DNA of 64,000 nt from Agromyces luteolus (lineage in GTDB: Bacteria; Actinomycetota; Actinomycetes; Actinomycetales; Microbacteriaceae). The stretch spans positions 1 through 64,000 of the forward strand of contig NZ_WODA01000006.1 of the NCBI RefSeq assembly GCF_009729855.1. Direction: 5' to 3'. Under the pieces are notes generated by a model. That model searched no databases. It was not told where the DNA came from and was given only the letters and a program-made list of their open reading frames with translations. Below are positions 1 through 64,000 of the stretch, one piece after another (positions within the stretch are counted from its first letter, which is position 1; each line of letters opens with the position of its first letter). A program made the translations under genes and the position numbers.

Positions 1-107
1 GCACCTAACAGGCAAGGTGTTGCAACGACCGGCAGAAAGCGCCTGGCATCCGCCCCTCGTCGTGTCGGCGCCGCGGCGCCGCGCTCCGTCGCCGGCTCGC
101 TCGCCGC

Positions 108-1394
108 CTAGTCGAGCAGGTCGTGCAGCTGGACGATCTCGTCGCGGCCGGGGCCGACGCCGATCGCCGAGAAGCGGGCGCCCGACATCGCCTCGAGCTC
201 GCGCACGTAGCTCTGCGCGTTCGGGGGGAGGTCGTCGAACGACCGCGCGCCCGAGATGTCCTCGGTCCACCCGGGGAACTCCTCGTAGACGGGCTTGGCG
301 TGGTGGAAGTCGGACTGCGAGACCGGGACCTCCTCCATGATCACGCCGTCGACGTCGTACGCGACCGCGACCGGGATGCGGTCGATGCCCGTCAGCACGT
401 CGAGCTTGGTGAGCACGAAGTCGGTCACGCCGTTGACCCGCGCGGTGTAGCGGGCGATGGGCGCGTCGTACCATCCGGTTCGGCGGCGACGACCCGTGGT
501 GGTGCCGAACTCGTGCCCCTTGTCGGCGAGGAACTCGCCCCACTCGTCGAAGAGCTCGGTCGGGAACGGGCCCGAGCCGACGCGGGTCGTGTACGCCTTC
601 ACGATGCCGATGACGCGGTCGATGCGGTTCGGCGCGATGCCGGAGCCGGTCACGGCGCCGCCGCTCGTCGCGTTCGACGACGTGACGAACGGGTAGGTGC
701 CGTGGTCGACGTCGAGCATGGTGGCCTGGCCGCCCTCGAAGAGCACCGTCTCGCCGGCCTCGAGCGCGCGGTGCAGCAGCAGCGACGTGTCGGTGACCAT
801 GGGTCGGAGCCGGTCGACGTAGCCGAGCAGGTCGTCGACGATCTCGTCGACGCCGATCGCGCGGCGGTTGTAGACCTTCACGAGCAGGTGGTTCTTCTGG
901 TCGAGGGCGCCCTCGACCTTCTGCCGCAGGATGTTCTCGTCGAAGAGGTCCTGCATGCGGATGCCGACCCGGTTGATCTTGTCGGCGTAGCTCGGGCCGA
1001 TGCCACGGCCGGTCGTGCCGATCTGGCGCTTGCCGAGAAAGCGCTCGGTGACCTTGTCGAGCGTGCGGTGGTACTGCGTGATCACGTGCGCGTTCGCCGA
1101 GATCTTCAGCTGCGAGGTGTCGACGCCGCGCGACTCGAGGCCCTCGATCTCCTCGAAGAGCACCTCGATGTCGACGACGACGCCGTTCGCGATCACCGGC
1201 GTGACGCCGGGCGTGAGGATGCCGGAGGGCAGCAGGTGCAGGGCGTACTTCTCGTCGCCGACGACGACGGTGTGCCCCGCGTTGTTGCCGCCGTTGAACT
1301 TGACCACGTAGTCGAGGCGCGAGGAGAGCAGGTCGGTCGCCTTGCCCTTGCCCTCGTCGCCCCACTGTGCTCCGATCAGCACGACCGCGGGCAT
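108..1394 (-). CDS. purA: Adenylosuccinate synthase
   Basis: PurA joins IMP and aspartate using GTP to give adenylosuccinate, the first committed step from IMP to AMP, in the cytoplasm. The 428-residue product has the family length. It opens with the GTP-binding loop [14 protein letters not shown], followed by the IMP/Mg motif [23 protein letters not shown] and the [16 protein letters not shown] signature. I start at the ATG at 1394 because GAGAGGA lies just upstream and the protein then begins directly at the first beta strand; an upstream in-frame start at 1415 would add seven residues that do not resemble the family. Its start is 1 bp from the end of the DUF3151 gene, so the two are probably cotranscribed and translationally coupled. 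Confidence 0.97.
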
Positions 1395-1395
1395 G

Positions 1396-1935
1396 TCAGT
1401 CCTCTCGTGCCGCACCCGGCGCGGCGGATTCGTCGGACGGGTCGCCGTCCGTCGCCTCGGGCGACGGCAGGGGCGGCAGGGGATCCGTGATGACGCTGAT
1501 GACCTGCGTGGGCGTGAACTCGGAGGCGATGCGGGCGGGCGCCTCGGCGTCGGCGTCCTCGAGGTCGGATGCCGCGCGCGCGGCGCGCGCGTCGAGCCCG
1601 AGCCGCGCTGCCGCCCTGCGCTCGGCGTCGAGCGCGCGGAGGTAGGAGCGGTTCGACTCCTCCGACCAGGGCACCGGCTCGCCGGCGCGCCATCCGGATG
1701 CCTCGAGCGAACCGCGCGCGAGGTCGACGGCGACGACGGCGTAGGCGAACGCGTCGAGCGCGCGTCCCTCGGAGTCGGCGAGGTCGGCGAGCTCGGCCCA
1801 GGCGAGGGGCGAGGACGGGTGGTCGGCGACGACTCCGGCGACCGACGCCCGGTCGGCCTCGCTGAGCGCCTGCCTGACCTCTGGTTCGTCGGCGAGCACC
1901 GCCTCTGCCTCCGGTGGGGTCTGATCCTGAGTCAC
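1396..1935 (-). CDS. DUF3151 family protein
   Basis: A 179-residue soluble protein of unknown biochemical role. The segment [35 protein letters not shown] looks like a helical TPR-like repeat, followed by [19 protein letters not shown] and an acidic, Pro-rich tail. From family knowledge, DUF3151 genes sit beside purA in many actinobacteria (Rv0358 next to Rv0357c), which this arrangement repeats. A TTG at 1941 is also in frame, but I choose the GTG at 1935 because TACGGT lies 5 nt upstream on the coding strand, matching the leaderless-promoter pattern seen across this window. Function in purine synthesis is an inference from position only. Confidence 0.85.
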
Positions 1936-2011
1936 ACTCAACCGTAACGCATGGGGTTCCGGCGGCCCGGGAGGGCGCCATCGGCGGTCGGTGGTCGCCG
2001 GTCCGCGGCCT

Positions 2012-2887
2012 TCAGGGCAGGTCGTGCCGTCGTCCGCCCGTCACGACCGGCTGCACCCCGGCGAGCGCCGGACCGAGTCCGAGGTCGACGAGCACCACGC
2101 GGCCGACGAGCTCGACCGCGGGGCCGGACAGCAGCCCGGCCTTCACGGCACCCATCGTCACGGTCACGTCGGCGGGCAGCACCGTCGGGTCGGGCACGCT
2201 GCCGTCGTCGGGCGAGATCCCGCTCGGCAGGTCGACCGCGACGACGAGCGGATGCCGCGTGCCGCGCCCCGCACGCGCGACCCACTCCGGTCCGAGCCCC
2301 GCGCGCACGCGCACCACGACCTCGCGCGCCAGGCCCCGCAGCGCGGGGGTCGCCGCCGCGCCGATCCCGAGGATGCCGTCGACCAGCACGTCGGCCGTGC
2401 GGACCGCCTCGTCGAACTCGCTCGGGTCACCGGCGGGCCCGGGGTCGAGGTCGCGGGCGCCCGCGGCGTGCGCGGCCTCCGCGCCGGCCTCGTGCAGGCG
2501 CGAGCCGACCGCGACGATCCGGACGTCGGCGCCGCGCGCCGCCAGGTGCGCACCCGCGAAGAGCGCGTCGCCGCCGTTGTCGCCCGATCCGGCGATGACG
2601 ATCACGAGCGGCGGCCGCGCGCCATCCGTCGTCTCGTCACCCGCTCGAGTGCTGTCGCTTCCGCCGAATGATGCCGGTCTCGCGGTATCACTCGGCGCGA
2701 GCGGCATCACCCGGCGCCGTGGGAGGCGCTCGGCGAGCACCCGCGACACCTCGTCGGCGAGCGCCGCGGCGGCCCGCTGCATGAGCGGTTCGCCCGCCGC
2801 GAGGAGCGGGCGCTCGGCCGCGCGGACCTGCTCGGCCGAGTACCCGTCGCGCGGCGACGGCGCGGCGGATCCGGCAGCGGCGTGCAT
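2012..2887 (-). CDS. nnrE: NAD(P)H-hydrate epimerase (YjeF_N domain)
   Basis: This enzyme interconverts the R and S epimers of damaged hydrated NAD(P)H so the dehydratase can repair them. The 291-aa protein has the YjeF_N Rossmann-like fold: an N-terminal helix with YSAEQVRAAE, the phosphate loop VIVIAGSGDNGGDALFAG, DVLVDGILGIGA and VVAVDLPSGISPDDG. A low-complexity insert near residues 60-90 separates the first helices from the Rossmann core. The ADP-dependent dehydratase domain that is often fused C-terminally is absent, so that partner must be elsewhere. The start at 2887 is preceded by TAGGCT with a 7-nt gap, suggesting leaderless mRNA. Confidence 0.88.
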   Translation of the reverse strand: MHAAAGSAAPSPRDGYSAEQVRAAERPLLAAGEPLMQRAAAALADEVSRVLAERLPRRRVMPLAPSDTARPASFGGSDSTRAGDETTDGARPPLVIVIAGSGDNGGDALFAGAHLAARGADVRIVAVGSRLHEAGAEAAHAAGARDLDPGPAGDPSEFDEAVRTADVLVDGILGIGAAATPALRGLAREVVVRVRAGLGPEWVARAGRGTRHPLVVAVDLPSGISPDDGSVPDPTVLPADVTVTMGAVKAGLLSGPAVELVGRVVLVDLGLGPALAGVQPVVTGGRRHDLP

Positions 2888-2964
2888 GCGCCCGAGCCTA
2901 CGCCGCGGCATCCGCGCCGGCACCGGCACACGGCACCGGGTTCGCAACGGTCGGCGGGACACGC

Positions 2965-2998
2965 GAGAGGGGCCGGGCCCGAAGGCCCGACCCCTCTC
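2965..2998 (-). terminator. Hairpin terminator after the subtilase gene
   Basis: GAGAGGGGCCGGGCC pairs with GGCCCGACCCCTCTC around a CGAA loop, with one mismatch in 15. It begins 18 bp beyond the minus-strand stop codon at 3017, where a terminator for the subtilase gene is expected. There is no clear T-run, as is common in very GC-rich genomes. Confidence 0.7.
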
Positions 2999-3016
2999 GG
3001 TCGATCGCTCAGCGCG

Positions 3017-4459
3017 TCACTGGACGACGTTGAAGGCGTTGACGTTGCCGGCCCCGTAGAAGCCGTTGCGCTCGCCGCCCGTGCAGGTCGCCGGGTAGCC
3101 CGGACGCGGCTCGTAGACGCCCTCCGGGCACTCCAGCGCGGTCGCCGTGCGCTCGAGGAACGAGGCGAGCTGCCCCACCTTCATGTCGGGGTGCGCCGAG
3201 ATCGCGAGCGCCGCGACGCCGGCCGCGTGCGGGCCGGCCATCGAGGTGCCCTGCGACCAGCCCCAGCCGCCCGGGACGGTCGAGAGCACCGCGTCGGTGA
3301 TCGTCGACGACGCCCCGCCGGTGCGGATACGCGTGTCGCCGCCCGGAGCCGTGACGTCGACGACGCCCTGGCCGTAGGAGGAGTAGTAGCTCTTCTGCTC
3401 GGTCGGGCCGACGGCCGAGACCGTCACGACTCCGGGCGCCTCGGCGGGCAGGTCGCGGCACGCGCCGTTGACCTCGCGGGTCTCGACCTCGCCGCTGCCG
3501 TCGTTCGGGCTGCCGTCGTCGATGAACTTGTGCTGCAGGTCGACGTTGCTGTTGCCGGCCGACGCGACGGTCAGCGTGCCCTTCGACTGCGAGTAGCTCA
3601 GCGCGCGCTGCACGGCCTGCCAGACCGGGCGCTGGCGCGGGTCGTTCACGCAGTTGAACTCCCACGGGTCGATGTAATAGCTGTTGTTCGTGATCGGCAT
3701 GCCGTGGTCGGCGGCCCAGAGGTAGGCGCAGATCGCGGCCTCGGGGTAGATGAAGCCCTCGTCGCTCACGACCTTGACCGAGGCGACCTTCACGCCGGGC
3801 GCGACGCCCGCGATGCCCACGCCGTTGATCGCCGCGGCGATCGTGCCGGCGACGTGCGTGCCGTGCGACGAGGTCGTGTTCTTCCACGCGGCCGGGTCGG
3901 TGTCGACGACGCCGCCGAGGCACGAGGCGCTCTGGTCGAACGCGACCTGCGAGGCGAGGTCGGGGTGCGTGTAGTCGATGCCGGAGTCCAGGACGCCGAC
4001 GACGACCGACGGGTCGCCGGTCGTGATCGCGTGCGCCTCGGGGACGTCGATCTGCTCCATGTCCCACTGGTTGGCCCAGAGGGGCTCCGCCGTGGGGTCG
4101 CCGGACGCCTCGACCGACGCCGAGTCGACCGTCTCGAGGATCTCGTCCTCGATGAGCGTCGTGCCGAGCCCGTCGGTCGACGCGACGGACTGCACGCCGG
4201 CGCCCACGACCGACGTCTCGAACGCGGTGTTCGTCGACGACACGACGAGCACGCCGATCTGGCCGTAGTTCGCGACGACGGTGCCGCCCGCGGCCGCGAC
4301 GCGCTTCTCCGCGGCCTTCGTGTTCGCGCCCTGCGGCGCGAGCACGAGGTAGGTGCTCTCCGGGCCGACCGCGGCGGCGGGCACGGCGGCCGCCGTCCCG
4401 ACCAGGCCCACGGCCAGGGCGACGGCGGATGCCGCGCCGATCACCTTGTGGTTCCTCAT
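3017..4459 (-). CDS. Secreted S8 family serine peptidase (subtilase)
   Basis: A 480-residue exported subtilisin-like protease. The N-terminus is a classical signal peptide (MRNHK, hydrophobic stretch to about residue 28, AxA-like cleavage near AAAVG). Residues 35-100 resemble an I9-type propeptide. The catalytic triad is visible as Asp158 (VVVGVLDSGIDYTHPDL), His199 (SSHGTHVAGTIAAA) and Ser406 (GTSMAGPHAAGVAAL), with the oxyanion Asn in SAGNSNVD. Cysteine pairs near the C-terminus (LECPEGVY, PATCTGG) could form a disulfide. The ATG at 4459 has GGAGACAGG upstream. It is divergent from argG and followed by a hairpin, so it looks monocistronic. Likely role: extracellular protein digestion. Confidence 0.93.
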   Translation of the reverse strand: MRNHKVIGAASAVALAVGLVGTAAAVPAAAVGPESTYLVLAPQGANTKAAEKRVAAAGGTVVANYGQIGVLVVSSTNTAFETSVVGAGVQSVASTDGLGTTLIEDEILETVDSASVEASGDPTAEPLWANQWDMEQIDVPEAHAITTGDPSVVVGVLDSGIDYTHPDLASQVAFDQSASCLGGVVDTDPAAWKNTTSSHGTHVAGTIAAAINGVGIAGVAPGVKVASVKVVSDEGFIYPEAAICAYLWAADHGMPITNNSYYIDPWEFNCVNDPRQRPVWQAVQRALSYSQSKGTLTVASAGNSNVDLQHKFIDDGSPNDGSGEVETREVNGACRDLPAEAPGVVTVSAVGPTEQKSYYSSYGQGVVDVTAPGGDTRIRTGGASSTITDAVLSTVPGGWGWSQGTSMAGPHAAGVAALAISAHPDMKVGQLASFLERTATALECPEGVYEPRPGYPATCTGGERNGFYGAGNVNAFNVVQ

Positions 4460-4559
4460 CCTGTCTCCGTTCGATGTGCGTGGAGTGGTGCACCGACGGC
4501 AGCATGGGCCGTCGGACCGGCGTGTCCAGTGGATGCGACGAACGGCGGCGTCGGTGTAG

Positions 4560-6095
<1,536 letters not shown>

Positions 6096-6108
6096 GGCGC
6101 GCGCTCCC

Positions 6109-6152
6109 ACGACGCGACCCCTGCATCCGGATCGGTGCGGGGGTCGCGTCGT
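6109..6152. terminator. Bidirectional terminator between argG and the VOC gene
   Basis: Perfect 13-bp arms ACGACGCGACCCC (6109-6121) and GGGGTCGCGTCGT (6140-6152) enclose an 18-nt loop. The hairpin sits between two convergent genes, so it can serve both. Confidence 0.8.
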
Positions 6153-6168
6153 CTACGGGCAGATCGGC

Positions 6169-6570
6169 TCAGCCCGCGATCGCCGCCTCGGGGACATCCA
6201 CCCACTGGACCAGCTGGATGACGATGCCGTTCGGGTCGAGCACCTGGAAGTAGCGCTCGCCCCACGGCTCGGTCTCGATCGGCGTGGCGATGGGGATGAG
6301 GTGGCGCAGACGGGCCCATTCGGCGTCGATGTCGTCGACCACGAACACGACGAGCAGGCCCGGCCCCGCCGGCTCGCGATGCGTGGCGGGCTTGAAGCTC
6401 GGCAGCCCCGCCCGCAGGAAGATGACGTTCACCCCCGAGTCGGGCCTCGTGAGCGAGGCGAAGCCGTCGGCCGACATGGCGACCTCGAATCCGAAGTGCT
6501 CCTGGAGGAAGCCGCTCGATGCGTCGACGTCGGGGACGTTGAGCGAGAGCGCGGTCGCGGTGATGTGCAT
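6169..6570 (-). CDS. VOC superfamily (glyoxalase/bleomycin-resistance-like) protein
   Basis: A 133-residue vicinal-oxygen-chelate protein with two beta-alpha-beta-beta-beta modules. The first runs ATALSLNVPDVDASSGFLQEHFGFEV and the second ends WGERYFQVLDPNGIVIQLVQW, which has the usual C-terminal metal-ligand Glu/Gln region. Substrate cannot be told from sequence; relatives include glyoxalase I-like, antibiotic-binding and dioxygenase proteins. It is divergent from a TetR gene with a palindrome between them, which suggests an inducible detoxification pair. AAGGGAG precedes the ATG. Confidence 0.85.
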   Translation of the reverse strand: MHITATALSLNVPDVDASSGFLQEHFGFEVAMSADGFASLTRPDSGVNVIFLRAGLPSFKPATHREPAGPGLLVVFVVDDIDAEWARLRHLIPIATPIETEPWGERYFQVLDPNGIVIQLVQWVDVPEAAIAG

Positions 6571-6582
6571 GATTCTCCCTTC

Positions 6583-6611
6583 ACGTACAACGTACGTTAA
6601 TTCGGTACAAT
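6583..6611. promoter_or_regulatory. TetR promoter with overlapping palindromic operator
   Basis: ACGTAC-AAC-GTACGT at 6583-6597 is a perfect inverted repeat with 6-bp arms. It lies between the divergent VOC and TetR genes, where the -35 of the TetR promoter should be. TACAAT at 6606-6611 is a -10 element exactly 6 nt before the TetR start codon, implying leaderless mRNA and autorepression. Operator function is inferred. Confidence 0.6.
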
Positions 6612-6617
6612 GCGCAC

Positions 6618-7367
6618 ATGTCCCGCGATATTCCCGAGCTCATCCGCCTCCTCTGGCGCCATGAGATTCCGGTGGCTCCCGCCCGGGGCCGCCCGGCCCG
6701 GATCTCCGTCGACGACCTCGTCGCCGCGGGCATCGCGATCGCCGACGCCGACGGCCTCGCCGCCGTGACGATGCGGGCGGTCGCGGCACGTCTCGGGACC
6801 GGGCCCATGTCGCTCTACGCCCACGTGCCCGACAAGACGGCCCTGCTCGCGCTGATGTCCGATCGAGTGCTGGCCGCGATGCGGCATGCCGACTACGACC
6901 GGATCGACGACTGGCGCGAGCGGCTCGAGCGGCTGGCGGACGACAATCGCGCCGTCCTCCTCGAGCACGCCTGGCTGGCGGCGGGCGGGCCCGACCCCAT
7001 GCCCGTCGGACCGGGTGCGATCACCAAGTACGAGCGCGAGCTCCGCGCGCTCGATCGACTCGGCCTTCCTCCGGTCGACACGGACGCCTGCCTGACCCTG
7101 ATCGTCGACTTCGCGCGGTCCTCCGCCGTGTCGGCCGTCGCGGCGAGCGCGCCCGACGCGGACTGGTGGCAGGAGGCGGGCCCGGCGCTCGCGGAGCACG
7201 TCGTCCCCGAGCGTTTCCCATTGGCCACGTCGATCGGCGCCGCCGCCGGCGAGGAGCACGGCTCGGCGCGCGACGACGAGCACGCGTGGCGCTTCGGGCT
7301 CGCTCGGATCCTCGACGGGATCGCGTCGCTCGCCGAGGGCCCACCGATCGCTCCCGACATGGACTGA
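6618..7367 (+). CDS. TetR/AcrR family transcriptional regulator
   Basis: A 249-residue repressor-type protein. The helix-turn-helix covers about residues 30-75 (ISVDDLVAAGIAIADADGLAAVTMRAVAARLGTGPMSLYAHVPDKTALL), the expected TetR_N pattern, preceded by a 25-residue basic extension. The C-terminal ligand domain (TetR_C type with WRERLERLADDNRAVLLEHAWL) is unspecific. It faces the VOC gene across 47 bp holding a perfect palindrome, so it probably represses both itself and the VOC gene. TACAAT lies 6 nt before the ATG. Confidence 0.9.
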   Translation: MSRDIPELIRLLWRHEIPVAPARGRPARISVDDLVAAGIAIADADGLAAVTMRAVAARLGTGPMSLYAHVPDKTALLALMSDRVLAAMRHADYDRIDDWRERLERLADDNRAVLLEHAWLAAGGPDPMPVGPGAITKYERELRALDRLGLPPVDTDACLTLIVDFARSSAVSAVAASAPDADWWQEAGPALAEHVVPERFPLATSIGAAAGEEHGSARDDEHAWRFGLARILDGIASLAEGPPIAPDMD

Positions 7368-7382
7368 CGCGGGACCCCCTCG

Positions 7383-7433
7383 CACCAATACGATCACCAT
7401 CAGGACTCGTGGATGGGGGCGATCGTATGGGTG
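7383..7433 (+). terminator. Long hairpin after the TetR gene
   Basis: CACCaATACGATC (7383-7395) pairs with GATCGTATgGGTG (7421-7433), with one mismatch, and a shorter CCATC/GATGG stem lies inside. It follows the TetR stop by 15 bp and ends just before the cardiolipin synthase ribosome binding site. It could be a terminator or a leader structure for the next gene. Confidence 0.5.
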
Positions 7434-7449
7434 CTGTCGAGGTGACTCC

Positions 7450-8925
7450 GTGAGCGGGGGCGAGTGGGCGGCGGTCGTCGGGGGTCTCGTGATCCTCGTC
7501 GACCTGGCGATCCGCATCACGGCGCTCATCATCATCCCCCGCGAACGGAAGCCGACCGCCGCGATGGCGTGGCTGCTCGCCATCTTCCTCATCCCGTTCG
7601 TCGGCATCCTGCTGTACCTGCTGATCGGCAACATCCGGCTGCCGAAGCAGCGGATGGCACGCCAGGACGAGGCCGACCGGATGATCGCCGAGCGCGCTGC
7701 CGAGGTCGACCTCGTGGCCGACCACGCGTCGTGGCCCGCGTGGTTCGACCGGGCCGTCGAGCAGAACACCCGGCTCACGGGCCTGCCGGCGACCTCGGGC
7801 AACCGCGCGACCCTGATCGACGACTACCAGGGCTCGATCGACGCGATGGCGGCGGACATCGCGACCGCGACGCGGTTCGTGCACGTCGAGTTCTTCATCG
7901 TCGCGCTCGACGACACCACCCGGGGCTTCTTCGCGGCGATGGAGGACGCCGTCCGCCGCGGCGTTCACGTGCGGCTGCTGATGGACCACATCGCCTCGTC
8001 GAAGGTCCCGCTGCACAAGGCGACGATCGAGGAGCTCGACCGGATCGGCGTCGAGTGGCACTACCTCCTGCCCGTCCGCCCGTTCAAGGGCGAGTGGCAG
8101 CGGCCCGACCTCCGCAACCACCGCAAGATCGTCGTCGTCGACGGCGTCGTCGGGCACATGGGCTCGCAGAACCTCATCGACCGCAGCTACGACTCGCCGA
8201 AGAACCTGAAGCGGGGCCTGAAGTGGCAGGAGCTCGTGGCCCGGGTCACGGGTCCGGCCGTCGCGGAGCTCAACGCGGTCTTCCGGTCCGACTGGTACGC
8301 CGAGACCGGCGAGGTGCTGGGCGAGGACGCCAACGTGCGCGCGATCGACCTGCCGGTCGACACCTCGCCCGACGCGCTCGACTGCCAGGTGGTGCCGAGC
8401 GGCCCGGCCTTCGAGAGCGAGAACAACCTGCGGCAGTTCCTCACCCTGGTGAACTCGGCGCAGGAGCGGGTCATCATCACGAGCCCGTACTTCGTGCCCG
8501 ACGAGGCCATGGTCTACGCGATCACGTCCGCGAAGCTGCGGGGGCTCGACGTGCAGCTGTTCGTCTCGGAGATCGGCGACCAGGGCGGGGTCTGGCACGC
8601 CCAGCGCTCCTACTACCGCGCGCTCCTCACGGCCGGCGTGCGGATCTGGCTGTACCCGGGTCCGTTCATCCTGCACGCGAAGCACCTCTCGATCGACGAC
8701 GACGTCGCCGTGATCGGTTCGAGCAACATGGACATCCGCTCGTTCGCGCTGAACTTCGAGGTCACGCTGCTGGTGCGGGGCGCCTCCTTCGTCTCCGACA
8801 TGCGCGCCGTCGAGGCCCGGTACCGAGAGCTCGGGCGCGAGCTCACACTCGAGGAGTGGAACCGCGAGCCCGCATCGGCGACGTTCCTCGACGGCATCGC
8901 ACGGCTCACCTCCGCGCTCCAGTAG
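7450..8925 (+). CDS. cls: Cardiolipin synthase (phospholipase D superfamily)
   Basis: Membrane enzyme that makes cardiolipin by phosphatidyl transfer. The 491-aa protein has two N-terminal transmembrane helices (about residues 5-30 and 38-60, the PLDc_N domain) and two PLD active-site motifs: NHRKIVVVDGVVGHMGSQN in the first half and HAKHLSIDDDVAVIGSSN in the second, each with the HxKxxxxD core and a following GSxN. I start at the GTG at 7450, preceded by GAGGTG. Length and architecture match bacterial ClsA-type enzymes. It ends 27 bp from a convergent gene. Another phosphatidyltransferase specificity cannot be excluded. Confidence 0.92.
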   Translation: MSGGEWAAVVGGLVILVDLAIRITALIIIPRERKPTAAMAWLLAIFLIPFVGILLYLLIGNIRLPKQRMARQDEADRMIAERAAEVDLVADHASWPAWFDRAVEQNTRLTGLPATSGNRATLIDDYQGSIDAMAADIATATRFVHVEFFIVALDDTTRGFFAAMEDAVRRGVHVRLLMDHIASSKVPLHKATIEELDRIGVEWHYLLPVRPFKGEWQRPDLRNHRKIVVVDGVVGHMGSQNLIDRSYDSPKNLKRGLKWQELVARVTGPAVAELNAVFRSDWYAETGEVLGEDANVRAIDLPVDTSPDALDCQVVPSGPAFESENNLRQFLTLVNSAQERVIITSPYFVPDEAMVYAITSAKLRGLDVQLFVSEIGDQGGVWHAQRSYYRALLTAGVRIWLYPGPFILHAKHLSIDDDVAVIGSSNMDIRSFALNFEVTLLVRGASFVSDMRAVEARYRELGRELTLEEWNREPASATFLDGIARLTSALQ

Positions 8926-8952
8926 CCGTCGGCGACGGCGGTGCGGATGCCG

Positions 8953-9321
8953 CTACGCCGGCGTCTGCTGGTGCGCGGCGACGTGCCACGCGCCATCGGC
9001 GTAGAGGTAGGTCGTCGACATCCGGAGGTCGGCGACGTCGTCGCCGCGGCGCGCGACCGCGCGGTACGCGAGGATCCCCGCCCGGTCGCCGAGCCGGACG
9101 ATCGCCGGCTCGTGGATCTCGTACGCGTCCCACGGCGGCGACTCGCGGAACGCCGCGATCACGTCGTCGCGGCCGAGCACGGCCCCCTCGACGATCATGA
9201 CGGCGTCGCGGGTCATGGCGCGGGCGTAGTGCTCGCCCCCGTGGCCGTCGAGGATGGCGCGCCATCCGGCGTGCTCCTCGTGCAGGAGGCGGGCGGGAAG
9301 ATCGTCGGTGATCTCGGTCAT
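8953..9321 (-). CDS. NTF2-like (SnoaL/DUF4440-type) protein
   Basis: A 122-residue protein with the cone-shaped NTF2 fold pattern: an N-terminal helix pair (LLHEEHAGWRAILDGHGGEHYARAM), a strand with MIVEGAVLGRDDVIAAF, and C-terminal strands MSTTYLYADGAWHVAAHQQTP. The last motif, hydrophobic residues then gW+vaaHqQTP, is typical of DUF4440/SnoaL-like stress or polyketide-related proteins. Its substrate is unknown. TAGCGT lies 6 nt before the ATG, so it has its own leaderless promoter although the upstream corA ends 15 bp away. Confidence 0.8.
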   Translation of the reverse strand: MTEITDDLPARLLHEEHAGWRAILDGHGGEHYARAMTRDAVMIVEGAVLGRDDVIAAFRESPPWDAYEIHEPAIVRLGDRAGILAYRAVARRGDDVADLRMSTTYLYADGAWHVAAHQQTPA

Positions 9322-9336
9322 GCGGACACGCTACGC

Positions 9337-10356
9337 CTACATCCAGTTGCGGCGCTTGAAGACCACGTAGAGCACCGCGGCGAACACGGCCATGCCGACC
9401 AGGGAGAGGGGGTAGCCGAGCGGGGTCTCGAGTTCGGGCATGTACCGGAAGTTCATCCCGTAGATCGAGGCGATGAGCGTCGGCGCGAAGATGATCGCCG
9501 CCCAGCTGGAGATCTTCTTCACCTCCTCGCTCTGCCGGAGGCTCGTCTCGGTGAGCCGCTGCATCTCCTCGTTCTGGCGTTGCGTGACGAGCGTCGAGTG
9601 CACAGCGAGCGCGTTCTGCAGGAGCTGGCGGAACGACTCGCCGCGGTCGACGATCCTGAGCACGTGGTCGTCGGCGTCGCGCAGGTACCGCTGCAGTTCG
9701 AGGTCGACACCGTACTTCTCGAATCCGCGCTCGAGCGCCTCGAGGATGCCGACGATGGGCTTCGTCGCCCGCTGGAAGTCCATGACCTCGGCGGCGAGGT
9801 CGTAGATCCGTCGGGTGACCGCGGGGTCGCCGTCGAAGAGCTGCTGCTCGATCTCGTCGATGTCGTTCTCGAGGCCCGACACGACGGGGCCGTACTCGTC
9901 GACGACCTCGTCGATCACGGCGTACAGCACGGCCTCCGGACCGCGGGCGAGCAGTTCGGGCGCGCCCTCCAGGCGGCGGCGAACGCGCGCGAGGTCGGGT
10001 GACTCGGCGTGGCGGATGGTGATGGCGAAGCCCGGCCCGACGAAGACGTGCAGTTCGCCGAACTCCACCTGCTCGACGTCGTCGAGGTAGCGGGCCGGCT
10101 TCAGCACGGCGAAGAGCGTCTGGCCGTAGCGCTCGAGCTTCGGGCGCTGGTGCCCCTTCCGGGCGTCCTCGACCGCGAGGTGGTGCAGCCCGAACTCGGC
10201 GGCCACGGCGTCGAGCTCCGCGTCGGTCGGTCGGTACAGGCCGATCCACGCGAACCCGCCGCCGTGACGCTCCCGGGTCTCGAAGGTCTCCTCGAGCGAT
10301 GCCGGCGTCGCGACACGGCGCCCGTCGCGGTACACGGCGTTGTCGATGATCGGCAC
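9337..10356 (-). CDS. corA: CorA-type magnesium/cobalt channel
   Basis: A 339-residue divalent-cation channel of the plasma membrane. The long cytoplasmic N-terminal funnel (alpha-beta then long helices with VSGLENDIDEIEQQLF and QRQNEEMQRLTETSLRQSEE) is followed by two C-terminal transmembrane segments; the first ends in the diagnostic YGMNF selectivity motif (IASIYGMNFRYMPELETPLGY). A basic tail FKRRNWM closes the protein as in known CorA proteins. The start is a GTG at 10356; a GACACT sits 6 nt upstream, a weak match to the leaderless -10 pattern. A TetR gene lies just upstream on the same strand. Confidence 0.94.
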   Translation of the reverse strand: MPIIDNAVYRDGRRVATPASLEETFETRERHGGGFAWIGLYRPTDAELDAVAAEFGLHHLAVEDARKGHQRPKLERYGQTLFAVLKPARYLDDVEQVEFGELHVFVGPGFAITIRHAESPDLARVRRRLEGAPELLARGPEAVLYAVIDEVVDEYGPVVSGLENDIDEIEQQLFDGDPAVTRRIYDLAAEVMDFQRATKPIVGILEALERGFEKYGVDLELQRYLRDADDHVLRIVDRGESFRQLLQNALAVHSTLVTQRQNEEMQRLTETSLRQSEEVKKISSWAAIIFAPTLIASIYGMNFRYMPELETPLGYPLSLVGMAVFAAVLYVVFKRRNWM

Positions 10357-10428
10357 GGGACCAGTGTCATCCCGTTGCCGCGCCGCGCCGCGGCGACACG
10401 CACGACGGCCGCGCGGCCTTCGTCCTCG

Positions 10429-11061
10429 TCAGTGTGTGACGGCCCAGCGGCTGCGGTCGGGCGTCGCCCGCGCGCGCACGAGGACGCCGGGTTCGAGCCC
10501 GAGCCGCCCCTCGGCGATGCGGAAGGCGATGCGATCGGCCTCCGCCTCGTCGATGAGGCCGAGCGCGTGGTGCTGCACGGCGACGCCGTCGATCAGGGCG
10601 GTGAGCGTGCGCGCATCGGCCTCGGGGTCGGCGCTCGTGCCGTCGCCGGCGGCGACGATGCGACGGATGATGCCCGCGAGGCGGGCGTCGGACTCGCGGT
10701 GGTGGCGCGTGAGCGATGCGTGCAGCTCCGGGTTGCGGGGCGCCTCGCTCCACGCGTCGATCCAGACGAAGTAGTGGTCGCGCGGGGTGGTCGAGAGCCA
10801 GTCGGCGAGCGCGGGGATCGGCTCGAGCCGGGTCGCGAGCTCCTCGTCCTCCGCGGCCTCGGCGAGCACCGCGGCGTCGAACGCGGCGGCGACGAGCTGC
10901 TCGCGGGTGGCGAAGTAGTGGCGGATCAGCCCGTGGACGACGCCCACCTCCGCGGCGACGTCGCGGAGCGTGACGCGCGCGAAGCCGTCGCGGGCGACGA
11001 GTCGCAGGGTCGCCGCGATGATCTGCTCGCGGCGCTCGGCGGGGTCCAGTCGGGTGGCCAT
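10429..11061 (-). CDS. TetR family transcriptional regulator (BetI-like)
   Basis: A 210-residue regulator. The HTH spans about residues 10-55: ERREQIIAATLRLVARDGFARVTLRDVAAEVGVVHGLIRHYFATREQLV. The C-terminal region (WLSTTPRDHYFVWIDAWSEAPRNPELHASLTRHHRESDARLAGIIRR) follows the TetR_C_6/BetI pattern. It lies 72 bp upstream of corA on the same strand, but leaderless elements suggest separate promoters, so a link with Mg transport is only possible. TAGCAT stands 6 nt before the ATG. Confidence 0.88.
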   Translation of the reverse strand: MATRLDPAERREQIIAATLRLVARDGFARVTLRDVAAEVGVVHGLIRHYFATREQLVAAAFDAAVLAEAAEDEELATRLEPIPALADWLSTTPRDHYFVWIDAWSEAPRNPELHASLTRHHRESDARLAGIIRRIVAAGDGTSADPEADARTLTALIDGVAVQHHALGLIDEAEADRIAFRIAEGRLGLEPGVLVRARATPDRSRWAVTH

Positions 11062-11107
11062 CCTCCGATGCTAGGCCGCTCTTGTCCGCGCGGCCAACCG
11101 ATCCGCG

Positions 11108-11836
11108 TCAGTGCCGGGCGTGCCGCCGCGCCCACTCGTGCATGACGATCGCAGCCGCGGCGCTCGCGTTGATCGATCGCGTCGACCCGTACTGCGTGAT
11201 CTCGACCACGCGATCGGCGGCGGCGAGCGCCTCGTCGCTCAGCCCCGGCCCCTCCTGCCCGAAGAGCAGCACGCACCGCTCGGGCAGCTCGACGAGGTCG
11301 ACCGGCTCGGAGCCCTCGACGTTGTCGACGGCGACGACCGGGAGGCCCGCGGCATCCGCCCACGCCGTGAAGCCGGCGACGTCGGGGTGGTGCATGAGGT
11401 GCTGGTAGCGGTCGGTGACCATGGCGCCGCGACGGTTCCACCGGCGACGACCGATGATGTGGACGGTCTCGGCCGCGAACGCGTTCGCCGTGCGCACGAT
11501 CGAGCCGATGTTGAGGTCGTGCTGCCAGTTCTCGATCGCGACGTGGAACGGATGCCGCCGGGTGTCGAGGTCGGCCACGATCGCCTCGAGCGTCCAGTAG
11601 CGGTAGCGGTCCACGACGTTCCGGCGGTCGCCGCGCTCGAGCAGTTCCGGGTCCAAGCGCGGGTCGTCGGGCCAGGCGATGCGACCGCCGGGCCAGGGGC
11701 CGACCCCGTGCAGCGGGAGCAAGGGCTCGGCGTGCTCGTCGGAGGCGTCCGGCGACGTCGCGCCGGCGTGCGGCTCGGCCGACGCGGCATCCGGCCGCGG
11801 CTCGGTCCCCGCGTCATCCGCTCGCTCGACGTCCAC
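11108..11836 (-). CDS. TrmH/SpoU family RNA 2'-O-methyltransferase
   Basis: A 242-residue SPOUT-fold methyltransferase that uses SAM. Knot motifs are visible: IVRTANAFAAETVHIIGRRRWNRRGA, then LFGQEGPGLSDEALAAADRVVEI, then YGSTRSINASAAAAIVMHEWARRH. The N-terminal about 60 residues are acidic and low complexity; there is no L30e-like RNA-binding domain, so it resembles the minimal TrmH type. Whether it modifies tRNA or rRNA cannot be said. It starts at a GTG at 11836 with TAGCGT 6 nt upstream. It is divergent from the Mn importer, but the two promoters are separate. Confidence 0.88.
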   Translation of the reverse strand: MDVERADDAGTEPRPDAASAEPHAGATSPDASDEHAEPLLPLHGVGPWPGGRIAWPDDPRLDPELLERGDRRNVVDRYRYWTLEAIVADLDTRRHPFHVAIENWQHDLNIGSIVRTANAFAAETVHIIGRRRWNRRGAMVTDRYQHLMHHPDVAGFTAWADAAGLPVVAVDNVEGSEPVDLVELPERCVLLFGQEGPGLSDEALAAADRVVEITQYGSTRSINASAAAAIVMHEWARRHARH

Positions 11837-11881
11837 GCGACCACGCTAGCCGCCCCGTCCCGGGGACATGCCACGACCGGC

Positions 11882-11924
11882 TTTCGGTGCGCCGAAAAAC
11901 CGCTACGATTTCGGTATGCCGAAA
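11882..11924 (+). promoter_or_regulatory. mntA promoter with two tandem TTTCGG-N4-CCGAAA operators
   Basis: TTTCGGTGCGCCGAAA (11882-11897) and TTTCGGTATGCCGAAA (11909-11924) are two palindromes with identical 6-bp arms, centred 27 bp apart. The -10 TACGAT (11904-11909) lies between them, 6 nt before the ATG at 11916, so the first site covers the -35 region and the second covers the transcription start and start codon. This is the geometry of a tightly repressed metal-uptake promoter. The DtxR/MntR regulator at 17321 is the obvious candidate. Confidence 0.75.
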
Positions 11925-12833
11925 CGTGCCGTCGTCGCCACGACCCTGATCGCCGCCGCCCTCGCCCTGAGCGGGTGCTCGGGGGTGCCCGCGAACGGGC
12001 AGGGAGACGGCCGCCCGGTCGTGCTCACGACCTTCACGGTGCTCGCCGACATCGCGGAGGAGGTCGCGGGCGAGCACCTGCGCGTCGAGTCGATCACCAA
12101 GGTCGGTGCCGAGATCCACGGCTACGAGCCGACCCCGGGCGACCTGCGTCGCGCGTCGCAGGCCGACCTCATCCTCGACAACGGCCTCAACCTCGAGGCG
12201 TGGTTCGAACGGTTCGTCGCCGACCTCGACGTGCCGCACGTGGTCGTGAGCGACGGCGTCGAGGTGATGTCGATCGCCGACGGTGAGGCGGAGGGACTTC
12301 CCAACCCCCACGCGTGGATGTCGGCGCTGAACACGCAGGTCTACGTCGACAACATGGTCGACGCCTTCTCCGAGCTCGACCCGGCGCACGCCGACGACTA
12401 CGCCGCGAACGGCGAGGCCTACCGGGCCGAGCTCCAGGCCGTGCACGACGAGCTGGTCGCCGAGCTCTCGGCCCTGCCGGCGAACGAGCGGGCGCTCGTG
12501 ACCTGCGAGGGCGCCTTCTCGTACCTCGCGCGCGACGCGGACCTCACCGAGCAGTACCTCTGGGCCGTGAACGCCGAGCAGCAGGCGACGCCGCAGCAGG
12601 TCGCCGAGACCATCGAGTTCATCGACGAGCAGCGCGTGCCCGCGGTGTTCTGCGAGTCGACCGTCTCCGACGAGGCCATGCAGCAGGTGGTCGAGGCGAC
12701 GGATGCCGCGTTCGGCGGCGTCCTCTACGTCGACTCGCTCTCCGAGCCCGACGGCCCGGTGCCCACCTACCTCGACCTGCTCCGCCATGACACGGAGGTC
12801 ATCACCGAGGCGCTCACCGGAGGCGCGCGATGA
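11916..12833 (+). CDS. mntA: Metal ABC transporter substrate-binding lipoprotein (manganese type)
   Basis: A 305-aa cluster A-I (TroA/PsaA-like) lipoprotein that captures a divalent metal outside the membrane. The signal peptide ends in lipobox LALSGC with Cys21. The four metal ligands of the Mn/Fe class can be placed: His68 (EIHGYEP), His132 (NPHAWMS), Glu198 (VTCEGAFSYL) and Asp273 (YVDSLSE); the Glu is His in zinc-specific ZnuA, and there is no His-rich loop, so manganese or iron is favoured. It starts an operon with overlapping ATPase and permease genes. I choose the ATG at 11916 because the leaderless -10 and operators point to it. Confidence 0.9.
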   Translation: MPKRAVVATTLIAAALALSGCSGVPANGQGDGRPVVLTTFTVLADIAEEVAGEHLRVESITKVGAEIHGYEPTPGDLRRASQADLILDNGLNLEAWFERFVADLDVPHVVVSDGVEVMSIADGEAEGLPNPHAWMSALNTQVYVDNMVDAFSELDPAHADDYAANGEAYRAELQAVHDELVAELSALPANERALVTCEGAFSYLARDADLTEQYLWAVNAEQQATPQQVAETIEFIDEQRVPAVFCESTVSDEAMQQVVEATDAAFGGVLYVDSLSEPDGPVPTYLDLLRHDTEVITEALTGGAR

Positions 12834-13618
12834 GCGGCCCCGCGACATCCGCTCGCCGCCCCTCGACGGACGGGCCGGCGCTCGAGGTGCGCGGGATCAC
12901 CGTGCACTACGGCGACGTGCTCGCGCTCGACGACGTGAGCCTGACGCTCGGGCGCGGAACGATCTGCGGACTCGTCGGCATGAACGGGTCGGGCAAGTCG
13001 ACGCTCTTCAAGGCGATCATGGGCAACGTCCGCCCCGACCGGGGCGGCGTCTCGATCGGCGGCCGGTCGCCCCGGCAGGCGCGACGGGCGGGCGTCGTCG
13101 GCTACGTGCCGCAGAGCGAGGAGGTCGACTGGTCGTTCCCGCTGAGCGTGCACGACGTGGTGATGATGGGCCGGTACGGGTTCCAGGGCTTCACGCGGCG
13201 GCCGCGGCGGGCCGACCGAGAGGCCGTCGCCGAGGCGCTCGATCGCGTCGAGCTCGCCGACCTCGCCGACCGTCGCATCGGCGCGCTCTCCGGCGGCCAG
13301 CGCAAGCGCGCCTTCGTCGCGCGCGGGCTCGCGCAGGGCGCCGACCTGCTCCTGCTCGACGAGCCGTTCGCGGGCGTCGACAAGCGCAGCGAGGCGACGA
13401 TCACCGACCTCCTGCGCGAGCTCGCCGACGGCGGCGCGACCGTGCTCGTGTCGTCCCACGACCTCGAGGCGCTGCCTCGGCTCGCCGACGAGGCGATCCT
13501 GCTCCTGCGTCGCGTGCTGCTGCACGGCACGCCCGACGAGGCGCTCCGGCCCGAGCAGCTCGCTCGGGCGTTCGGGCTCGACCTCGCGACCGGGCGGCCG
13601 ACCGACGGAGGCGACTGA
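12830..13618 (+). CDS. mntB: Manganese-type ABC transporter ATP-binding protein
   Basis: A 262-residue ABC ATPase that powers import with the adjacent permease. Walker A is GLVGMNGSGKSTLFKAIMGN, the Q-loop is GYVPQSEEVDW, the signature is ALSGGQRKRAFVARGLAQ and Walker B is LLLLDEPFAGVD, followed by the D-loop and switch His (VSSHDLEAL). The ATG overlaps the mntA stop codon (ATGA), indicating translational coupling. Sequence pattern (VDWSFPLSVHDVVMMGRYG) is that of the zinc/manganese family. Confidence 0.93.
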   Translation: MSGPATSARRPSTDGPALEVRGITVHYGDVLALDDVSLTLGRGTICGLVGMNGSGKSTLFKAIMGNVRPDRGGVSIGGRSPRQARRAGVVGYVPQSEEVDWSFPLSVHDVVMMGRYGFQGFTRRPRRADREAVAEALDRVELADLADRRIGALSGGQRKRAFVARGLAQGADLLLLDEPFAGVDKRSEATITDLLRELADGGATVLVSSHDLEALPRLADEAILLLRRVLLHGTPDEALRPEQLARAFGLDLATGRPTDGGD

Positions 13619-13619
13619 G

Positions 13620-14516
13620 ATGCTCCTCGACCTGCTGCTCGAACCGCTCGGCTACGACTTCATGCAGCGCGCGTTCCTCGTCACGATCACCGCGGCGATC
13701 GTGTGCGGGGTGCTCAGCTGCTGGCTCGTGCTGATCGGCTGGTCGCTCATGGGCGACGCGGTCTCGCACGCGGTGCTGCCGGGCGTCGTCATCGCGTACC
13801 TGATGGGCACGCCGTTCGCGGTCGGAGCGCTCGTGTTCGGGCTCGGCGCGGTCGCGCTGATCTTCCTCGTCCGGTCGACGAGCCGCGTGAAGGAGGACGC
13901 CGCCATCGGCGTGGTCTTCACCACCCTCTTCGCGCTCGGCCTGGTGCTCATCTCGGTCGTGCCGAGCCAGACCGACCTCGGGCACATCCTGTTCGGCAAC
14001 CTGCTCGGCGTGAGCGCGGCCGACCTCGTGCAGGTGCTCGTGCTCGGGGCGTTCACGCTCGTGGTCCTGGTGCTCAAGCGCCGCGACCTGACGCTCTACG
14101 CGTTCGACCCCACGCATGCCCACGCGATCGGGCTGAACCCGAAGGTCCTCGGCGCGCTGCTGCTCGCACTCCTCGCGCTCACGGTCGTCGTGGCGCTGCA
14201 GGCCGTCGGCGTCGTGCTCGTCGTCGCCATGGTCATCATCCCGGGAGCGACGGCGTACCTGCTGACCGACCGGTTCGCGCGGATGCTCGTGATCTCGCCG
14301 GCCATCGCCGCGGGCTGCGCGATCGTCGGCATCTACGCCAGCTACTACCTCGACGCGGCGTCAGGCGGCATGGTCGTGCTGACGATGGGCGTCGTGTTCG
14401 CGCTCGTGTACCTCTTCGCGCCGCGGCACGGCGTCATCGGTCGGAGCCTGGTCGCCGCCCGTCGGCGTCGGGCCGCGGCCGCGAGGTCCGCCGCGGCGGA
14501 ACGCCAGCCCGCCTGA
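13620..14516 (+). CDS. mntC: Manganese-type ABC transporter permease
   Basis: A 298-residue ABC-3 family membrane protein with about eight to nine hydrophobic segments. GWSLMGDAVSHAVLPGVVIAYLMG contains the family's conserved DAxSHaxlPG motif that contacts the ATPase. The C-terminal tail is basic and Ala-rich (ARRRRAAAARSAAAERQPA). It begins 1 bp after the ATPase stop codon. A strong hairpin follows, ending the mntABC operon. Confidence 0.93.
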   Translation: MLLDLLLEPLGYDFMQRAFLVTITAAIVCGVLSCWLVLIGWSLMGDAVSHAVLPGVVIAYLMGTPFAVGALVFGLGAVALIFLVRSTSRVKEDAAIGVVFTTLFALGLVLISVVPSQTDLGHILFGNLLGVSAADLVQVLVLGAFTLVVLVLKRRDLTLYAFDPTHAHAIGLNPKVLGALLLALLALTVVVALQAVGVVLVVAMVIIPGATAYLLTDRFARMLVISPAIAAGCAIVGIYASYYLDAASGGMVVLTMGVVFALVYLFAPRHGVIGRSLVAARRRRAAAARSAAAERQPA

Positions 14517-14523
14517 CGCGGAA

Positions 14524-14565
14524 CCGCCCCGGGAGCGCGGCACGGATCGCGCCCCCGGGGCGGGG
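14524..14565. terminator. Terminator at the end of mntABC
   Basis: CCGCCCCGGG at 14524-14533 pairs with CCCGGGGCGG at 14554-14563, with a further GCGCG/CGCGC stem inside. It lies 8 bp after the permease stop and before the convergent lyase gene. Confidence 0.75.
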
Positions 14566-14577
14566 TCGTCGGGCGGC

Positions 14578-14613
14578 GACGGATGCCGCGGCGCGCAGCA
14601 CGCGGCATCCGTC
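14578..14613. repeat. Perfect inverted repeat built from the GGATGCC oligomer
   Basis: GACGGATGCCGCG (14578-14590) and CGCGGCATCCGTC (14601-14613) form perfect 13-bp arms around a 10-nt loop. It lies 13 bp before the lyase stop codon between convergent genes, so it may act as the lyase terminator. The same 13-mer recurs as a palindrome at 45153 and inside many genes. Confidence 0.75.
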
Positions 14614-14626
14614 ACGCATCACGGGC

Positions 14627-17152
14627 TCAGTCGTCGAACACGACCGTCCACTCGGCGTCGGCGCCGTCGGCGATCGACACCCAGGCCTTGGGCACGGCCA
14701 CGACCGTGACCTCGCCGTCGGCGTCGAACTTGCCCTTCTCCACGAGCTCGCCGTCGATGGAGTACGCGAACGCCGGGTCGTGCGGGATCTGCACCTCGTC
14801 GTGGTCGGTGCCGGGGCGGTCCTTGAACTTCGGGCCGACCGGCGTCGACGGGGCCGTCAGCACGGGCACGTTCGCGAAGTCCATGTCGCTCGCCAGGTAG
14901 TACGAGGTGTACGACGGCTGGTTGTACGTCGTGTTCTGGCGGGCGACCTCGGCACGGTACTGCGGGTCGTGCATCAGGGTCGTGAGCTTGTGCCCGGTGA
15001 CCTCGGTGCTCGTGAAGATGCGCAGCGCGTTCGAGTCGACGGTGCGGACGAGGAGCTCCTCGCGCCAGTCGCCGAGGACGTCGGCGACGAGCGACGGGGT
15101 GCCCTTCGTGCCGTTGTTGGTGCGCGTGCCCTCCGCGGTGAGCAGCGTCCCGCGGGTCCAGTCGTCGATCGTCGGCGTCGCGTTGCCGCTGCCGTTCACG
15201 ATCTGCGTCGTGAGGTCGGCCGCCCAGCGGATCGACATGTTGGTGCCGGGCGTCGCCGCCGACAGGATGTCGCCCTCGGTCGAGAGCAGGCCGCTCGCGT
15301 CGGTGCCGCCGGGCATGCTCGCCCACACCTCGGTGCCCGCGACATCCGCCCGCACGTCGCCGATCATGCCGCGACCCGTGTCGCGACCCGAGTAGGCGCC
15401 GAACAGGATCTCGCCGGTGGCGGCGTCGCGCATGACCGAGCCGTACGGCGCCCAGGTGCCGCCCTCGTGCACGGTCCAGATCTCCTGGCCCGGGCGGTTC
15501 GGGTCGATGTCGGTCACGTGCATGGCGTCGCCGTGGCCGAGGCGTGCGAGCTCGCCGGGTGCGGCGCTGCCCTCGGGCAGGACGTCGTACGAGCTGTAGA
15601 GCACGCTGCCGTCGTCGTCGATCGTGGCGGCGCCGTAGACGATCTCGTGCTTCCCGTCGCCGTCGACGTCGGCCGCGCTCAACGAGTGGAAGCCCTGCGT
15701 CGTGATGCCGCCGTACTCGGGGTCGGTGCCGTCGACGCCGTGCGGCGCGTCGTTGAACGGGTTCGACATCGGCGCGTGGCCGGAGTCGACGAAGAAGCGC
15801 TCCTGCAGCGCCTCGCCGTCCCAGTCGTACGCGACCATCGTGGTGCGCGTGTAGTAGCCGCGCGCGAAGACCGCCGACGGGTGCTCGCCGTCGAGGTAGG
15901 CGACGCCCGCGAGGAACCGGTCGACCCGGTTGCCGGGCTCGATGCGGCTCATGGCGTAGTCGCCCCACATGAGGCCGTCGTCGCCGCGGCCCGGCTTGTA
16001 GGGGATCGTCTGCAGCTCCTCGCCGGTCGCGCCGTCGAAGACCGTGAGGTACTCGGGGCCGTCGACGATGAAGCCCTCGAAGGTCGTGAGGTCGTTCCGG
16101 CTGCTGCGGCTCGGCGCGTAGACGTCGATGAAGTGGTCGACGAGCTCCTCTGCGGCCTGCTCGCTCAGCGGGTACTCGTGCGCGACGGGGATGCCGAGCG
16201 CCTCCTCGATCGTCGCGGGCCAGTTCCCTGCGACCACCTCGGGGTGCTCGCTCCAGCCCTGGAACATCTCGACCAGGTGGTCGCGGTAGTCGTCGGCGCT
16301 CATGCGGTAGTCGTCGTCGTGGGCGTATCCGGCCGCGACATCCGCCTCGGGCATCGTGACGAACGCCTCGGCGGCGACCGAGCCGTCGGCGTCGTAGGTG
16401 ATCGACTTCGTGCCGGGCGCGGTCTTCAGCATCGTCTCGGCACGGCCGTCGCCGTCGAAGTCGTAGGTCATGAACTGCGTGTAGTGGGCTCCGGCGCGGA
16501 TGTTCACGCCGAGGTCGATGCGGTTCAGCAGCGTGCCGTCGAGCTCGTACGTGTCGAGGTAGACGGTGCCCGTGTAGCCCTTCTGCGACACGTCCTTCGA
16601 GTTCGACGGGTCCCACTTGACCTGGAACTCGTACGCGCCGTCGCCGTCGACGTCGGCGACGGTGGCGTCGTTCGCCGAGTAGGTGAAGGCCTCGCCGACC
16701 GGCGTCACGCCGTCGGCGGGCTTCTGCAGCGGCAGGTCGTAGTAGCCGTCGGCCCAGGCGGATGCCGCGGCGCTCGCCTCGAGCTCGACGCCGTTCACGA
16801 TCGGCGCGACCGCGTACTCGGCCGTGGCCGAGCCCTCCTCGTCGAGGAGGTTCGTGCTGTCGGAGACGGTCGCGATCCGCTCGCCGTCGCGGTAGACGGC
16901 GAAGTCGGGCCCGGCCATGCCGGTGGCGGTGGACCCCGTGGCCACGGAGCCGAGCAGGCGCCACGAGAGGAACACGCCCTCGTCGGTCGAGACGGCCACG
17001 AGGCCGCGGTCGAGCGCCTCGAGCTGCGGGGTGCCGGCGGGCGGGCCCGCGTCGGGCGGTGCGGCGTTCGCGGCCTGCGCGACGCCGGCGATCAGGCACC
17101 CGGCGGCGGCGACCGCCAGGGCTGCGCGGAACGGATGGTGTCCGAGATTCAT
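14627..17152 (-). CDS. Secreted rhamnogalacturonan lyase (PL11 family)
   Basis: An 841-residue exported enzyme expected to cleave the rhamnose-galacturonate backbone of pectin by beta-elimination. A signal peptide (FRAALAVAAAGCLIAGVAQA) is followed by GLVAVSTDEGVFLSWRLLGSV and VYRDGERIATVSDSTN, the family's N-terminal beta domain, then many propeller blades carrying calcium-type loops (DVDGDGAYEFQVKWDPSNSKD, DFDGDGRAETMLKTAPG, DVDGDGKHEIVYGAATIDDDG). Length and order match YesW-type PL11 enzymes. AAAGGA precedes the ATG, and a LacI-type operator lies upstream. No transporter or other pectin gene is nearby, so it is an isolated plant-polysaccharide gene. Confidence 0.92.
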   Translation of the reverse strand: MNLGHHPFRAALAVAAAGCLIAGVAQAANAAPPDAGPPAGTPQLEALDRGLVAVSTDEGVFLSWRLLGSVATGSTATGMAGPDFAVYRDGERIATVSDSTNLLDEEGSATAEYAVAPIVNGVELEASAAASAWADGYYDLPLQKPADGVTPVGEAFTYSANDATVADVDGDGAYEFQVKWDPSNSKDVSQKGYTGTVYLDTYELDGTLLNRIDLGVNIRAGAHYTQFMTYDFDGDGRAETMLKTAPGTKSITYDADGSVAAEAFVTMPEADVAAGYAHDDDYRMSADDYRDHLVEMFQGWSEHPEVVAGNWPATIEEALGIPVAHEYPLSEQAAEELVDHFIDVYAPSRSSRNDLTTFEGFIVDGPEYLTVFDGATGEELQTIPYKPGRGDDGLMWGDYAMSRIEPGNRVDRFLAGVAYLDGEHPSAVFARGYYTRTTMVAYDWDGEALQERFFVDSGHAPMSNPFNDAPHGVDGTDPEYGGITTQGFHSLSAADVDGDGKHEIVYGAATIDDDGSVLYSSYDVLPEGSAAPGELARLGHGDAMHVTDIDPNRPGQEIWTVHEGGTWAPYGSVMRDAATGEILFGAYSGRDTGRGMIGDVRADVAGTEVWASMPGGTDASGLLSTEGDILSAATPGTNMSIRWAADLTTQIVNGSGNATPTIDDWTRGTLLTAEGTRTNNGTKGTPSLVADVLGDWREELLVRTVDSNALRIFTSTEVTGHKLTTLMHDPQYRAEVARQNTTYNQPSYTSYYLASDMDFANVPVLTAPSTPVGPKFKDRPGTDHDEVQIPHDPAFAYSIDGELVEKGKFDADGEVTVVAVPKAWVSIADGADAEWTVVFDD

Positions 17153-17206
17153 CGTCGAATCCTTTGCTGGGCGTAGGGCCCGTCGTGGGATTGAGCCACC
17201 CCGTTT

Positions 17207-17221
17207 GGGATAGCGCTTTCC
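17207..17221 (-). promoter_or_regulatory. LacI-family-type operator upstream of the lyase
   Basis: On the minus strand the sequence reads GGAAAGCGCTATCCC, a near-palindrome centred on AGCGCT, the common core of LacI-family operators. It lies 55 bp upstream of the lyase start. No LacI regulator is present in this window. The assignment rests on motif similarity alone. Confidence 0.5.
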
Positions 17222-17320
17222 GTGCCCGAGCGACGCTACCCCCGAACGGGGGCTCGGTCAACCCCGAGCCATCCGATCGCGTCGACACCGCGCCGACCGG
17301 ACGCGGGTATGGTGGGGCCG

Positions 17321-17980
17321 ATGCCCGCGACCAGCAGCCCCGCCGTCGAGGACTACCTCAAGACGATCTACGGCCACACCGAGTGGCAGCCCGAGGCGAT
17401 CACGCCGTCCGGGCTCGCCGCCGCGCTCGGCGTCGCCCCCTCGTCGGTCACCGAGATGGTGAAGAAGATGGCCTCGCAGGGGCTCGTGCAGCACGTGCCC
17501 TACGGCGCGATCCGGTTGACGGATGCCGGGCGCGCCCACGCGCTCGCGGTCGTGCGCCGCCACCGCCTCATCGAGACCTGGCTCGTCCGCGAGATGGGCT
17601 ACGCGTGGGACGAGGTGCACGACGAGGCCGAGGTGCTCGAGCACGCGCTCTCCGACCGGCTGCTCGAGGCGATCGACGTCCGGCTCGGCCGTCCCGAGCG
17701 CGATCCGCACGGCGACGCGATCCCCCGCGCCGACGGCACGCTCGTGAGCGAGCCCGCCGTGCGCCTCGACGAGGCCCCGACGGGGCACGTGGGCCGCGTC
17801 ATCCGGATCAGCGATCGCGACCCCGCGGTGCTGCGCGAACTCGAGGCGGCCGGGGTCGGTCCGGGCCGCGAACTGCGCGTGACGGATGCCGCGTCGCCCG
17901 CCGCCGTCGGCGTCGCGCTCGACGGGGCCGCCCACGCGATCCCGCGCGCCGCCGCGGCCGGGATCTGGATCACGGCCTGA
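17321..17980 (+). CDS. mntR: DtxR/MntR family metal-dependent regulator
   Basis: A 219-residue metalloregulator. The winged helix covers about residues 8-70 (VEDYLKTIYGHTEWQPEAITPSGLAAALGVAPSSVTEMVKKMASQGLV). Known ligand positions read Asp11, His81, Glu104, Glu107 and His108 (DEAEVLEHALS). Asp and Glu occupy the sites that are Met10 and Cys102 in iron-type DtxR, as in MntR, so manganese sensing is favoured. A C-terminal SH3-like domain (GHVGRVIRISDRDPAVLRELEAAGVGPG) is kept, as in DtxR. The ATG at 17321 has TATGGT 7 nt upstream. The Mn importer lies 2.8 kb away with matching palindromes. Confidence 0.88.
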   Translation: MPATSSPAVEDYLKTIYGHTEWQPEAITPSGLAAALGVAPSSVTEMVKKMASQGLVQHVPYGAIRLTDAGRAHALAVVRRHRLIETWLVREMGYAWDEVHDEAEVLEHALSDRLLEAIDVRLGRPERDPHGDAIPRADGTLVSEPAVRLDEAPTGHVGRVIRISDRDPAVLRELEAAGVGPGRELRVTDAASPAAVGVALDGAAHAIPRAAAAGIWITA

Positions 17981-18032
17981 GCAGTCGCTGAACCCCCTCC
18001 CGGAAGCGCCTTCCGTCCGCGAGGATGGGGGG

Positions 18033-19676
18033 ATGGGCGGTGCCGTCGAGAAGATCACCCCGGAACTCACTGATGCGCAGTGGTCGCGACTCAGACGCTA
18101 CGGCGTGCCGCATGACGTCGCCGAGGGCGATGTCCTCTTCAAGGCGGGCGACCGCTCGTACGACCTGATCCTCGTCGAGACCGGCGAGGTCGAGGTCGTG
18201 CGCGAGGCCCTGTGGTGGACCGAGGAGACGCAGTTGGCCCGATTGGGCCCGCGCACGTTCGTGGGCGAGCTCGGGCTGCTGAACGGCCAGCGCGCCTTCC
18301 TCACTGCGCGCGTGACCGTGCCGGGGCGAGTGCTCCGGATCGACCACGACGCACTGCAGAAGATGATGGCCGACGACGACGAGCTCTGCGACCTCATGCT
18401 GCGCACGCTCTGGGCGCGCCGCGAGATGCTCCGGCACGGCCCCGCCGCCTGGACCCTGAAGCTCGTCGGCTCGCAGAGCCCCGAGTCGCAGGCGCTGCGA
18501 CGCTACGCCGACCGCCTCGAGCTCGTGCACACCTGGATCGACGTCGACGACCCGGACCTGTCGCACGACATCTGGTCGCACGGCTACACGCGCGACGACC
18601 TGCCGGTCGCCATCGTGCAGGGCGAGATCATCCGCAACGCGACGCCCGGGCAGATCGCCGAGATGCTCGGGCTCGCGTACACGGCCGAGGACGACACCGA
18701 GTTCGACCTCGCCGTCGTCGGCGCGGGGCCGGCGGGCCTCGCCGCCGCGATCTACGGCGCGTCGGAAGGGCTGCAGACCGTGCTGCTCGACGCGGTCGCG
18801 CCCGGCGGGCAGTCGGCGACGACGTCGCGGATCGAGAACTACCTCGGCTTCCCGTTCGGCGTGAGCGGCGACGCCCTCACCTCGCAGGCCTCGCTGCAGG
18901 CGTTCAAGTTCGGCGTCCGCATCGCCTCGCCGTGCCCGGTCGTGAAGCTCGACCCCGAGGGCGGCGTCCACCGCCTGCTGCTCGCCGACGGGGCGATCGT
19001 GCGCGCCCGCGCGGTCATCGTCACGACCGGCGTCGCCTATCGCGGGCTGCCGATCGCGCGCTGGGACGAGTTCGAGGGCGCCGGCATCCACCACGCCGCG
19101 ACCGCGCTCGAGGTGCGCCAGGCGTCCGGATCGGACGTGGTCGTCATCGGCGGCGCGAACTCGGCCGGGCAGGCCGCGCTCGCGCTGGCCCAGGGCGGAT
19201 GCCGCGTGCGGCTCGTCGTGCGCTCCGGCGAGCTCGCGGACCGGATGTCGAGCTACCTCGTCGACCGGATCCGCGAGGACCCGCGGATCGACGTGCACAC
19301 CGGCACCCAGGTCTCCGCGCTGCACGGCGACGACACGCTCGCACGCGTGACGCTGACCGGAGCCGTCGACGAGACCGTCGACTGCCGGGCGCTGTTCTGC
19401 TTCATCGGCGCGGTGCCGGCGACCGACTGGCTCGCCGACCTCGAACGCGACGACGACGGGTTCGTCCACACGGGCGCCGACGTGCTCGCCCTGGGCGACG
19501 CGTGGCGCTCGGCGGGGCGGATGCCGCTGCCCTTCGAGACCTCGGTGCCGCGCGTGTTCGCCGCCGGCGACGTGCGGCGCGGGTCGATGAAACGCGTGGC
19601 CGCCGCGGTCGGCGAGGGGTCGAGCGCGGTGGCATCGGTCCATCGGGCGCTCGCGACGACGGAGGTGTACGCATGA
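18033..19676 (+). CDS. Cyclic-nucleotide-binding domain fused to a thioredoxin-reductase-like flavoprotein without redox cysteines
   Basis: A 547-aa three-part protein. Residues about 10-130 form a CRP-type cNMP-binding fold (GDVLFKAGDRSYDLILVETGEVEVV, FVGELGLLNGQ). Residues about 140-215 look like a glutaredoxin/thioredoxin fold (LKLVGSQSPESQALRRYADR, TWIDVDDPD, DLPVAIVQGEIIRNAT) with no CxxC. From about 222 the TrxR part has the FAD loop GAGPAGLAAA, NADPH loop VVIGGANSAGQAAL and VFAAGDVRRGSMKRVAAAVGEGSSAV. The CxxC of true TrxR is replaced by HHAAT (353-357). It should bind FAD and NADPH but cannot reduce thioredoxin by the usual route. Overlaps a UBP-finger gene. Confidence 0.9.
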   Translation: MGGAVEKITPELTDAQWSRLRRYGVPHDVAEGDVLFKAGDRSYDLILVETGEVEVVREALWWTEETQLARLGPRTFVGELGLLNGQRAFLTARVTVPGRVLRIDHDALQKMMADDDELCDLMLRTLWARREMLRHGPAAWTLKLVGSQSPESQALRRYADRLELVHTWIDVDDPDLSHDIWSHGYTRDDLPVAIVQGEIIRNATPGQIAEMLGLAYTAEDDTEFDLAVVGAGPAGLAAAIYGASEGLQTVLLDAVAPGGQSATTSRIENYLGFPFGVSGDALTSQASLQAFKFGVRIASPCPVVKLDPEGGVHRLLLADGAIVRARAVIVTTGVAYRGLPIARWDEFEGAGIHHAATALEVRQASGSDVVVIGGANSAGQAALALAQGGCRVRLVVRSGELADRMSSYLVDRIREDPRIDVHTGTQVSALHGDDTLARVTLTGAVDETVDCRALFCFIGAVPATDWLADLERDDDGFVHTGADVLALGDAWRSAGRMPLPFETSVPRVFAAGDVRRGSMKRVAAAVGEGSSAVASVHRALATTEVYA

Positions 19677-20065
19677 GCGCGGCAGCAGCGTCGTCGTCGG
19701 CGCCCGGGTCGGAGCCGACGCCTGGCGCCGAGCCCGTCCTCGCGCCCCCGCCGTCCGGCACCGGGTGCAGCGAGTGCCTCGACCTCGGCGGCTGGTGGTG
19801 GCACCTGCGCCGCTGCGCCGAGTGCGGGAACATCGGGTGCTGCGACGCGTCGCCCGGCCAGCACGCGCGCCGGCACGCCGAGGCGACGGGCCACACGGTC
19901 GCGGCCTCGTTCGAGCCCGGCGAGGAGTGGTTCTGGGACTACGCCGCGGAGCGCGGAGCGCGGCGCGTGCCGCTCGCGCCGCCGCGGTGGCGCCCCGAGG
20001 ACCAGGCGTGCCCCGGCCCGGCCGGCAGCGTGCCCGAGAACTGGGAGGAGCTGCTGCACCCGTGA
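19673..20065 (+). CDS. UBP-type zinc finger protein
   Basis: A 130-residue protein. After a 35-residue Ala/Ser/Pro linker comes a complete zf-UBP domain: GCSECLDL, WWWHLRRCAECGNIGCCD, GQHARRHAEATGHTVAASFEPGEEWFWDYAAE, with the Cys and His zinc ligands and the aromatic residues of the family. In eukaryotes the domain grips the free C-terminus of ubiquitin; bacteria lack ubiquitin, so another glycine-ended peptide or the flavoprotein partner is likely. Its ATG overlaps the stop of the CRP-TrxR gene, with GGAGG upstream, indicating that both are made together. Confidence 0.88.
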   Translation: MSAAAASSSAPGSEPTPGAEPVLAPPPSGTGCSECLDLGGWWWHLRRCAECGNIGCCDASPGQHARRHAEATGHTVAASFEPGEEWFWDYAAERGARRVPLAPPRWRPEDQACPGPAGSVPENWEELLHP

Positions 20066-20079
20066 CGCCGTGCACCCGT

Positions 20080-20143
20080 GCATGAGAATCCGGTGCACAG
20101 GCCGGCCAGCCGACCCATGGGGCGGAATCTCATGCGCTGGCGT
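20080..20143. repeat. Palindromic intergenic repeat, GCATGAGAATCC family, copy 1
   Basis: GCATGAGAATCCG (20080-20092) faces CGGAATCTCATGC (20123-20135) with one mismatch, and the right side continues GCTGGCG. The loop contains GGCCGGCC. A second, more perfect member lies at 62510-62576. It follows the UBP gene stop by 15 bp and may terminate it. Confidence 0.7.
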
Positions 20144-20224
20144 CCGCGGCGGCGCTCGGCGCGCGTCGCGCGCGCGGCATCCGCCGTTCATCGCGCCGTG
20201 ACGCACGCGGCCTAGGCTGTGCGC

Positions 20225-21022
20225 ATGGCGAAACGCGAAGAGGTCGAGGCCTGGCTCACCGACATGGACGGCGTGCTGGTGCACGAGAACCACGCCCTCC
20301 CCGGCGCGTCCGACCTGCTGCAGCAGTGGGAGGACTCGGGCACGCCCTACCTCGTGCTCACCAACAACTCGATCTTCACGGCCCGCGACCTGTCGGCCAG
20401 GCTCCGCGCCTCCGGCCTGAACGTGCCCGAGGAGCGCATCTGGACCTCGGCGCTCGCGACCGCCGACTTCCTCAAGCAGCAGGTGCCGGGCGGCTCGGCC
20501 TTCGTCATCGGCGAGGCCGGCATCCTGACCGCGCTGCACGAGGCCGGCTTCATCATGACCGAGACCGACCCCGACTTCGTGGTCGTCGGCGAGACCCGCA
20601 ACTACTCGTTCGACGCGATCACGAAGGCGATCCGGCTGATCGGCGCGGGTGCCCGATTCATCGTCACCAACCCGGATGCCACGGGGCCGAGCGCCGACGG
20701 TCCGCTGCCGGCGACGGGCGCCATCGCGGCGCTCATCACGAAGGCCTCGGGCCGGGAGCCGTACGTCGTCGGCAAGCCGAACCCGATGATGTTCCGGTCG
20801 GCGCTGAACAAGATCGGCGCGCACTCCGAGCACACCGCGATGATCGGCGACCGCATGGACACCGACATCGTCGCGGGCATCGAGGCGGGACTGCACACCG
20901 TCCTCGTGCTCACCGGCATCAGCGACCAGCGCGAGATCGAGAAGTACCCCTTCCGCCCCGACGAGATCCTCTCCGGCGTGTCCGAGCTCGTCTCGCGCGA
21001 ACCCGTCGAGTCCGACCTCTGA
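20225..21022 (+). CDS. HAD-superfamily hydrolase, subfamily IIA (NagD-like)
   Basis: A 265-residue phosphatase of the haloacid dehalogenase fold, probably acting on phosphorylated sugars or nucleotides. The catalytic DMDGVL (nucleophile Asp and acid/base Asp) is near residue 14-19, TNNS follows as motif II, KPNPMMF supplies the Lys motif and MIGDRMDTDIVAGIEAGL the terminal acidic motif. The C2-type cap lies between. The ATG at 20225 has TAGGCT 6 nt upstream; an in-frame start two codons earlier would overlap the transcription start and is less likely. Confidence 0.92.
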   Translation: MAKREEVEAWLTDMDGVLVHENHALPGASDLLQQWEDSGTPYLVLTNNSIFTARDLSARLRASGLNVPEERIWTSALATADFLKQQVPGGSAFVIGEAGILTALHEAGFIMTETDPDFVVVGETRNYSFDAITKAIRLIGAGARFIVTNPDATGPSADGPLPATGAIAALITKASGREPYVVGKPNPMMFRSALNKIGAHSEHTAMIGDRMDTDIVAGIEAGLHTVLVLTGISDQREIEKYPFRPDEILSGVSELVSREPVESDL

Positions 21023-21026
21023 CCTC

Positions 21027-21734
21027 TCAGGCCAGGTCGATCTCGCGGCCGCGGTCCCACGGCTCGGTCCAGGCGAGCGCGTCGAACATCACGTCGAGCA
21101 CCATCGCGGTGAAGCCCCAGACCAGGCGGTCGGCGCCGCCCGACGTGACGAGGAATCCGGGCCCGCGCCACTCCTCGCCGTCGCGCCGGAGCACCGTCGT
21201 GCGCCGGTTCCCCGGGTCGAGCAGGTCGGCGACGGGGGTCCGGAAGACGGCTGAGGACTCGGCCACGTCGACCGCGTGCACGGGGCTCGGTTGCGCCCAC
21301 CAGCCGAGCACGGGCGTCACGAGGTGCCGCGAGTAGGCGAGCGGGATCGGATCGAGCTCGCCGAGCACCTGGACGCCCGCCGGGTCGAGGCCGGTCTCCT
21401 CGCGCGCCTCGCGGAGCGCCGCGGCGACGACGTCGGCGTCGCCCGGTTCGACGCGACCGCCCGGGAACGCGATCTGGCCGGCGTGGGATCGCAGGGTGTC
21501 GGCTCGCGCGAGCAGCAGCACGTCGAGGTCGCGAGAGACCGCCGCCGCCTGCGCCTCGTGGTCGCTCGGCAGGCCGTCGAGCACGCCGAAGAGGATGAGC
21601 ACGGCGGCGGCCCGGGCGGCCTCGGGATCGATCGGCGGGCGCGCCGCGCGCCACAGGTCGCGCAGGTCCTCGTCGCCGACGAGCGCGGTCAGCTCCATGC
21701 GCGCCGATCGGATCGCGCCGTCGCGGGAAGTCAC
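21027..21734 (-). CDS. Nudix hydrolase (CoA pyrophosphatase-like)
   Basis: A 235-residue protein with the Nudix box GGRVEPGDADVVAAALREAREETGL (Gx5Ex7REUxEExGU) and, just before it, LLARADTLRSHAGQIAFPGG, the UPF0035 signature of coenzyme A diphosphatases. It probably hydrolyses CoA or its oxidized or acylated forms to 4'-phosphopantetheine derivatives and 3',5'-ADP. It starts at a GTG at 21734 with TACGCT 6 nt upstream, so it is transcribed separately from the small membrane gene behind it. It converges on the HAD gene with only a 4-bp gap. Confidence 0.88.
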   Translation of the reverse strand: MTSRDGAIRSARMELTALVGDEDLRDLWRAARPPIDPEAARAAAVLILFGVLDGLPSDHEAQAAAVSRDLDVLLLARADTLRSHAGQIAFPGGRVEPGDADVVAAALREAREETGLDPAGVQVLGELDPIPLAYSRHLVTPVLGWWAQPSPVHAVDVAESSAVFRTPVADLLDPGNRRTTVLRRDGEEWRGPGFLVTSGGADRLVWGFTAMVLDVMFDALAWTEPWDRGREIDLA

Positions 21735-21777
21735 CCGACGAGCGTAGCCCGCGCGGCCGTGGTCGGCGCGGCCGTGG

Positions 21778-21984
21778 TCAGCGCGACCGGTCGTCGTCGG
21801 CCTCCCCGTTCGACGGCGGGTCGGACGGTGCCGCTTCGGGAGCGTCGTCCCCGGACGCGTCGGCGTCGATCGGCGGCTCCTCCTCGCGCGGCCGGCGTGA
21901 CCAGCGGCTCTCGTGGAGGAAGACCTGCGTCACGATCACGAGGCCGACGATGACGACGCCGGCCACCCAGAACGTCCAGTCCAT
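21778..21984 (-). CDS. Small single-pass membrane protein, hypothetical
   Basis: A 68-residue protein: MDWTFWVAGVVIVGLVIVTQ forms one N-terminal transmembrane helix, followed by basic RWSRRPREE and an acidic, Pro/Ser-rich tail (DADASGDDAPEAAPSDPPSNGEADDDRSR) that should be cytoplasmic or disordered. GAGGGG precedes the ATG. It lies 10 bp after the nucleoside hydrolase stop, so it is likely the last gene of the pyrE operon. I do not recognise a family. Confidence 0.7.
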   Translation of the reverse strand: MDWTFWVAGVVIVGLVIVTQVFLHESRWSRRPREEEPPIDADASGDDAPEAAPSDPPSNGEADDDRSR

Positions 21985-21994
21985 GCGCGCCCCC

Positions 21995-22942
21995 TCAGGC
22001 CAACCGTGCCACGGCGGCCTCGACGCCCGCCCAGAAACGATCGACGTCGACGTCCATCGCGACGAACGCGTTCGGCTCGCGCCCCAGCATGCCGTCGAGG
22101 TCGACGCTCGTCGCGCCGAGGGTCTCCGAACCGACCAGCTCGACGTCGAGCCGCGTGCGCACGACCTCGACCGAGCCGGGGTCGGCGAGCACGGCGACCG
22201 CGACCGGGTCGTGGAGCGGCCCGTCGGGCATCCCGAACACCTCGTCGTTGGTCCGGCAGAAGAACTCGAGCAGTTCGTCGCCGAAGCCCGCGGTGCGGGT
22301 TCCGATCGCGGCGAGGCGATCGCGCACCCGGCTCGTCACGAGTGCCCGGTGCGTGACGTTCAGCCCGACCATGGTGAAGCGGACGCCGCTCCGCAGCACG
22401 AGGTCCAGCGCCTCCGGGTCGACCCACGCGTTGAACTCGGCGTACGGCGTGGCGTTGCCGCGTTCGGTCGAGCCGCCCATCCAGACGACCTCGCGGATCC
22501 GCCGTGCGAGGTCGGGGCGGTCGCGGAGCAGCACGGCGACGTTCGTGATGGGTCCGGTCGCGATGATCGCGACGGGCTCGGATGCCGCGGCGAGCGTGTC
22601 GGCGATGAGCTCGGTCGCAGCGCGCGGGTCGAGCGGCACCGGCGACGGGCCCGCATCGGGGTCGGGCAGCTCGGGGCCGCCGAGGCCGTTCGCGCCGTGG
22701 ATCCACTCGGCGGTCGACAGCTCGCGCGCGAGCGGGCCGGGAGCGCCGGCCGCGACGGGGACGTCGGTCACGCCGGCGACGGAGAGCGCGACGCGCGCGT
22801 TGCGGCTCGTGTGCTCGAGCGGCACGTTGCCGCCCACGGTGGTCACGGCGAGCAGGTCGAGCGCCGGGTGGCCGGCCGCGAGCCAGAGTGCGAAGACGTC
22901 GTCGTGGCCCGGGTCGCAGTCGACGATCACGGGAACGGTCAT
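21995..22942 (-). CDS. Inosine-uridine preferring nucleoside hydrolase
   Basis: A 315-residue enzyme that splits ribonucleosides into base and ribose. The calcium-binding N-terminus PVIVDCDPGHDDVFAL has the diagnostic DxDxxxDD pattern; VTTVGGNVPLEHTSRNA, IATGPITNVAVLLRDRPDLA and VVWMGGSTERGN are the other family motifs, and PLHDPVAVA supplies the late Asp. Its ATG overlaps the stop of the ribokinase gene (ATGA), a logical pair: the ribose released here is phosphorylated by the neighbour, and the bases can enter salvage with pyrE. Confidence 0.93.
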   Translation of the reverse strand: MTVPVIVDCDPGHDDVFALWLAAGHPALDLLAVTTVGGNVPLEHTSRNARVALSVAGVTDVPVAAGAPGPLARELSTAEWIHGANGLGGPELPDPDAGPSPVPLDPRAATELIADTLAAASEPVAIIATGPITNVAVLLRDRPDLARRIREVVWMGGSTERGNATPYAEFNAWVDPEALDLVLRSGVRFTMVGLNVTHRALVTSRVRDRLAAIGTRTAGFGDELLEFFCRTNDEVFGMPDGPLHDPVAVAVLADPGSVEVVRTRLDVELVGSETLGATSVDLDGMLGREPNAFVAMDVDVDRFWAGVEAAVARLA

Positions 22943-23877
22943 GCGAGTCCCGTCCGTTCGGCGAGGGCGAGCACGGCGGCGCGCCCGGCGTACGAGTCCA
23001 CGGTGCCGCGCGACCGCACGGCGATCGCCCCCGCGGCCACGGCGACGCGCACGGCGTCCGGCAGGGCGCGTCCCTCGGCGAGCATCGCGGCGAGCGCGCC
23101 GGTCGCGGCATCCCCCGCCCCCGTCGTGTCGACCGCGTCGACCTCGGGCGCCGCCACGGCCCACGCGCCGTCGGCGTCGGCCGCGACCGCGCCGCGCGCG
23201 CCGAGCGTCACCACGACCGAGCGGGCGAGGTCGCCGACGACGGATGCCGCGGCGTCCCGCCACGCCGCGGCGGGCGCGTCGTCGGCGAGGTCCGCGCCGA
23301 TGCCGACCGCGCGGGCCTCGTGCACGTTGACGACGAGCGGGTCGGCGATCGCCACGGCCCCGGCGGCGACGGCGACGGGCGGAGCGAGGTTCAGCACGAA
23401 GCGGGTGCCGACCTCGTCGCATGCGTCGGCGAACGCCTCGATGACCGCGACGGGCAGCTCGCCCTGCGTGAGGGCGAGGTCGGCCGCGGCGATGCGATCG
23501 CGTTCGGCGGCGACGACGACGGTGTCGATCGCCGCGTTCGCGCCGGCGGTGACCACGATCGTGTTCTCGCCCGACGCGGCCACGGTGATCTGCGCGACGC
23601 CTGTCGGCGTGCCCGCGACGGTCGCGACGGCCTCCGTCGCGAGCCCGAACCGGGCGAACGCCGAGCGCGCGACGTCGGCCGCGGCGTCGTCGCCGAGGCG
23701 GGCGACGAACTCGACGTCCGCTCCGCAGAGGTGCGCGGCGATCGCCTGGTTCGCGCCCTTGCCGCCGAGCGCGACCCGATGGTCGCGCGAGTGGATCGTC
23801 TCCCCGGGCCCCGGGAAGGCGTCGACGTAGCTCGTCGCGTCGACGTTCACCGAGCCGAGGACGACGAGCCGGCTCAC
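22939..23877 (-). CDS. rbsK: Ribokinase
   Basis: A 312-residue PfkB-family sugar kinase that makes ribose 5-phosphate. N-terminal GSVNVDATSYVDAFPGPGETIH and LGGKGANQAIAAHLCGADVEFVARLGDD are the PfkB-1 signature; the active-site anion hole and base are in VDTTGAGDAATGALAAML, where the usual GAGDAF is GAGDAA. The start is a GTG at 23877 that overlaps the stop of the upstream large gene by GTGA, and the end overlaps the nucleoside hydrolase, so all three are translationally coupled. Confidence 0.92.
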   Translation of the reverse strand: MSRLVVLGSVNVDATSYVDAFPGPGETIHSRDHRVALGGKGANQAIAAHLCGADVEFVARLGDDAAADVARSAFARFGLATEAVATVAGTPTGVAQITVAASGENTIVVTAGANAAIDTVVVAAERDRIAAADLALTQGELPVAVIEAFADACDEVGTRFVLNLAPPVAVAAGAVAIADPLVVNVHEARAVGIGADLADDAPAAAWRDAAASVVGDLARSVVVTLGARGAVAADADGAWAVAAPEVDAVDTTGAGDAATGALAAMLAEGRALPDAVRVAVAAGAIAVRSRGTVDSYAGRAAVLALAERTGLA

Positions 23878-26735
23878 GCGGCGGGCCCGGCCCCCGCGAG
23901 GCTCACCGTGAGCGGCTCCCCGCTCACCTGCTCGACGAAGCAGTAGTAGGTGCGCTGGCCGGCGTCCCACTGCTCGGCAGTCGCGGGGAACGCCGTGAGC
24001 ATCTGCAGGTCGCCGACGCCGCGCGCGGCCTCGACGTCGATGATCCCCTCGGCGGCGCAGAGCTCCCGCGACTGCGTCGCCAGCGCCTCCTCGCCCGGGA
24101 ACTCGGTCGCCTCGTCGCCCGCGAACGTGCCGCGGTAGGCGAGCTGCGCCGTGTGCGGGCTCGCGCAGTCCACGACCGTGAACTCGTCGGCCCACGCCGA
24201 CTCGAAGGGCTCGAGGCACTCGGTGCCGTACAGCGCCTGCCACGAGTGCACGCCGGCCGGCTGCGGCGCGGTCGGCGCCGCGACGGGCTCCTCGGTCGCC
24301 ACGGGCGCGGCCGTTCCCGCGTCGCCCGGCGCGAGGAAACGCGTGCCGAACGCCACGACGGCGACGATGAGCACGACGAGCGCGAGCCCGCCGGCCACCC
24401 AGGTCAGGAGCTTCACCGGCGAGCGGCCGGTGCCGTCGTCGTCGGTGCGCGTGGCCGGCGTCGCGCGGTAGCCGCCCCGGTCGTCGTCGCCGGGTCGCGG
24501 CTGCGCCGCGCGCGAGGCGCCGTAGCCGTCGTCCCACCCTCCGCGGTCGTCGCGTCCGAAGGGGTCGCGTGCAGGAGCGTCGTAGCCGTACCCGGCCTCG
24601 CGCGCCGGCGCCCGCTCGACGTCGGCCTGGGCGGATGCCTCGACCACCGACATCGGCCCGGTCGCGCCGAAGCCCGCACCGCCGAAGAGCGCGGCGAGGC
24701 CGTCGTCGCCGGCACCGTCCGGCTCCTGACCGGGGCGCCCCGTGCGCTCGGTCGTCCGCTCGTCCGTGTCGTACGCCCCCCACGGGTCGTCGAACGCGGG
24801 CGGGTCCGCGAAGGCCGGCTGGTCGACGTCGGCGGCGCGCTCGTCGCGGGCGCCGAAGGCGAACGGATCGTCGTCGACCTCGTCGGCGACGACCGGCGTC
24901 GCGGACCCGCGGCGCGGACTCGCGATGGGCTCGTCGTCGGCGGCGTCCTCGACCGGGACCTTCGGGTCGCGACCGTCGGGGTCCGGCGTCAGGTTCCAGA
25001 GGTAGCCCGCCTGCGCGAACTCCCGGGCCCGGGGCGACTCGTCGTCGCTCCACGGGTCGTCGTGCGACGGGGCGTCGGCCGGCGGCTGGTCGGCCTCGGG
25101 GGTGCGACGACGCTCCGCGAGGTCGTCCGCGTACCAGCGCACGTCGTCGCCCGCGTCGGCGGCCGGATCCCCGACGCCCTCGCGCCAGTCACCCGGATCG
25201 TCGGACCACGCTCCGCCGGGCTGCGCTCCGTCGTCCTGGCGCCAGAGCTCGCGCAGGTCGTACCCGTCCTCGTGGGCGGATGCCTCGTCGTGCGCGCCGA
25301 AGGGCTCGTCGCCGTACGCCCGCGTGTCCGCGTAGGCGTCGGGGCCGAATCCGCCGGCGTCGGCGTCGCCGTCGGCCGGGGCGCCGAAGCCGTCGGCGGC
25401 GAACGCGTTCGGGTCGAGGGCACCGCGCGGGTCCTCGCCGTCGTCGTACCCGTACCCGTCGTAGCCGTCGTTCGCGCCGTAGGCGGGGGCGTCGTAGGCC
25501 GGCCGGGCGTACCCCTGCCGGTCGTAACCGTCACGGTCGTAGCCGTCGCGGTCGTAGCCCTGGTGATCGAACCCGTCGCGGTCGTAGCCCCGGTGGTCGA
25601 ACCCGTCGCCGTAGCCACGGTCGTCGCCCCGGCCGGAGTCGCCGTCGTAGCCGCCGCCGCGGGCGGCGAAGTCCTGGACGTACCCGGCCGGCCCGGCGTC
25701 GACCGCTCCGGGGCCCGCGGGCTCGCCCGGCGCGGCGGGGTCGGCGTAGCCGGCGTCATCCGCCCACGCCGGCTCGTACCCGCCCTGCTCGTACGGCCGG
25801 CGGTCGTAGGCCGCGGCGCGCTCGTACGCGCCCTGCTCGGCGTACGCGCCCTGCTCGGCGTAGGCGCCCTGCCCGCCGCGCTCGTCGTACGCCGGCTGGT
25901 CGGCGTAGGTGTCCTGCTCGGAACCTGCGGGCTCGTCGCCCTCGTGGAGTGCCGACCAGAGTTCGTCGGCGAAGTCGTCGGGCGAGCCCGGCGCCGACGG
26001 CGACACGGGCGTGAAGGAGCGACGCGCGACCGGCGGAGGAGTGAATCCGGCGAACGGCGACCCGCCCCCGGGCTGCTCCGCCTCCGGCTCGGGGCCGGGT
26101 TCGGGCTGCCGGACGGCGGGCGGCGTGTTCGCGGGATCGGCGAGCTGGCGGAAGGCGGCGCGGAGCCCCTCCTCGGTGTCCAGTGCCTGCCCCTCCTGCG
26201 ACTCGCCCCAGGTCAGTGCGAAGTTCGCGGGCGGGGTCACGGGCCCCGGGGGCTGCTCGGGCTCGGGCTGCCGCGTGAACGCGGGCGGCACGATGCCGCC
26301 GACGGGCGGCTCGACCGACGCCAGCCGGTCGTCGACCGGCGGCTCCGCGATGCGCGGCGGCTCCGGGGGCGCGCTGCTCCACGCCGGCGCGTTCCAGGAG
26401 GGCTGGTTCCAGGCGGGCGCGGCCGGTGCGTCGACGGGGCCGGGTGCGGTGCGCTCGATCGGCTCGCCGACGACGGGCAGCGCCCGGGTCGGCGCGTCGT
26501 CGGCCGGCGGGGGCTCGGCGACCGAGAACCAGTCGAGCGACTCCTCGCTGCGACGACGGGGCCGCGACGGCGGCGCGGACTCCACGCGCGGCGGCTCGGG
26601 AGCGGGTGCGACGGGCTGCTGCGGGCGCTGGCGGCCCTCGAGATCGGGTCGGCGGCCGCTGCCGAGCTGGCTCATCAGCCAGTCGGTGTCGTCGTCGAAT
26701 CCGTTCGCGTCGTAGCGTCCGTCGCGTTCGTTCAT
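23874..26735 (-). CDS. Large disordered single-pass membrane protein with septum-formation-like C-terminal domain
   Basis: A 953-residue protein. Residues 1 to about 770 are predicted disordered: acidic, rich in Pro, Ala, Gly, Asp and Tyr, with short repeats such as GAYAEQ and a run of YDRDG/FDHQG/YDRQG units near the middle (DNA 25490-25870). One transmembrane helix follows (about 776-798, VAGGLALVVLIVAVVAFG). The about 150-residue outer part has four Cys (TECLEPFESAWADEFTVVDCASPH, ELCAAEG, YYCFVE), resembling the Pfam Septum_form domain. The ATG at 26735 overlaps the pyrE stop and the end overlaps rbsK. Function unknown; a cell-envelope or division role is a guess. Confidence 0.75.
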   Translation of the reverse strand: MNERDGRYDANGFDDDTDWLMSQLGSGRRPDLEGRQRPQQPVAPAPEPPRVESAPPSRPRRRSEESLDWFSVAEPPPADDAPTRALPVVGEPIERTAPGPVDAPAAPAWNQPSWNAPAWSSAPPEPPRIAEPPVDDRLASVEPPVGGIVPPAFTRQPEPEQPPGPVTPPANFALTWGESQEGQALDTEEGLRAAFRQLADPANTPPAVRQPEPGPEPEAEQPGGGSPFAGFTPPPVARRSFTPVSPSAPGSPDDFADELWSALHEGDEPAGSEQDTYADQPAYDERGGQGAYAEQGAYAEQGAYERAAAYDRRPYEQGGYEPAWADDAGYADPAAPGEPAGPGAVDAGPAGYVQDFAARGGGYDGDSGRGDDRGYGDGFDHRGYDRDGFDHQGYDRDGYDRDGYDRQGYARPAYDAPAYGANDGYDGYGYDDGEDPRGALDPNAFAADGFGAPADGDADAGGFGPDAYADTRAYGDEPFGAHDEASAHEDGYDLRELWRQDDGAQPGGAWSDDPGDWREGVGDPAADAGDDVRWYADDLAERRRTPEADQPPADAPSHDDPWSDDESPRAREFAQAGYLWNLTPDPDGRDPKVPVEDAADDEPIASPRRGSATPVVADEVDDDPFAFGARDERAADVDQPAFADPPAFDDPWGAYDTDERTTERTGRPGQEPDGAGDDGLAALFGGAGFGATGPMSVVEASAQADVERAPAREAGYGYDAPARDPFGRDDRGGWDDGYGASRAAQPRPGDDDRGGYRATPATRTDDDGTGRSPVKLLTWVAGGLALVVLIVAVVAFGTRFLAPGDAGTAAPVATEEPVAAPTAPQPAGVHSWQALYGTECLEPFESAWADEFTVVDCASPHTAQLAYRGTFAGDEATEFPGEEALATQSRELCAAEGIIDVEAARGVGDLQMLTAFPATAEQWDAGQRTYYCFVEQVSGEPLTVSLAGAGPAA

Positions 26736-27301
26736 GACAATCCCAGATCCTTCAAGCCGATGGCCGCGAGGTAGGGCACCCCCGCGGCTTCGATGACCTC
26801 GCGTGCGCCCGTGTCGCGGTCGACGACGACCGCGACGGCCGCGATCTCGGCACCGACGGCGCGGAGCGCCTCGATGGCCTTGAGCGGCGAACCGCCCGTG
26901 GTCGAGGTGTCTTCCAGCACGATGACGCGCTTGCCCGCGACATCCGGCCCCTCGACCTGCTTGCCGCGGCCGTGGTCCTTCGGCTCCTTGCGGACGACGA
27001 ACGCGTCGTACGCCAGGCCGCGCGCGGCGCCCTGGTGCAGCACGGCGGTCGCGATCGGGTCGGCGCCCATCGTCATGCCGCCGACCGCGGCGACGTCCGG
27101 AACGTCGGCGATGAGGTCGATCATCACCTGGCCGATGAGCGGCGCGACGCGGTGGTCGAGGCTCACCTTGCGGAGGTCGACGTAGTACGACGCCTTCTTG
27201 CCGCTGGTCAGCGTGAAGTCGCCGTGGAACACCGCGTCGCTCGAGATGAACTCGATGAGCTGTCGGCGGGCCTCGGCGGACTGGGGATTCCGGGAAGTCA
27301 C
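26732..27301 (-). CDS. pyrE: Orotate phosphoribosyltransferase
   Basis: PyrE makes orotidine 5'-phosphate from orotate and PRPP in de novo UMP synthesis. The 189-residue product has SGKKASYYVDLRKVSLDH, the KDHGRGKQVEG loop and the PRPP-binding motif VIVLEDTSTTGGSPLKA. The start is a GTG at 27301 with TAGAGT 6 nt upstream (leaderless). Its stop overlaps the ATG of the 953-aa membrane protein, so pyrE heads a five-gene unit that continues into ribokinase and nucleoside hydrolase. Confidence 0.95.
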   Translation of the reverse strand: MTSRNPQSAEARRQLIEFISSDAVFHGDFTLTSGKKASYYVDLRKVSLDHRVAPLIGQVMIDLIADVPDVAAVGGMTMGADPIATAVLHQGAARGLAYDAFVVRKEPKDHGRGKQVEGPDVAGKRVIVLEDTSTTGGSPLKAIEALRAVGAEIAAVAVVVDRDTGAREVIEAAGVPYLAAIGLKDLGLS

Positions 27302-27310
27302 CCGAATACT

Positions 27311-28717
27311 CTAAGACTCCACCGCCTGAGAGGAACGTGCGGATGTCTCGGGAACCGCTCCGGCGACCTCGCCCGGGCGCGATCTCCGCCGCCGACCGCC
27401 GCCCCAGAACGACCGCGGCGTGCCCGGGACGAGGCGCGCCCAGAGCGGTGCGTCCTCGTCCTGCAGCACCGCCGGCATGTCCACGTGGAACTGCGCGATC
27501 TCCTCGGCGCCGTGGTGCACGACGCGGTACAGCGCCGTGCCGATGAGGACGCCGAGCGCGATCGACATGACCGCGGTCAGCGCGGTCGCGAAGTCCTCGA
27601 GACCGGCCGCCGTGCCCACGGCCTCGGTCAGGCCGACGAGCCCGGCCGCCCCCGGGACCAGGATCCAGAACGCGGGCAGGAACGTCAGCTGCGCCGGGGC
27701 GCCGCGCCGCAGGCCCGCGATCCACAGCACCACCGGCGTCATCGCCAGCGCGCCGATGAAGCCGCTGACCGTCGCACCCACGAGCACGGTGCCCGCCGCC
27801 TGGCCCGCGTAGGCGACCCCGACCGCGAGCAGCACCCAGCCGAACGTCGACGGCGGCGAGGAGAAGTGCAGGTAGTTCCCGATGGCGAACAGGACGACGC
27901 CGGCCGGGGCGACCCACCACGACAGCCCCGACGTCGGCTCGAGCGGCACGTAGGTCGAGCTCGAGACGCCCACCACGGTGCCGGCCGCGAGGATGCCGAA
28001 CGAGAGCAGCGCGAGCTGGACCATCCCGAACACGAGGCGCGCGGCGCCGGCGATCATCTGCCCGGCGGCCAGCTCCATCGTCGCGGTGGTCAGCACCCCG
28101 CCCGGGAGGAACGTGGCGAGCGGGGCGATGAGGAGCCGGATCGGATCGCCGATCTCGATGTACTCGGCGAGCAGGAAGACGCACAGCGCGCACGCGAACG
28201 CCGCGAACACCGGGAACACGAGCTGGAGCGTCGGCGACCGGACCAGCTTGGCGAGGCCGACGAACGCGCCCAGCGCGAACGCGACGACCGCGCCCTCGAC
28301 CGTCGGGGCCAGTAGGAGCGCGAGCCCCGTGGTCAGGATCGCGTGCCCGAGCGTCCTGACGAGCCATCCGTGCCTCGGACGCATCGCGCCGATCTCGTTG
28401 AGGCGCCGGATGCCGGCGGCCGGAGCCACCGTCGCACGTCGGGCCTCCTCGATCAGCCGGTACAGCGCGGCGATCTGGTCGAACCGGAAGTTCGCCCGCA
28501 CCGAGCGGATGGCGACCCGCCCATCCTCGGCGCCGCCGACCTGGACGATGATGACCGTCGGCAGCACGACGAAGTCGGTGTCGTCCTGCCCGTAGGCGCG
28601 CGCGACGGCATCCACCGTGTCGCCGATCCGGTCGACCGCCTCCCCCGCGGCGTTCATCCCCTCGGCGAGGCCGAGCAGGAATCGACGCAGGACGGCCCGC
28701 TCGTCGACGTCCGACAT
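27311..28717 (-). CDS. ThrE-type threonine/serine exporter, copy 1
   Basis: A 468-residue inner-membrane protein. The N-terminal soluble domain (FLLGLAEGMNAAGEAVDRIGDTVDAVARAYG, VLPTVIIVQ, FDQIAALYRLIEEAR, GIRRLNEIGAM) is the ThrE/DUF1212 catalytic-like region, followed by about ten hydrophobic segments (ThrE plus ThrE_2 halves). Exporters of this family release threonine, serine or small peptides using the proton gradient. I start at 28717, where GAGGGGGA precedes ATG, not at the in-frame codon ten residues upstream. It is a close paralogue of the next gene. Confidence 0.88.
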   Translation of the reverse strand: MSDVDERAVLRRFLLGLAEGMNAAGEAVDRIGDTVDAVARAYGQDDTDFVVLPTVIIVQVGGAEDGRVAIRSVRANFRFDQIAALYRLIEEARRATVAPAAGIRRLNEIGAMRPRHGWLVRTLGHAILTTGLALLLAPTVEGAVVAFALGAFVGLAKLVRSPTLQLVFPVFAAFACALCVFLLAEYIEIGDPIRLLIAPLATFLPGGVLTTATMELAAGQMIAGAARLVFGMVQLALLSFGILAAGTVVGVSSSTYVPLEPTSGLSWWVAPAGVVLFAIGNYLHFSSPPSTFGWVLLAVGVAYAGQAAGTVLVGATVSGFIGALAMTPVVLWIAGLRRGAPAQLTFLPAFWILVPGAAGLVGLTEAVGTAAGLEDFATALTAVMSIALGVLIGTALYRVVHHGAEEIAQFHVDMPAVLQDEDAPLWARLVPGTPRSFWGGGRRRRSRPGEVAGAVPETSARSSQAVES

Positions 28718-28810
28718 CCGTCCCCCTCGCGTGGCTGGCCTGCGCACACCGTACGATGCGGCGCCGAGGGTCCCGCGGTGCGACGCGCGATCGCGTCCGC
28801 ACCGGCCCGA

Positions 28811-30193
28811 TCAGGACTCGGGGTCGCGCCGGCGCGGCTTCGGGGCCGCGTCCGCGATCCTCGAGAGCACGGAGTCCTCCGACGGGCCGAGCACCGACGG
28901 GAGGTCGACGTGGAACTCGGCGATGCCCGCCGCACTCCGCCGGAGGAACCGGTAGATCGCCGAGCCGATGAACACGCCGAGCGCGATCGACATGACCGTG
29001 ACGAAGGCGGCGGCGACGTCGTCGACGCCGGCCGACTCCTCGACCGCGCCCTCCGTCACGCCGATGAGCCCGGCAGCGCCGGGGACGAGGACCCAGAACG
29101 CCGGGAGGAAGGCGATCTGCGAGGGCACGCCGCGCGGCAGGTCCTCGATCCAGAGCACGAGCGGCGTGACCACGAGCGCACCGACGAAGCCGCTGACCGG
29201 TGCGCCGAGGAGGAGCGCGCCGAGCTGCTGCCCGCCGTACGCGACGACGAGGGCGAGGATCACCCAGGCGTAGGAACGGCCCGGCGCGGCGAAGTGCAGG
29301 TACACGCCGACCCCGTAGAGCACGAGCCCGATCCCGGCGACCCACCACGGGAGGGTCTGCTGCACCTCGCGCGGGACGTACCCGTCGTCGCCGATCCCCA
29401 CGACGGTCCCCGCGGCGAGGATGCCGAACGCGAGCAGCGCGAGCTGGACGATGCCCGCGCCGAGCCGCGAGGACCCGGCGACCATCTGCCCGGCGGCGAG
29501 CTCGCGGACCCCGGTGGTGAGCAGCGCGCCCGGGAGGAAGGTCGCCAGCGGCGCGATCAGCACGCGCAGCGGGTCGCCGATCTCGACGACGGGTGCGAGG
29601 AGGAACACGATCACGGCGCAGACGAACGAGGCCGCGACCGGCAGGACGAGCGAGAGCGTCTGCGAGCGGGTCAGCTTCGCGACGCCGATGATGACGCCGA
29701 GCCCGAAGCCGACGACGGCGGCCTGCCAGCTCGGGGCGAGGAGCAGCGCGAGGCCGGCGGTGAGGAGGGCGTGGCCCATCGTCCGCATGAACCAGTGGCG
29801 GGTCGGCGGCATGGCGCCGATCTCGTTGAGTCGACGGATGCCGTCGGCGGGGCCGATCGCGGCGGATCGCGCCTGCCGGACCAGGGCGGCCATCGCGGCG
29901 ATCTGGTCGAACCGGAACGAGGCGCGGACCGAGGTGAGCGAGACGCGGCCGGTCTCGCCCTGGCCGGTCTGGACGAGCGCGATCGTCGGGAGCACGACGA
30001 CGTCGACCTCGTCGACCCCGTAGGCGTGGGCGATGTCGACGATCTCGGCACGGATGCGGTCGGTGGACTCCGCCGAGGCCGTCAGCCCCTCGGCGAGACC
30101 GAGCAGGAACGTGCGGATCAGCGCGGCGTCGCCCGGGGATCGCTCGGTCTCGCGGGGCTCGGGCGGCGTCGGGGTCGTCGGGGTCGTCGGCAT
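28811..30193 (-). CDS. ThrE-type threonine/serine exporter, copy 2
   Basis: A 460-residue protein with the same layout as its neighbour: a Thr/Pro-rich 20-residue lead, FLLGLAEGLTASAESTDRIRAEIVDIAHAYG, VLPTIALVQTG, FDQIAAMAALVRQAR, GIRRLNEIGAMPPTRHW, then about ten transmembrane segments with FLPGALLTTGVRELAAGQM and FLPAFWVLVPGAAGLIGVTEG. Long stretches are identical to copy 1, so a tandem duplication is clear. GAGGAG precedes the ATG at 30193. The 93-bp gap between the two copies allows cotranscription. Confidence 0.88.
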   Translation of the reverse strand: MPTTPTTPTPPEPRETERSPGDAALIRTFLLGLAEGLTASAESTDRIRAEIVDIAHAYGVDEVDVVVLPTIALVQTGQGETGRVSLTSVRASFRFDQIAAMAALVRQARSAAIGPADGIRRLNEIGAMPPTRHWFMRTMGHALLTAGLALLLAPSWQAAVVGFGLGVIIGVAKLTRSQTLSLVLPVAASFVCAVIVFLLAPVVEIGDPLRVLIAPLATFLPGALLTTGVRELAAGQMVAGSSRLGAGIVQLALLAFGILAAGTVVGIGDDGYVPREVQQTLPWWVAGIGLVLYGVGVYLHFAAPGRSYAWVILALVVAYGGQQLGALLLGAPVSGFVGALVVTPLVLWIEDLPRGVPSQIAFLPAFWVLVPGAAGLIGVTEGAVEESAGVDDVAAAFVTVMSIALGVFIGSAIYRFLRRSAAGIAEFHVDLPSVLGPSEDSVLSRIADAAPKPRRRDPES

Positions 30194-30432
30194 CCGTTCG
30201 CTCCTCGGGTTCGCGGCGGAGCGCGGTGCACGGGCGGGCGCCCGGCGCCCCGGCGGTGCGGTCACGCTATCCCCGGACGCGATCGGATGTCGAGGGGTCG
30301 ACGCGACGCGCGACGACGCGCGTCGACCGGGGCGGACGACCGGTCCCGGACATGCGAAGGGCCGCCCTGCGGGGTGTCCCTCCCCCGCACGACGGCCCTG
30401 CTCGGAGCCCTGACGGCCCCGCGACGCGCGGC
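30194..30432. other. Intergenic region with one hairpin
   Basis: The 239 bp between the exporter start and the small peptide gene hold one clear structure, the hairpin at 30358-30399, and a ribosome-binding site next to 30193. I see no further gene or promoter that I can support. Confidence 0.5.
30358..30399 (-). terminator. Hairpin terminator after the 40-aa peptide gene
   Basis: AGGGCCGCCCTGCGGGG pairs with CCCCGCACGACGGCCCT (15 of 17 positions) around an 8-nt loop. It lies 34 bp past the minus-strand stop at 30433. Confidence 0.7.
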
Positions 30433-30555
30433 CTAGACGGTGCGCGCGAAGGTCTCGCGCGGCTGGCGACGGTAACCGTCGCGCGCGGTGACGACGAAGG
30501 AGCTGACGATGCCGGCGATCGAGGCGGCGGCGAGCATGGCGAAGACGGTGAACAC
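30433..30555 (-). CDS. Small membrane peptide, 40 residues
   Basis: Starts at a GTG at 30555 with AAAGGAA four nucleotides upstream and encodes MFTVFAMLAAASIAGIVSSF followed by VVTARDGYRRQPRETFARTV: one transmembrane helix and a basic cytoplasmic tail. A good ribosome binding site, a hydrophobic helix of the right length and a hairpin downstream support a real gene, although it is very short. It is divergent from the LysR gene, 137 bp apart, and could be under its control. No family recognised. Confidence 0.6.
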   Translation of the reverse strand: MFTVFAMLAAASIAGIVSSFVVTARDGYRRQPRETFARTV

Positions 30556-30677
30556 GGCGGTTCCTTTCGAGAGTTCGTTGGAATGTCGGGCGACTCGGTG
30601 CGCCCTTGCACGTGTCCGACATGAACCATTGTGCACCTTCAAACCGTTCAGCACAATCTCACGAAACTACACTGATG

Positions 30678-30694
30678 ATGTAGCATCGCTACAT
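30678..30694 (+). promoter_or_regulatory. Inverted repeat over the LysR -10 and start codon
   Basis: ATGTAGC-ATC-GCTACAT is a perfect 7-bp inverted repeat. Its left arm contains the -10 TAGCAT (30681-30686) and its right arm runs into the ATG at 30693. A protein bound here would block transcription, so autoregulation is likely; a translation-blocking hairpin is not possible because only the right arm would be in the leaderless transcript. Confidence 0.55.
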
Positions 30695-31640
30695 GGATGT
30701 GCGCCGTCTCGACCTGCTCCGCGAACTCGCCGAACGCGGCAGCGTGACCGCCGTCGCCGAGGCGACCGGTCGCACCCCCTCGGCGGTGTCCCAGCAGCTC
30801 AAGGTGCTCGAGCGCGAGGCGGGCATGCCGCTCACCGAGCGCAGCGGGCGCGGGGTCGTGCTGACGAGCGCCGGGCACGCGCTCGCGCGCAGCGCGACCG
30901 AGGTGGCGGTCGCCCTCGAGCGCGCCTCGGCGCTCTGGGACCAGTTCCGCAACCACCCGAGCGGCGAGGTCACGCTGCTGACCTTCCCCACCGTGGGTGC
31001 GACGCTCCTGCCGCAGGTGCTCGCCGACCTCCGGTCGGTCGCGGGCCTGGTCGTGCGGGCCACCGACCTCGACCCCGAACTCGCCGAGTTCCCCGACCTC
31101 ACCAACGAGTACGACATCGTGCTCGCGCACACCATGCCCGGCGAGCTCCCCTGGGGAGGTCGCGGCCTCCGCGCGCTCCCGCTCCTGACCGAGCCGCTCG
31201 ACATCGGCCTGCCCGCCGACCACCGGCTCGCGGGCCGCGCGCACGTGACGCCCGCCGACCTCGTCGAGGAGACCTGGCTCGGCGTGCCGCCCGGCTTCCC
31301 GTTCGAACGGATCCTGCACGCGATCGAGCAGGCGGGCGGGCGGCGCGTCGAGGTGAGCCAGCGCTTCAGCGACATGCGCATCATCGAGGCGTTCATCGCG
31401 GCCGGCCTCGGCATCGCCTTCGTGCCGCGCTACACCTCGGGCGCGGTCCCGGAGGGCATCGTGCTGAAGCCGCTCCGCGGCGTCGCGTCGGTCCGCCAGA
31501 TCTTCGCGCTCGTGCGGCCGGATGTCGCGGAGCGGCTCGCCGTGCGGACCGTGCTCGAGGTGCTCGTCGACCGGGCCGCACGGCTCGAGCGGTCGTACGA
31601 GGCCGCCAGTCGCGACCAGCCGTCTGCGCCATCGTCCTGA
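30693..31640 (+). CDS. LysR family transcriptional regulator
   Basis: A 315-residue regulator. The winged HTH occupies residues 1-60 (DVRRLDLLRELAERGSVTAVAEATGRTPSAVSQQLKVLEREAG), followed by a linker helix and a periplasmic-binding-like effector domain (EVTLLTFPTVGATLLPQVLADL, AGLGIAFVPRYTSGAVPEG). TAGCAT is 6 nt before the ATG. Its divergent neighbours are the 40-aa peptide and, further on, the ThrE exporters; LysR regulators that control amino-acid exporters are known (LysG/ArgP type), which makes the exporters plausible but untested targets. Confidence 0.9.
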   Translation: MDVRRLDLLRELAERGSVTAVAEATGRTPSAVSQQLKVLEREAGMPLTERSGRGVVLTSAGHALARSATEVAVALERASALWDQFRNHPSGEVTLLTFPTVGATLLPQVLADLRSVAGLVVRATDLDPELAEFPDLTNEYDIVLAHTMPGELPWGGRGLRALPLLTEPLDIGLPADHRLAGRAHVTPADLVEETWLGVPPGFPFERILHAIEQAGGRRVEVSQRFSDMRIIEAFIAAGLGIAFVPRYTSGAVPEGIVLKPLRGVASVRQIFALVRPDVAERLAVRTVLEVLVDRAARLERSYEAASRDQPSAPSS

Positions 31641-31655
31641 CGGTGACGCAGCACT

Positions 31656-31686
31656 GGGCGGGGCCTGCTCGACGAGGACCCCGCCC
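31656..31686. terminator. Bidirectional hairpin between LysR and the SHOCT gene
   Basis: GGGCGGGGCC at 31656-31665 pairs with GACCCCGCCC at 31677-31686 with one mismatch. It lies between two convergent genes. Confidence 0.65.
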
Positions 31687-31704
31687 GAATGGCGCGACCG
31701 CAGG

Positions 31705-32094
31705 TCAGGCGCCGGAGAGTGCCTTCGCCTTCAGCGCATCGAACTCGGCCTGGCTGATCGTTCCGGCGTCCAGGAGCCGCTTGGCCGACTCGATCTCGCC
31801 CGCCGCCGAGCTCGCACCCGAGTTCGCGACCGATCGGATGTAGTCGTTCGCTTCGGCCTGAACCGCCTGCGACCGGGCGGCGTTGCGCTCGGCCATCCCG
31901 CGTCCGCGGGCGATCAGGTAGATGAACGCGGCCAGGAACGGCAGGAAGACCAGGAACAGGACCCACAGCGCCTTGCCCCAGCCGTTCAGGGCATGGTCGC
32001 GGAAGATGTCGACGAACACGCTGATGAAGATCCAGATGCAGGCGAACAGGACGTAGATCCAGAAGAGCCAGACGAAGAAGTCCCAGACGCTCAT
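31705..32094 (-). CDS. Membrane protein with PLDc_N-like helices and SHOCT domain
   Basis: A 129-residue protein. Two transmembrane helices (VWDFFVWLFWIYVLFACIWI and ALWVLFLVFLPFLAAFIYLI, the second with the PLDc_N pattern) are followed by a basic stretch and a C-terminal SHOCT motif, AGEIESAKRLLDAGTISQAEFDALKAKAL, a short domain found at the ends of bacterial membrane proteins. GAAAGGA precedes the ATG at 32094. It faces the LAL regulator across 203 bp that carry a 19-bp operator also found before the DUF6325 gene. Function unknown, probably stress related. Confidence 0.82.
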   Translation of the reverse strand: MSVWDFFVWLFWIYVLFACIWIFISVFVDIFRDHALNGWGKALWVLFLVFLPFLAAFIYLIARGRGMAERNAARSQAVQAEANDYIRSVANSGASSAAGEIESAKRLLDAGTISQAEFDALKAKALSGA

Positions 32095-32170
32095 GACGGC
32101 GATCCTTTCGGTCACGGGGTGCGGGTCGCGCCCGTCGCTCGGAACGTACCGGCGCGGCGACGAGCGCCGC

Positions 32171-32189
32171 ATCACCCCGTTCGGATGAT
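32171..32189. promoter_or_regulatory. 19-bp operator, site 1
   Basis: On the minus strand this reads ATCATCCGAACGGGGTGAT, identical at 17 of 19 positions to ATCACCCGAACCGGGTGAT at 35931-35949. It is centred 86 bp upstream of the SHOCT gene start and lies in the same intergenic region as the LAL regulator. The near match in two promoters of one cluster suggests a shared regulator. Confidence 0.6.
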
Positions 32190-32297
32190 CCACGCCGGCG
32201 TTGCCCGGCCTCGCGCGGGCACTTCGGCATGGCGCCGCCCCGCGAGCCGGTGGAAGACTGAGCGCGACATCGTGCTGCGCAGTCGGTAGGGGGCAAC

Positions 32298-34970
32298 GTG
32301 CTCGAGCAACCGTCATCCGAGGTCATGGTCGACCGGCCGGCGCTCAGGGACAGACTCGACGGGGCGCTGACGCGCCCGCTCACCCTCATCGTCGCACCCG
32401 CCGGCGCAGGGAAGTCCGTGCTGCTCGAACAGTGGCGGGCCCAGCGGGACGACGTCGTGACGCTCACGATCGACGTCGACGCGAACGACGACGACCCGGT
32501 GCGATTCGGTCGTCGCCTGGTCGCCGCACTGGCGACGGTGAGACCCGCCACAGCCCGACTCGGCCACCTCACGGCCCTCCACGCCGGGGGGATCGGGACT
32601 CCCCTGCTCGAGGCGCTGGCGCTCGAACTCGAGACCTACCCGCCGACCGTCGTGGTGCTGGACGACCTCCACCACCTCTCGAACACGCGGCTCCTCGCCG
32701 ATCTCGGGCGACTCGCCGCTCTGCTCCCGCCGGCCGCGCACCTCGTGCTCTCGACCCGGGTCGATCCGCCGATCGCCTGGAGCAGCCTCCGGCTGCGCGA
32801 CCGGATGCTCGAACTCCGGCAGCGCGATCTCGCGCTGACCCGGCCCGAATCCGCGCAACTGCTGCGGCGGATCGCTCGCCGCGACCTGCCCGCCACGACC
32901 GTCGAGCCGATCGTCGCCCGCACCGAGGGCTGGGCGGCCGGGCTCCAGCTGGCGGGGCTCACGCTCAAGTACACCGGCGAGGCCGAGGCATCCGATGCGT
33001 TCGTCGCCGGCATCGCGGGGAGCGATCGCCTGATCGCCGACTACCTCACCGAGGAGGTCCTCGACGCGGTGCCCGAACGGGACCGCGACCTCCTGCTGCG
33101 GATGTCGCCCCTGGACGCCATGACGGCGGACCTCGTCGACCACGTGCTGGAGCGGACCGACGGGCAGCGCCTGCTCGAGCGCTTCGAGGACGAATCCATG
33201 TTCCTCGTGGCGCTCGATCCCCACCGGAGGCGGTACCGGTTCCACCATCTCTTCCGCGAATTCCTGCGGTACCGGCTGCGCACCGAGGTGCCGGAGGGGG
33301 AGCAGCGCCTGTTGAGCCGCGCAGCGGACTTCCACCTCGATCGCGGCGAGGTCTCGCCCGCCGTCGAGTACCTGCTTCGAGCGCGGGACTGGGCGCGCGC
33401 ACTCGACGCGATCATGACTCGGGGGAGCGACGTCTTCGAACGCGGCGAGATGCGAACCGTGATCCGGTGGATCACCTCGGTGCCCGAGACCGAGTGGGCC
33501 GACCGGCTCGACGTCGCGCTCGAGCTCGGCATCCTGGTAGGCATGGAGGGGGAACCGGCCAGGGCCGTCGGCATGCTCGGCCGCGTCGCGGGCGACCCTC
33601 ACGCGACGATCGGTCATCGCATCGTCGCAGAGACCTGGATGTCGGCCACCACGCAGTGGAACGCCCGGCCCGAGGAGGCGATCCGGGCGGCCGATCGCGC
33701 GCTCGCACTCAGGGACGAACACCCCGACGCGGCGCTTCCCGACCTGATGCGGCTCACGAGCCCGGAGCTGATGACCACCCTCGCGGTCGGGTCGAGGGGG
33801 CGCTCGCATTTCCTCTCGGGCGACCTCGACGAGGCCGAGACGTGGATGTCGCGCTCGCTCGAGACCGAGGGCATCGCGTATCCGCCCTTCCGGGTCGGGA
33901 TGCTCGGATCGTCGGCACTCCTGCGGATCTGGAACGGCCGGGCGGCCGAGGCCGAACTCCTCGCCGCTGAGGCGATCGACGCCGCATCGGCCGGTGCGCT
34001 GCTCGACCATCCGGTGATCGCCGACGCCTACCTGGCCCGCGCACTCGTCGACGTCGAGCGCGGGGCGCCGGCGGTCGCCGCAGTCCACCTGCGCGCCGGG
34101 ATCGTCCGCGCCGAGGCGAACAGGCGATCGCAGCTGCTCTGGCTGGGTCGATACGTGCACGGCGTGATCGCGGCCGCGGAGGGTCGCTTCGACGACGCCC
34201 TGGCCGCAGCCGACCTCGCTCGGAGCGGCGACCGGTCCGCCGAGGGTCGCAATCCCGGCGCCGGCCCCGCCCCCGCGATCCTCGACCGGCTCCGTGCGCT
34301 GCACCTCAGCGTCCTGCGGCGCTCCGGCCGCGCCGACGAGGCGCTCCGCCGCAGCGCCGATCCGACTCCCGTCGGGCCCGCCGTCGCATTCGAGGCAATC
34401 GCCGCAGCGCTCGCCGTCGGCGATCCCGGCGCGGCACGGCGGATGCTCGACCGCGACCTCGACCGGCCGGGTCCCGCATCGGACTCGCCGCTCAGCGACA
34501 TCCGCCGGTCGATCCTGCTCGGCTGGCTCGCCGAGATCTCGGGATCGCACGCTGCGGCCGTCGACCACCTCGCCGAGGCGCTCGGGCGGGCCGAACCGCA
34601 CGGCCTCGTCGCCGTGTTCCTCGAGGCCGGGCCGACCGTGCTGGACCTCGCGTGCGGTCTGACACCTTTGCACGGCGGCGTGGCCGCAGACCTCGCGAGA
34701 CGTCGCGACGGCTCGTCGACCCCAGGCGCGAACGCGGAGCTGGCGGAACCGCTCACGACCCGCGAACTGGAGATCCTCGCGTTCCTCCCCGATCACTCGA
34801 CGAATGCGGAGCTGGCGAAGCAGTGCTTCGTCTCCGTGAACACGCTGAAGACGCACACGGCGCACATCTACCGCAAGCTCGGGGTCTCCGGCCGGAGCGC
34901 GGCGATCGCCCGGGCCCGCGAACTCGGCCTGCTGGATCCCGTCAGTCGTCCCGACCGGGCACGTGCGTGA
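32298..34970 (+). CDS. Large ATP-binding LuxR (LAL/MalT-like) transcriptional regulator
   Basis: An 890-residue STAND-class activator. The N-terminal NTPase has Walker A IVAPAGAGKSVLLEQW, Walker B VVVLDDLHHL and DRMLELRQRDLALTRPESAQLL. A winged-helix region with GWAAGLQLAGL, FHHLFREFLRYRL follows, then about 400 residues of TPR-like helices. The C-terminal LuxR HTH is LTTRELEILAFLPDHSTNAELAKQCFVSVNTLKTHTAHIYRKLGV. Ligand unknown. The GTG at 32298 has TAGGGGG upstream. It lies inside the SHOCT/DUF6325/arylsulfatase cluster and probably activates it, because those promoters share a palindrome. Confidence 0.92.
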   Translation: MLEQPSSEVMVDRPALRDRLDGALTRPLTLIVAPAGAGKSVLLEQWRAQRDDVVTLTIDVDANDDDPVRFGRRLVAALATVRPATARLGHLTALHAGGIGTPLLEALALELETYPPTVVVLDDLHHLSNTRLLADLGRLAALLPPAAHLVLSTRVDPPIAWSSLRLRDRMLELRQRDLALTRPESAQLLRRIARRDLPATTVEPIVARTEGWAAGLQLAGLTLKYTGEAEASDAFVAGIAGSDRLIADYLTEEVLDAVPERDRDLLLRMSPLDAMTADLVDHVLERTDGQRLLERFEDESMFLVALDPHRRRYRFHHLFREFLRYRLRTEVPEGEQRLLSRAADFHLDRGEVSPAVEYLLRARDWARALDAIMTRGSDVFERGEMRTVIRWITSVPETEWADRLDVALELGILVGMEGEPARAVGMLGRVAGDPHATIGHRIVAETWMSATTQWNARPEEAIRAADRALALRDEHPDAALPDLMRLTSPELMTTLAVGSRGRSHFLSGDLDEAETWMSRSLETEGIAYPPFRVGMLGSSALLRIWNGRAAEAELLAAEAIDAASAGALLDHPVIADAYLARALVDVERGAPAVAAVHLRAGIVRAEANRRSQLLWLGRYVHGVIAAAEGRFDDALAAADLARSGDRSAEGRNPGAGPAPAILDRLRALHLSVLRRSGRADEALRRSADPTPVGPAVAFEAIAAALAVGDPGAARRMLDRDLDRPGPASDSPLSDIRRSILLGWLAEISGSHAAAVDHLAEALGRAEPHGLVAVFLEAGPTVLDLACGLTPLHGGVAADLARRRDGSSTPGANAELAEPLTTRELEILAFLPDHSTNAELAKQCFVSVNTLKTHTAHIYRKLGVSGRSAAIARARELGLLDPVSRPDRARA

Positions 34971-35160
34971 CCGACTCGATCTCGACGTCGAAGCCGCGGA
35001 GCAGGTCGAGCAGTCCGACGAGCCTCGCCTGGTCGGGGACGGTCCCGAGCAGGCGGGTCGAGCCCGGATGGCCGGGCACCACCTCGAAGCCGACGAACTC
35101 CTCCACGATCATCGGGGCGAGTTCACCCCGGACCACGATGTCGAACCGTTCGACGCTCAT
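34942..35160 (-). CDS. Small conserved-looking hypothetical protein
   Basis: A 72-residue soluble protein, VERFDIVVRGELAPMIVEEF then GFEVVPGHPGSTRLLGTVPD, QARLVGLLDLLRGFDVEIESVTHV. It looks like one compact beta-alpha-beta fold; the TxLxGxVPDQAxLxGLLdxLxxxxxEi pattern is one I recall from short actinobacterial proteins without a name. Its last 29 bp overlap the 3' end of the LAL gene on the other strand. It follows the 53-aa gene by 64 bp and is likely in the DUF6325 operon. Confidence 0.7.
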   Translation of the reverse strand: MSVERFDIVVRGELAPMIVEEFVGFEVVPGHPGSTRLLGTVPDQARLVGLLDLLRGFDVEIESVTHVPGRDD

Positions 35161-35224
35161 CTCGCCCTCCGGATGACGGTGCTGCCGTTCGTCGGGCGGG
35201 AGCCTCGACTCTCGGGTGCGGCGG

Positions 35225-35386
35225 CTAGATGCGGCGACGGCGACCGGGGGTCACCGCGGCACCGACCACCGCGGCCTTCGCCACGGGGGCTGGGCCGGGT
35301 CGCACCGCGGCACCGACCACCGCGGCCTTCGCCACGGGTGCTCGGACCACGCCGACCCGTCCGACTCGTGCTGGTCTCAGCGGCAT
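35225..35386 (-). CDS. Small basic repeat protein
   Basis: A 53-residue protein starting MPLRPARVGRVGVVRAPVAK, with a 17-residue unit (APVAKAAVVGAAVxPGx) occurring twice and a GRRRRI end. GGGAG lies over the stop codon of the DUF6325 gene, 8 nt before this ATG, so translation is coupled. Very small Ala/Val/Arg proteins of this kind accompany DUF6325 and SHOCT genes in actinobacteria as far as I recall. The repeat is also present in the DNA as a 36-bp direct repeat. Function unknown. Confidence 0.6.
   Translation of the reverse strand: MPLRPARVGRVGVVRAPVAKAAVVGAAVRPGPAPVAKAAVVGAAVTPGRRRRI
35252..35338. repeat. 36-bp direct repeat, period 51 bp
   Basis: The 36-bp block at 35252-35287 recurs without a mismatch at 35303-35338. 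The 51-bp period equals 17 codons, so the repeat lies in frame in the 53-aa gene and probably arose by duplication inside it. Confidence 0.85.
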
Positions 35387-35387
35387 C

Positions 35388-35846
35388 TCAGACTCCCGTC
35401 TCCTCGAGCTCCTCATCCGCCTCGAGTGAGGCGATGATGTCCTGCGTCGGGATCCTGCCGTTGGCGATCAGCCGGCCGCCCGCGCGGCGCGCGGCGGCCG
35501 CGAACGGGGCCGCCCAGAGGTTCTCGTAGACGAGCACGCCCGCGACACTGCCCGGATCCATCGCATTGGCCAGGTTGGCCACGTCGTCGGCCGCCAGGAG
35601 CTCGGCCAGCTGCGCCTCGAGCTCGATGAGCGCGCCGAGCTCCCCCGCGTCCGACAGCTCCATCGCGTCGACGACGCCGTCCTCGTCCTTGGTGAGGACG
35701 ATCGCGTCGATGAGCCGGATCGTGCCGGCCTCGACCAGGTTCAGGAGCTCGTCGGCGATCTCGCCGGTGAACGACGAGTGCCCTGCCGGGAACTCGATGA
35801 CCAGGAAATCGACCGGTCCCAGTTCGTCCAGATCTTGCTCGGTCAT
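35388..35846 (-). CDS. DUF6325 (DUF1269-like) family protein
   Basis: A 152-residue protein. The N-terminal half has ELGPVDFLVIEFPAGHSSFTGEIADELLNLVEAGTIRLIDAIVLTKDEDGVVDAMELSD, the hallmark of DUF1269/DUF6325 proteins, which are thought to be stress-related. The second half, with GVLVYENLWAAPFAAAARRAGGRLIANGRIP, matches the family's second repeat. It begins an operon with two tiny proteins and has the 19-bp operator centred 94 bp upstream. The biochemical role is unknown. Confidence 0.82.
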   Translation of the reverse strand: MTEQDLDELGPVDFLVIEFPAGHSSFTGEIADELLNLVEAGTIRLIDAIVLTKDEDGVVDAMELSDAGELGALIELEAQLAELLAADDVANLANAMDPGSVAGVLVYENLWAAPFAAAARRAGGRLIANGRIPTQDIIASLEADEELEETGV

Positions 35847-35930
35847 GTCGATCAGCCCTCTGCTTCCGTGCGTCGCCGTCGGTGCGAACCCCCACCACTC
35901 CTCAGGGTCGTCGCCGCACCCGGTCGCGGC

Positions 35931-35949
35931 ATCACCCGAACCGGGTGAT
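35931..35949. promoter_or_regulatory. 19-bp operator, site 2
   Basis: ATCACCCGAACCGGGTGAT has matching 9-bp arms (8 of 9). It lies between the divergent DUF6325 and arylsulfatase genes. On the plus strand TACCGT at 35971-35976 could be the arylsulfatase -10, which would put the site just upstream of its -35, the usual place for an activator. See the twin at 32171. Confidence 0.6.
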
Positions 35950-36034
35950 TCGGCGGCCGATCGCGTTGGCTACCGTGTGCACGGCCGGCGCCTCCGGCGC
36001 GCGGGCCGAGAACGGACGCTTCCAGGGGGATCTC

Positions 36035-38401
36035 ATGCGACCTGACCGCCACGCACGCACGATGCTGCCGATCCCCGATCGGCCGTCACCGACGCTCACG
36101 ACCTACGACGCCAAGGACCCCGACACGTCCTTCCCGCCGATCGAACCGCTGCTGCCCCCCGAGGGCGCGCCCAACGTGCTCATCGTGCTCCTCGACGACG
36201 TCGGCTTCGGCGCGTCCAGCGCGTTCGGGGGACCGTGCCGGACGCCGACCGCGGAGCGCCTCGCCGCCGGCGGACTGCGCTACAACCGCTTCCACACGAC
36301 CGCGCTCTGCGCGCCGACTCGGCAGGCGATGCTGACGGGCCGGAACCACCATTCGGTCGGCATGGGCAGCATCACCGAGACGGCGACCTCGGCGCCCGGC
36401 AACAGCTCGGTCCGCCCGAACACCAAGGCGCCGCTGGCGATGACGCTCAAGCTCAACGGCTACGCGACCGCGCAGTTCGGCAAGTGCCACGAGGTGCCCG
36501 TGTGGCAGGCCTCGCCCATCGGGCCGTTCGATGCGTGGCCGTCCGCCGGCGGCGGGTTCGAGACGTTCTACGGGTTCATCGGCGGCGAGAACAACCAGTG
36601 GGATCCCGCGCTCTACGAGGGGACGACGCCCGTCGACCCGCCCGCGACGCCCGAGGAGGGCTACCACCTCACCGAGGACCTCGCCGACCACGCGATCTCG
36701 TGGATCCGCACCCAGAAGTCGCTCACGCCCGACCGGCCGTTCTTCGTCTACTTCGCGCCGGGCGCGACCCATGCGCCGCATCACGTGCCGAAGGAGTGGG
36801 CCGACCGGTACGCGGGAGCGTTCGCACACGGATGGGATGCGCAGCGCGAGCGCACGTTCGAGCGGCAGAAGGACATGGGCATCATCCCGGCCGATGCGGG
36901 ATTGACCGCACGGCACGACGAGATCCCCGCCTGGGACGACATGCCCGACGAGCTCAAGCCGGTGCTCGAGCGCGAGATGGAGGTCTACGCGGGCTTCCTG
37001 GAGCACACCGACCACCACGTCGGGCGCGTGATCGACGCCATCGAGGAGCTCGGCGTGCTCGAGGACACGCTGGTCTACTACATCGTCGGCGACAACGGCG
37101 CGTCGGCCGAGGGCACCGTCAACGGCGCGTTCAACGAGATGGCCAACTTCAACGGCATGGCCGCCGTCGAGACGCCCGAGTTCATGCGGTCCAAGATGGA
37201 CGAATTCGGCTCGCCGAGCTCCTACAACCACTACGCGGTCGGCTGGGCCTGGGCCATGGACACGCCGTTCCAGTGGACGAAGCAGGTCGCCTCGCACTGG
37301 GGTGGAACGCGCAACGGCACCATCGTGCACTGGCCGGCGGGCATCGCCGAGCGCGGAGGGCTCCGCAGCCAGTTCGCGCACTGCATCGACGTCGCTCCGA
37401 CGGTGCTCGAGGCCGCGGGCCTGCCCGAGCCGACGATGGTCAACGGCGTGCAGCAGTCGCCGATCGAGGGGACGAGCATGCTGTACACCTTCGACGACCC
37501 CGACGCTCCCGAGCGGCACGACCTGCAGTACTTCGAGATGTTCGGCAACCGGGGCATCTACCACCGCGGCTGGAGCGCCGTCACGAAGCACCGCACCCCG
37601 TGGATCATCGTCGGCGGGACCATGCCGGCGCTCGACGACGACGTCTGGGAGCTGTACGACGGCGGGGCCGACTACAGCCAGGCCCACGACCTCGCGGCGG
37701 AGCAGCCCGAGCGGCTGCACGAACTCCAGAGGCTCTGGCTCATCGAGGCGGTCAAGTACAACGTCCTGCCGATCGACGACCGCACGGGCGACCGCATCGA
37801 TCCCGCGCGAGCCGGCCGACCGACGCTCGTGCGCGGGCGATCCCAGACGTTCTACCCGGGCATGGGACGCCTCTCCGAGAACAGCGTCGTGAGCATGAAG
37901 AACGTGTCGTTCTCGGTGACCGCCGACATCGAGGTGCCGGATGATGGGGCGGAGGGCGTCATCATCGCGCAGGGCGGCCGCTTCGGCGGCTGGAGCGTCT
38001 ACGTCCACGACGGACGGCTGACGTTCGTCTACAACGTCCTCGGCATCCACGAGTTCCCCGTCCGCGCGGACTCGGACCTGCCGCCCGGCCGGCACGAGGT
38101 CGTGATGTCGTTCGCCTACGACGGCGGCGGTCCCGCCAAGGGCGGCGACGTGACGCTGCTCGTGGACGGCGCCGAGATCGGCCGTGGCCGCGTCGAGATG
38201 ACCCAGCCGGTGATCTTCTCGGCCGACGAGACGACCGACATCGGCTACGAGTCGGGCAGCACGGTCTCGCGCGAGTACACGGCCGCCACGAGCCGGTTCC
38301 GCGGTCGCGTCCACCGGGTGCGGCTCGACATCGGCGACGACTCGCACGACCACCACATCGACCCCGACGAGCGCATGCGCGTCGCGATGTCGCGCCAGTA
38401 G
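36035..38401 (+). CDS. Arylsulfatase (type I, formylglycine dependent)
   Basis: A 788-residue sulfatase that hydrolyses sulfate esters. Metal ligands VLIVLLDDVGFGASSAFGG (Asp54, Asp55) and the modification motif LCAPTRQAMLTGR with Cys92 (C-x-P-x-R, converted to formylglycine by FGE) are present; the Lys/His motif GKCHEVPVWQ and the DNGASAEG motif follow. The last about 140 residues (SFSVTADIEVPDDGAEGVIIAQGGRFGGW) form a beta-sandwich. No signal peptide, so it is probably cytoplasmic, like mycobacterial AtsD-type enzymes of this length. Start 36035 has CAGGGGGA upstream. No FGE gene is in the window. Confidence 0.93.
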   Translation: MRPDRHARTMLPIPDRPSPTLTTYDAKDPDTSFPPIEPLLPPEGAPNVLIVLLDDVGFGASSAFGGPCRTPTAERLAAGGLRYNRFHTTALCAPTRQAMLTGRNHHSVGMGSITETATSAPGNSSVRPNTKAPLAMTLKLNGYATAQFGKCHEVPVWQASPIGPFDAWPSAGGGFETFYGFIGGENNQWDPALYEGTTPVDPPATPEEGYHLTEDLADHAISWIRTQKSLTPDRPFFVYFAPGATHAPHHVPKEWADRYAGAFAHGWDAQRERTFERQKDMGIIPADAGLTARHDEIPAWDDMPDELKPVLEREMEVYAGFLEHTDHHVGRVIDAIEELGVLEDTLVYYIVGDNGASAEGTVNGAFNEMANFNGMAAVETPEFMRSKMDEFGSPSSYNHYAVGWAWAMDTPFQWTKQVASHWGGTRNGTIVHWPAGIAERGGLRSQFAHCIDVAPTVLEAAGLPEPTMVNGVQQSPIEGTSMLYTFDDPDAPERHDLQYFEMFGNRGIYHRGWSAVTKHRTPWIIVGGTMPALDDDVWELYDGGADYSQAHDLAAEQPERLHELQRLWLIEAVKYNVLPIDDRTGDRIDPARAGRPTLVRGRSQTFYPGMGRLSENSVVSMKNVSFSVTADIEVPDDGAEGVIIAQGGRFGGWSVYVHDGRLTFVYNVLGIHEFPVRADSDLPPGRHEVVMSFAYDGGGPAKGGDVTLLVDGAEIGRGRVEMTQPVIFSADETTDIGYESGSTVSREYTAATSRFRGRVHRVRLDIGDDSHDHHIDPDERMRVAMSRQ

Positions 38402-38422
38402 TCGGCAGTCGAGAGGATGCCG

Positions 38423-38451
38423 CCCCGGCGCCGCGCACGGAGGCGCCGGGG
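38423..38451 (+). terminator. Hairpin after arylsulfatase
   Basis: CCCCGGCGCC at 38423-38432 and GGCGCCGGGG at 38442-38451 are perfect 10-bp arms with a 9-nt loop. The next base begins the -10 region (TAGCAT, 38452-38457) of the enoyl-CoA hydratase gene, so the terminator and the following leaderless promoter abut. Confidence 0.8.
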
Positions 38452-38463
38452 TAGCATCCGATC

Positions 38464-39249
38464 ATGCCCGACGACGTGATCCTGTTCGACGTGCGCGACG
38501 GCCTCGCGCACGTGACGCTGAACCGCCCGGCCCGGCTCAACGCCGTCGACCCCGAGGCGATCGATCGATGGCAGTCGCTCGCGCACGAGATCGCGGAGCG
38601 CGACGACATCGGCGCGGTGCTGTTCGATGCGGCGGGGCGGGCGTTCTGCGCGGGCGGCGACGTGGTGGCGATGTCCGGGCTGGCCGAGACCGCGAGCGGC
38701 GACGCCGAGGGGCCCGCCGGGCTCATCCGGGAGCTCGCCGACCGCATCCACGACGGGCACCGGATGCTGCGCGAGAGCGCGAAGCCGATCGTCGCGGCGG
38801 TCCAGGGTCCGGTCGCCGGCGGCGGGCTCGGCTTCATGCTCGTGGCCGACGTGATCGTGGCGTCGGAGCGCGCGACGTTCGCCAGCCGCTACAGCGACGT
38901 CGGGCTCACGCCCGACTGCGGGGTCAGCACGCTCCTGCCCGAGGCCGTCGGCGTGCGCCGCGCGCTCGAGCTCACGCTCACGTCGCGCACGCTCTCGGCG
39001 GCCGAGGCGCTCGACTGGGGGCTCGTCGCGGAGGTCGTCGCGCCCGAGGCGCTCGACGCCCGGGCCCGCGAGATCGCCGACGGATGGCTCGCCGGCGCGA
39101 CGCACGCGTTCGGCCAGGCGAAGCGCCTCGTTCATGCCGGGCAGTCGCGGTCGTTCCAGGCCTCGCTCGACGACGAGGCGGCGACGATCGCCGAGGCGTT
39201 CGTCACGCCCCACGCGCAGCGCGCGATCGCCGCCTTCGCCGCCCGCTGA
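38464..39249 (+). CDS. Enoyl-CoA hydratase/isomerase family protein
   Basis: A 261-residue crotonase-fold protein. LFDVRDGLAHVTLNRPARLNAVD, the oxyanion-hole segments FCAGGDVVAMSG and GPVAGGGLGFMLVADVIVAS, and the SDVGLTPDCGVSTLLPEAVG stretch are family signatures. The second catalytic Glu of true hydratases is replaced by Asp-Cys-Gly, the pattern of isomerase-like (PaaG-type) members, so a beta-oxidation or aromatic-degradation isomerase is possible. TAGCAT is 6 nt before the ATG. It is a single gene here, convergent with the Dha operon. Confidence 0.87.
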   Translation: MPDDVILFDVRDGLAHVTLNRPARLNAVDPEAIDRWQSLAHEIAERDDIGAVLFDAAGRAFCAGGDVVAMSGLAETASGDAEGPAGLIRELADRIHDGHRMLRESAKPIVAAVQGPVAGGGLGFMLVADVIVASERATFASRYSDVGLTPDCGVSTLLPEAVGVRRALELTLTSRTLSAAEALDWGLVAEVVAPEALDARAREIADGWLAGATHAFGQAKRLVHAGQSRSFQASLDDEAATIAEAFVTPHAQRAIAAFAAR

Positions 39250-39282
39250 CGCGGCAGACGCTCACCCCTCGCTGCACGTCCG

Positions 39283-39341
39283 AGTGCGGTTCCTGCGGTG
39301 GAGTGCGGTTCGAAACCGACCTCCAGCGCAGAAACCGCACT
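39283..39341. repeat. Palindromic intergenic repeat, TGCGGTGGAGTGC family, copy 1
   Basis: The 28-nt left arm (39283-39310) pairs with 39314-39341 at about 24 of 28 positions, leaving a 3-nt loop. The core CTGCGGTGGAGTGC is shared with the hairpin at 43459-43519. Both lie between convergent genes and may act as bidirectional terminators. Confidence 0.75.
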
Positions 39342-39369
39342 TGGACGGGCGTGCGGGCGCGCGGGCGCG

Positions 39370-40134
39370 TCAGCCGGCGGCCGGGGTCGGGATCTCACCG
39401 AAGCCGTCGGCGAGCAGGCGGCGCAGTGCGTCGACCGCCGTGGCGGCGTCGGGTCCGCTGCCGTCGAACCGCACGGCGTGACCCTGCTTCGCCCCGAGCG
39501 ACATCAGCCCGATCATGCTCCTCGCCGGGACGGGCCCGGTTCCCGTCGTGAGGTTCGTCACGTCGACGACGGCGTCGAATGCGCCGACCGCCTGGACGAG
39601 CAACGCCGCGGGCCTGGCGTGCAGGCCCTCGGGGTTGACGACCACCTCGTCCGCCGATCGCGGATCGACGGCCACGGCGGGCGCCGGACCGACCGGCTCC
39701 GCCACCGGCTGCGCGGGCGGCAACGCGGCCATCGGATCGGACTGACCCCGCTTCGCGTCGAGCGCCGCGGCCGACTCGCGGGCGACCTCCTCGAGCGGCG
39801 CCCCCGTCGCCGCAAGCACGAGGCCCGCAGTGATGCCCTCGACGAACGGCCCCGCACCCACCACGACGTCGGTCGTGGACTCCCGGAGCTCGAGCGCGAG
39901 TCCGGCGCTGAGCACGGCCGAGCCGAGGTCGGTGACGACGAGCACGCCCGGGACGCCCTCGTCGGCGAGCTCGTCGATCGCGGCGGCGACCGCCGTCGCA
40001 TCCGTGCCGAACCGGCCGCCGGAACCTGCGGCGATGCGCACCGGCGGCGCATCGCCGTGCACCATCTGCATGCCGAGCTCCACCGCGGCCTCGGCGAGGC
40101 CCGGGCTGTGCGAGACGACGACGAGCCCGATCAT
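39370..40134 (-). CDS. dhaM: PTS-dependent dihydroxyacetone kinase, DhaM-HPr fusion
   Basis: A 254-residue phosphoryl carrier. Residues 1-130 are the EIIA-Man-like DhaM domain with active His9 (GLVVVSHSPGLAEA) and VLVVTDLGSAVLSAGLALE. After a Pro/Ala linker, residues 163-254 form an HPr domain with His172 (NPEGLHARPAALLV) and SMIGLMSLGAKQG. DhaM passes phosphate from PEP (through EI and HPr) to ADP bound on DhaL. Its ATG overlaps the dhaL stop (ATGA). No EI gene or domain is present, so general PTS enzyme I must come from elsewhere. Confidence 0.93.
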   Translation of the reverse strand: MIGLVVVSHSPGLAEAAVELGMQMVHGDAPPVRIAAGSGGRFGTDATAVAAAIDELADEGVPGVLVVTDLGSAVLSAGLALELRESTTDVVVGAGPFVEGITAGLVLAATGAPLEEVARESAAALDAKRGQSDPMAALPPAQPVAEPVGPAPAVAVDPRSADEVVVNPEGLHARPAALLVQAVGAFDAVVDVTNLTTGTGPVPARSMIGLMSLGAKQGHAVRFDGSGPDAATAVDALRRLLADGFGEIPTPAAG

Positions 40135-40790
40135 CCGACGCGTTCCGATCGCGCGTCGGCGAGGGCCTGCACGAGGATCGCGGCCGAGGTCGCCCCGGGA
40201 TCGAGGTGATCCGCGCCCCGTTCGCCCAGGTAGCTCGCCCTGCCCTTGCGCGCGACGAGCGGAATCGTCGCGTCGCGTCCGAGGGCTGCGGCGGCGGCCG
40301 CCTCGCGGAGCGACTCGACGATCGGCCGACCGCCGGCCGCCGCCGCGCTCAGCGCGTCGGCGGCCGGCTGGAGCGCGTCGACCATCGTCTTGTCGCCCGG
40401 CTCGGCCCGGCCTCGAGCGACGACCCCGGCGACGCCGGCGCGGAACGCATCGGCGAGCTCGGCGGTGTCGAGCTCCGGAGTCGGGCCGACCGACCTCGCC
40501 ATCTCGAGGAACAGCGTGCCGTACAGCGACCCGCTCGCACCCCCGACGGTCGACACGATCGCCATCCCGGAGGACTTCAGCAGTGCGCCGGCGTCGTCGG
40601 GCGGATCGTCCGCGAGCCGTTTCCGCACCGCACCGGTGCCACGGGCGATGTTGGTGCCGTGGTCGGCGTCGCCGATGGCGGAGTCCAGCGCCGTCAGCCG
40701 CCCAGCCTCGGCGGCGATCCGCTCGTCGAAGCGCAGCATCCACGCCACGATGTCGTCCACCGTCACCCGGCCGTCGTCGGAGCCCGCCAT
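40131..40790 (-). CDS. dhaL: Dihydroxyacetone kinase subunit DhaL
   Basis: The 219-residue ADP-binding subunit; its bound ADP is rephosphorylated by DhaM and passes phosphate to DHA on DhaK. The Mg/ADP site is TALDSAIGDADHGTNIARG, with the paired Asp residues, and GGASGSLYGTLF and VDALQPAAD follow as in DhaL. I start at the ATG at 40790, 2 nt after the dhaK stop; a GTG at 40805 inside dhaK is also in frame. Confidence 0.93.
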   Translation of the reverse strand: MAGSDDGRVTVDDIVAWMLRFDERIAAEAGRLTALDSAIGDADHGTNIARGTGAVRKRLADDPPDDAGALLKSSGMAIVSTVGGASGSLYGTLFLEMARSVGPTPELDTAELADAFRAGVAGVVARGRAEPGDKTMVDALQPAADALSAAAAGGRPIVESLREAAAAAALGRDATIPLVARKGRASYLGERGADHLDPGATSAAILVQALADARSERVG

Positions 40791-40792
40791 GC

Positions 40793-41785
40793 CTACACCC
40801 CCCACCGGAGTGCCGCGGTGCTCACGGGCGCGTCCCAGAGGCGCAGCATCTCGTCGTCGGCGCGCAGCAGGGTGAGGGAGCAGCCGGCCATGTCGAGGCT
40901 CGTGATGTAGTCACCCACGAGCACTCGGGCGACGGTGACGCCGCGCTGCTCGAGCAGGGAGGCGACAGCTCCGTACATCAGGTACAGCTCGATGAGCGGT
41001 GTGCCGCCGAGCCCGCTGAGCATCGCGATCACCGGCGCCCCGGTGAAGTCGTGGTCGGCCAGGATCGCCGACACCAGTGTCTCGGCGATCTCCGACGCGG
41101 GAACCAGCGGGGCGCGGGTGCGTCCCGGTTCGCCGTGGATGCCCACGCCCATCTCGATCTCGTCGTCGGGCAGGTCGAAGCTCGGCGTGCCCACCGACGG
41201 CAGCGTCGCGCTGGTGAGGGCCACGCCCATCGAGCGGCCGTTCGCCGCGACGCGCGTCGCGACGGCGTGCACGGCGTCGAGGTCGGCCCCCTCCTCCGCG
41301 GCACCGCCGGCGATCTTCTCGACGAACACGGTCGTGCCGACCCCGCGACGTCCGGCGGTCCAGGTCGAGTCCTCGACGGCGACGTCGTCGGCGACGAGGA
41401 CGGTCTTCACCGCGATACCTTCCGCCTCGGCGAGTTCGGCGGCCATCTCGAAGTTGAGCACGTCGCCCGTGTAGTTCTTCACGATGAAGAGCGCACCGGC
41501 TCCGGTGCTCACCGCCTGCGCGGCGGCGAGCATCTGGTCCGGCGTCGGCGAGGTGAAGACCTCGCCGGCGCAGGCGGCGTCGAGCATGCCGGGGCCGACG
41601 AAGCCGCTGTGCAGCGGTTCGTGCCCCGACCCCCCGCCGGAGATCAGCGCGACCTTGCCGGGCTTCGGCGTCGCTCGCGCGACGACCCGACCGGCGAAGT
41701 CGACGGCGAGCTCGGGGTGGGCCGCCGCGACGCCCTGCAGTGCGCCGGCGAGCACCTCCGACGGTGCATCGATGAGCTTCTTCAT
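40793..41785 (-). CDS. dhaK: Dihydroxyacetone kinase subunit DhaK
   Basis: The 330-residue substrate subunit that binds dihydroxyacetone covalently as a hemiaminal. The substrate His217 lies in MGVGIHGEPGRTR; GGGSGHEPLHSGFVGPGMLDAA and VKNYTGDVLNFEMA are the other DhaK signatures. The ATG overlaps the stop of the aquaglyceroporin gene, so uptake and phosphorylation are coupled: the enzyme makes DHA phosphate for glycolysis. Confidence 0.95.
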   Translation of the reverse strand: MKKLIDAPSEVLAGALQGVAAAHPELAVDFAGRVVARATPKPGKVALISGGGSGHEPLHSGFVGPGMLDAACAGEVFTSPTPDQMLAAAQAVSTGAGALFIVKNYTGDVLNFEMAAELAEAEGIAVKTVLVADDVAVEDSTWTAGRRGVGTTVFVEKIAGGAAEEGADLDAVHAVATRVAANGRSMGVALTSATLPSVGTPSFDLPDDEIEMGVGIHGEPGRTRAPLVPASEIAETLVSAILADHDFTGAPVIAMLSGLGGTPLIELYLMYGAVASLLEQRGVTVARVLVGDYITSLDMAGCSLTLLRADDEMLRLWDAPVSTAALRWGV

Positions 41786-42537
41786 GCGCGTGCCTCCTCT
41801 TCGACGAGCGCTTCGGTCAGGGTGGTGCGGTCGGCCCGGGTGCGGGAGACCAGGCCGAACGCGAGGCCGGCGAGGACGCCGCCCGCGAGCTCGGCGATGA
41901 CGTAGATCGGCCACTGCTCCCACTGCACCGTTCCTCCGAGGAGCTGCTGCACGAGCATCGGGCCGGTGGTGCGGGCCGGGTTGATGGACGCGCCCGTCGC
42001 GGGTGCCACGGGGATGATCGCGGCGAACACGACGAGGCCGATGACGAGGCCGGCGAATCCGGGGGCCGCCTTGCGGTGGATCACCCCGAAGACGGTGAAG
42101 ACCAGGAGGAAGGTGCCGAGGAACTCGGCCGTGAACGCCTGCCAGATCGGGATGTCGCCGTAGGACGCCACGCCGAGGCCGAGTTCGCTCGCCTGCGGGC
42201 CGAGGGCCCCGACGATGGCGAACGCGCCGACGGTCGCGCCCAGCAGCTGCGCGACCACGTACCCGGGCACGTCGCGCCAGGCGAACTTACCGGTCGTCGC
42301 GAGGGCGAGGGTCACGGCGGGGTTGATGTGGTTGCCCGAGATGTAGCCGAACACGTACACCGTCGCGACGACGATGGTGCCGAAGGCGAGCGAGATGAAG
42401 CCGAGATCGGCGGGGGCGAAGGGCGCGTCGCCCCTCACCAGTGCGAAGGCCGGCACGGAGCCGACGCCGACGAACACGAGGAAGGCGGTACCGAGGAACT
42501 CGGCGGCGAGCCGCTGCCAAGTCCGGTTGTCATCCAT
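41782..42537 (-). CDS. glpF: Aquaglyceroporin / glycerol facilitator (MIP family)
   Basis: A 251-residue six-helix channel. Both half-helix motifs are present: SGNHINPAVTLAL and GASINPARTTGP. Residues near the second NPA (NPARTTGP with Arg) fit the family filter. In this operon it should admit glycerol or dihydroxyacetone to the DhaKLM kinase; a pure water channel is less likely in this context. AAGGGAG lies 10 nt before the ATG. The promoter region carries two IclR-type operators. Confidence 0.92.
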   Translation of the reverse strand: MDDNRTWQRLAAEFLGTAFLVFVGVGSVPAFALVRGDAPFAPADLGFISLAFGTIVVATVYVFGYISGNHINPAVTLALATTGKFAWRDVPGYVVAQLLGATVGAFAIVGALGPQASELGLGVASYGDIPIWQAFTAEFLGTFLLVFTVFGVIHRKAAPGFAGLVIGLVVFAAIIPVAPATGASINPARTTGPMLVQQLLGGTVQWEQWPIYVIAELAGGVLAGLAFGLVSRTRADRTTLTEALVEEEARA

Positions 42538-42575
42538 GATCTGCGTTCTCCCTTGAACGAGGTTGCGCCAGTCGA

Positions 42576-42610
42576 TTCGGTATTGTCGAATGGCTTTCGG
42601 TAATACTGAA
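42576..42610. promoter_or_regulatory. Two IclR-type operators in the glpF-iclR intergenic region
   Basis: TTCGGTATTGTCGAA (42576-42590) and TTCGGTAATACTGAA (42596-42610) are similar 15-bp imperfect palindromes, centres 20 bp apart (about two helical turns), on the same face of the DNA. The spacing suits cooperative binding. The divergent IclR product is the likely binder. Confidence 0.65.
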
Positions 42611-42689
42611 TGGTGGACCTTTCGCTCGCCGCTGTCAAGAACCAGACAGAATGGGGATGCACGGTGGGCGCGACGAGGAGGGGGAGCCG

Positions 42690-43460
42690 GTGATCCAGTC
42701 GATCGACCGTGCGGTGAAGATCCTCACGCTCCTGCAGGGCTCGCGCCGCATGGGCATCTCGGAGCTCGCCGCCGCGCTCGACCTGCCGCCGTCGACCGTG
42801 CACGGCATCGTGAAGTCGCTCCAGGCGCACGGGCTGGTGGCGCAGCAGCCCAACGGCAATCGCTACGTGCTGGGACCGGCGCTCCTGAAGCTGTCGAGCG
42901 TCTACCTCGACACGCTCGACGTGCGGGCGCGCTCGATGCGCTGGATGCACGAGCTCTCCAGCCGCACCGGCCTCGCCACCAGACTGGGAGCCGAGCTCTT
43001 CGGCGAGGTCATCGTCATCCACCACGACCGGCGCCCCGACGGCACGGAACAGATGCCGGAGACCGGCCTGACGATCCCGAGTCACGCGTCGGCGCTCGGG
43101 AAGGTGCTGCTCGCGTACGATGCCGCGCACGCGGCGGACGCGCTCTCCCGCCCGCTGGCGGCGCTCACGGCCGACACCGTCACCGACCCGGAGCGGGTAC
43201 GGGCCGGGCTCGAGCAGGTCCGCAGGGAGGCGCTCGGTTTCGAGAACGAGGAAGCCGTCATCGGCGAGTCATCCGTCGCCGCACCGGTCTGCTCGGAGGA
43301 CGGCGACGTGGTCGCCGCGGTCGCGGTCGTCATGCCCTCGACCGACTGGCCGCCCCCGGACTCCGTCGTCGCCGCCCTCCGCGACGCCGCGCGGAGCATC
43401 TCGCGCGACCTCGGCGCGCCGGCGTGGTCGCCGCGCCCGCCCGCGCCCGAGCGCGCCTGA
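42690..43460 (+). CDS. IclR family transcriptional regulator
   Basis: A 256-residue regulator. The winged HTH is at residues 1-65 (VIQSIDRAVKILTLLQGSRRMGISELAAALDLPPSTVHGIVKSLQAHG), followed by the IclR effector domain (GLATRLGAELFGEVIVIHHDRRPDG, HASALGKVLLAYD, GFENEEAVIGESSVAAPV). I choose the GTG at 42690, preceded by GGAGGAGGGGG, since family members begin at this IQSIDRA motif; an ATG at 42651 is also open. It is divergent from glpF-dhaKLM, so it is the likely glycerol/DHA-responsive regulator of that operon. Confidence 0.88.
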   Translation: MIQSIDRAVKILTLLQGSRRMGISELAAALDLPPSTVHGIVKSLQAHGLVAQQPNGNRYVLGPALLKLSSVYLDTLDVRARSMRWMHELSSRTGLATRLGAELFGEVIVIHHDRRPDGTEQMPETGLTIPSHASALGKVLLAYDAAHAADALSRPLAALTADTVTDPERVRAGLEQVRREALGFENEEAVIGESSVAAPVCSEDGDVVAAVAVVMPSTDWPPPDSVVAALRDAARSISRDLGAPAWSPRPPAPERA

Positions 43461-43519
43461 GGGCGATTTCTGCGGTGGAGTGCAGGAAGAGCACCACCTC
43501 CACCGCAGAAATCGCCCTC
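43459..43519. repeat. Palindromic intergenic repeat, TGCGGTGGAGTGC family, copy 2
   Basis: Perfect 22-bp arms at 43459-43480 and 43498-43519 enclose a 17-nt loop. The first two bases of the left arm are part of the IclR stop codon. It shares CTGCGGTGGAGTGC with the repeat at 39283 and separates convergent genes. Confidence 0.8.
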
Positions 43520-43550
43520 GGTTGCGCGGCGGCGCGGCAGCGGGCGCCGC

Positions 43551-45086
43551 TCAGTCGTGCTGGGGGAAGCCCAGGTTCAGCCCGCCGTGGCTCGGGTCGA
43601 GCCAGCGCGACGTGATCGCCTTCTCCTGCGTGAAGAAATCGAAGCCGCGCGGGCCGTAGGCCTTGGCGTCGCCGAACAGCGAGTCCTTCCAGCCGCCGAA
43701 CGAGTGGTAGGCCACGGGCACGGGGATCGGCACGTTGATGCCGATCATGCCGACCGTCACCTCGCGCTGGAAGCGCCGCGCGGCGCCGCCGTCGTTGGTG
43801 AAGATCGCCGTGCCGTTGCCGTAGCGCGAGGAGTTGATCAGGTCGACGCCGTCCTCGTAGCCGTCGACGCGCACGACCGAGAGCACCGGGCCGAAGATCT
43901 CGTCGCGGTACACGGCCGACGACGTCGGCACGTGGTCGATGAGCGTCGGTCCCATCCAGAAGCCGTCGGGTTCTCCGTTCACGTCGGGGTCGCGGCCGTC
44001 CACGACGACGGATGCCCCGTCCGCTCCGGCCACGTCGAGGTACCCGGCCACCTTGTCGCGGTGCTCGCGCGTGATGAGCGGACCCATGTCGCACCCGCGG
44101 GTGCCGTCGCCGGTGACGAGCCGCGACATCCGCTCGCCGATCTTCGCGACGAGCTCGTCGGCGATCGAATCGACCGCGACGACCGCGGAGATCGCCATGC
44201 AGCGCTCGCCCGCCGAGCCGAAGCCCGCGTTGACGGCGGCGTCGGCGGCGAGGTCGAGGTCGGCGTCGGGCAGCACGAGCATGTGGTTCTTCGCGCCGCC
44301 GAGGGCCTGGACGCGCTTGCCGTTCGCGGTCGCCGTCGCGTAGATGTATCGCGCGATCGGGGTCGACCCGACGAACGAGATCGAGCGGACGGTCGGGTGC
44401 TCGAGCAGGGCGTCGACCGCGACCTTGTCGCCGTGCACGACGTTCAGCACGCCGTCGGGCAGGCCCGCCTCCTGGAAGAGGCGCGCGAGCCACACCGAGG
44501 CCGACGGGTCCTTCTCGGACGGCTTGAGCACGACCGTGTTGCCCGTCGCGATCGCGAGGGGGAAGAACCACAGCGGCACCATCGCGGGGAAGTTGAACGG
44601 GCTGATGATGCCGACGACGCCGAGCGGCTGCCGCAGCGAGTAGACGTCGATGCCGGTCGAGACGTTCTCGGAGTACTCGCCCTTCGTGTAGGCGGGCATC
44701 CCGCAGGCGAGCTCGACGACCTCGAGGCCGCGGGCGATCTCGCCGAGCGCGTCGGCGGTCACCTTGCCGTGCTCGCTCGTGAGGATCGCGGCGAGCTCGT
44801 CGGTCCGCGACGCGAGCAGCTCGCGGAAGCGGAACATGATCTGCTGGCGCTTGGCGATCGACGCGTCGCGCCACGCGGGGAACGCGCGGGCGGCGGCCTC
44901 GACGGCGAGGTCCACGTCCTCGGTCGAGGCGAAGCGCACGCGTCGCTGCTCGATGCCGTGCGCGGGGTTGTAGACGGGTCCGGTGCGCTCGGAGGCGCCG
45001 GAGACGGGCGCGCCGTCGATCCAGTGCTCCACCATCTCGGCGGTCGCGGTGCCCTCGGCGCTGGGGGCGGTCTGGGTGTCGGTCAT
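43551..45086 (-). CDS. mmsA: Methylmalonate-semialdehyde dehydrogenase (CoA-acylating)
   Basis: A 511-residue aldehyde dehydrogenase that turns malonate or methylmalonate semialdehyde plus CoA and NAD into acetyl- or propionyl-CoA and CO2. It has the CoA-ALDH motif PFNFPAMVPLWFFPLAIATGN, SISFVGSTPIARYIYA, and the nucleophile Cys296 in GFGSAGERCMAIS. In this cluster it finishes the breakdown of beta-alanine (from uracil) and beta-aminoisobutyrate (from thymine) after the upstream aminotransferase. It is the last gene of the cluster, facing a hairpin. Valine or myo-inositol degradation are the other known contexts. Confidence 0.93.
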   Translation of the reverse strand: MTDTQTAPSAEGTATAEMVEHWIDGAPVSGASERTGPVYNPAHGIEQRRVRFASTEDVDLAVEAAARAFPAWRDASIAKRQQIMFRFRELLASRTDELAAILTSEHGKVTADALGEIARGLEVVELACGMPAYTKGEYSENVSTGIDVYSLRQPLGVVGIISPFNFPAMVPLWFFPLAIATGNTVVLKPSEKDPSASVWLARLFQEAGLPDGVLNVVHGDKVAVDALLEHPTVRSISFVGSTPIARYIYATATANGKRVQALGGAKNHMLVLPDADLDLAADAAVNAGFGSAGERCMAISAVVAVDSIADELVAKIGERMSRLVTGDGTRGCDMGPLITREHRDKVAGYLDVAGADGASVVVDGRDPDVNGEPDGFWMGPTLIDHVPTSSAVYRDEIFGPVLSVVRVDGYEDGVDLINSSRYGNGTAIFTNDGGAARRFQREVTVGMIGINVPIPVPVAYHSFGGWKDSLFGDAKAYGPRGFDFFTQEKAITSRWLDPSHGGLNLGFPQHD

Positions 45087-45152
45087 GGTCTCGTTCCTTC
45101 CGAATCGAGTGTCCGGGTCGTTTCGTAGGGTGGTGGCTGCCGCGGCGCCCCG

Positions 45153-45174
45153 GACGGATGCCGCGGCATCCGTC
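45153..45174. repeat. Perfect 22-bp palindrome of the GGATGCC type
   Basis: GACGGATGCCG fused directly to its reverse complement with no loop; it lies immediately before the stop codon end of the aminotransferase gene (45175) in the gap to mmsA. It is the same sequence as the arms at 14578-14613. Confidence 0.8.
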
Positions 45175-46494
45175 TCACACGGCGACGGTGCCGAGCACCT
45201 CGTCGTAGATCGCGGTGGCCTGCTCGACCTCCTCGGCCGTGACCACGCAGGGCGGCACGACGTGGATGCGGTTCTCGGCGACGAACGGGAGCAGGCCGCG
45301 CTCGACGATCGCCCCCTTGATGCGGCCGACCTCGGCGGCGGGCAGCGGCTCGCGCGTCTCGGGGTCGGCGACGAGGTCGAGCGCCCAGAAGACGCCTTCG
45401 CCGCGCACCTCGCCGATCACGGCGTGCTTCTCGGCGAGCTCGGTGAGGGCCGGGGCGATCGCCTCGGCGCCGACGCGGCGAGCGTGGTCGACGATGCCCT
45501 CGGACTCCATGGCGTCGAGCGCGCCGACGATCGAGGCCATCGCGAGCGGGTGGCCCGAGTAGGTGAGCCCTCCGGGGAAGACCTGCTCGTCGAAGTCGGC
45601 GGCGATCTCGTCGGAGATCACGACGCCGCCCACGGGCACGTAGCCCGAGTTCACGCCCTTCGCGAAGCTGATGAGGTCGGGCTTCACGTCGTAGCCGTCG
45701 AACGCGAACCAGCGCCCGGTGCGGCCGAAGCCGCACATGACCTCGTCGAGGATCAGCAGGATGCCGTGCCGGTCGCAGAGTTCGCGGACGCCCGCGAGGT
45801 ACCCGGGCGGCGGCACGAGCACACCGGCGGTGCCGGGCACGGTCTCGAGCAGCACGGCCGCGATCGTCGAGGGCCCCTCGGCCTCGATCACGCGCCGCAG
45901 GTGCCGGAGGGCCCGCTCCGACTCCTCCTCGGGCGTCGTCGCCCAGAACTCGGAGCGGTACAGGAAGGGCCCGAAGAAGTGCACGTGCCCGCGCGCGAAC
46001 TCGTTCGGGATGCGGCGCCAGTCGCCCGTCGACACGATCGCGGCGCCGGTGTTGCCGTGGTACGAGCGGTAGGTCGACAGCACCTTGTCGCGGCCGGTGT
46101 GCAGGCGCGCCATCCGGATCGCGTTCTCGTTCGCGTCGGCGCCGCCGTTGGTGAAGAACACCTTGTTCATGCCCTCGGGCGCGCGGTCGGTGATGCGCCT
46201 CGCGGCCTCGCCGCGGGCGAGGTTCACGGTGGGTGGGCCGATCGTGGCCAGGAGCTCGGCCTGCTCGCGGATCGCCGAGACGACCGCCGGGTGCTGGTGG
46301 CCGATGTTGACGTTGACGAGCTGGCTCGAGAAGTCGAGGTACTCGCGGCCGGAGTGGTCCCAGACCTTGGTGCCGCGACCGCTCGCGACGACGAGCTGCG
46401 GCGGACTGCCCTGCGCCGACCAGGAGTGGAAGACGTGTGCAGCGTCGAGCTCGCGCGCGAGCGCGTCGAGGTCGGCGGTGAGGTTCTCGGTCAT
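45175..46494 (-). CDS. Class III PLP-dependent aminotransferase (beta-alanine/omega-amino acid type)
   Basis: A 439-residue fold-type I aminotransferase. VWDHSGREYLDFSSQLVNVNIGHQHP, NKVFFTNGGADANENAIRMAR, LILDEVMCGFGRTGRWFAFD (Asp250) and PDLISFAKGVNSGYVPVGGV with PLP Lys279 are the class III signatures. Placed between mmsA and a pyrimidine importer, it should convert beta-alanine or beta-aminoisobutyrate to the semialdehyde used by MmsA. The sequence alone would also allow other omega-amino acids. GAAAGG lies 10 nt before the ATG. Confidence 0.9.
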   Translation of the reverse strand: MTENLTADLDALARELDAAHVFHSWSAQGSPPQLVVASGRGTKVWDHSGREYLDFSSQLVNVNIGHQHPAVVSAIREQAELLATIGPPTVNLARGEAARRITDRAPEGMNKVFFTNGGADANENAIRMARLHTGRDKVLSTYRSYHGNTGAAIVSTGDWRRIPNEFARGHVHFFGPFLYRSEFWATTPEEESERALRHLRRVIEAEGPSTIAAVLLETVPGTAGVLVPPPGYLAGVRELCDRHGILLILDEVMCGFGRTGRWFAFDGYDVKPDLISFAKGVNSGYVPVGGVVISDEIAADFDEQVFPGGLTYSGHPLAMASIVGALDAMESEGIVDHARRVGAEAIAPALTELAEKHAVIGEVRGEGVFWALDLVADPETREPLPAAEVGRIKGAIVERGLLPFVAENRIHVVPPCVVTAEEVEQATAIYDEVLGTVAV

Positions 46495-46530
46495 CAGCGT
46501 CGTCGCCTTTCTTCAATGGTGCACCGAACC

Positions 46531-46621
46531 CCGGTGATCGAGTAGCGCCCGGCGGAGCCGGACGCGTATCGAGATCCTGGACGGGTCTCGATACGGCGCT
46601 GCGCGCCTACTCGACCACCGG
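46531..46621. repeat. Cloverleaf palindrome, GGTSRTCGAGTAG family, copy 1
   Basis: Outer arms CCGGTGATCGAGTAG (46531-46545) and CTACTCGACCACCGG (46607-46621) enclose a left tip hairpin (CCGGC-GGA-GCCGG), a central stem (TATCGAGA with TCTCGATA) and a right tip hairpin (GGCGC-TGC-GCGCC). It lies between the substrate-binding protein and the aminotransferase genes, 8 bp beyond the former's stop. Confidence 0.85.
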
Positions 46622-46629
46622 AGGTGCCA

Positions 46630-47772
46630 CTAGTTGCCGCCCTCGGTGAGGGTGACCTCGATGGGCTCGTAGGACTCGCCCAGGACGTCGACGCCGTCGG
46701 CCTCGAGGTTCGCGATGGCCTCGTCGACGTACTCGTTGGTGTACGAACCCTCCGGCGGGTCGGTCGTGATGACCTGCGCGCCGTCCTGGTTCTTCGTCAT
46801 GAGGGCCATCTCGACGGTGGCGTCCCACTGGTCCTCGTTGATGTGGCCGATGCCGCTCGACGACGGCCAGATCAGCTTGTTGATCTCGTTGGCCATCCAG
46901 AGCTGGTGGCTCGTGCCGAGCGTCGAACCGGCGGCGGTGACCGCGTCGGCCGCGGCCTGCGGGTCGTCGCGCTGGTCGATCCAGCCGAGGATCGCGCCCT
47001 GGATGAGCTTGACCGCGGTCTCGGCGTACTCGGGGTCGTCCGCGAGGCGGTCGGAGTTCGCCCAGATCGCGTCCTGGAGCATGGCGGTGCCGACCTCGTT
47101 CCAGTCGATGACCGAGAAGTCCTCGGGCTGGTAGAGCTCGCCCGTCTCGGGGTTCACGGCCTCGAGCAGCTGCGCGTACTCGTTGTAGGTCATCGCCTGC
47201 GCGGCGTCGATCTCCTTGTTGAGCAGCGCGTTCATGTCGAAGTTCTGCTGCACGATCGTGTAGCCCGATGCATCGACCTCGGTGAGGCCCGCGAAGAGCT
47301 CCCACTCGTTGCCGAAGCCCCAGCTGCCGATCTGCTTGTCCGAGAGGTCCTCCGGACCCTCGATGCCGCTGTCGGCCCAGGCGACCTGCAGCGTGCCGCT
47401 GCGCTCGAAGACCTGCGCGATGTTCGTGATGTTCGCCCCCGCCTCGATCGAGGCGAGCGCCTTCGGCACCCAGGCGATCGCGAAGTCGACGTCGCCGGCG
47501 GCCAGCACGTCCTGCGGGACGATGTCGACCGCGCCCGGGATGATCTCGACGTCGAGGCCGAGCTCCTCCCAGTAGCCGTTCGCCTCGGCGAGGTAGTACC
47601 CGCCGAACTGGGCCTGCGTGAGCCACTGCAGCTGCAGGGTCACGGGTGTGAGCTCGCCGTCGGCGGTGTCGCCGCCGTCGCCCGAGTCGCTGCCCCCGCC
47701 GGAGCAGCCGGCGAGCACGAGCGCGGTCGCGGCTGCTGCCGCCGCGCCCGCGAGGATCCGGTTGCGCTTCAT
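46630..47772 (-). CDS. ABC transporter substrate-binding lipoprotein (NMT1/THI5-like)
   Basis: A 380-residue exported lipoprotein (lipobox LVLAGC, then a Gly/Ser/Asp linker). The mature part begins VTLQLQWLTQAQFGGYYLAEANGYW, the signature of NMT1/THI5-like binding proteins for pyrimidine-type ligands such as hydroxymethylpyrimidine, formylaminopyrimidine, riboflavin or nitrate-like solutes. Together with the downstream catabolic genes, a hydantoin, dihydropyrimidine or pyrimidine ligand is likely. GAGAGGA is 6 nt before the ATG at 47772. Confidence 0.9.
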   Translation of the reverse strand: MKRNRILAGAAAAAATALVLAGCSGGGSDSGDGGDTADGELTPVTLQLQWLTQAQFGGYYLAEANGYWEELGLDVEIIPGAVDIVPQDVLAAGDVDFAIAWVPKALASIEAGANITNIAQVFERSGTLQVAWADSGIEGPEDLSDKQIGSWGFGNEWELFAGLTEVDASGYTIVQQNFDMNALLNKEIDAAQAMTYNEYAQLLEAVNPETGELYQPEDFSVIDWNEVGTAMLQDAIWANSDRLADDPEYAETAVKLIQGAILGWIDQRDDPQAAADAVTAAGSTLGTSHQLWMANEINKLIWPSSSGIGHINEDQWDATVEMALMTKNQDGAQVITTDPPEGSYTNEYVDEAIANLEADGVDVLGESYEPIEVTLTEGGN

Positions 47773-47897
47773 GTGCATTCCTCTCTTGGTGGTGGTGCTC
47801 GTGGTGCGGGATCCGACCGGCGGTGCCGGTGGCTGGGGCCGGACGGCGTCGGCCGGCGAGGCGTTGGAGGGTTCCCGGGTTCGGACCGGGGCCGGGG

Positions 47898-48776
47898 TCA
47901 TCGGTGGCGGGAGGCGATCCTCTCGATCAGGCTGGTGAGGACGAAGAAGACGAGGCCGAGCAGGATGGCGCCGATGACGAACGCCCACGCCCGGGCGTAC
48001 GCGCTCGACGCGGCGGCGGTCGTGATCGCCGAGCCGAGCCCCTGGCGCGGGCCGCCGAAGTACTCGGCGACGAGCGCGGAGATGACGGCAAGCGACGAGG
48101 CGATGCGGAGGCCGGTGAAGAAGTGGGGCAGCGCCGACGGGATCGTGACGAGCCGCGTGAGCTGCGACGGCGACGCCGCGTACGACTTCATGAGGTCGCG
48201 GTGCACTGGGCGCACCTGGCGGAGACCTCGGAGGGTATTGAGGAAGACGGGCACGAACGCGGCGATCGACGCGATCAGGATGCGCGCCACCTCGGAGGTC
48301 GAGCCGAACATCGTGTAGAACACCGGCGCGAGGGCCACGATCGGCACGACCGCGACCGCGGCGACGACCGGCGCGAGCATGCCGTCGATGGGCCTGCCGA
48401 CGGATGCCGCGATCGCGAGCAGCACGCCGATGACCGCGCCGATCACGAGGCCGATGAGCGCGTTGAGGCCGGTCGCGAGGGTCGCGGCGAGCACCTGCGG
48501 GGCGTACTGGACGAGCTGGTCGAGGATCGCGGAGGGGCTCGCGAGCACGAACGGCGGGATGCCGGCCGCGACGACGACGAGCTCGGCGAGCAGCACGAGC
48601 ACGATGAACAGTGCGACGGGCGGCAGCACGAGCTTCGCGAAGCGCGCGAGCGGGCCGTCGCCGGTCGCGCGGCGGCGGCGCGGGGCGGCGGATGCCTCGA
48701 GCCCGGGCATCGCGATCGCCGGGTCCGCCTCGGGCGGCGGCGGGGTCTCGACGCGCTCGGGTGCTGCGCTCGTCAT
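47898..48776 (-). CDS. ABC transporter permease (first, BPD type)
   Basis: A 292-residue permease with a 50-residue Pro/Glu/Arg cytoplasmic lead and about six transmembrane helices. The EAA loop sits at MKSYAASPSQLTRLVTIPSALPHFFTGLRIASSLAVISALVAEYFGG, the coupling site for the ATPase. Its ATG overlaps the ATPase stop (ATGA). It differs from the second permease upstream, so the importer probably uses a heterodimeric membrane part. Confidence 0.9.
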   Translation of the reverse strand: MTSAAPERVETPPPPEADPAIAMPGLEASAAPRRRRATGDGPLARFAKLVLPPVALFIVLVLLAELVVVAAGIPPFVLASPSAILDQLVQYAPQVLAATLATGLNALIGLVIGAVIGVLLAIAASVGRPIDGMLAPVVAAVAVVPIVALAPVFYTMFGSTSEVARILIASIAAFVPVFLNTLRGLRQVRPVHRDLMKSYAASPSQLTRLVTIPSALPHFFTGLRIASSLAVISALVAEYFGGPRQGLGSAITTAAASSAYARAWAFVIGAILLGLVFFVLTSLIERIASRHR

Positions 48777-49681
48777 CGCACGTCCACCCCCCTCGCCGCG
48801 CCGGCGGCGGGTGCGGACTCCGCGCCGTGGAGGGCCTCGCGCACGGCGGTCACGCCGGCGAAGAACGCGGCGTCCTCGCGCAGGTCCTCGCCGCGGTCGG
48901 CGGCGTCGCCGAGGCGCACGTCGATCTCGTCGGTGATCCGGCCGGGCCGGGGCGACATCACGACGACGCGGTCGGAGAGGTACACGGCCTCCGGGATCGA
49001 GTGGGTCACGAACACGACCGCGGCGCCGGTCTCCGCGCGGATGCGGAGGAGCTCGGTCTGCATGCGCTCGCGCGTCATCTCGTCGAGCGCGCCGAACGGC
49101 TCGTCCATCAGCAGCAGCCTGGGCTGCTCGGCGAGCGACCGGGCGATCGCGACGCGCTGCTGCATGCCGCCCGAGAGCTGGTCGGGGTAGTGCTTCGCGA
49201 AGTCGGCGAGGCCGACGAGGTCGAGCAGCTCGGCGACGCGTGCGCGGCGGGTCGCGGCATCCGCCCCGTGCAGTTGCAGCGGCAGCTCGATGTTCGCGGC
49301 GACCGAGCGCCACGGCAGGAGTCCGGCCTGCTGGAAGGCGATGCCGTACGACTGGTCGATGCGGGCCTGCTTCGCGGTCCTGCCGAACACCCGGATCTCG
49401 CCGGCCGTCGGCTCGTCGAGGTCGGCGATGAGGCGGAGCAGGGTCGACTTGCCGCAGCCCGACGGGCCGATGAGCGAGACGAACTCCCCTGCGTGCACCG
49501 TGAGCTCGATGCCCGTGAGCGCGACGACCTCCGCACCCTTCGCACCCGCGAAGACGCGCTCGACGCCGCGGGCGACGACGGCCTCCGTGGTCGCGTCGGC
49601 GACGGCGGTCGCGGTCGCGCCGCTCGTCGTGTCGGGCGGCGTCGGCTCGGGGGCGGGCGTGCTCGGGGTCGGGCTGCTCAT
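48773..49681 (-). CDS. ABC transporter ATP-binding protein (NrtD/SsuB/ThiZ type)
   Basis: A 302-residue ATPase. A 40-residue Thr/Pro-rich lead precedes Walker A SLIGPSGCGKSTLLRLIADL, Q-loop GIAFQQAGLLPWRSV, signature QLSGGMQQRVAIARSLAEQ, Walker B LLLMDEPFGALDEMTRERMQ and the switch VTHSIPEAVYLSDRV. This is the taurine/nitrate/thiamine-precursor subfamily, matching the NMT1-type binding protein. It overlaps both permease genes (ATGA at each end). Confidence 0.93.
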   Translation of the reverse strand: MSSPTPSTPAPEPTPPDTTSGATATAVADATTEAVVARGVERVFAGAKGAEVVALTGIELTVHAGEFVSLIGPSGCGKSTLLRLIADLDEPTAGEIRVFGRTAKQARIDQSYGIAFQQAGLLPWRSVAANIELPLQLHGADAATRRARVAELLDLVGLADFAKHYPDQLSGGMQQRVAIARSLAEQPRLLLMDEPFGALDEMTRERMQTELLRIRAETGAAVVFVTHSIPEAVYLSDRVVVMSPRPGRITDEIDVRLGDAADRGEDLREDAAFFAGVTAVREALHGAESAPAAGAARGVDVR

Positions 49682-50682
49682 GCGACGGTCTCCTGTCGGC
49701 GGAACGGGCTGAGGAAGGCGGCGAGGAGGGCGACGAAGCCTGCCGCGACGAGGCCGAGCAGCACCGCGCCGAGGATCGGCGCCCAGGGCTTCGCCGGGTC
49801 GCTCGACGCGGCGACCGCGGTCTCGAGGATGAGGCGGCCGATGCCGCCCGTGAAGCCGACCGAGATCTCGGCGACCACGGTGCCGACGACGGCGTTCGCG
49901 GCGGCGAGCCGCAGTGCGGGGATGAGGAACGGCACGCTCGCGGGCAGCCTCAGGCGGAACAGGGTGGTCCACCACCCGGCCGCGTAGCTGCGCATGAGGT
50001 CGAGGTGCGCGGCATCCGGCGACTGCAGGCCCCGCAGGGCGCCGACCGCGACCGGGAAGAACGCGAGGTAGCTCGCGATGATCACGACCGACATCCAGCT
50101 CTCCCACGAGAACGCGCCGAACTCGAGGCGCGAGCCCCAGTTGCGGATGAGCGGTGCGAGCGCGATGAGCGGCACGGTCTGGCTGAGGATCACGAACGGG
50201 AGCACGGCCCGCTCGGCGATCCGGAAGCCGAGCATGAGGAGCGCGAGCGCGAAGCCCACGACGACGCCCACGAGCCATCCGAGCGCCGCGACCCCCAGGC
50301 TCGTGAGCGCGGCGAGGAGCACCACGACGCCGAGCGGGAGCGCGCCCTGCGCGCGGGTCACGGGTTCGATGACCCGCGCGACCATGTCCCACGTGTGCGG
50401 CATCGCCTGGTCGCTCGTGCGCGGGAGCAGGCGAATGCCGCTGCCGGTGACGCCCTCCTGCGCGCCGACCAGCCAGCCGTCGGCGGGGCCGACGAGCTTG
50501 TACAGCTCCCACAGGACGGCGAGCGCGAGGACGCCGACCACGCCCCAGACGACGGCGCGCCAGCGGTTTCCCGTCGGTCGAGGTGCCCGGCGCGAAGCGT
50601 CGCGCGGTCCGAGACCCCCACGTGGGGATCTCGAACCGCGTCCGCCTGCGGCGGGCGCCACTCGATCAGCGGGAGCCGTCAT
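49678..50682 (-). CDS. ABC transporter permease (second, BPD type)
   Basis: A 334-residue permease. After an unusual Arg/Gly/Pro-rich N-terminus of about 40 residues come about seven hydrophobic segments and an EAA loop (DLMRSYAAGWWTTLFRLRLPASVPFLIPALRLAAANAVVGTVVAEISVG). A loop of about 60 residues after the first helix (YKLVGPADGWLVGAQEGVTGSGIRLLPRTSDQAMPHTW) is likely extracytoplasmic. The N-terminal extension is encoded by a degenerate copy of the cluster's palindromic repeat. Start at 50682 overlaps the LLM oxidoreductase stop (ATGA). Confidence 0.88.
   Translation of the reverse strand: MTAPADRVAPAAGGRGSRSPRGGLGPRDASRRAPRPTGNRWRAVVWGVVGVLALAVLWELYKLVGPADGWLVGAQEGVTGSGIRLLPRTSDQAMPHTWDMVARVIEPVTRAQGALPLGVVVLLAALTSLGVAALGWLVGVVVGFALALLMLGFRIAERAVLPFVILSQTVPLIALAPLIRNWGSRLEFGAFSWESWMSVVIIASYLAFFPVAVGALRGLQSPDAAHLDLMRSYAAGWWTTLFRLRLPASVPFLIPALRLAAANAVVGTVVAEISVGFTGGIGRLILETAVAASSDPAKPWAPILGAVLLGLVAAGFVALLAAFLSPFRRQETVA
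50571..50673. repeat. Degenerate cloverleaf-family repeat inside the permease gene
   Basis: In order and on the plus strand it shows GGTCGAG, GGCGCGAAGCGTCGC, CCGAGACC, a CCCCACGTGGGG hairpin, ATCTCGAACCGCG, CGCCTGCGGCG and CACTCGATCAGCGGG, the same order of blocks as the intergenic repeats at 46531, 51712 and 53263, with TAG and TAT positions changed. It covers codons about 4-37 of the permease. Confidence 0.6.
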
Positions 50683-51695
50683 CGCTTCGCCGTGATGTGC
50701 TCGGAGAGCGCCGGGATCACGGTCTCGCCGTAGACCCGCAGCGTCTCCTCCTTGTTGTCGTGCTGGAGGTAGCCGGCGAACTGGTCGACGCCGAGCTCGG
50801 CGAGCGCCTTCAGCTTCTGGATGTGCTGGTCGGCCGAGCCGAGCACGCAGAACCGCTCGACGATCTCGTCGGGCACGAACTCGGTGTGGGTGTTCCCCGC
50901 GCGCCCGTGCTCGTTGTAGTCGTAGTCCTGGCGGCCCCGGATGTAGTCCGTGAGCGCATCCGGCACCGTGCCGTGCGCGCCGTACTTCGCGACGATGTCG
51001 GCGACGTGGTTGCCGACCATCCCGCCGAACCAGCGGCACTGGTCGCGCATGTGCGCCCAGTCGTCGCCGATGTACATCGGCGCGGCGACGCAGAACTTCA
51101 CGGATGCCGGGTCGCGCCCGACCTTCTCGGCGGCGTTCCGCACCGTCGTGATCATCCATTCCGCGATGTCGAGGTCGGCGAGCTGCAGGATGAACCCGTC
51201 GCCCACTTCGCCCGCCACGCGGAGCGCCATCGGGCCGTAGGCCGCGACCCACACCTCGAGCTCGGATCCCCGGCTCCACGGGAACTGGATCTCCGAACCG
51301 TGGTACTCGACCGAACGAGAGTTGCCGAGTTCGCGGATCACGTGGATCGACTCCCGCAGCTCGGTCATCGTGGTCGGCTTGCCGTTCGTGACGCGCACGG
51401 CCGAGTCGCCGCGGCCGATGCCGCACACCGTGCGGTTGCCGAACATCTCGTTGAGCGTCGCGAAGACGGACGCCGTGACCGTCCAATCGCGCGTGGCCGG
51501 GTTCGTCACGAACGGGCCGACCTTGATGCGCTGGGTCTGCGCGAGGATCTGGCTGTAGATGACGTAGGGCTCCTGCCACAGGATGTGCGAGTCGAACGTC
51601 CACACGTGGCTGAAGCCGTGCACCTCGGCGAGCTTCGCGAGCTGGATGGTCCGCGATGCCGGGGGGTTGGTCTGGAGGACCGCTCCGAATTCCAT
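50679..51695 (-). CDS. LLM-class flavin/F420-dependent oxidoreductase (TIGR03842-like)
   Basis: A 338-residue TIM-barrel oxidoreductase of the luciferase-like class. MEFGAVLQTNPPASRTIQLAKLAEVHGFSHVWTFDSHILWQEPYVI, TVCGIGRGDSAVRV, VWVAAYGPMALRVAGEVGDGFILQ and QFAGYLQHD are features I associate with the F420-dependent CPS_4043 (TIGR03842) family, commonly found beside dihydropyrimidinase. It sits between dihydropyrimidinase and the importer, with its stop overlapping the permease start. It may carry out the pyrimidine/dihydropyrimidine redox step. FMN rather than F420 cannot be excluded from sequence. Confidence 0.85.
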   Translation of the reverse strand: MEFGAVLQTNPPASRTIQLAKLAEVHGFSHVWTFDSHILWQEPYVIYSQILAQTQRIKVGPFVTNPATRDWTVTASVFATLNEMFGNRTVCGIGRGDSAVRVTNGKPTTMTELRESIHVIRELGNSRSVEYHGSEIQFPWSRGSELEVWVAAYGPMALRVAGEVGDGFILQLADLDIAEWMITTVRNAAEKVGRDPASVKFCVAAPMYIGDDWAHMRDQCRWFGGMVGNHVADIVAKYGAHGTVPDALTDYIRGRQDYDYNEHGRAGNTHTEFVPDEIVERFCVLGSADQHIQKLKALAELGVDQFAGYLQHDNKEETLRVYGETVIPALSEHITAKR

Positions 51696-51711
51696 GGTGT
51701 TCCCTTCCCTC

Positions 51712-51796
51712 CCGGTGGTCGAGTAGCGCGAAGCGCGTATCGAGACCTCGTGACGTGATCTCGATACGGTCGCTTCGCTCCCTACTCGATCACCGG
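51712..51796. repeat. Cloverleaf palindrome, GGTSRTCGAGTAG family, copy 2
   Basis: Outer arms CCGGTGGTCGAGTAG (51712-51726) and CTACTCGATCACCGG (51782-51796), left tip CGCG-AAG-CGCG, perfect 10-bp central arms CGTATCGAGA/TCTCGATACG, and a right tip containing GCTTCGC. It fills the gap between the dihydropyrimidinase and LLM oxidoreductase genes. Confidence 0.85.
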
Positions 51797-51810
51797 TGCC
51801 GGACGTTTGG

Positions 51811-53247
51811 TCAGATCAGGTACTGGCTCAGGCCGCGCTTGAGGTAGCGGCCGTCGCCCTTGGCGCCGACGTAGGCGTCGTCCTCGACGACGACCTTGCC
51901 GCGGCTCATGACCGTGTCGACCTTGCCGTCGATCTCGTAGCCCTCCCACGCCGAGTAGTCCATGTTCATGTGGTGCACCTTGTCGAGGCCGATCGACGTG
52001 TGGCCGTTCGGGTCGTAGACGACGATGTCGGCGTCGGCGCCGGGCTGGATGACGCCCTTGGTGCCGTAGAGGCCGAACATGCGCGCCGGCGTGGTCGAGG
52101 TGAGCTCGACCCAGCGCTCGAGCGTGATCTCGCCGGTCACGACGCCCTGGTACATGAGGTCCATCCGGTGCTCGATCGAGCCGATGCCGTTCGGGATCTT
52201 CCGGAAGTCGCCGAGGCCGAGCTCCTTCTGGTCCTTCATGCAGAACGGGCAGTGGTCGGTCGAGACCATCTGCAGGTCGTTCGTGCGCAGCGCCTGCCAC
52301 ATCGAGTCCTGGTGGCCCTCGGCGCGGCTGCGGAGCGGCGTCGAGCAGACCCACTTGGCGCCCTCGAACGCGCCCCACTCGTCGCTCCTCGCGCCGAGCT
52401 GGTCCTCGAGCGAGAGGTAGAGGTACTGCGGGCAGGTCTCGCCGTACACGTTCTGGCCCTTGTCGCGCGCCCACGCGAGCTGCTCGACGGCCTGCTTGGC
52501 AGAGACGTGCACGACGTAGAGCGGCGCGCCCGTGAGCTTGGCGAGCATGATCGCTCGGTGGGTCGCCTCCTCCTCCATCTCCCAGGCGCGGGCGATGCCG
52601 TGGTAGTACGGGTCGGTCTTCCCCTGGTCGACGAGCTGCTGCGCGAGCACGTCGATCGCGGGCCCGTTCTCGGCGTGCATCATCGTGAGCATGCCGGTGT
52701 CGCGCGACACCTGCATGGCCTTCAGGATCTGCGCGTCATCCGAGTAGAAGACGCCCGGGTAGGCCATGAACAGCTTGAAGCTCGAGACGCCCTCGTCGGG
52801 CAGCTTCTTCATGGCCTCGATCGACGCCTCGTTGACGTCGCCGACGATCTGGTGGAAGCCGTAGTCGATCGCGCAGTTGCCGCCGGCCTTCTCGTGCCAG
52901 GCCGCCAATCCGTCCTCGATGCGCTGGCCGTAGGTCTGCACGGCGAAGTCGATGATCGAGGTCGTGCCGCCGTGGGCCGCGGCGATGGTGCCCGACTCGA
53001 ACGTGTCGGACGCCTCGGTGCCGCCGAACGGCAGCTGCATGTGGGTGTGGGCGTCGATGCCGCCCGGGATGACGTACTTGCCGGTGGCGTCGACGACGCG
53101 GTCGACGGATGCCGCGACATCCGTGCCCAGCAGTTCGCTACCGGGCTGGAGGACGGCGACGATCTTCTCGCCGTCGACGAGCACGTCGGCCGCGGCGCGA
53201 CCGGTGGCGCTGACGACGGTGCCGCCGGAGATGAGGGTGGTGGCCAT
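51811..53247 (-). CDS. hydA: Dihydropyrimidinase / hydantoinase
   Basis: A 478-residue amidohydrolase that opens dihydrouracil, dihydrothymine or hydantoins to the N-carbamoyl amino acid. The binuclear metal site is complete: His67 and His69 (GGIDAHTHMQLPFGG), carboxylated Lys158 (SFKLFMAYPGVF), His191 (MMHAENG), His247 (LYVVHVSAK) and Asp331 (MVSTDHCPF). Length fits D-hydantoinase/dihydropyrimidinase. It follows the beta-ureidopropionase gene, which takes its product. Confidence 0.95.
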   Translation of the reverse strand: MATTLISGGTVVSATGRAAADVLVDGEKIVAVLQPGSELLGTDVAASVDRVVDATGKYVIPGGIDAHTHMQLPFGGTEASDTFESGTIAAAHGGTTSIIDFAVQTYGQRIEDGLAAWHEKAGGNCAIDYGFHQIVGDVNEASIEAMKKLPDEGVSSFKLFMAYPGVFYSDDAQILKAMQVSRDTGMLTMMHAENGPAIDVLAQQLVDQGKTDPYYHGIARAWEMEEEATHRAIMLAKLTGAPLYVVHVSAKQAVEQLAWARDKGQNVYGETCPQYLYLSLEDQLGARSDEWGAFEGAKWVCSTPLRSRAEGHQDSMWQALRTNDLQMVSTDHCPFCMKDQKELGLGDFRKIPNGIGSIEHRMDLMYQGVVTGEITLERWVELTSTTPARMFGLYGTKGVIQPGADADIVVYDPNGHTSIGLDKVHHMNMDYSAWEGYEIDGKVDTVMSRGKVVVEDDAYVGAKGDGRYLKRGLSQYLI

Positions 53248-53262
53248 TGCTGCTCCTGTTTC

Positions 53263-53349
53263 CCGGTGGTCGAGTAGGCCGCCTGCGGCCGTATCGAGAC
53301 CTCGTGACGTGATCTCGATACGCTCGCTTCGCTCGCTACTCGATCACCG
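53263..53349. repeat. Cloverleaf palindrome, GGTSRTCGAGTAG family, copy 3
   Basis: Outer arms CCGGTGGTCGAGTAG (53263-53277) and CTACTCGATCACC (53336-53348), left tip GGCCGC-CT-GCGGCC, central TATCGAGA/TCTCGATA, right tip CGCTCGCTTCGCTCGC. It fills the gap between the beta-ureidopropionase and dihydropyrimidinase genes. Confidence 0.85.
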
Positions 53350-53354
53350 ATGTC

Positions 53355-54203
53355 TTACGGCTTCGGGATGGACGTGTAGGACTCCGGGCGGCGGTCGCGG
53401 TAGAACTGCCACGCGTTGCGGACCTGGCGGATCATGTCCATGTCGAGGTCGCGGACCACGACCTCCTCGGAGGTCTCCGAGCCGTAGTCGCCGACGATGT
53501 TGCCCTGCGGGTCGACGAACTGGCTCTTGCCGTAGAAGTTCACGGCGAGGTCGCCGTACTCGTTGTCCTCGAGGCCGACGCGGTTCGCGGCGCCGATGAA
53601 GTAGCCGTTCGCGGCGGCCGCCGCAGGCTGCTCGATCTCCCAGAGCCGGTTGGAGAGGCCGGGCTTGGTCGCGTTGGGGTTGAACACGATCTGCGCGCCG
53701 TTGAGGCCGAGCTCGCGCCATCCCTCGGGGAAGTGCCGGTCATAGCAGATGTACACGCCGATCGGGCCGACCGCGGTCTGGAAGACGGGGTAGCCGAGGT
53801 TGCCGGGGCGGAAGTAGAACTTCTCCCAGAACTTGTCGAGGTTCGGGATGTGGTGCTTGCGGTACGAGCCGAGGATCGTGCCGTCGGCGTCGACCACGAC
53901 CGCGGTGTTGTAGTAGACGCCGGGCTGCTCCTCCTCGTAGATCGGGAGGACCATGACCATCTCGAGTTCCTCGGCGAGCGCGGCGAAGCGCTGGACGATC
54001 GGGCCGTCGGCCGGCTCGGCGAAGTCGTAGTACTTCACGTCCTCCGTGATGCCGAAGTAGGGCCCGTAGAAGAGCTCCTGGAAGCAGATCACCTGGGCGC
54101 CCTGCTGCTTGGCCTCGCGGGCGAACTGCTCGTGCTTGTCGAGCATCGACTCCTTGTCACCCGTCCACGTGGTCTGGGTGATGGCCGCTCGAACGATCGT
54201 CAT
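53355..54203 (-). CDS. Beta-ureidopropionase (nitrilase superfamily)
   Basis: A 282-residue carbamoylase that releases beta-alanine or beta-aminoisobutyrate, CO2 and ammonia. The nitrilase triad is Glu43 (ICFQELFYGPYF), Lys116 (GSYRKHHIPNLDKFWEKFYF) and Cys153 (GVYICYDRHFPEGWRELGLNGA). The RKHHIP and FNPNATKPGLS segments are those of N-carbamoyl-beta-alanine amidohydrolases. It is the first gene of the minus-strand catabolic cluster and is divergent from the MocR regulator. Confidence 0.92.
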   Translation of the reverse strand: MTIVRAAITQTTWTGDKESMLDKHEQFAREAKQQGAQVICFQELFYGPYFGITEDVKYYDFAEPADGPIVQRFAALAEELEMVMVLPIYEEEQPGVYYNTAVVVDADGTILGSYRKHHIPNLDKFWEKFYFRPGNLGYPVFQTAVGPIGVYICYDRHFPEGWRELGLNGAQIVFNPNATKPGLSNRLWEIEQPAAAAANGYFIGAANRVGLEDNEYGDLAVNFYGKSQFVDPQGNIVGDYGSETSEEVVVRDLDMDMIRQVRNAWQFYRDRRPESYTSIPKP

Positions 54204-54459
54204 GGTGCCTCCTGAGTCGGTCGGCGTCGTTGCCGTCCGCGGGCGGGCCCGGGCGCGTGGTGCGTGGTGCGCTAGTGCCTGCCGTGCGCGCGGGGACGCC
54301 GAGCAGTGGTGCCGAGAATCGTCGCCGGCTGGGGACCGGTGGCGAGTGCCAGATCGGGGTTGCGACCCGTTCTGTTATTCTTCGGCGTGAACATTTCCCT
54401 TGTGTTTCACTCTGTGACGTGGTGGTTAAACATCCTGTCCCTTGCTTCGTGAGGAGGCA
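54204..54459. other. Divergent regulatory region of the pyrimidine cluster
   Basis: This 256-bp gap between the beta-ureidopropionase and MocR-type genes contains an AT-richer island at about 54370-54440 (TTCTGTTATTC, TTGTGTTTCAC, GGTTAAACATC), unlike the rest of the window, and is where promoters and MocR operators should lie. I cannot place a -10/-35 pair with confidence and see no clear palindrome. Confidence 0.5.
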
Positions 54460-55908
54460 ATGGTGCGATCAGGTATTCGAGTGGATGTCTCCGAGCTGAC
54501 GGCGTTGGCGCCCTTCGCCGACACGACCCCGCGAGGCATCGCGGCCGACCTCGCGCGCCTCGTGAACAGCGGCGAGCTCGAGGCGGGCGACCGCCTGCCC
54601 ACCGTCCGCGAACTCGCCGGCTCGCTCGGCGTGAGCCCCGCCACGATCAGCCAGGCGTGGCAGGCGCTCGCGCGTGCCGGGCTCATCGAGTCGCGCGGCC
54701 GTGCCGGCAGCTTCGTGCGACGGGATGCCGCGGCCGGCCCCGCCGTGCGGATGCGCGGGATGGCGGCACCCGACGACCCGGTCCGGCTCGACCTGTCGCG
54801 AGGGACACCCGATCCGCTCCTGCTGCCGCCGCTCGGCCCCGCGCTCTCGCGCGTGTCGGCACGCGCCGACGTCGGCAGCTACCAGGCCGAGCCCGTCATC
54901 CCGGCACTAGCCACCGTGCTCCGCGACTCGTGGCCGAGCGAGGCGGAGTCGATCGTCGTCGTCGACGGCGCGTTGGACGCGATCTCGCGCACGCTCGACC
55001 AGGTCGTCCGCTTCGGCGACCGGGTCGTCGTCGAGCATCCCGGCTTCCCGCCGTTCCTCGACCTCCTCGACCTGCTCGGCGCCGAGGCCGTGCCGGTCGC
55101 GATCGACGAACAGGGGATGTCTCCCGAGGGGCTCGCCACCGCGCTGCGGCGCCGGCCGGCGGCCATCCTGCTGCAGCCTCGCGCCCAGAACCCGACCGGG
55201 GCGTCGATGACGCCGTCACGCGCCGCGGCGCTGGCGGGAGCCATCCGCTCGGCCGTCGACGAGCACGGGCTCGACCTCGTCGTCGTCGAGGACGACCACT
55301 CCGGACTCATCTCGACCGAGGGCGACGTCACGCTCGGCACCCACCTGCCCGACCGCGTGGTGCACGTTCGCAGCTTCTCGAAGTCGCACGGCCCCGACCT
55401 GCGCATCGCCGCCGTCGGCGGGCCGCGCGACCTCATCGGGCGCATCATGGCGCGACGCATGCTCGGGCCCGGCTGGACGTCGCGCATGCTTCAGTCGATC
55501 CTGCTCGACCTGCTGACGGATGGCGCGGCCATCGACGCCGTCGCCGAGGCGCGCCGCGCGTACTACACGCGCCAGCGCGCGCTCGGCGACGCGCTGCGCG
55601 CGCGGGGCGTGCCGGTGATCCACGCCGACGGGATCAACCTCTGGATGCCGGTCGAGTCGGAGCGGTCGACGCTCGTGCAGCTCGCCGCGGCGGGGATCCG
55701 GGTGGCGGGCGGGACGCCGTTCCTCGCGGCGGCGAACGGGTCGCCGGTGGCGGGGGCGTCGGCGGTGCGCGGGGCTTCGGCGGCGCGCGCGGCTGCCCGT
55801 GAGCGGGAGTACGTGCGGGTCACCGCGGGCGCGGTGCGGGAGAACGCGTCGGGCGTGGCGGATGCGCTCGCGGTGGCGGCGCAGCATCTCGCGGCGGGCG
55901 GGTACTGA
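54460..55908 (+). CDS. MocR/PdxR-type regulator: GntR winged helix fused to a class I aminotransferase domain
   Basis: A 482-residue regulator. Residues about 20-85 form the GntR HTH (GIAADLARLVNSGELEAGDRLPTVRELAGSLGVSPATISQAWQALARAGLIESRGRAGSFV). The rest is a fold-type I aminotransferase with the PLP Lys in RSFSKSHGPDLRIAAVGG and QPRAQNPTGASM. MocR proteins use PLP and often an amino acid as effector; here an amine product such as beta-alanine would fit. ATG at 54460 has GAGGAGG only 2 nt upstream, so the GTG at 54463 may be the real start. Divergent from the pyrimidine cluster it probably controls. Confidence 0.88.
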   Translation: MVRSGIRVDVSELTALAPFADTTPRGIAADLARLVNSGELEAGDRLPTVRELAGSLGVSPATISQAWQALARAGLIESRGRAGSFVRRDAAAGPAVRMRGMAAPDDPVRLDLSRGTPDPLLLPPLGPALSRVSARADVGSYQAEPVIPALATVLRDSWPSEAESIVVVDGALDAISRTLDQVVRFGDRVVVEHPGFPPFLDLLDLLGAEAVPVAIDEQGMSPEGLATALRRRPAAILLQPRAQNPTGASMTPSRAAALAGAIRSAVDEHGLDLVVVEDDHSGLISTEGDVTLGTHLPDRVVHVRSFSKSHGPDLRIAAVGGPRDLIGRIMARRMLGPGWTSRMLQSILLDLLTDGAAIDAVAEARRAYYTRQRALGDALRARGVPVIHADGINLWMPVESERSTLVQLAAAGIRVAGGTPFLAAANGSPVAGASAVRGASAARAAAREREYVRVTAGAVRENASGVADALAVAAQHLAAGGY

Positions 55909-56089
55909 GGGGGGCTGCGGTCGTCGGCTCGTCGGTCATGACCGTGCGATTCGGCGCGGTCCTCAGCGCCCCCGTCCGCGTCGCGATCACGCCGACTCGT
56001 CCTCCACAGCCCTCGCCGGACTCGATCCATCCACAGGAAAATGCCCGGTCTGAGGCAGAATCCATGACACTCCGAATGTCGGAGGGTGC

Positions 56090-57496
56090 GTGCAGGATCG
56101 AAGCATGGACGAACCCCTGGCGACGCTCGAGCGCGAGCTCGGTGCGCTGCGCGTGGCGTGGGGTGAGGCGATGCCGGCGTTCGGGTCGATCCCGGGCGAC
56201 GCGCAGGGCGAACTCGAGCAGATGAGCGACCCCGGGCTCGTCCGGGCGGCCGATGGGCTGGCCTCGCTGCGTCGCGGGGTCGATGCGCTGCTCGCGCGCG
56301 CCGCCGCAGAGGTCGCCCGGCGATCCGGGCCGGAGTTCGGCGAACTCGGCCTGGCGAAGGCGCAGGGCTTCCACAATGCGGGTCGACTCGTCGCCGCTTC
56401 GACCGGGGCGTCACGCGGCGATGCCGCCCGGCTGATCGCCGTCGGCTCGGCGACCGCCACGCGCGAAACCTTCGTCGGCGGGCGGATGCCACCGCGGCGG
56501 CCGCACGTCGCAGGCGCCCTCGATCGCTCTGCGATCAGTCTCGAGGCCGCATCCGCGATCACGACGATGCTCGACCGCGTGGCGCTGCGCGCCGATCCCG
56601 CCCTGATCGACGTGGCCGAGGCGGCGCTCACCGAGCTCGCCGAGCGTGCGCCGCTCGAGCTGCTCGTGCGCGGCATCCGCGAGGCGGAGGCCCGACTCGA
56701 CGCCGACGGGGTGGAACCGCGCGAAGAGCAGCTGCGCGAGCAGCGCTCGCTCACGATGCGCGAAGACCGCCACGGCGTCGTGCACCTGCACGCCAGGCTC
56801 GACCCCGAGACTGCGGCGCCCGTGAAGGCGGCCGTCGAAGCGCTCGTCGGCGACGCGCTCCGGCGACGCGACCCGCTGCCCGGCGAACCGCGCCCCGTCG
56901 TCGACGACCGCCGGTCGATTCCGCAGTTGCAGGCCGACGCGCTCGCGGCGATCGCACGCCACGCGCTCGGCTGCGAGACGACCCTGACGCCGCTCGCGAA
57001 GACCACCGTCGTCGTGCGCGTCGACCTCGACACGCTCGTCGCCGGACTCGGCGATGCTCGCATCGACGGACTCGACCAGCCGATCTCCGCGACCACCGCC
57101 CGGCGGCTCGCCGCCGACGCCGAGCTGATCCCCGCGGTGCTCGGCGGTCCGAGCCTGCCCCTCGACCTCGGCCGCACCGCCCGCCTCTTCACCCGTGCCC
57201 AACGGCTCGCCCTCGGCGAGCGCGACGGCGGCTGCGCGTGCTGCGGGCAGAACGTCGGCTACGTCGAGGCGCACCACATCCGCTGGTGGGAACGCGACGC
57301 AGGGCCGACCGACCTCGCCAACGGAGTCCTCCTCTGCAGCTTCTGCCACCACCTGATCCACCGTGAGGGGTGGTCGATACGCCCCGAGGCGAACGCGGTC
57401 TGGTTCATCCCGCCACCGCACGTCGATCCCGACCGCGTTCCGCGGCTCGGCGGGCGGGCGCGATTCGAACTGCAGATGACGGATGCCGCGGCGTGA
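56090..57496 (+). CDS. DUF222 / HNH endonuclease domain protein (13E12-type)
   Basis: A 468-residue protein. The N-terminal two thirds form the helical DUF222 domain (LASLRRGVDALLARAAAEVARRSG, GASRGDAARLIAVG, ISLEAASAITTMLDRV, DAETAAPVKAAVEAL-like stretch). The C-terminal HNH nuclease has CACCGQNVGYVEAHHIRWWERDAGPTDLANGVLLCSFCHHLIH, with both Cys pairs and the His residues intact. Such genes are multicopy in actinobacterial genomes; they are thought to be selfish or DNA-processing elements, but the role is unproven. The GTG at 56090 has GGAGGG just upstream; an ATG at 56105 is an alternative. Confidence 0.88.
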   Translation: MQDRSMDEPLATLERELGALRVAWGEAMPAFGSIPGDAQGELEQMSDPGLVRAADGLASLRRGVDALLARAAAEVARRSGPEFGELGLAKAQGFHNAGRLVAASTGASRGDAARLIAVGSATATRETFVGGRMPPRRPHVAGALDRSAISLEAASAITTMLDRVALRADPALIDVAEAALTELAERAPLELLVRGIREAEARLDADGVEPREEQLREQRSLTMREDRHGVVHLHARLDPETAAPVKAAVEALVGDALRRRDPLPGEPRPVVDDRRSIPQLQADALAAIARHALGCETTLTPLAKTTVVVRVDLDTLVAGLGDARIDGLDQPISATTARRLAADAELIPAVLGGPSLPLDLGRTARLFTRAQRLALGERDGGCACCGQNVGYVEAHHIRWWERDAGPTDLANGVLLCSFCHHLIHREGWSIRPEANAVWFIPPPHVDPDRVPRLGGRARFELQMTDAAA

Positions 57497-57548
57497 GCGG
57501 GCGCGCCGGCGCTGCACGGGTACGAGTGGGAGGCGTTCAGGCTCAGGC

Positions 57549-59609
57549 TCAGGCGCGCGCCGCGCTCGGCGCCTTCGCGTAGTGGTCCGGCGTGATCGTG
57601 AGCTCCGCCTGCCCGGCCGTGATCGAGCGCAGGTCGAGCACGTACCGCGTGAGCTCGGACTCGGGCACGTGCGCCACCACCCGCGCCCGGCCGTCGCTCG
57701 CGGCCTCGGTCGCACTCACGCGACCACGACGGCCCGACAGGTCGGTGAGCACGGCCCCCTGCAGGTCGTTCGGCACGGTCACCGTCACGCTCGATACGGG
57801 TTCGAGCAGGACCGTCCCGGCCTCGGCGAGCGCCGCCTTCACGCCGATCGACGCGGCGGTGCGGAACGCCATGTCCGACGAGTCCACCGAGTGCGTCTTG
57901 CCGTCGGTCAACTCCACCCGCACGTCGACGACCGGGTGCCCCTGCGGTCCACCCGTCGCGAGCGCGTCGCGAGCGCCCTTCTCGACGGCGGTGATGTACT
58001 GGCGCGGCACCGCACCTCCGGTGACCGAGTCGACGAACTCGAACCCGTCCCCGGGCGGAAGCGGCGACACCGTGAGCTGCACCACCGCGAACTGTCCGTG
58101 CCCGCCCGATTGCTTCTTCAACTTGCCCTCGACCGAGGCCTTGCCCGCGATCGTCTCGCGGTACGCGACGGGCGCCGGACGGGTCTCGACCTTGACCCCG
58201 AAGATCCGGGCGAGACGCTCGACCGCGACCGCCACGTGCGTGTCGCCGAGCCCTCGGAGCACCGTCTGGTCCCCCGCCCGGTCGACCACGAGCGTCGGGT
58301 CCTCCGCAGTCAGTCGCGCGAGCGCGACGGGCAGCTTCTCGTCATCCGACTGCGACGCGGGCTCGAGCGCGACCGCGTACACGGGCGGTCGGGGCGGCGT
58401 CGCCGCAGGTCGGGCGGTACCCGATGCGCGCGACCAGAGCAGCGATCCCGACGGCGACCCCGTGAGCTTCGCGACGGCCCCGACCTCGCCGGCGGCGAGC
58501 GTTCCCGCGGTCACGTGCTCGGCGCCGCGCAGCCGGAACAGTCCGTGGATCCGCTCGTCAACCCCGGTCGTGGCGTTCCGCAGCTTGTCGCCGGTCCGCA
58601 GCGTGCCCGAGAGCACCTTGAGCATCGACACCTGGCCGACGAACGGGTCGGCCACGGTCCGGAAGACGTGCACGAGCGTGTCGCCCTCCTCGTTCGGCGC
58701 GACCTTCAGCTCCGACCCGCCCGACCCCTCGCCGACGAGGATGCGCCCGTCGCGGTCGGTCGCGGCGGGCGTGAGTTCGCAGACGAGGTCCGCGACCCGG
58801 TCGACGCCCGTCCCGTTGACCCCCGAGCAGACGAGCACCGGCACCGCCTCGCCATCCGCGACCTCCCGCGCGAACGTCCGCCCGAGCTCCGACGCCGACG
58901 GCTCGTCGCCCTCGAGGTACGCCTCGAGCTGCGCGTCGTCGTGCGAGACGATGTCCTCCGTCACCTCGACGTGCATCGCGTGCTCCTCGGCCTCCGCCTC
59001 CGGCGGCAGCGGCTCGTCGTGGTGCGTCCCGTCGTCGTCGTAGACGTGCGCCTCCTCGCTGAGCACGTCGGCGATCGCACGGAACGCCGCCTCCTCGCCG
59101 ATCGGCAGCTCGAGCGCCCACAGGTGCTCGCCGAACTCGGCGCGCAGCTCCGCGAGCACGCGCCGGAAGTCCGCCCGCGCCTTGTCCTCCTGGGTGACCA
59201 CCACGACATGCGGCACCCCGGCGGCCGCGGCGGCATCCCACGCCGCGCGCGTCCCGGCGACCACGCCGTCGACCGCGCTCACCGTGATGAGCGCGACGTC
59301 CGCCACTGACAGCGCTGCGTCGACGGCGCCCACGAAGTCCGGATGACCCGGGGTGTCCGCGAGCGTCACCGTGTACGCCGTCCCGTCCGGCCCCGTCCAA
59401 TCGAGATGGGCGAGCGAGAGCCCGAGGCTCGTGTGCCGGGCGATCTCCTCGGGCTCGTGGTCGCAGACGGTGTTCCCCTGCTCGACGGATCCCGTCCGCG
59501 GGATCGCGCCGGCGCGATGCAGGAGCGCCTCCGCGAGTGTGGTCTTCCCCGAGCCCGAAGCGCCCACGAGGGCGACGGTCCGGTGGGTCTGGGGCGATGC
59601 CGAATTCAT
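57549..59609 (-). CDS. Elongation factor G-like protein (EF-G2)
   Basis: A 686-residue translational GTPase paralogue. G1 is GASGSGKTT (residues 16-24) and G3 DTPGH (85-89), but the G4 position that should read NKxD is TQED (139-142). Domains II-V follow with LKVLSGTLRTGDKL, GDTHVAVAVERLARIFGV, SGGHGQFAVVQLTVSPL and the C-terminal LSGRRGRVSATE. This is the actinobacterial fusA2 type (Rv0120c-like), not the main EF-G that accompanies rpsL/rpsG/tuf. I start at 59609, with GGGAGG upstream, rather than at 59645. Its role is uncertain; some EF-G2 proteins lack GTPase-driven translocation. Confidence 0.9.
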   Translation of the reverse strand: MNSASPQTHRTVALVGASGSGKTTLAEALLHRAGAIPRTGSVEQGNTVCDHEPEEIARHTSLGLSLAHLDWTGPDGTAYTVTLADTPGHPDFVGAVDAALSVADVALITVSAVDGVVAGTRAAWDAAAAAGVPHVVVVTQEDKARADFRRVLAELRAEFGEHLWALELPIGEEAAFRAIADVLSEEAHVYDDDGTHHDEPLPPEAEAEEHAMHVEVTEDIVSHDDAQLEAYLEGDEPSASELGRTFAREVADGEAVPVLVCSGVNGTGVDRVADLVCELTPAATDRDGRILVGEGSGGSELKVAPNEEGDTLVHVFRTVADPFVGQVSMLKVLSGTLRTGDKLRNATTGVDERIHGLFRLRGAEHVTAGTLAAGEVGAVAKLTGSPSGSLLWSRASGTARPAATPPRPPVYAVALEPASQSDDEKLPVALARLTAEDPTLVVDRAGDQTVLRGLGDTHVAVAVERLARIFGVKVETRPAPVAYRETIAGKASVEGKLKKQSGGHGQFAVVQLTVSPLPPGDGFEFVDSVTGGAVPRQYITAVEKGARDALATGGPQGHPVVDVRVELTDGKTHSVDSSDMAFRTAASIGVKAALAEAGTVLLEPVSSVTVTVPNDLQGAVLTDLSGRRGRVSATEAASDGRARVVAHVPESELTRYVLDLRSITAGQAELTITPDHYAKAPSAARA

Positions 59610-59720
59610 GGGGCCTCCCGCGCCGGTGCGGTTCCGTGCGTCCATCGTCGCGCGCGGAGGCCCTCAGGTCCAGAGGACGGACGTCCCGATCTGCGCGCTC
59701 GCCGGTCCGGGCGCCGCCGG

Positions 59721-60590
59721 TCAGCCGGCCGCGGCCCGCCGCTCGGCGACCAGTGCCCGCGTCTCCGGCGCGATGCGCGCGCCGAGCTCCGCGATCAGCG
59801 CCTCGTCGTCCCCGACGACGATGAAGGTGTCGACGCCGTGCCGGGTCGCCAGGTCGGCGAGGGTCTCCGGGTCCGAGTGGCGGGGCCCGACGTTCAGCAG
59901 GCGACGGATGCTCCGGGGCTCGCGCCCTGCGCCGCGCGCCGCCGCGTCGATGATCTCGTGCCCCGCATCGAGGGAGTCCGCGCCGTGCTCGAGCCGGCCG
60001 AGCGACGGCAGCCACCCGTCGGCCGCGCTCCCCAGCAGCCGGAGTCCCTTGGGTCTCATCACGCCGAGCCAGATGGGCATCGGCCTCTGCACTGGGGCGG
60101 GTCCTCGCTTCGCGCCGCGGATCGGGTAGTGCGTGTTGTGCAGGAACACGCCGCCCGAGGCATCCGTGTCCTGCAGCTCGCGGATCACGGTGATGGCCTC
60201 GCCGAGCGCGCCGACCTGCTCGGCGGGCGTCCGGCTCGGTGCGCCCATCGCGACCGCGGCCGGCGCGAACCCGCCCGCGCCGAGCCCCAGCGCGACGCGA
60301 CCGCCCGTGAGCAGGTCGAGGGATGCCGCGGAGCGGGCGAGCACGGCCGGCGGCCGGAGCAGCAGGTTGTGCACGTTCGCGGAGATGCGGATGCGACTCG
60401 TGCGCGCGCCGACCCAGCTCATGAGCGTCCACGTGTCGAGGAATCGCGGCTGGTACGGGTGGTCCTGGAACGTGACGAACTCCAGCCCGGCGAGCTCGCT
60501 CGCGATGGCGAGCTCGACCGTGTGCTCGGGCTCGAGCGCCGAGGGCGTGATGAACGTTCCGAACTCGATCGGGCGGCCGTAGTCGGGCAT
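59721..60590 (-). CDS. LLM-class flavin-dependent oxidoreductase, second
   Basis: A 289-residue luciferase-like TIM barrel. RPIEFGTFITPSALEPEHTVELAIASELAGLEFVTFQDHPYQPRFLDTW, RISANVHNLLLRPPAVLARSAASLDLLTGGRVALGLGAGGF and the phosphate-binding KGLRLLGSAADGW fit F420- or FMN-dependent members. Substrate unknown. It starts with TAGCGT 6 nt upstream, and that -10 overlaps the stop codon of the phosphoribosyltransferase gene, so it has its own promoter. cofD 2 kb away shows that F420 is made in this organism. Confidence 0.85.
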   Translation of the reverse strand: MPDYGRPIEFGTFITPSALEPEHTVELAIASELAGLEFVTFQDHPYQPRFLDTWTLMSWVGARTSRIRISANVHNLLLRPPAVLARSAASLDLLTGGRVALGLGAGGFAPAAVAMGAPSRTPAEQVGALGEAITVIRELQDTDASGGVFLHNTHYPIRGAKRGPAPVQRPMPIWLGVMRPKGLRLLGSAADGWLPSLGRLEHGADSLDAGHEIIDAAARGAGREPRSIRRLLNVGPRHSDPETLADLATRHGVDTFIVVGDDEALIAELGARIAPETRALVAERRAAAG

Positions 60591-60599
60591 GGGGCCACG

Positions 60600-61247
60600 C
60601 TACGCGCTCCCGGACCTCCGCGCCCGTGCCGCCTCGAGCAGCTCGAGGACCTCCTCGTCGGTCGTCTGGCGGAAATCGGCGTACGCCTGGCCGACCGCCA
60701 TGAACCAGTCCGGGACCTCGACGGCGACCAGGGCGTCGGCCGACGGCACGCGCGCCGCGGCGTCCTTCGGCGCGACCGGAACCGCGAGCACGACGCGACG
60801 CGCACCGCGAGCGCGGGCGACCTCGCATGCGGCCTCGGCCGTCGCGCCGGTCGCGAGGCCGTCGTCGACGATGAGCGCCGTGCGGCCGCCGAGCGGCTCG
60901 GGCGCGCGGTCGCCGCGCAGCTGCGCCACGCGGCGGTCGAGTGTCTGCTGCTCCTGCCGTTCGACCTCGGCGAATCGGCGATCCGAGACGCGGGCGCGCC
61001 GCACGATCCCGTGGTCGACGACGCGGACGCCGCCCTCGCCGATGGCGCCCATGGCGACCTCCGACTGACCCGGTATGCCGAGCTTCCGGACGACGATCAC
61101 GTCGAGCGGCGCGTCGAGCCCCTCGGCCACCGCCGCCGCGACCGGCACGCCGCCGCGCGGCAGCCCGAGGACGACGACGTCCTCGTCGCGGAAGCCGTCG
61201 AGCCGCTCCAGCAGGGCGGCCGCCGCGTCGGCGCGGTCACGGAACAT
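60600..61247 (-). CDS. Phosphoribosyltransferase family protein
   Basis: A 215-residue type I phosphoribosyltransferase-like protein. MFRDRADAAAALLERL, VVVLGLPRGGVPVAAAVAEGL, DVIVVRKLGIPGQSEVAMGAI and the PRPP loop RTALIVDDGLATGATAEAA are present. This group (often in stress or erythromycin-esterase-like clusters) is distinct from Apt and Hpt, so the base used is not clear. The ATG at 61247 follows GGAGG closely. Divergent from the alcohol dehydrogenase gene across 184 bp. Confidence 0.87.
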   Translation of the reverse strand: MFRDRADAAAALLERLDGFRDEDVVVLGLPRGGVPVAAAVAEGLDAPLDVIVVRKLGIPGQSEVAMGAIGEGGVRVVDHGIVRRARVSDRRFAEVERQEQQTLDRRVAQLRGDRAPEPLGGRTALIVDDGLATGATAEAACEVARARGARRVVLAVPVAPKDAAARVPSADALVAVEVPDWFMAVGQAYADFRQTTDEEVLELLEAARARRSGSA

Positions 61248-61431
61248 GCCTCCAGCATGCGCCCCGCGCCCGTGCCCGGCGGGGCCGTTGGTCCCCGCGA
61301 CACCGGCCCAGGCGGTGTCGCACCGAGGGCCGCCGGCCGGGCGGGGAGGTGCGCATCGGCCGGGGTGACCTTCGTCCCCCGCGCGCCGCGGCATCCGTCG
61401 CACGCTGGCAGTCGAAGCCGAGGGGACCGAG

Positions 61432-62421
61432 ATGGATGCCTGGACGACGCGAGGCGACGGACGCCTCACCGCATCGACGCCGCCCGAACCCGAGCCGGCC
61501 GACGGCGAACTCGTCGTCGAGGTCGCCGCGTGCGGGGTGTGCCGGACCGACCTGCACGTGATCGACGGCGAGCTCGCGCCGCGCCGCAGCCCGGTCGTCC
61601 CCGGGCACCAGGTCGTGGGCCGCGTCGTCGCGACCGGACACGACGTGCGTCGCACCGCGGTCGGCGACCTCGTCGGGATCGCCTGGCTGCGCTCGACGTG
61701 CGGCGCCTGCCGCTGGTGCCGGTCGGGGCGCGAGAACCTCTGCCCCGATGCGCGGTTCACGGGCTGGGACGCCGACGGCGGCTACGCGCGGTTCGCCACC
61801 GTGCCCGAGGCGTTCGCGTACGCCCTGCCGGCTGACGCGGACCCCGTCGCGGTCGCACCGCTGCTCTGCGCGGGCATCATCGGCTACCGCGCGCTCCGCC
61901 GCGCGAACCTGCCGCAGGGCGGGCGGCTCGGGCTGTACGGCTTCGGCTCGAGCGCGCACCTGACGGCCCGGCTCGCGATGGCCGGGGGCGCGAGCGTCGT
62001 CGCGATGACGCGTGGCGAGGCGAACCAGCGGCTCGCCCGCGAGCTCGGACTGGACTTCGTCGGCGGCGAGCGCGACGCCGCGCCCGAGCCGCTCGATGCT
62101 GCGATCGTGTTCGCGCCGGCCGGCGACCTCGTGCCCGTCGCGCTCGAGGCCACGATGCGGGGCGGCACCGTCGTGCTGGCCGGCATCCACATGACCGACG
62201 TCCCGTCGATGACCTACGCCGACCACCTCTTCCTCGAGCGCGACCTGCGGACCGTCACGGCGAACACCCGTGCGGACGGCGACGAGTTCCTGCGGCTCGC
62301 GCTGCGCCTCGGCGTCGCGCCGACCGCGACGCCCTACGAATTCGAACGAGCGGATGCCGCGGTCGACGACCTGCGATCCGGCCGCGCGTCGGGCTCGCTC
62401 GTGCTCGTGCGCGAGGCCTGA
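61432..62421 (+). CDS. Zinc-dependent alcohol dehydrogenase
   Basis: A 329-residue medium-chain dehydrogenase. The catalytic zinc site begins AACGVCRTDLHVIDGEL and continues PVVPGHQVVGRVV; the structural zinc Cys cluster is STCGACRWCRSGRENLCPDARFTGWDADGGYARF. The Rossmann motif is GLYGFGSSAH. It is of the AdhP-like/AdhA group that has HMTDVPSMTYADHLFLERDLRTVTANTRADG near the end. Likely NAD-dependent oxidation of a primary alcohol or aldehyde. Ribosome site GAGGGGACCGAG precedes the ATG. Confidence 0.9.
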   Translation: MDAWTTRGDGRLTASTPPEPEPADGELVVEVAACGVCRTDLHVIDGELAPRRSPVVPGHQVVGRVVATGHDVRRTAVGDLVGIAWLRSTCGACRWCRSGRENLCPDARFTGWDADGGYARFATVPEAFAYALPADADPVAVAPLLCAGIIGYRALRRANLPQGGRLGLYGFGSSAHLTARLAMAGGASVVAMTRGEANQRLARELGLDFVGGERDAAPEPLDAAIVFAPAGDLVPVALEATMRGGTVVLAGIHMTDVPSMTYADHLFLERDLRTVTANTRADGDEFLRLALRLGVAPTATPYEFERADAAVDDLRSGRASGSLVLVREA

Positions 62422-62509
62422 GGGCCGCGGAAGGCGGAAGCGGCGCGCCGGACCCGCGCAGCCCTGGCTCCGAGCCCCCGCGCCCCCGCGCCCCGAGATT
62501 CCAGGCCTT

Positions 62510-62576
62510 CTGGCGCATGAGAATCCGGGAGATGGGCGCGCTGGAGCGCGCATCTCCCGGGATTCTCATTCGCCAG
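62510..62576. repeat. Palindromic intergenic repeat, GCATGAGAATCC family, copy 2
   Basis: CTGGCGCATGAGAATCC plus GGGAGATG on the left pairs with CATCTCCC plus GGGATTCTCATTCGCCAG on the right: about 26 bp of stem with one mismatch and one bulge, and a GC-rich loop (62535-62550). It lies 88 bp after the alcohol dehydrogenase stop. The first copy is at 20080-20143. Confidence 0.85.
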
Positions 62577-62645
62577 TCGCCGCACGGCCCGACGTCCGAC
62601 GCGCCGACCGGCGGCCACGGCGCCGGGCGGCGCTAGCGTGGAACG

Positions 62646-63707
62646 GTGAAGATCACGGTGCTCGCGGGCGGAGTCGGTGGCGCGCGGTTCGCGCGCGGCG
62701 TGCGCGAGGAGTGCGCGCGCCGATGGCCGGCTGCGCCCGACGCCGAACCGGCCGCCGACGGCACCCCGGCGAGCGCCGCCGACGTGAGCGTCGTCGTGAA
62801 CACCGGCGACGACCTCTGGCTCTCGGGCGTGCGGCTCATGCCCGACTTCGACTCGCTGCTCTACGCCCTCGCGGGCGTCAACGACACCGAACGCGGCTGG
62901 GGTCGCGCCGGCGAGTCCGAACGCGTCGCCGCCGAGCTCCGCGAGTGGGGCGTCGGCTGGCCGTGGTTCACGCTCGGCGACCTCGACCTCGGCACGCACC
63001 TCGCGCGCACGTCGTGGCTGCGCGACGGCCTCGCGCCGTCCGAGGTGGCCGAACGGCTCCAGCGCCGGTGGCGCCTCGGCGTGCGACTGATCCCCGCGAC
63101 CGACACCGAGGTCGACACGCACGTGCGCATCGATCCGGCGCACCCCGACGCCGCGGGCCGCGACCAGCTGCACTTCCAGGAGTGGTGGACCCGCTACCGC
63201 GCATCCATACCCGCGCTCGGCTTCGAGCAACGCAACCTCGCCGACGCTCGACCCGCGCCTGGCGTCGAGGCCGCGATCGCCGACGCCGACGTGGTGCTCC
63301 TCGCCCCCTCGAACCCCGTCGTGTCGATCGGCACGATCCTCGCGATCCCCGGCATCCGCGACGCGCTCGCCACAGCGGCCGCGCCCGTCGTCGGCGTCTC
63401 CCCGATCATCGGCGGCCGGGTCGTGCGGGGCATGGCCGACGCGTGCCTCTCGGCGATCGGCGTCGAGACGGATGCCGCGGCCGTCGCGCGGCACTACGGC
63501 CCGCGCGCGACGGGCGGCGTGCTCGACGGCTGGCTCGTCGACGAGACGGATGCCGCGGCCGTGCCCGGTCTCGTCGGCGACGGGTTCGCCGCGGCATCCG
63601 CCCCGCTCTGGATGCACGACCTCGACACGTCGGCCGCGCTCGCGGGCGCGGCGCTCGACCTCGCGGCGGATGCCGCGGCGGGCACCGCGCCCGCGGGGCA
63701 CCGCTGA
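62646..63707 (+). CDS. cofD: 2-phospho-L-lactate transferase (F420 biosynthesis)
   Basis: CofD (FbiA in mycobacteria) joins the lactyl or phosphoenolpyruvyl group from its guanylyl-activated form to the deazaflavin Fo, giving F420-0 or its dehydro form. The 353-residue product begins MKITVLAGGVGGARFARGV and has VNTGDDLWLSGVRLMPDFDSLLYALAG, LGDLDLGTHLART and PIIGGRVVRGMADACL, all family signatures. The start is a GTG at 62646 with TAGCGT 6 nt upstream. The usual partner (CofE/FbiB) is not in the window. It shows that the F420-type enzymes in this window have their cofactor. Confidence 0.93.
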   Translation: MKITVLAGGVGGARFARGVREECARRWPAAPDAEPAADGTPASAADVSVVVNTGDDLWLSGVRLMPDFDSLLYALAGVNDTERGWGRAGESERVAAELREWGVGWPWFTLGDLDLGTHLARTSWLRDGLAPSEVAERLQRRWRLGVRLIPATDTEVDTHVRIDPAHPDAAGRDQLHFQEWWTRYRASIPALGFEQRNLADARPAPGVEAAIADADVVLLAPSNPVVSIGTILAIPGIRDALATAAAPVVGVSPIIGGRVVRGMADACLSAIGVETDAAAVARHYGPRATGGVLDGWLVDETDAAAVPGLVGDGFAAASAPLWMHDLDTSAALAGAALDLAADAAAGTAPAGHR

Positions 63708-63708
63708 C

Positions 63709-64000
63709 TCAGCGGCCGCCGCGAGGCAGCGGGATCACCGGGCACTCGAAGTACCGGAGCACCCCGCCGAGCGCGAGGTCGCCCGCGCCGGCCGCGGCCC
63801 ACAGCTCCTCGTCGGAGTCGAGCACGCCGTCGTCGTCGAGGTCGCCCGAGGCGAGCGCCGCACCGTAGCCGTTCGGCAGGAGCACCTCGGTGACGACCCA
63901 GCGACCGCCCCGGTACCCCGGGTCGCCGGGCGCGGCCGTGGCGACGTTCGCCTGCGTGCCCTCCGGGAAGGCGTAGATCGGCTGGAACGACGACGCGGGC
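63709..64000 (-). CDS. Unidentified protein, C-terminal part only
   Basis: An open minus-strand frame runs from the window edge to a TGA at 63709-63711, about 96 residues with no internal start. The end reads PIYAFPEGTQANVATAAPGD, YRGGRWVVTEVLLPNGYGAA and SGDLDDDGVLDSDEELWAAA, then VLRYFECPVIPLPRGGR. DLDDDGVLDSDEE resembles a calcium-binding EF-hand or dockerin-type loop. It converges with cofD, only 1 bp apart. No family recognised; the rest lies outside this window. Confidence 0.6.
   Translation of the reverse strand, partial: PASSFQPIYAFPEGTQANVATAAPGDPGYRGGRWVVTEVLLPNGYGAALASGDLDDDGVLDSDEELWAAAGAGDLALGGVLRYFECPVIPLPRGGR

Follow-up and report, generated by a model that had tools for sequence, protein, structure and literature searches.

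AhpF is an NADH:peroxiredoxin reductase that works through CxxC pairs, and the TrxR-like ferredoxin/flavodoxin NADP reductases of the YumC type use the thioredoxin reductase (TrxR) fold without a CxxC. Response regulators with a TrxB-type output form a named class, called after an oxidoreductase in the part of PMC9953108 that deals with them. The diGly-binding zf-UBP domains of HDAC6, USP5 and USP16 have a pocket arginine with an aromatic wall. According to the passages of PMC10424181 on this pocket, Arg 1155 and Tyr 1184 of HDAC6 touch the carboxylate of ligands that mimic the C-terminus of ubiquitin, Trp 1182 stacks, and the USP16 variants matching HDAC6 residues are R84A and Y117A.

The locus described here combines relatives of these parts. 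It lies in a stretch of 64,000 nucleotides of Agromyces luteolus DNA (contig NZ_WODA01000006.1, positions 1 to 64,000), which was analysed as a whole and is called the window below. Two genes, A and B, overlap in an ATGA; the coordinates and the overlap given in an earlier, sequence-only reading were correct. The features are the following:

17312..17980, + strand, MntR/DtxR-like regulator, upstream, 52 bases ahead of gene A (profile match; context only)
18033..19676, + strand, gene A, CNB-Grx-like-TrxR-like flavoprotein, 547 aa (ATG at 18033, stop TGA at 19674-19676; start read from sequence)
18117..18374, + strand, CNB (cNMP_binding fold) domain, gene A residues 29-114 (Pfam PF00027, 52.1 bits, cut-off 27.5)
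18447..18695, + strand, predicted glutaredoxin/NrdH-fold domain without CxxC, gene A residues 139-221 (AlphaFold model, pLDDT 88; VIA Z 11.7 to 7c12_A; Foldseek)
18702..19619, + strand, TrxR-like FAD/NAD(P)H core, gene A residues 224-529 (Pfam PF07992, Pyr_redox_2, 113.7 bits, cut-off 26.1; VIA Z 28.9 to 5mh4, 296 residues, rmsd 2.9)
19089..19106, + strand, missing-CxxC site, gene A residues 353-358, HHAATA (alignment with relatives)
19122..19124, + strand, gene A residue 364, Ala; Cys in 81/94 CNB-type relatives
19673..19676, + strand, ATGA start/stop overlap of genes A and B (sequence)
19673..20065, + strand, gene B, bacterial zf-UBP finger protein, 130 aa (ATG at 19673, TGA at 20063-20065)
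19766..19951, + strand, zf-UBP domain, gene B residues 32-93 (Pfam PF02148, 47.4 bits, cut-off 22.7; nearest solved chain 2ida_A)
20225..21022, + strand, HAD-like gene, downstream (family named from its sequence; context only)

The placement of a CNB domain ahead of the flavoprotein core and the assignment of gene B as a UBP zinc finger, both made in that reading, agree with Pfam matches over cut-off and, for the finger, with Cys/His residues that are invariant in a 22-sequence alignment. Gene B is the sole zf-UBP match in the source genome. A promoter and terminator scan found nothing. The nearest named relatives of gene A include a protein of Agromyces tardus with 76% identity, and same-genus relatives have 75% and 69%. 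A DtxR-type regulator adjoins the A. tardus relative (L170) as well.

The flavoprotein core and the missing CxxC

Gene A resembles AhpF (E. coli 4o5q/4xvg, 1hyu) in that a thioredoxin-fold N-terminal part is followed by a TrxR-like core, and the best Foldseek matches of the whole gene A model were to AhpF, spanning two domains and 460-469 columns (pLDDT 81, pTM 0.76, 14 sequences; residues 255-277 are poorly modelled). Unlike AhpF, it has no CxxC and carries an extra sensor, which is a CNB domain here and a CNB or receiver (REC) domain in relatives. Its score against the AhpF equivalog TIGR03140, 127.6 bits, is under the cut-off of 502.9. Low-molecular-weight thioredoxin reductase shares the FAD/NAD(P)H fold of the core (Z 28.9, 296 residues) but differs by the CxxC that is absent in gene A, which scores 186.2 bits against the thioredoxin reductase equivalog TIGR01292, under the cut-off of 343.45. 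The fold matches of the core also include 8c16_B, from the class of TrxR-like ferredoxin/flavodoxin NADP reductases. In sequence gene A is much nearer to TrxR (best E 5e-33) than to these enzymes (2e-13), and compared with them it adds the sensor and the Grx-like domain.

The claim that HHAAT (residues 353-357) replaces the CxxC in gene A was borne out by a hand alignment, in which the CATC of TrxB from the same genome (L249) falls on A355-A-T-A358. Two sets of relatives were inspected at this site. The core set started from all 94 matches that gene A has, at E <= 1e-60, among 296 genomes of the phylum, and the 92 cores with 280 or more matched residues were kept; L094 and L153 (TrxR match < 280 residues) and the duplicate stretches L053 and L058 were left out. 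None of the 92 cores has a cysteine at either CxxC position, and a single one (L063) has a CxxC elsewhere. The CNB-type set consists of 94 proteins from the phylum core set and from 80 named loci, with L234 omitted as its TrxR match is split over two frames. Here the CxxC is missing from the site in every case and occurs anywhere in the protein in two (L192, L239).

The CNB-type proteins instead have a conserved [YH][YH]xAT motif, most often YYAAT (33), YYGAT (17) or HYAAT (14) at residues 353-357. Against a median column conservation of 61%, A356 is found in 94/94, T357 in 90/94 and Y354 in 88/94. As read from these alignments, the absence of the CxxC is a family trait, and the replacement is conserved rather than eroded. 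That the CxxC decayed or was lost recently in gene A alone was rejected, given its family-wide absence and the conserved replacement motif.

It had further been proposed that the electron acceptor is not a CxxC thiol. This fits gene A itself, which has five cysteines (119, 301, 390, 451, 456), each present in no more than 21/94 relatives; the wider family, however, has a candidate in C364, present in 81/94. Gene A has Ala at residue 364, and 12 others have Ala, Val, Thr or Tyr there, among them Microbacterium L161, L162 and L165 and the same-genus L082, and a UBP finger adjoins all four. Since C364 is Ala in gene A, no conserved thiol appears to be available there, and an internal thiol relay in the gene A branch seems most unlikely. 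Separately, C364 could still be a working thiol in most relatives.

The FAD and dinucleotide motifs are conserved across relatives. The suggestion that FAD and NADPH sites are kept stands as far as the two motifs go, with either NADPH or NADH as the possible dinucleotide. The genome also encodes a bona fide TrxB (389 bits, cut-off 343); judging from this match, ordinary thioredoxin reduction is served elsewhere in the genome, by TrxB.

No Pfam match was found in gene A at about residues 139-221, and a PDB sequence search with residues 139-221 gave no match of note (best E 0.11). In the REC paralogue L062, Pfam Glutaredoxin was matched with 23.9 bits (cut-off 22.9). The predicted model of the middle domain (41 sequences, pLDDT 88) gave Z scores from 11.7 down to 9.8 against glutaredoxins and NrdH, the best glutaredoxin match (Z 11.7) covering 71 residues at rmsd 1.3. 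By E-value, Foldseek ranked ArsD first, another protein of thioredoxin-like fold. The middle domain is thus predicted to have a glutaredoxin fold without the active-site CxxC. An inserted glutaredoxin-like part without CxxC had been described before; the predicted fold and the absence of the CxxC agree with that description, but the domain separates the CNB part from the TrxR core and is not inserted into the latter.

The UBP finger and its pairing with the flavoenzyme

One member of the gene B family is solved among the chains listed, 2ida_A (profile E 2.5e-44), which is annotated as a hypothetical protein. The branch of gene B is without the N-terminal C-x-H that most rows of the 22-sequence finger alignment have, and its C-terminal tail is found in a few others. 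Compared with the eukaryotic chains shown, the bacterial fingers have a four-residue insertion that contains His 44 and Arg 46. Both residues are invariant in the 22-sequence alignment. In a recount of 89 rows and 78 distinct fingers, from which the two halves of the broken L078 frame and the degenerate second L006 frame were left out, the Arg was found in 78/78 and the His in 74/78.

Gene B Asp 58 aligns, in an ungapped stretch, on the Arg of USP16. This position is Asp in 73/78, Glu in 3/78, Asn in 2/78 and Arg in none of the 78 distinct bacterial fingers, whereas the aromatic wall is kept (Trp at 88 in 69/78, Tyr or Phe at 90 in 75/78). In contrast to HDAC6, USP5 and USP16, gene B thus has D58 in place of the pocket Arg next to a retained Trp/Tyr pair, and the pocket of the bacterial finger looks rebuilt, with an aromatic wall but without the Arg. 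Because the Arg is absent while the wall is kept, binding of free C-terminal glycines, which had been carried over from eukaryotic fingers, is weakened as a claim and is not to be assumed. The extra finger cysteine C57 (beside C56) was considered as the missing redox thiol, but it lends this idea no specific support, as it is Cys in 78/78 distinct fingers, whether or not the stretch also contains a flavoenzyme; the L002-L031 stretches are short, so that some fingers scored as unlinked are linked farther away. Pupylation tails were set aside as the finger ligand because the pair also occurs in phyla that are not known to have Pup. In the open-licence literature, no study of a bacterial UBP finger was found among the matches listed.

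Co-conservation of the two genes had been set beforehand as the test of whether they belong together, and it was confirmed in two samples. Across the 296 genomes of the phylum, both genes occur in 48, just the flavoenzyme in 14, just the finger in 20 and neither in 214, so that the finger is present in 48/62 flavoenzyme genomes versus 20/234 others (Fisher p 1e-26, not corrected for kinship). The family sample of 150 genomes, with a stricter flavoenzyme cut (1e-130), comprises 13 with both, 2 with the flavoenzyme only, 23 with the finger only and 112 with neither (13/15 versus 23/135; p 9e-8, not corrected for phylogeny).

The two genes are also close to each other. In the phylum sample 22 pairs lie within 10 kb, 21 of them on the same strand, whereas the expected number is about 0.55 if the genome is taken to be 4.5 Mb. 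Among the named CNB-type loci, 27/80 have a finger within 6 kb (about 0.25 expected at an assumed density), in 25 of the 27 within 500 bp. The enrichment over the density expectation is approximately 40-fold and 100-fold, respectively. In the 27 linked loci, the finger is upstream in 14 and downstream in 5 on the same strand, and opposed in 4 + 4. Going by the record titles, linked pairs were found in six phyla (Actinomycetota, Bacteroidota, Pseudomonadota, Acidobacteriota, Gemmatimonadota, Bdellovibrionota). The finger was not in the examined stretch in 53/80 named loci; of all 80, 19 have < 3 kb on one side. The A. tardus flavoenzyme (L170) is flanked by the same DtxR and HAD genes but has no finger at the site, and G225, from the source genus, carries its finger at a different place in the genome. 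The pair is co-conserved but not obligate, and the pairing is more than chance.

Sensor domains, the receiver version and chaperone neighbours

Response regulators with TrxB output carry a REC domain where gene A has a CNB domain. The N-terminal module is a receiver in 71 of the 92 cores, CNB in 15 and neither in 6; several of the last are truncated at a contig end or split across frames (L095, L137, L147, L154). A histidine kinase with a CNB domain was found in the stretch of 35/71 receiver cores, and in 16 of these 35 there is a UBP finger too. A two-component system thus reuses the parts seen here (CNB, Grx-like, TrxR-like, UBP). The CNB-kinase of L069 is even fused to a UBP finger, a single protein of 554 aa carrying PF00027, PF02518 and PF02148. 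A neighbouring CNB kinase was looked for in the 4.6 kb locus stretch of gene A and not found.

The finger accompanies the CNB domain, whether this is fused to the flavoenzyme or on the kinase: 21/50 CNB-containing loci have it, versus 1/36 receiver loci without such a kinase (p 3e-5, not corrected for phylogeny). In 3 of the 21 finger-linked loci (L070, L081, L101) the finger is about 7 kb off, in larger stretches chosen for that reason. With both flanks at least 3 kb long, the numbers are 20/38 CNB-containing versus 1/24 receiver-only.

A second-messenger-gated enzyme had been proposed. The fold is present, and residue 79 is acidic (E/D) in 93/94 CNB-type flavoenzymes, but in the phosphate-binding cassette no conserved Arg is seen (R87 in 23/94), which weakens the proposal. 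The E...R-x-A pattern occurs in 8/94 flavoenzymes, equal to shuffles (7.95); as the pattern catches just 3/4 control motifs, this is a weak test. With the same pattern, which misses 1/4 controls, 4/44 neighbouring CNB kinases were found, and a cassette-like GE...PRxA motif is seen in some CNB-kinases of the two-component version, e.g. L069 and L073. The source genome has 13 class III cyclase matches, the nearest on the same contig at 165030. On the strength of these residues, we would not call gene A cyclic-nucleotide-gated. PADLOC matches to gene A were confined to the CNB domain (best 20.3 bits); a defence system of the Pycsar/CBASS type was set aside for this reason, and because no class III cyclase match lies beside gene A.

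In 12/96 CNB-type loci the flavoenzyme gene ends a tight row of DnaJ, MerR_2 regulator, ClpB, thioredoxin 2 and flavoenzyme, with the UBP finger between thioredoxin 2 and flavoenzyme in 8/12 and GrpE ahead of the row in 2/12 stretches. (TrxR matches < 200 residues were left out of this neighbour scan, and antisense-frame clusters were ignored as shadows of conserved genes.) The families in the row were confirmed by Pfam on members L193, L205 and L221. Named carriers include Streptomyces, Mycolicibacterium and Paractinoplanes, as well as Diaminobutyricibacter (L230) of the source's own family. The neighbouring thioredoxins keep their CxxC in 14/14 (WCGPC 13, WCAPC 1), and the adjoining flavoenzymes keep C364 in 14/14. 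In one branch, the row thus suggests a connection between the family and protein quality control. This branch is not that of gene A, whose neighbours are the DtxR/MntR-like regulator and the HAD-like gene.

Possible functions of the pair

We give about even chances to gene A being a flavin redox switch or electron donor that is gated by a signal, works without thiols and may serve in protein quality control. The sensor (CNB or receiver) would control the reduction of FAD by NAD(P)H, and the reduced flavin would hand electrons directly to an external acceptor, not via an internal dithiol; alternatively, the redox state of the flavin would alter partner binding. The glutaredoxin-like domain may be a docking surface, and the UBP finger an adaptor that selects or presents a protein partner, probably within protein quality control. 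This last role is suggested because of the DnaJ-MerR-ClpB-thioredoxin row in one branch. The strongest of the rivals, possible in our view but rather doubtful, is a sensor of redox state or NAD(P)H that does no catalysis: the state of the flavin would alter conformation and partner binding, and there would be no dedicated acceptor. A protein that only senses and transfers no electrons would fit about equally well. In its favour are the sensor-type fusions to CNB or REC without a thiol relay and the strongly conserved dinucleotide and FAD motifs. The strong conservation at the missing-CxxC site also suits an enzyme, however, and the TrxB-type regulator output is a class that PMC9953108, in the part concerned, names after an oxidoreductase.

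Reduction of thioredoxin or another disulfide through a different cysteine, C364 or one of a partner, appears unlikely. The nearest relatives in sequence and fold are indeed TrxR and AhpF, and C364 is present in 81/94 proteins, including all 14 that adjoin a CxxC thioredoxin. Yet residue 364 is Ala in gene A and non-Cys in 12 others, some still beside a finger, none of the five cysteines of gene A is conserved, and a true TrxB is already in the genome. A cysteine-based reductase is thus possible for the relatives with C364, but by the alignment it would be ill-suited to gene A. We consider it still more improbable that a cyclic-nucleotide-gated enzyme is paired with a finger that binds free C-terminal glycines. 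PF00027 is over cut-off, some CNB-kinases have the cassette-like motif (L069, L073; 4/44 by pattern) and 13 cyclase matches are in the genome; against this, the cassette Arg is not conserved in the flavoenzymes, the pocket Arg of the finger is Asp, and the four-residue His/Arg insertion is specific to bacterial fingers among the chains shown. That gene B is an unrelated passenger, near gene A by chance or hitch-hiking, could be argued from the absence of the finger at the same site in A. tardus and from the variable gene order and strand. It is nevertheless very hard to credit, in view of the roughly 40-fold and 100-fold enrichment in two samples, the occurrence of all four relative arrangements and the fusion of the finger to a CNB kinase.

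Going beyond gene A as a switch or donor, one may tentatively envisage a thiol-free redox module, in which a CNB domain, carried by the flavoprotein itself or by the kinase acting on its receiver, would provide the input that sets a TrxR-derived flavin switch, and the finger, its pocket remodelled from one for the ubiquitin tail, would relay the state of the switch to protein clients or chaperones. We lean against this fuller scheme. If it is true, UBP fingers would be used independently of ubiquitin in bacterial protein quality control in at least six phyla. If the module is real, it would represent a widespread regulated redox system, bacterial UBP fingers would gain a consistent partner, and the finger ligand in ubiquitin-less organisms would become a direct experimental question. 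Members of the family are likely read as thioredoxin reductases by similarity, though the dithiol is gone in every member examined.

As for precedent, the TrxB-type regulator output is already named in the relevant part of PMC9953108. Within the open-licence literature, no paper on the CNB version, the absent CxxC, the finger partner or the chaperone row was found among the matches listed.

In a quick-method tree, 51 REC rows together with 1 CNB row and 1 row with neither module are nested within a paraphyletic CNB group; the tree has one very long outgroup branch, and its REC rows come from one phylum only. A shift from a two-component to a one-component design, our first idea, is not what this nesting suggests, but with such sampling the change may have gone in either direction. 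The source genome encodes two REC-Grx-TrxR paralogues (L062 and L063) in addition to gene A.

Chaperone rows and the downstream DUF1931 gene

A compact row encoding DnaJ, MerR_2, ClpB, thioredoxin 2 and CNB-TrxR, the flavoenzyme type with a CNB domain in front, was found at locus L193 (1269-5902). Similar rows occurred at L088, L184, L189, L202, L205, L207, L214, L220, L221, L227 and L230, and 8 of these 12 DnaJ-MerR_2-ClpB-thioredoxin 2-CNB-TrxR rows included a UBP finger, placed between thioredoxin 2 and CNB-TrxR. At four loci (L189, L088, L181 and L207), a DUF1931 gene was located directly downstream of the flavoenzyme; the Pfam assignment was made for the L189 gene (7632-8120) only, and the other three genes are similar to it.

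UBP fingers in other settings

Agromyces tardus (L170:4374-7659) keeps the window's gene order around the flavoenzyme, except that no UBP gene separates this enzyme from the HAD gene. The UBP fingers of L020 and L021 are of a different type (CEGC...CCES, CC-to-His spacing one residue shorter), and no flavoenzyme was found within the short stretch covered around each. L069 contains two UBP fingers:

5777-7534, minus strand: CNB-domain histidine kinase with a C-terminal UBP finger
9975-10355: additional free UBP finger, on the other side

The fused gene adjoins a gene for REC-Grx-TrxR, the family form with a receiver domain instead of the CNB domain.

REC-Grx-TrxR relatives and a possible domain swap

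At L081, L101, L108 and L111, the REC-Grx-TrxR gene is followed by three consecutive CNB-histidine kinase genes. G268, which belongs to the same genus as the window, encodes a second CNB-TrxR protein (L066:5099-7264). This protein was not matched by the Grx-like profile, and the quick-method tree, with REC rows sampled from one phylum, placed it within the REC clade. It may possibly represent an independent domain swap. At L063 in the window's own genome (G000:C24:99596-102243), a class III cyclase domain is encoded about 0.9 kb downstream of a REC-Grx-TrxR paralogue, on the same strand.
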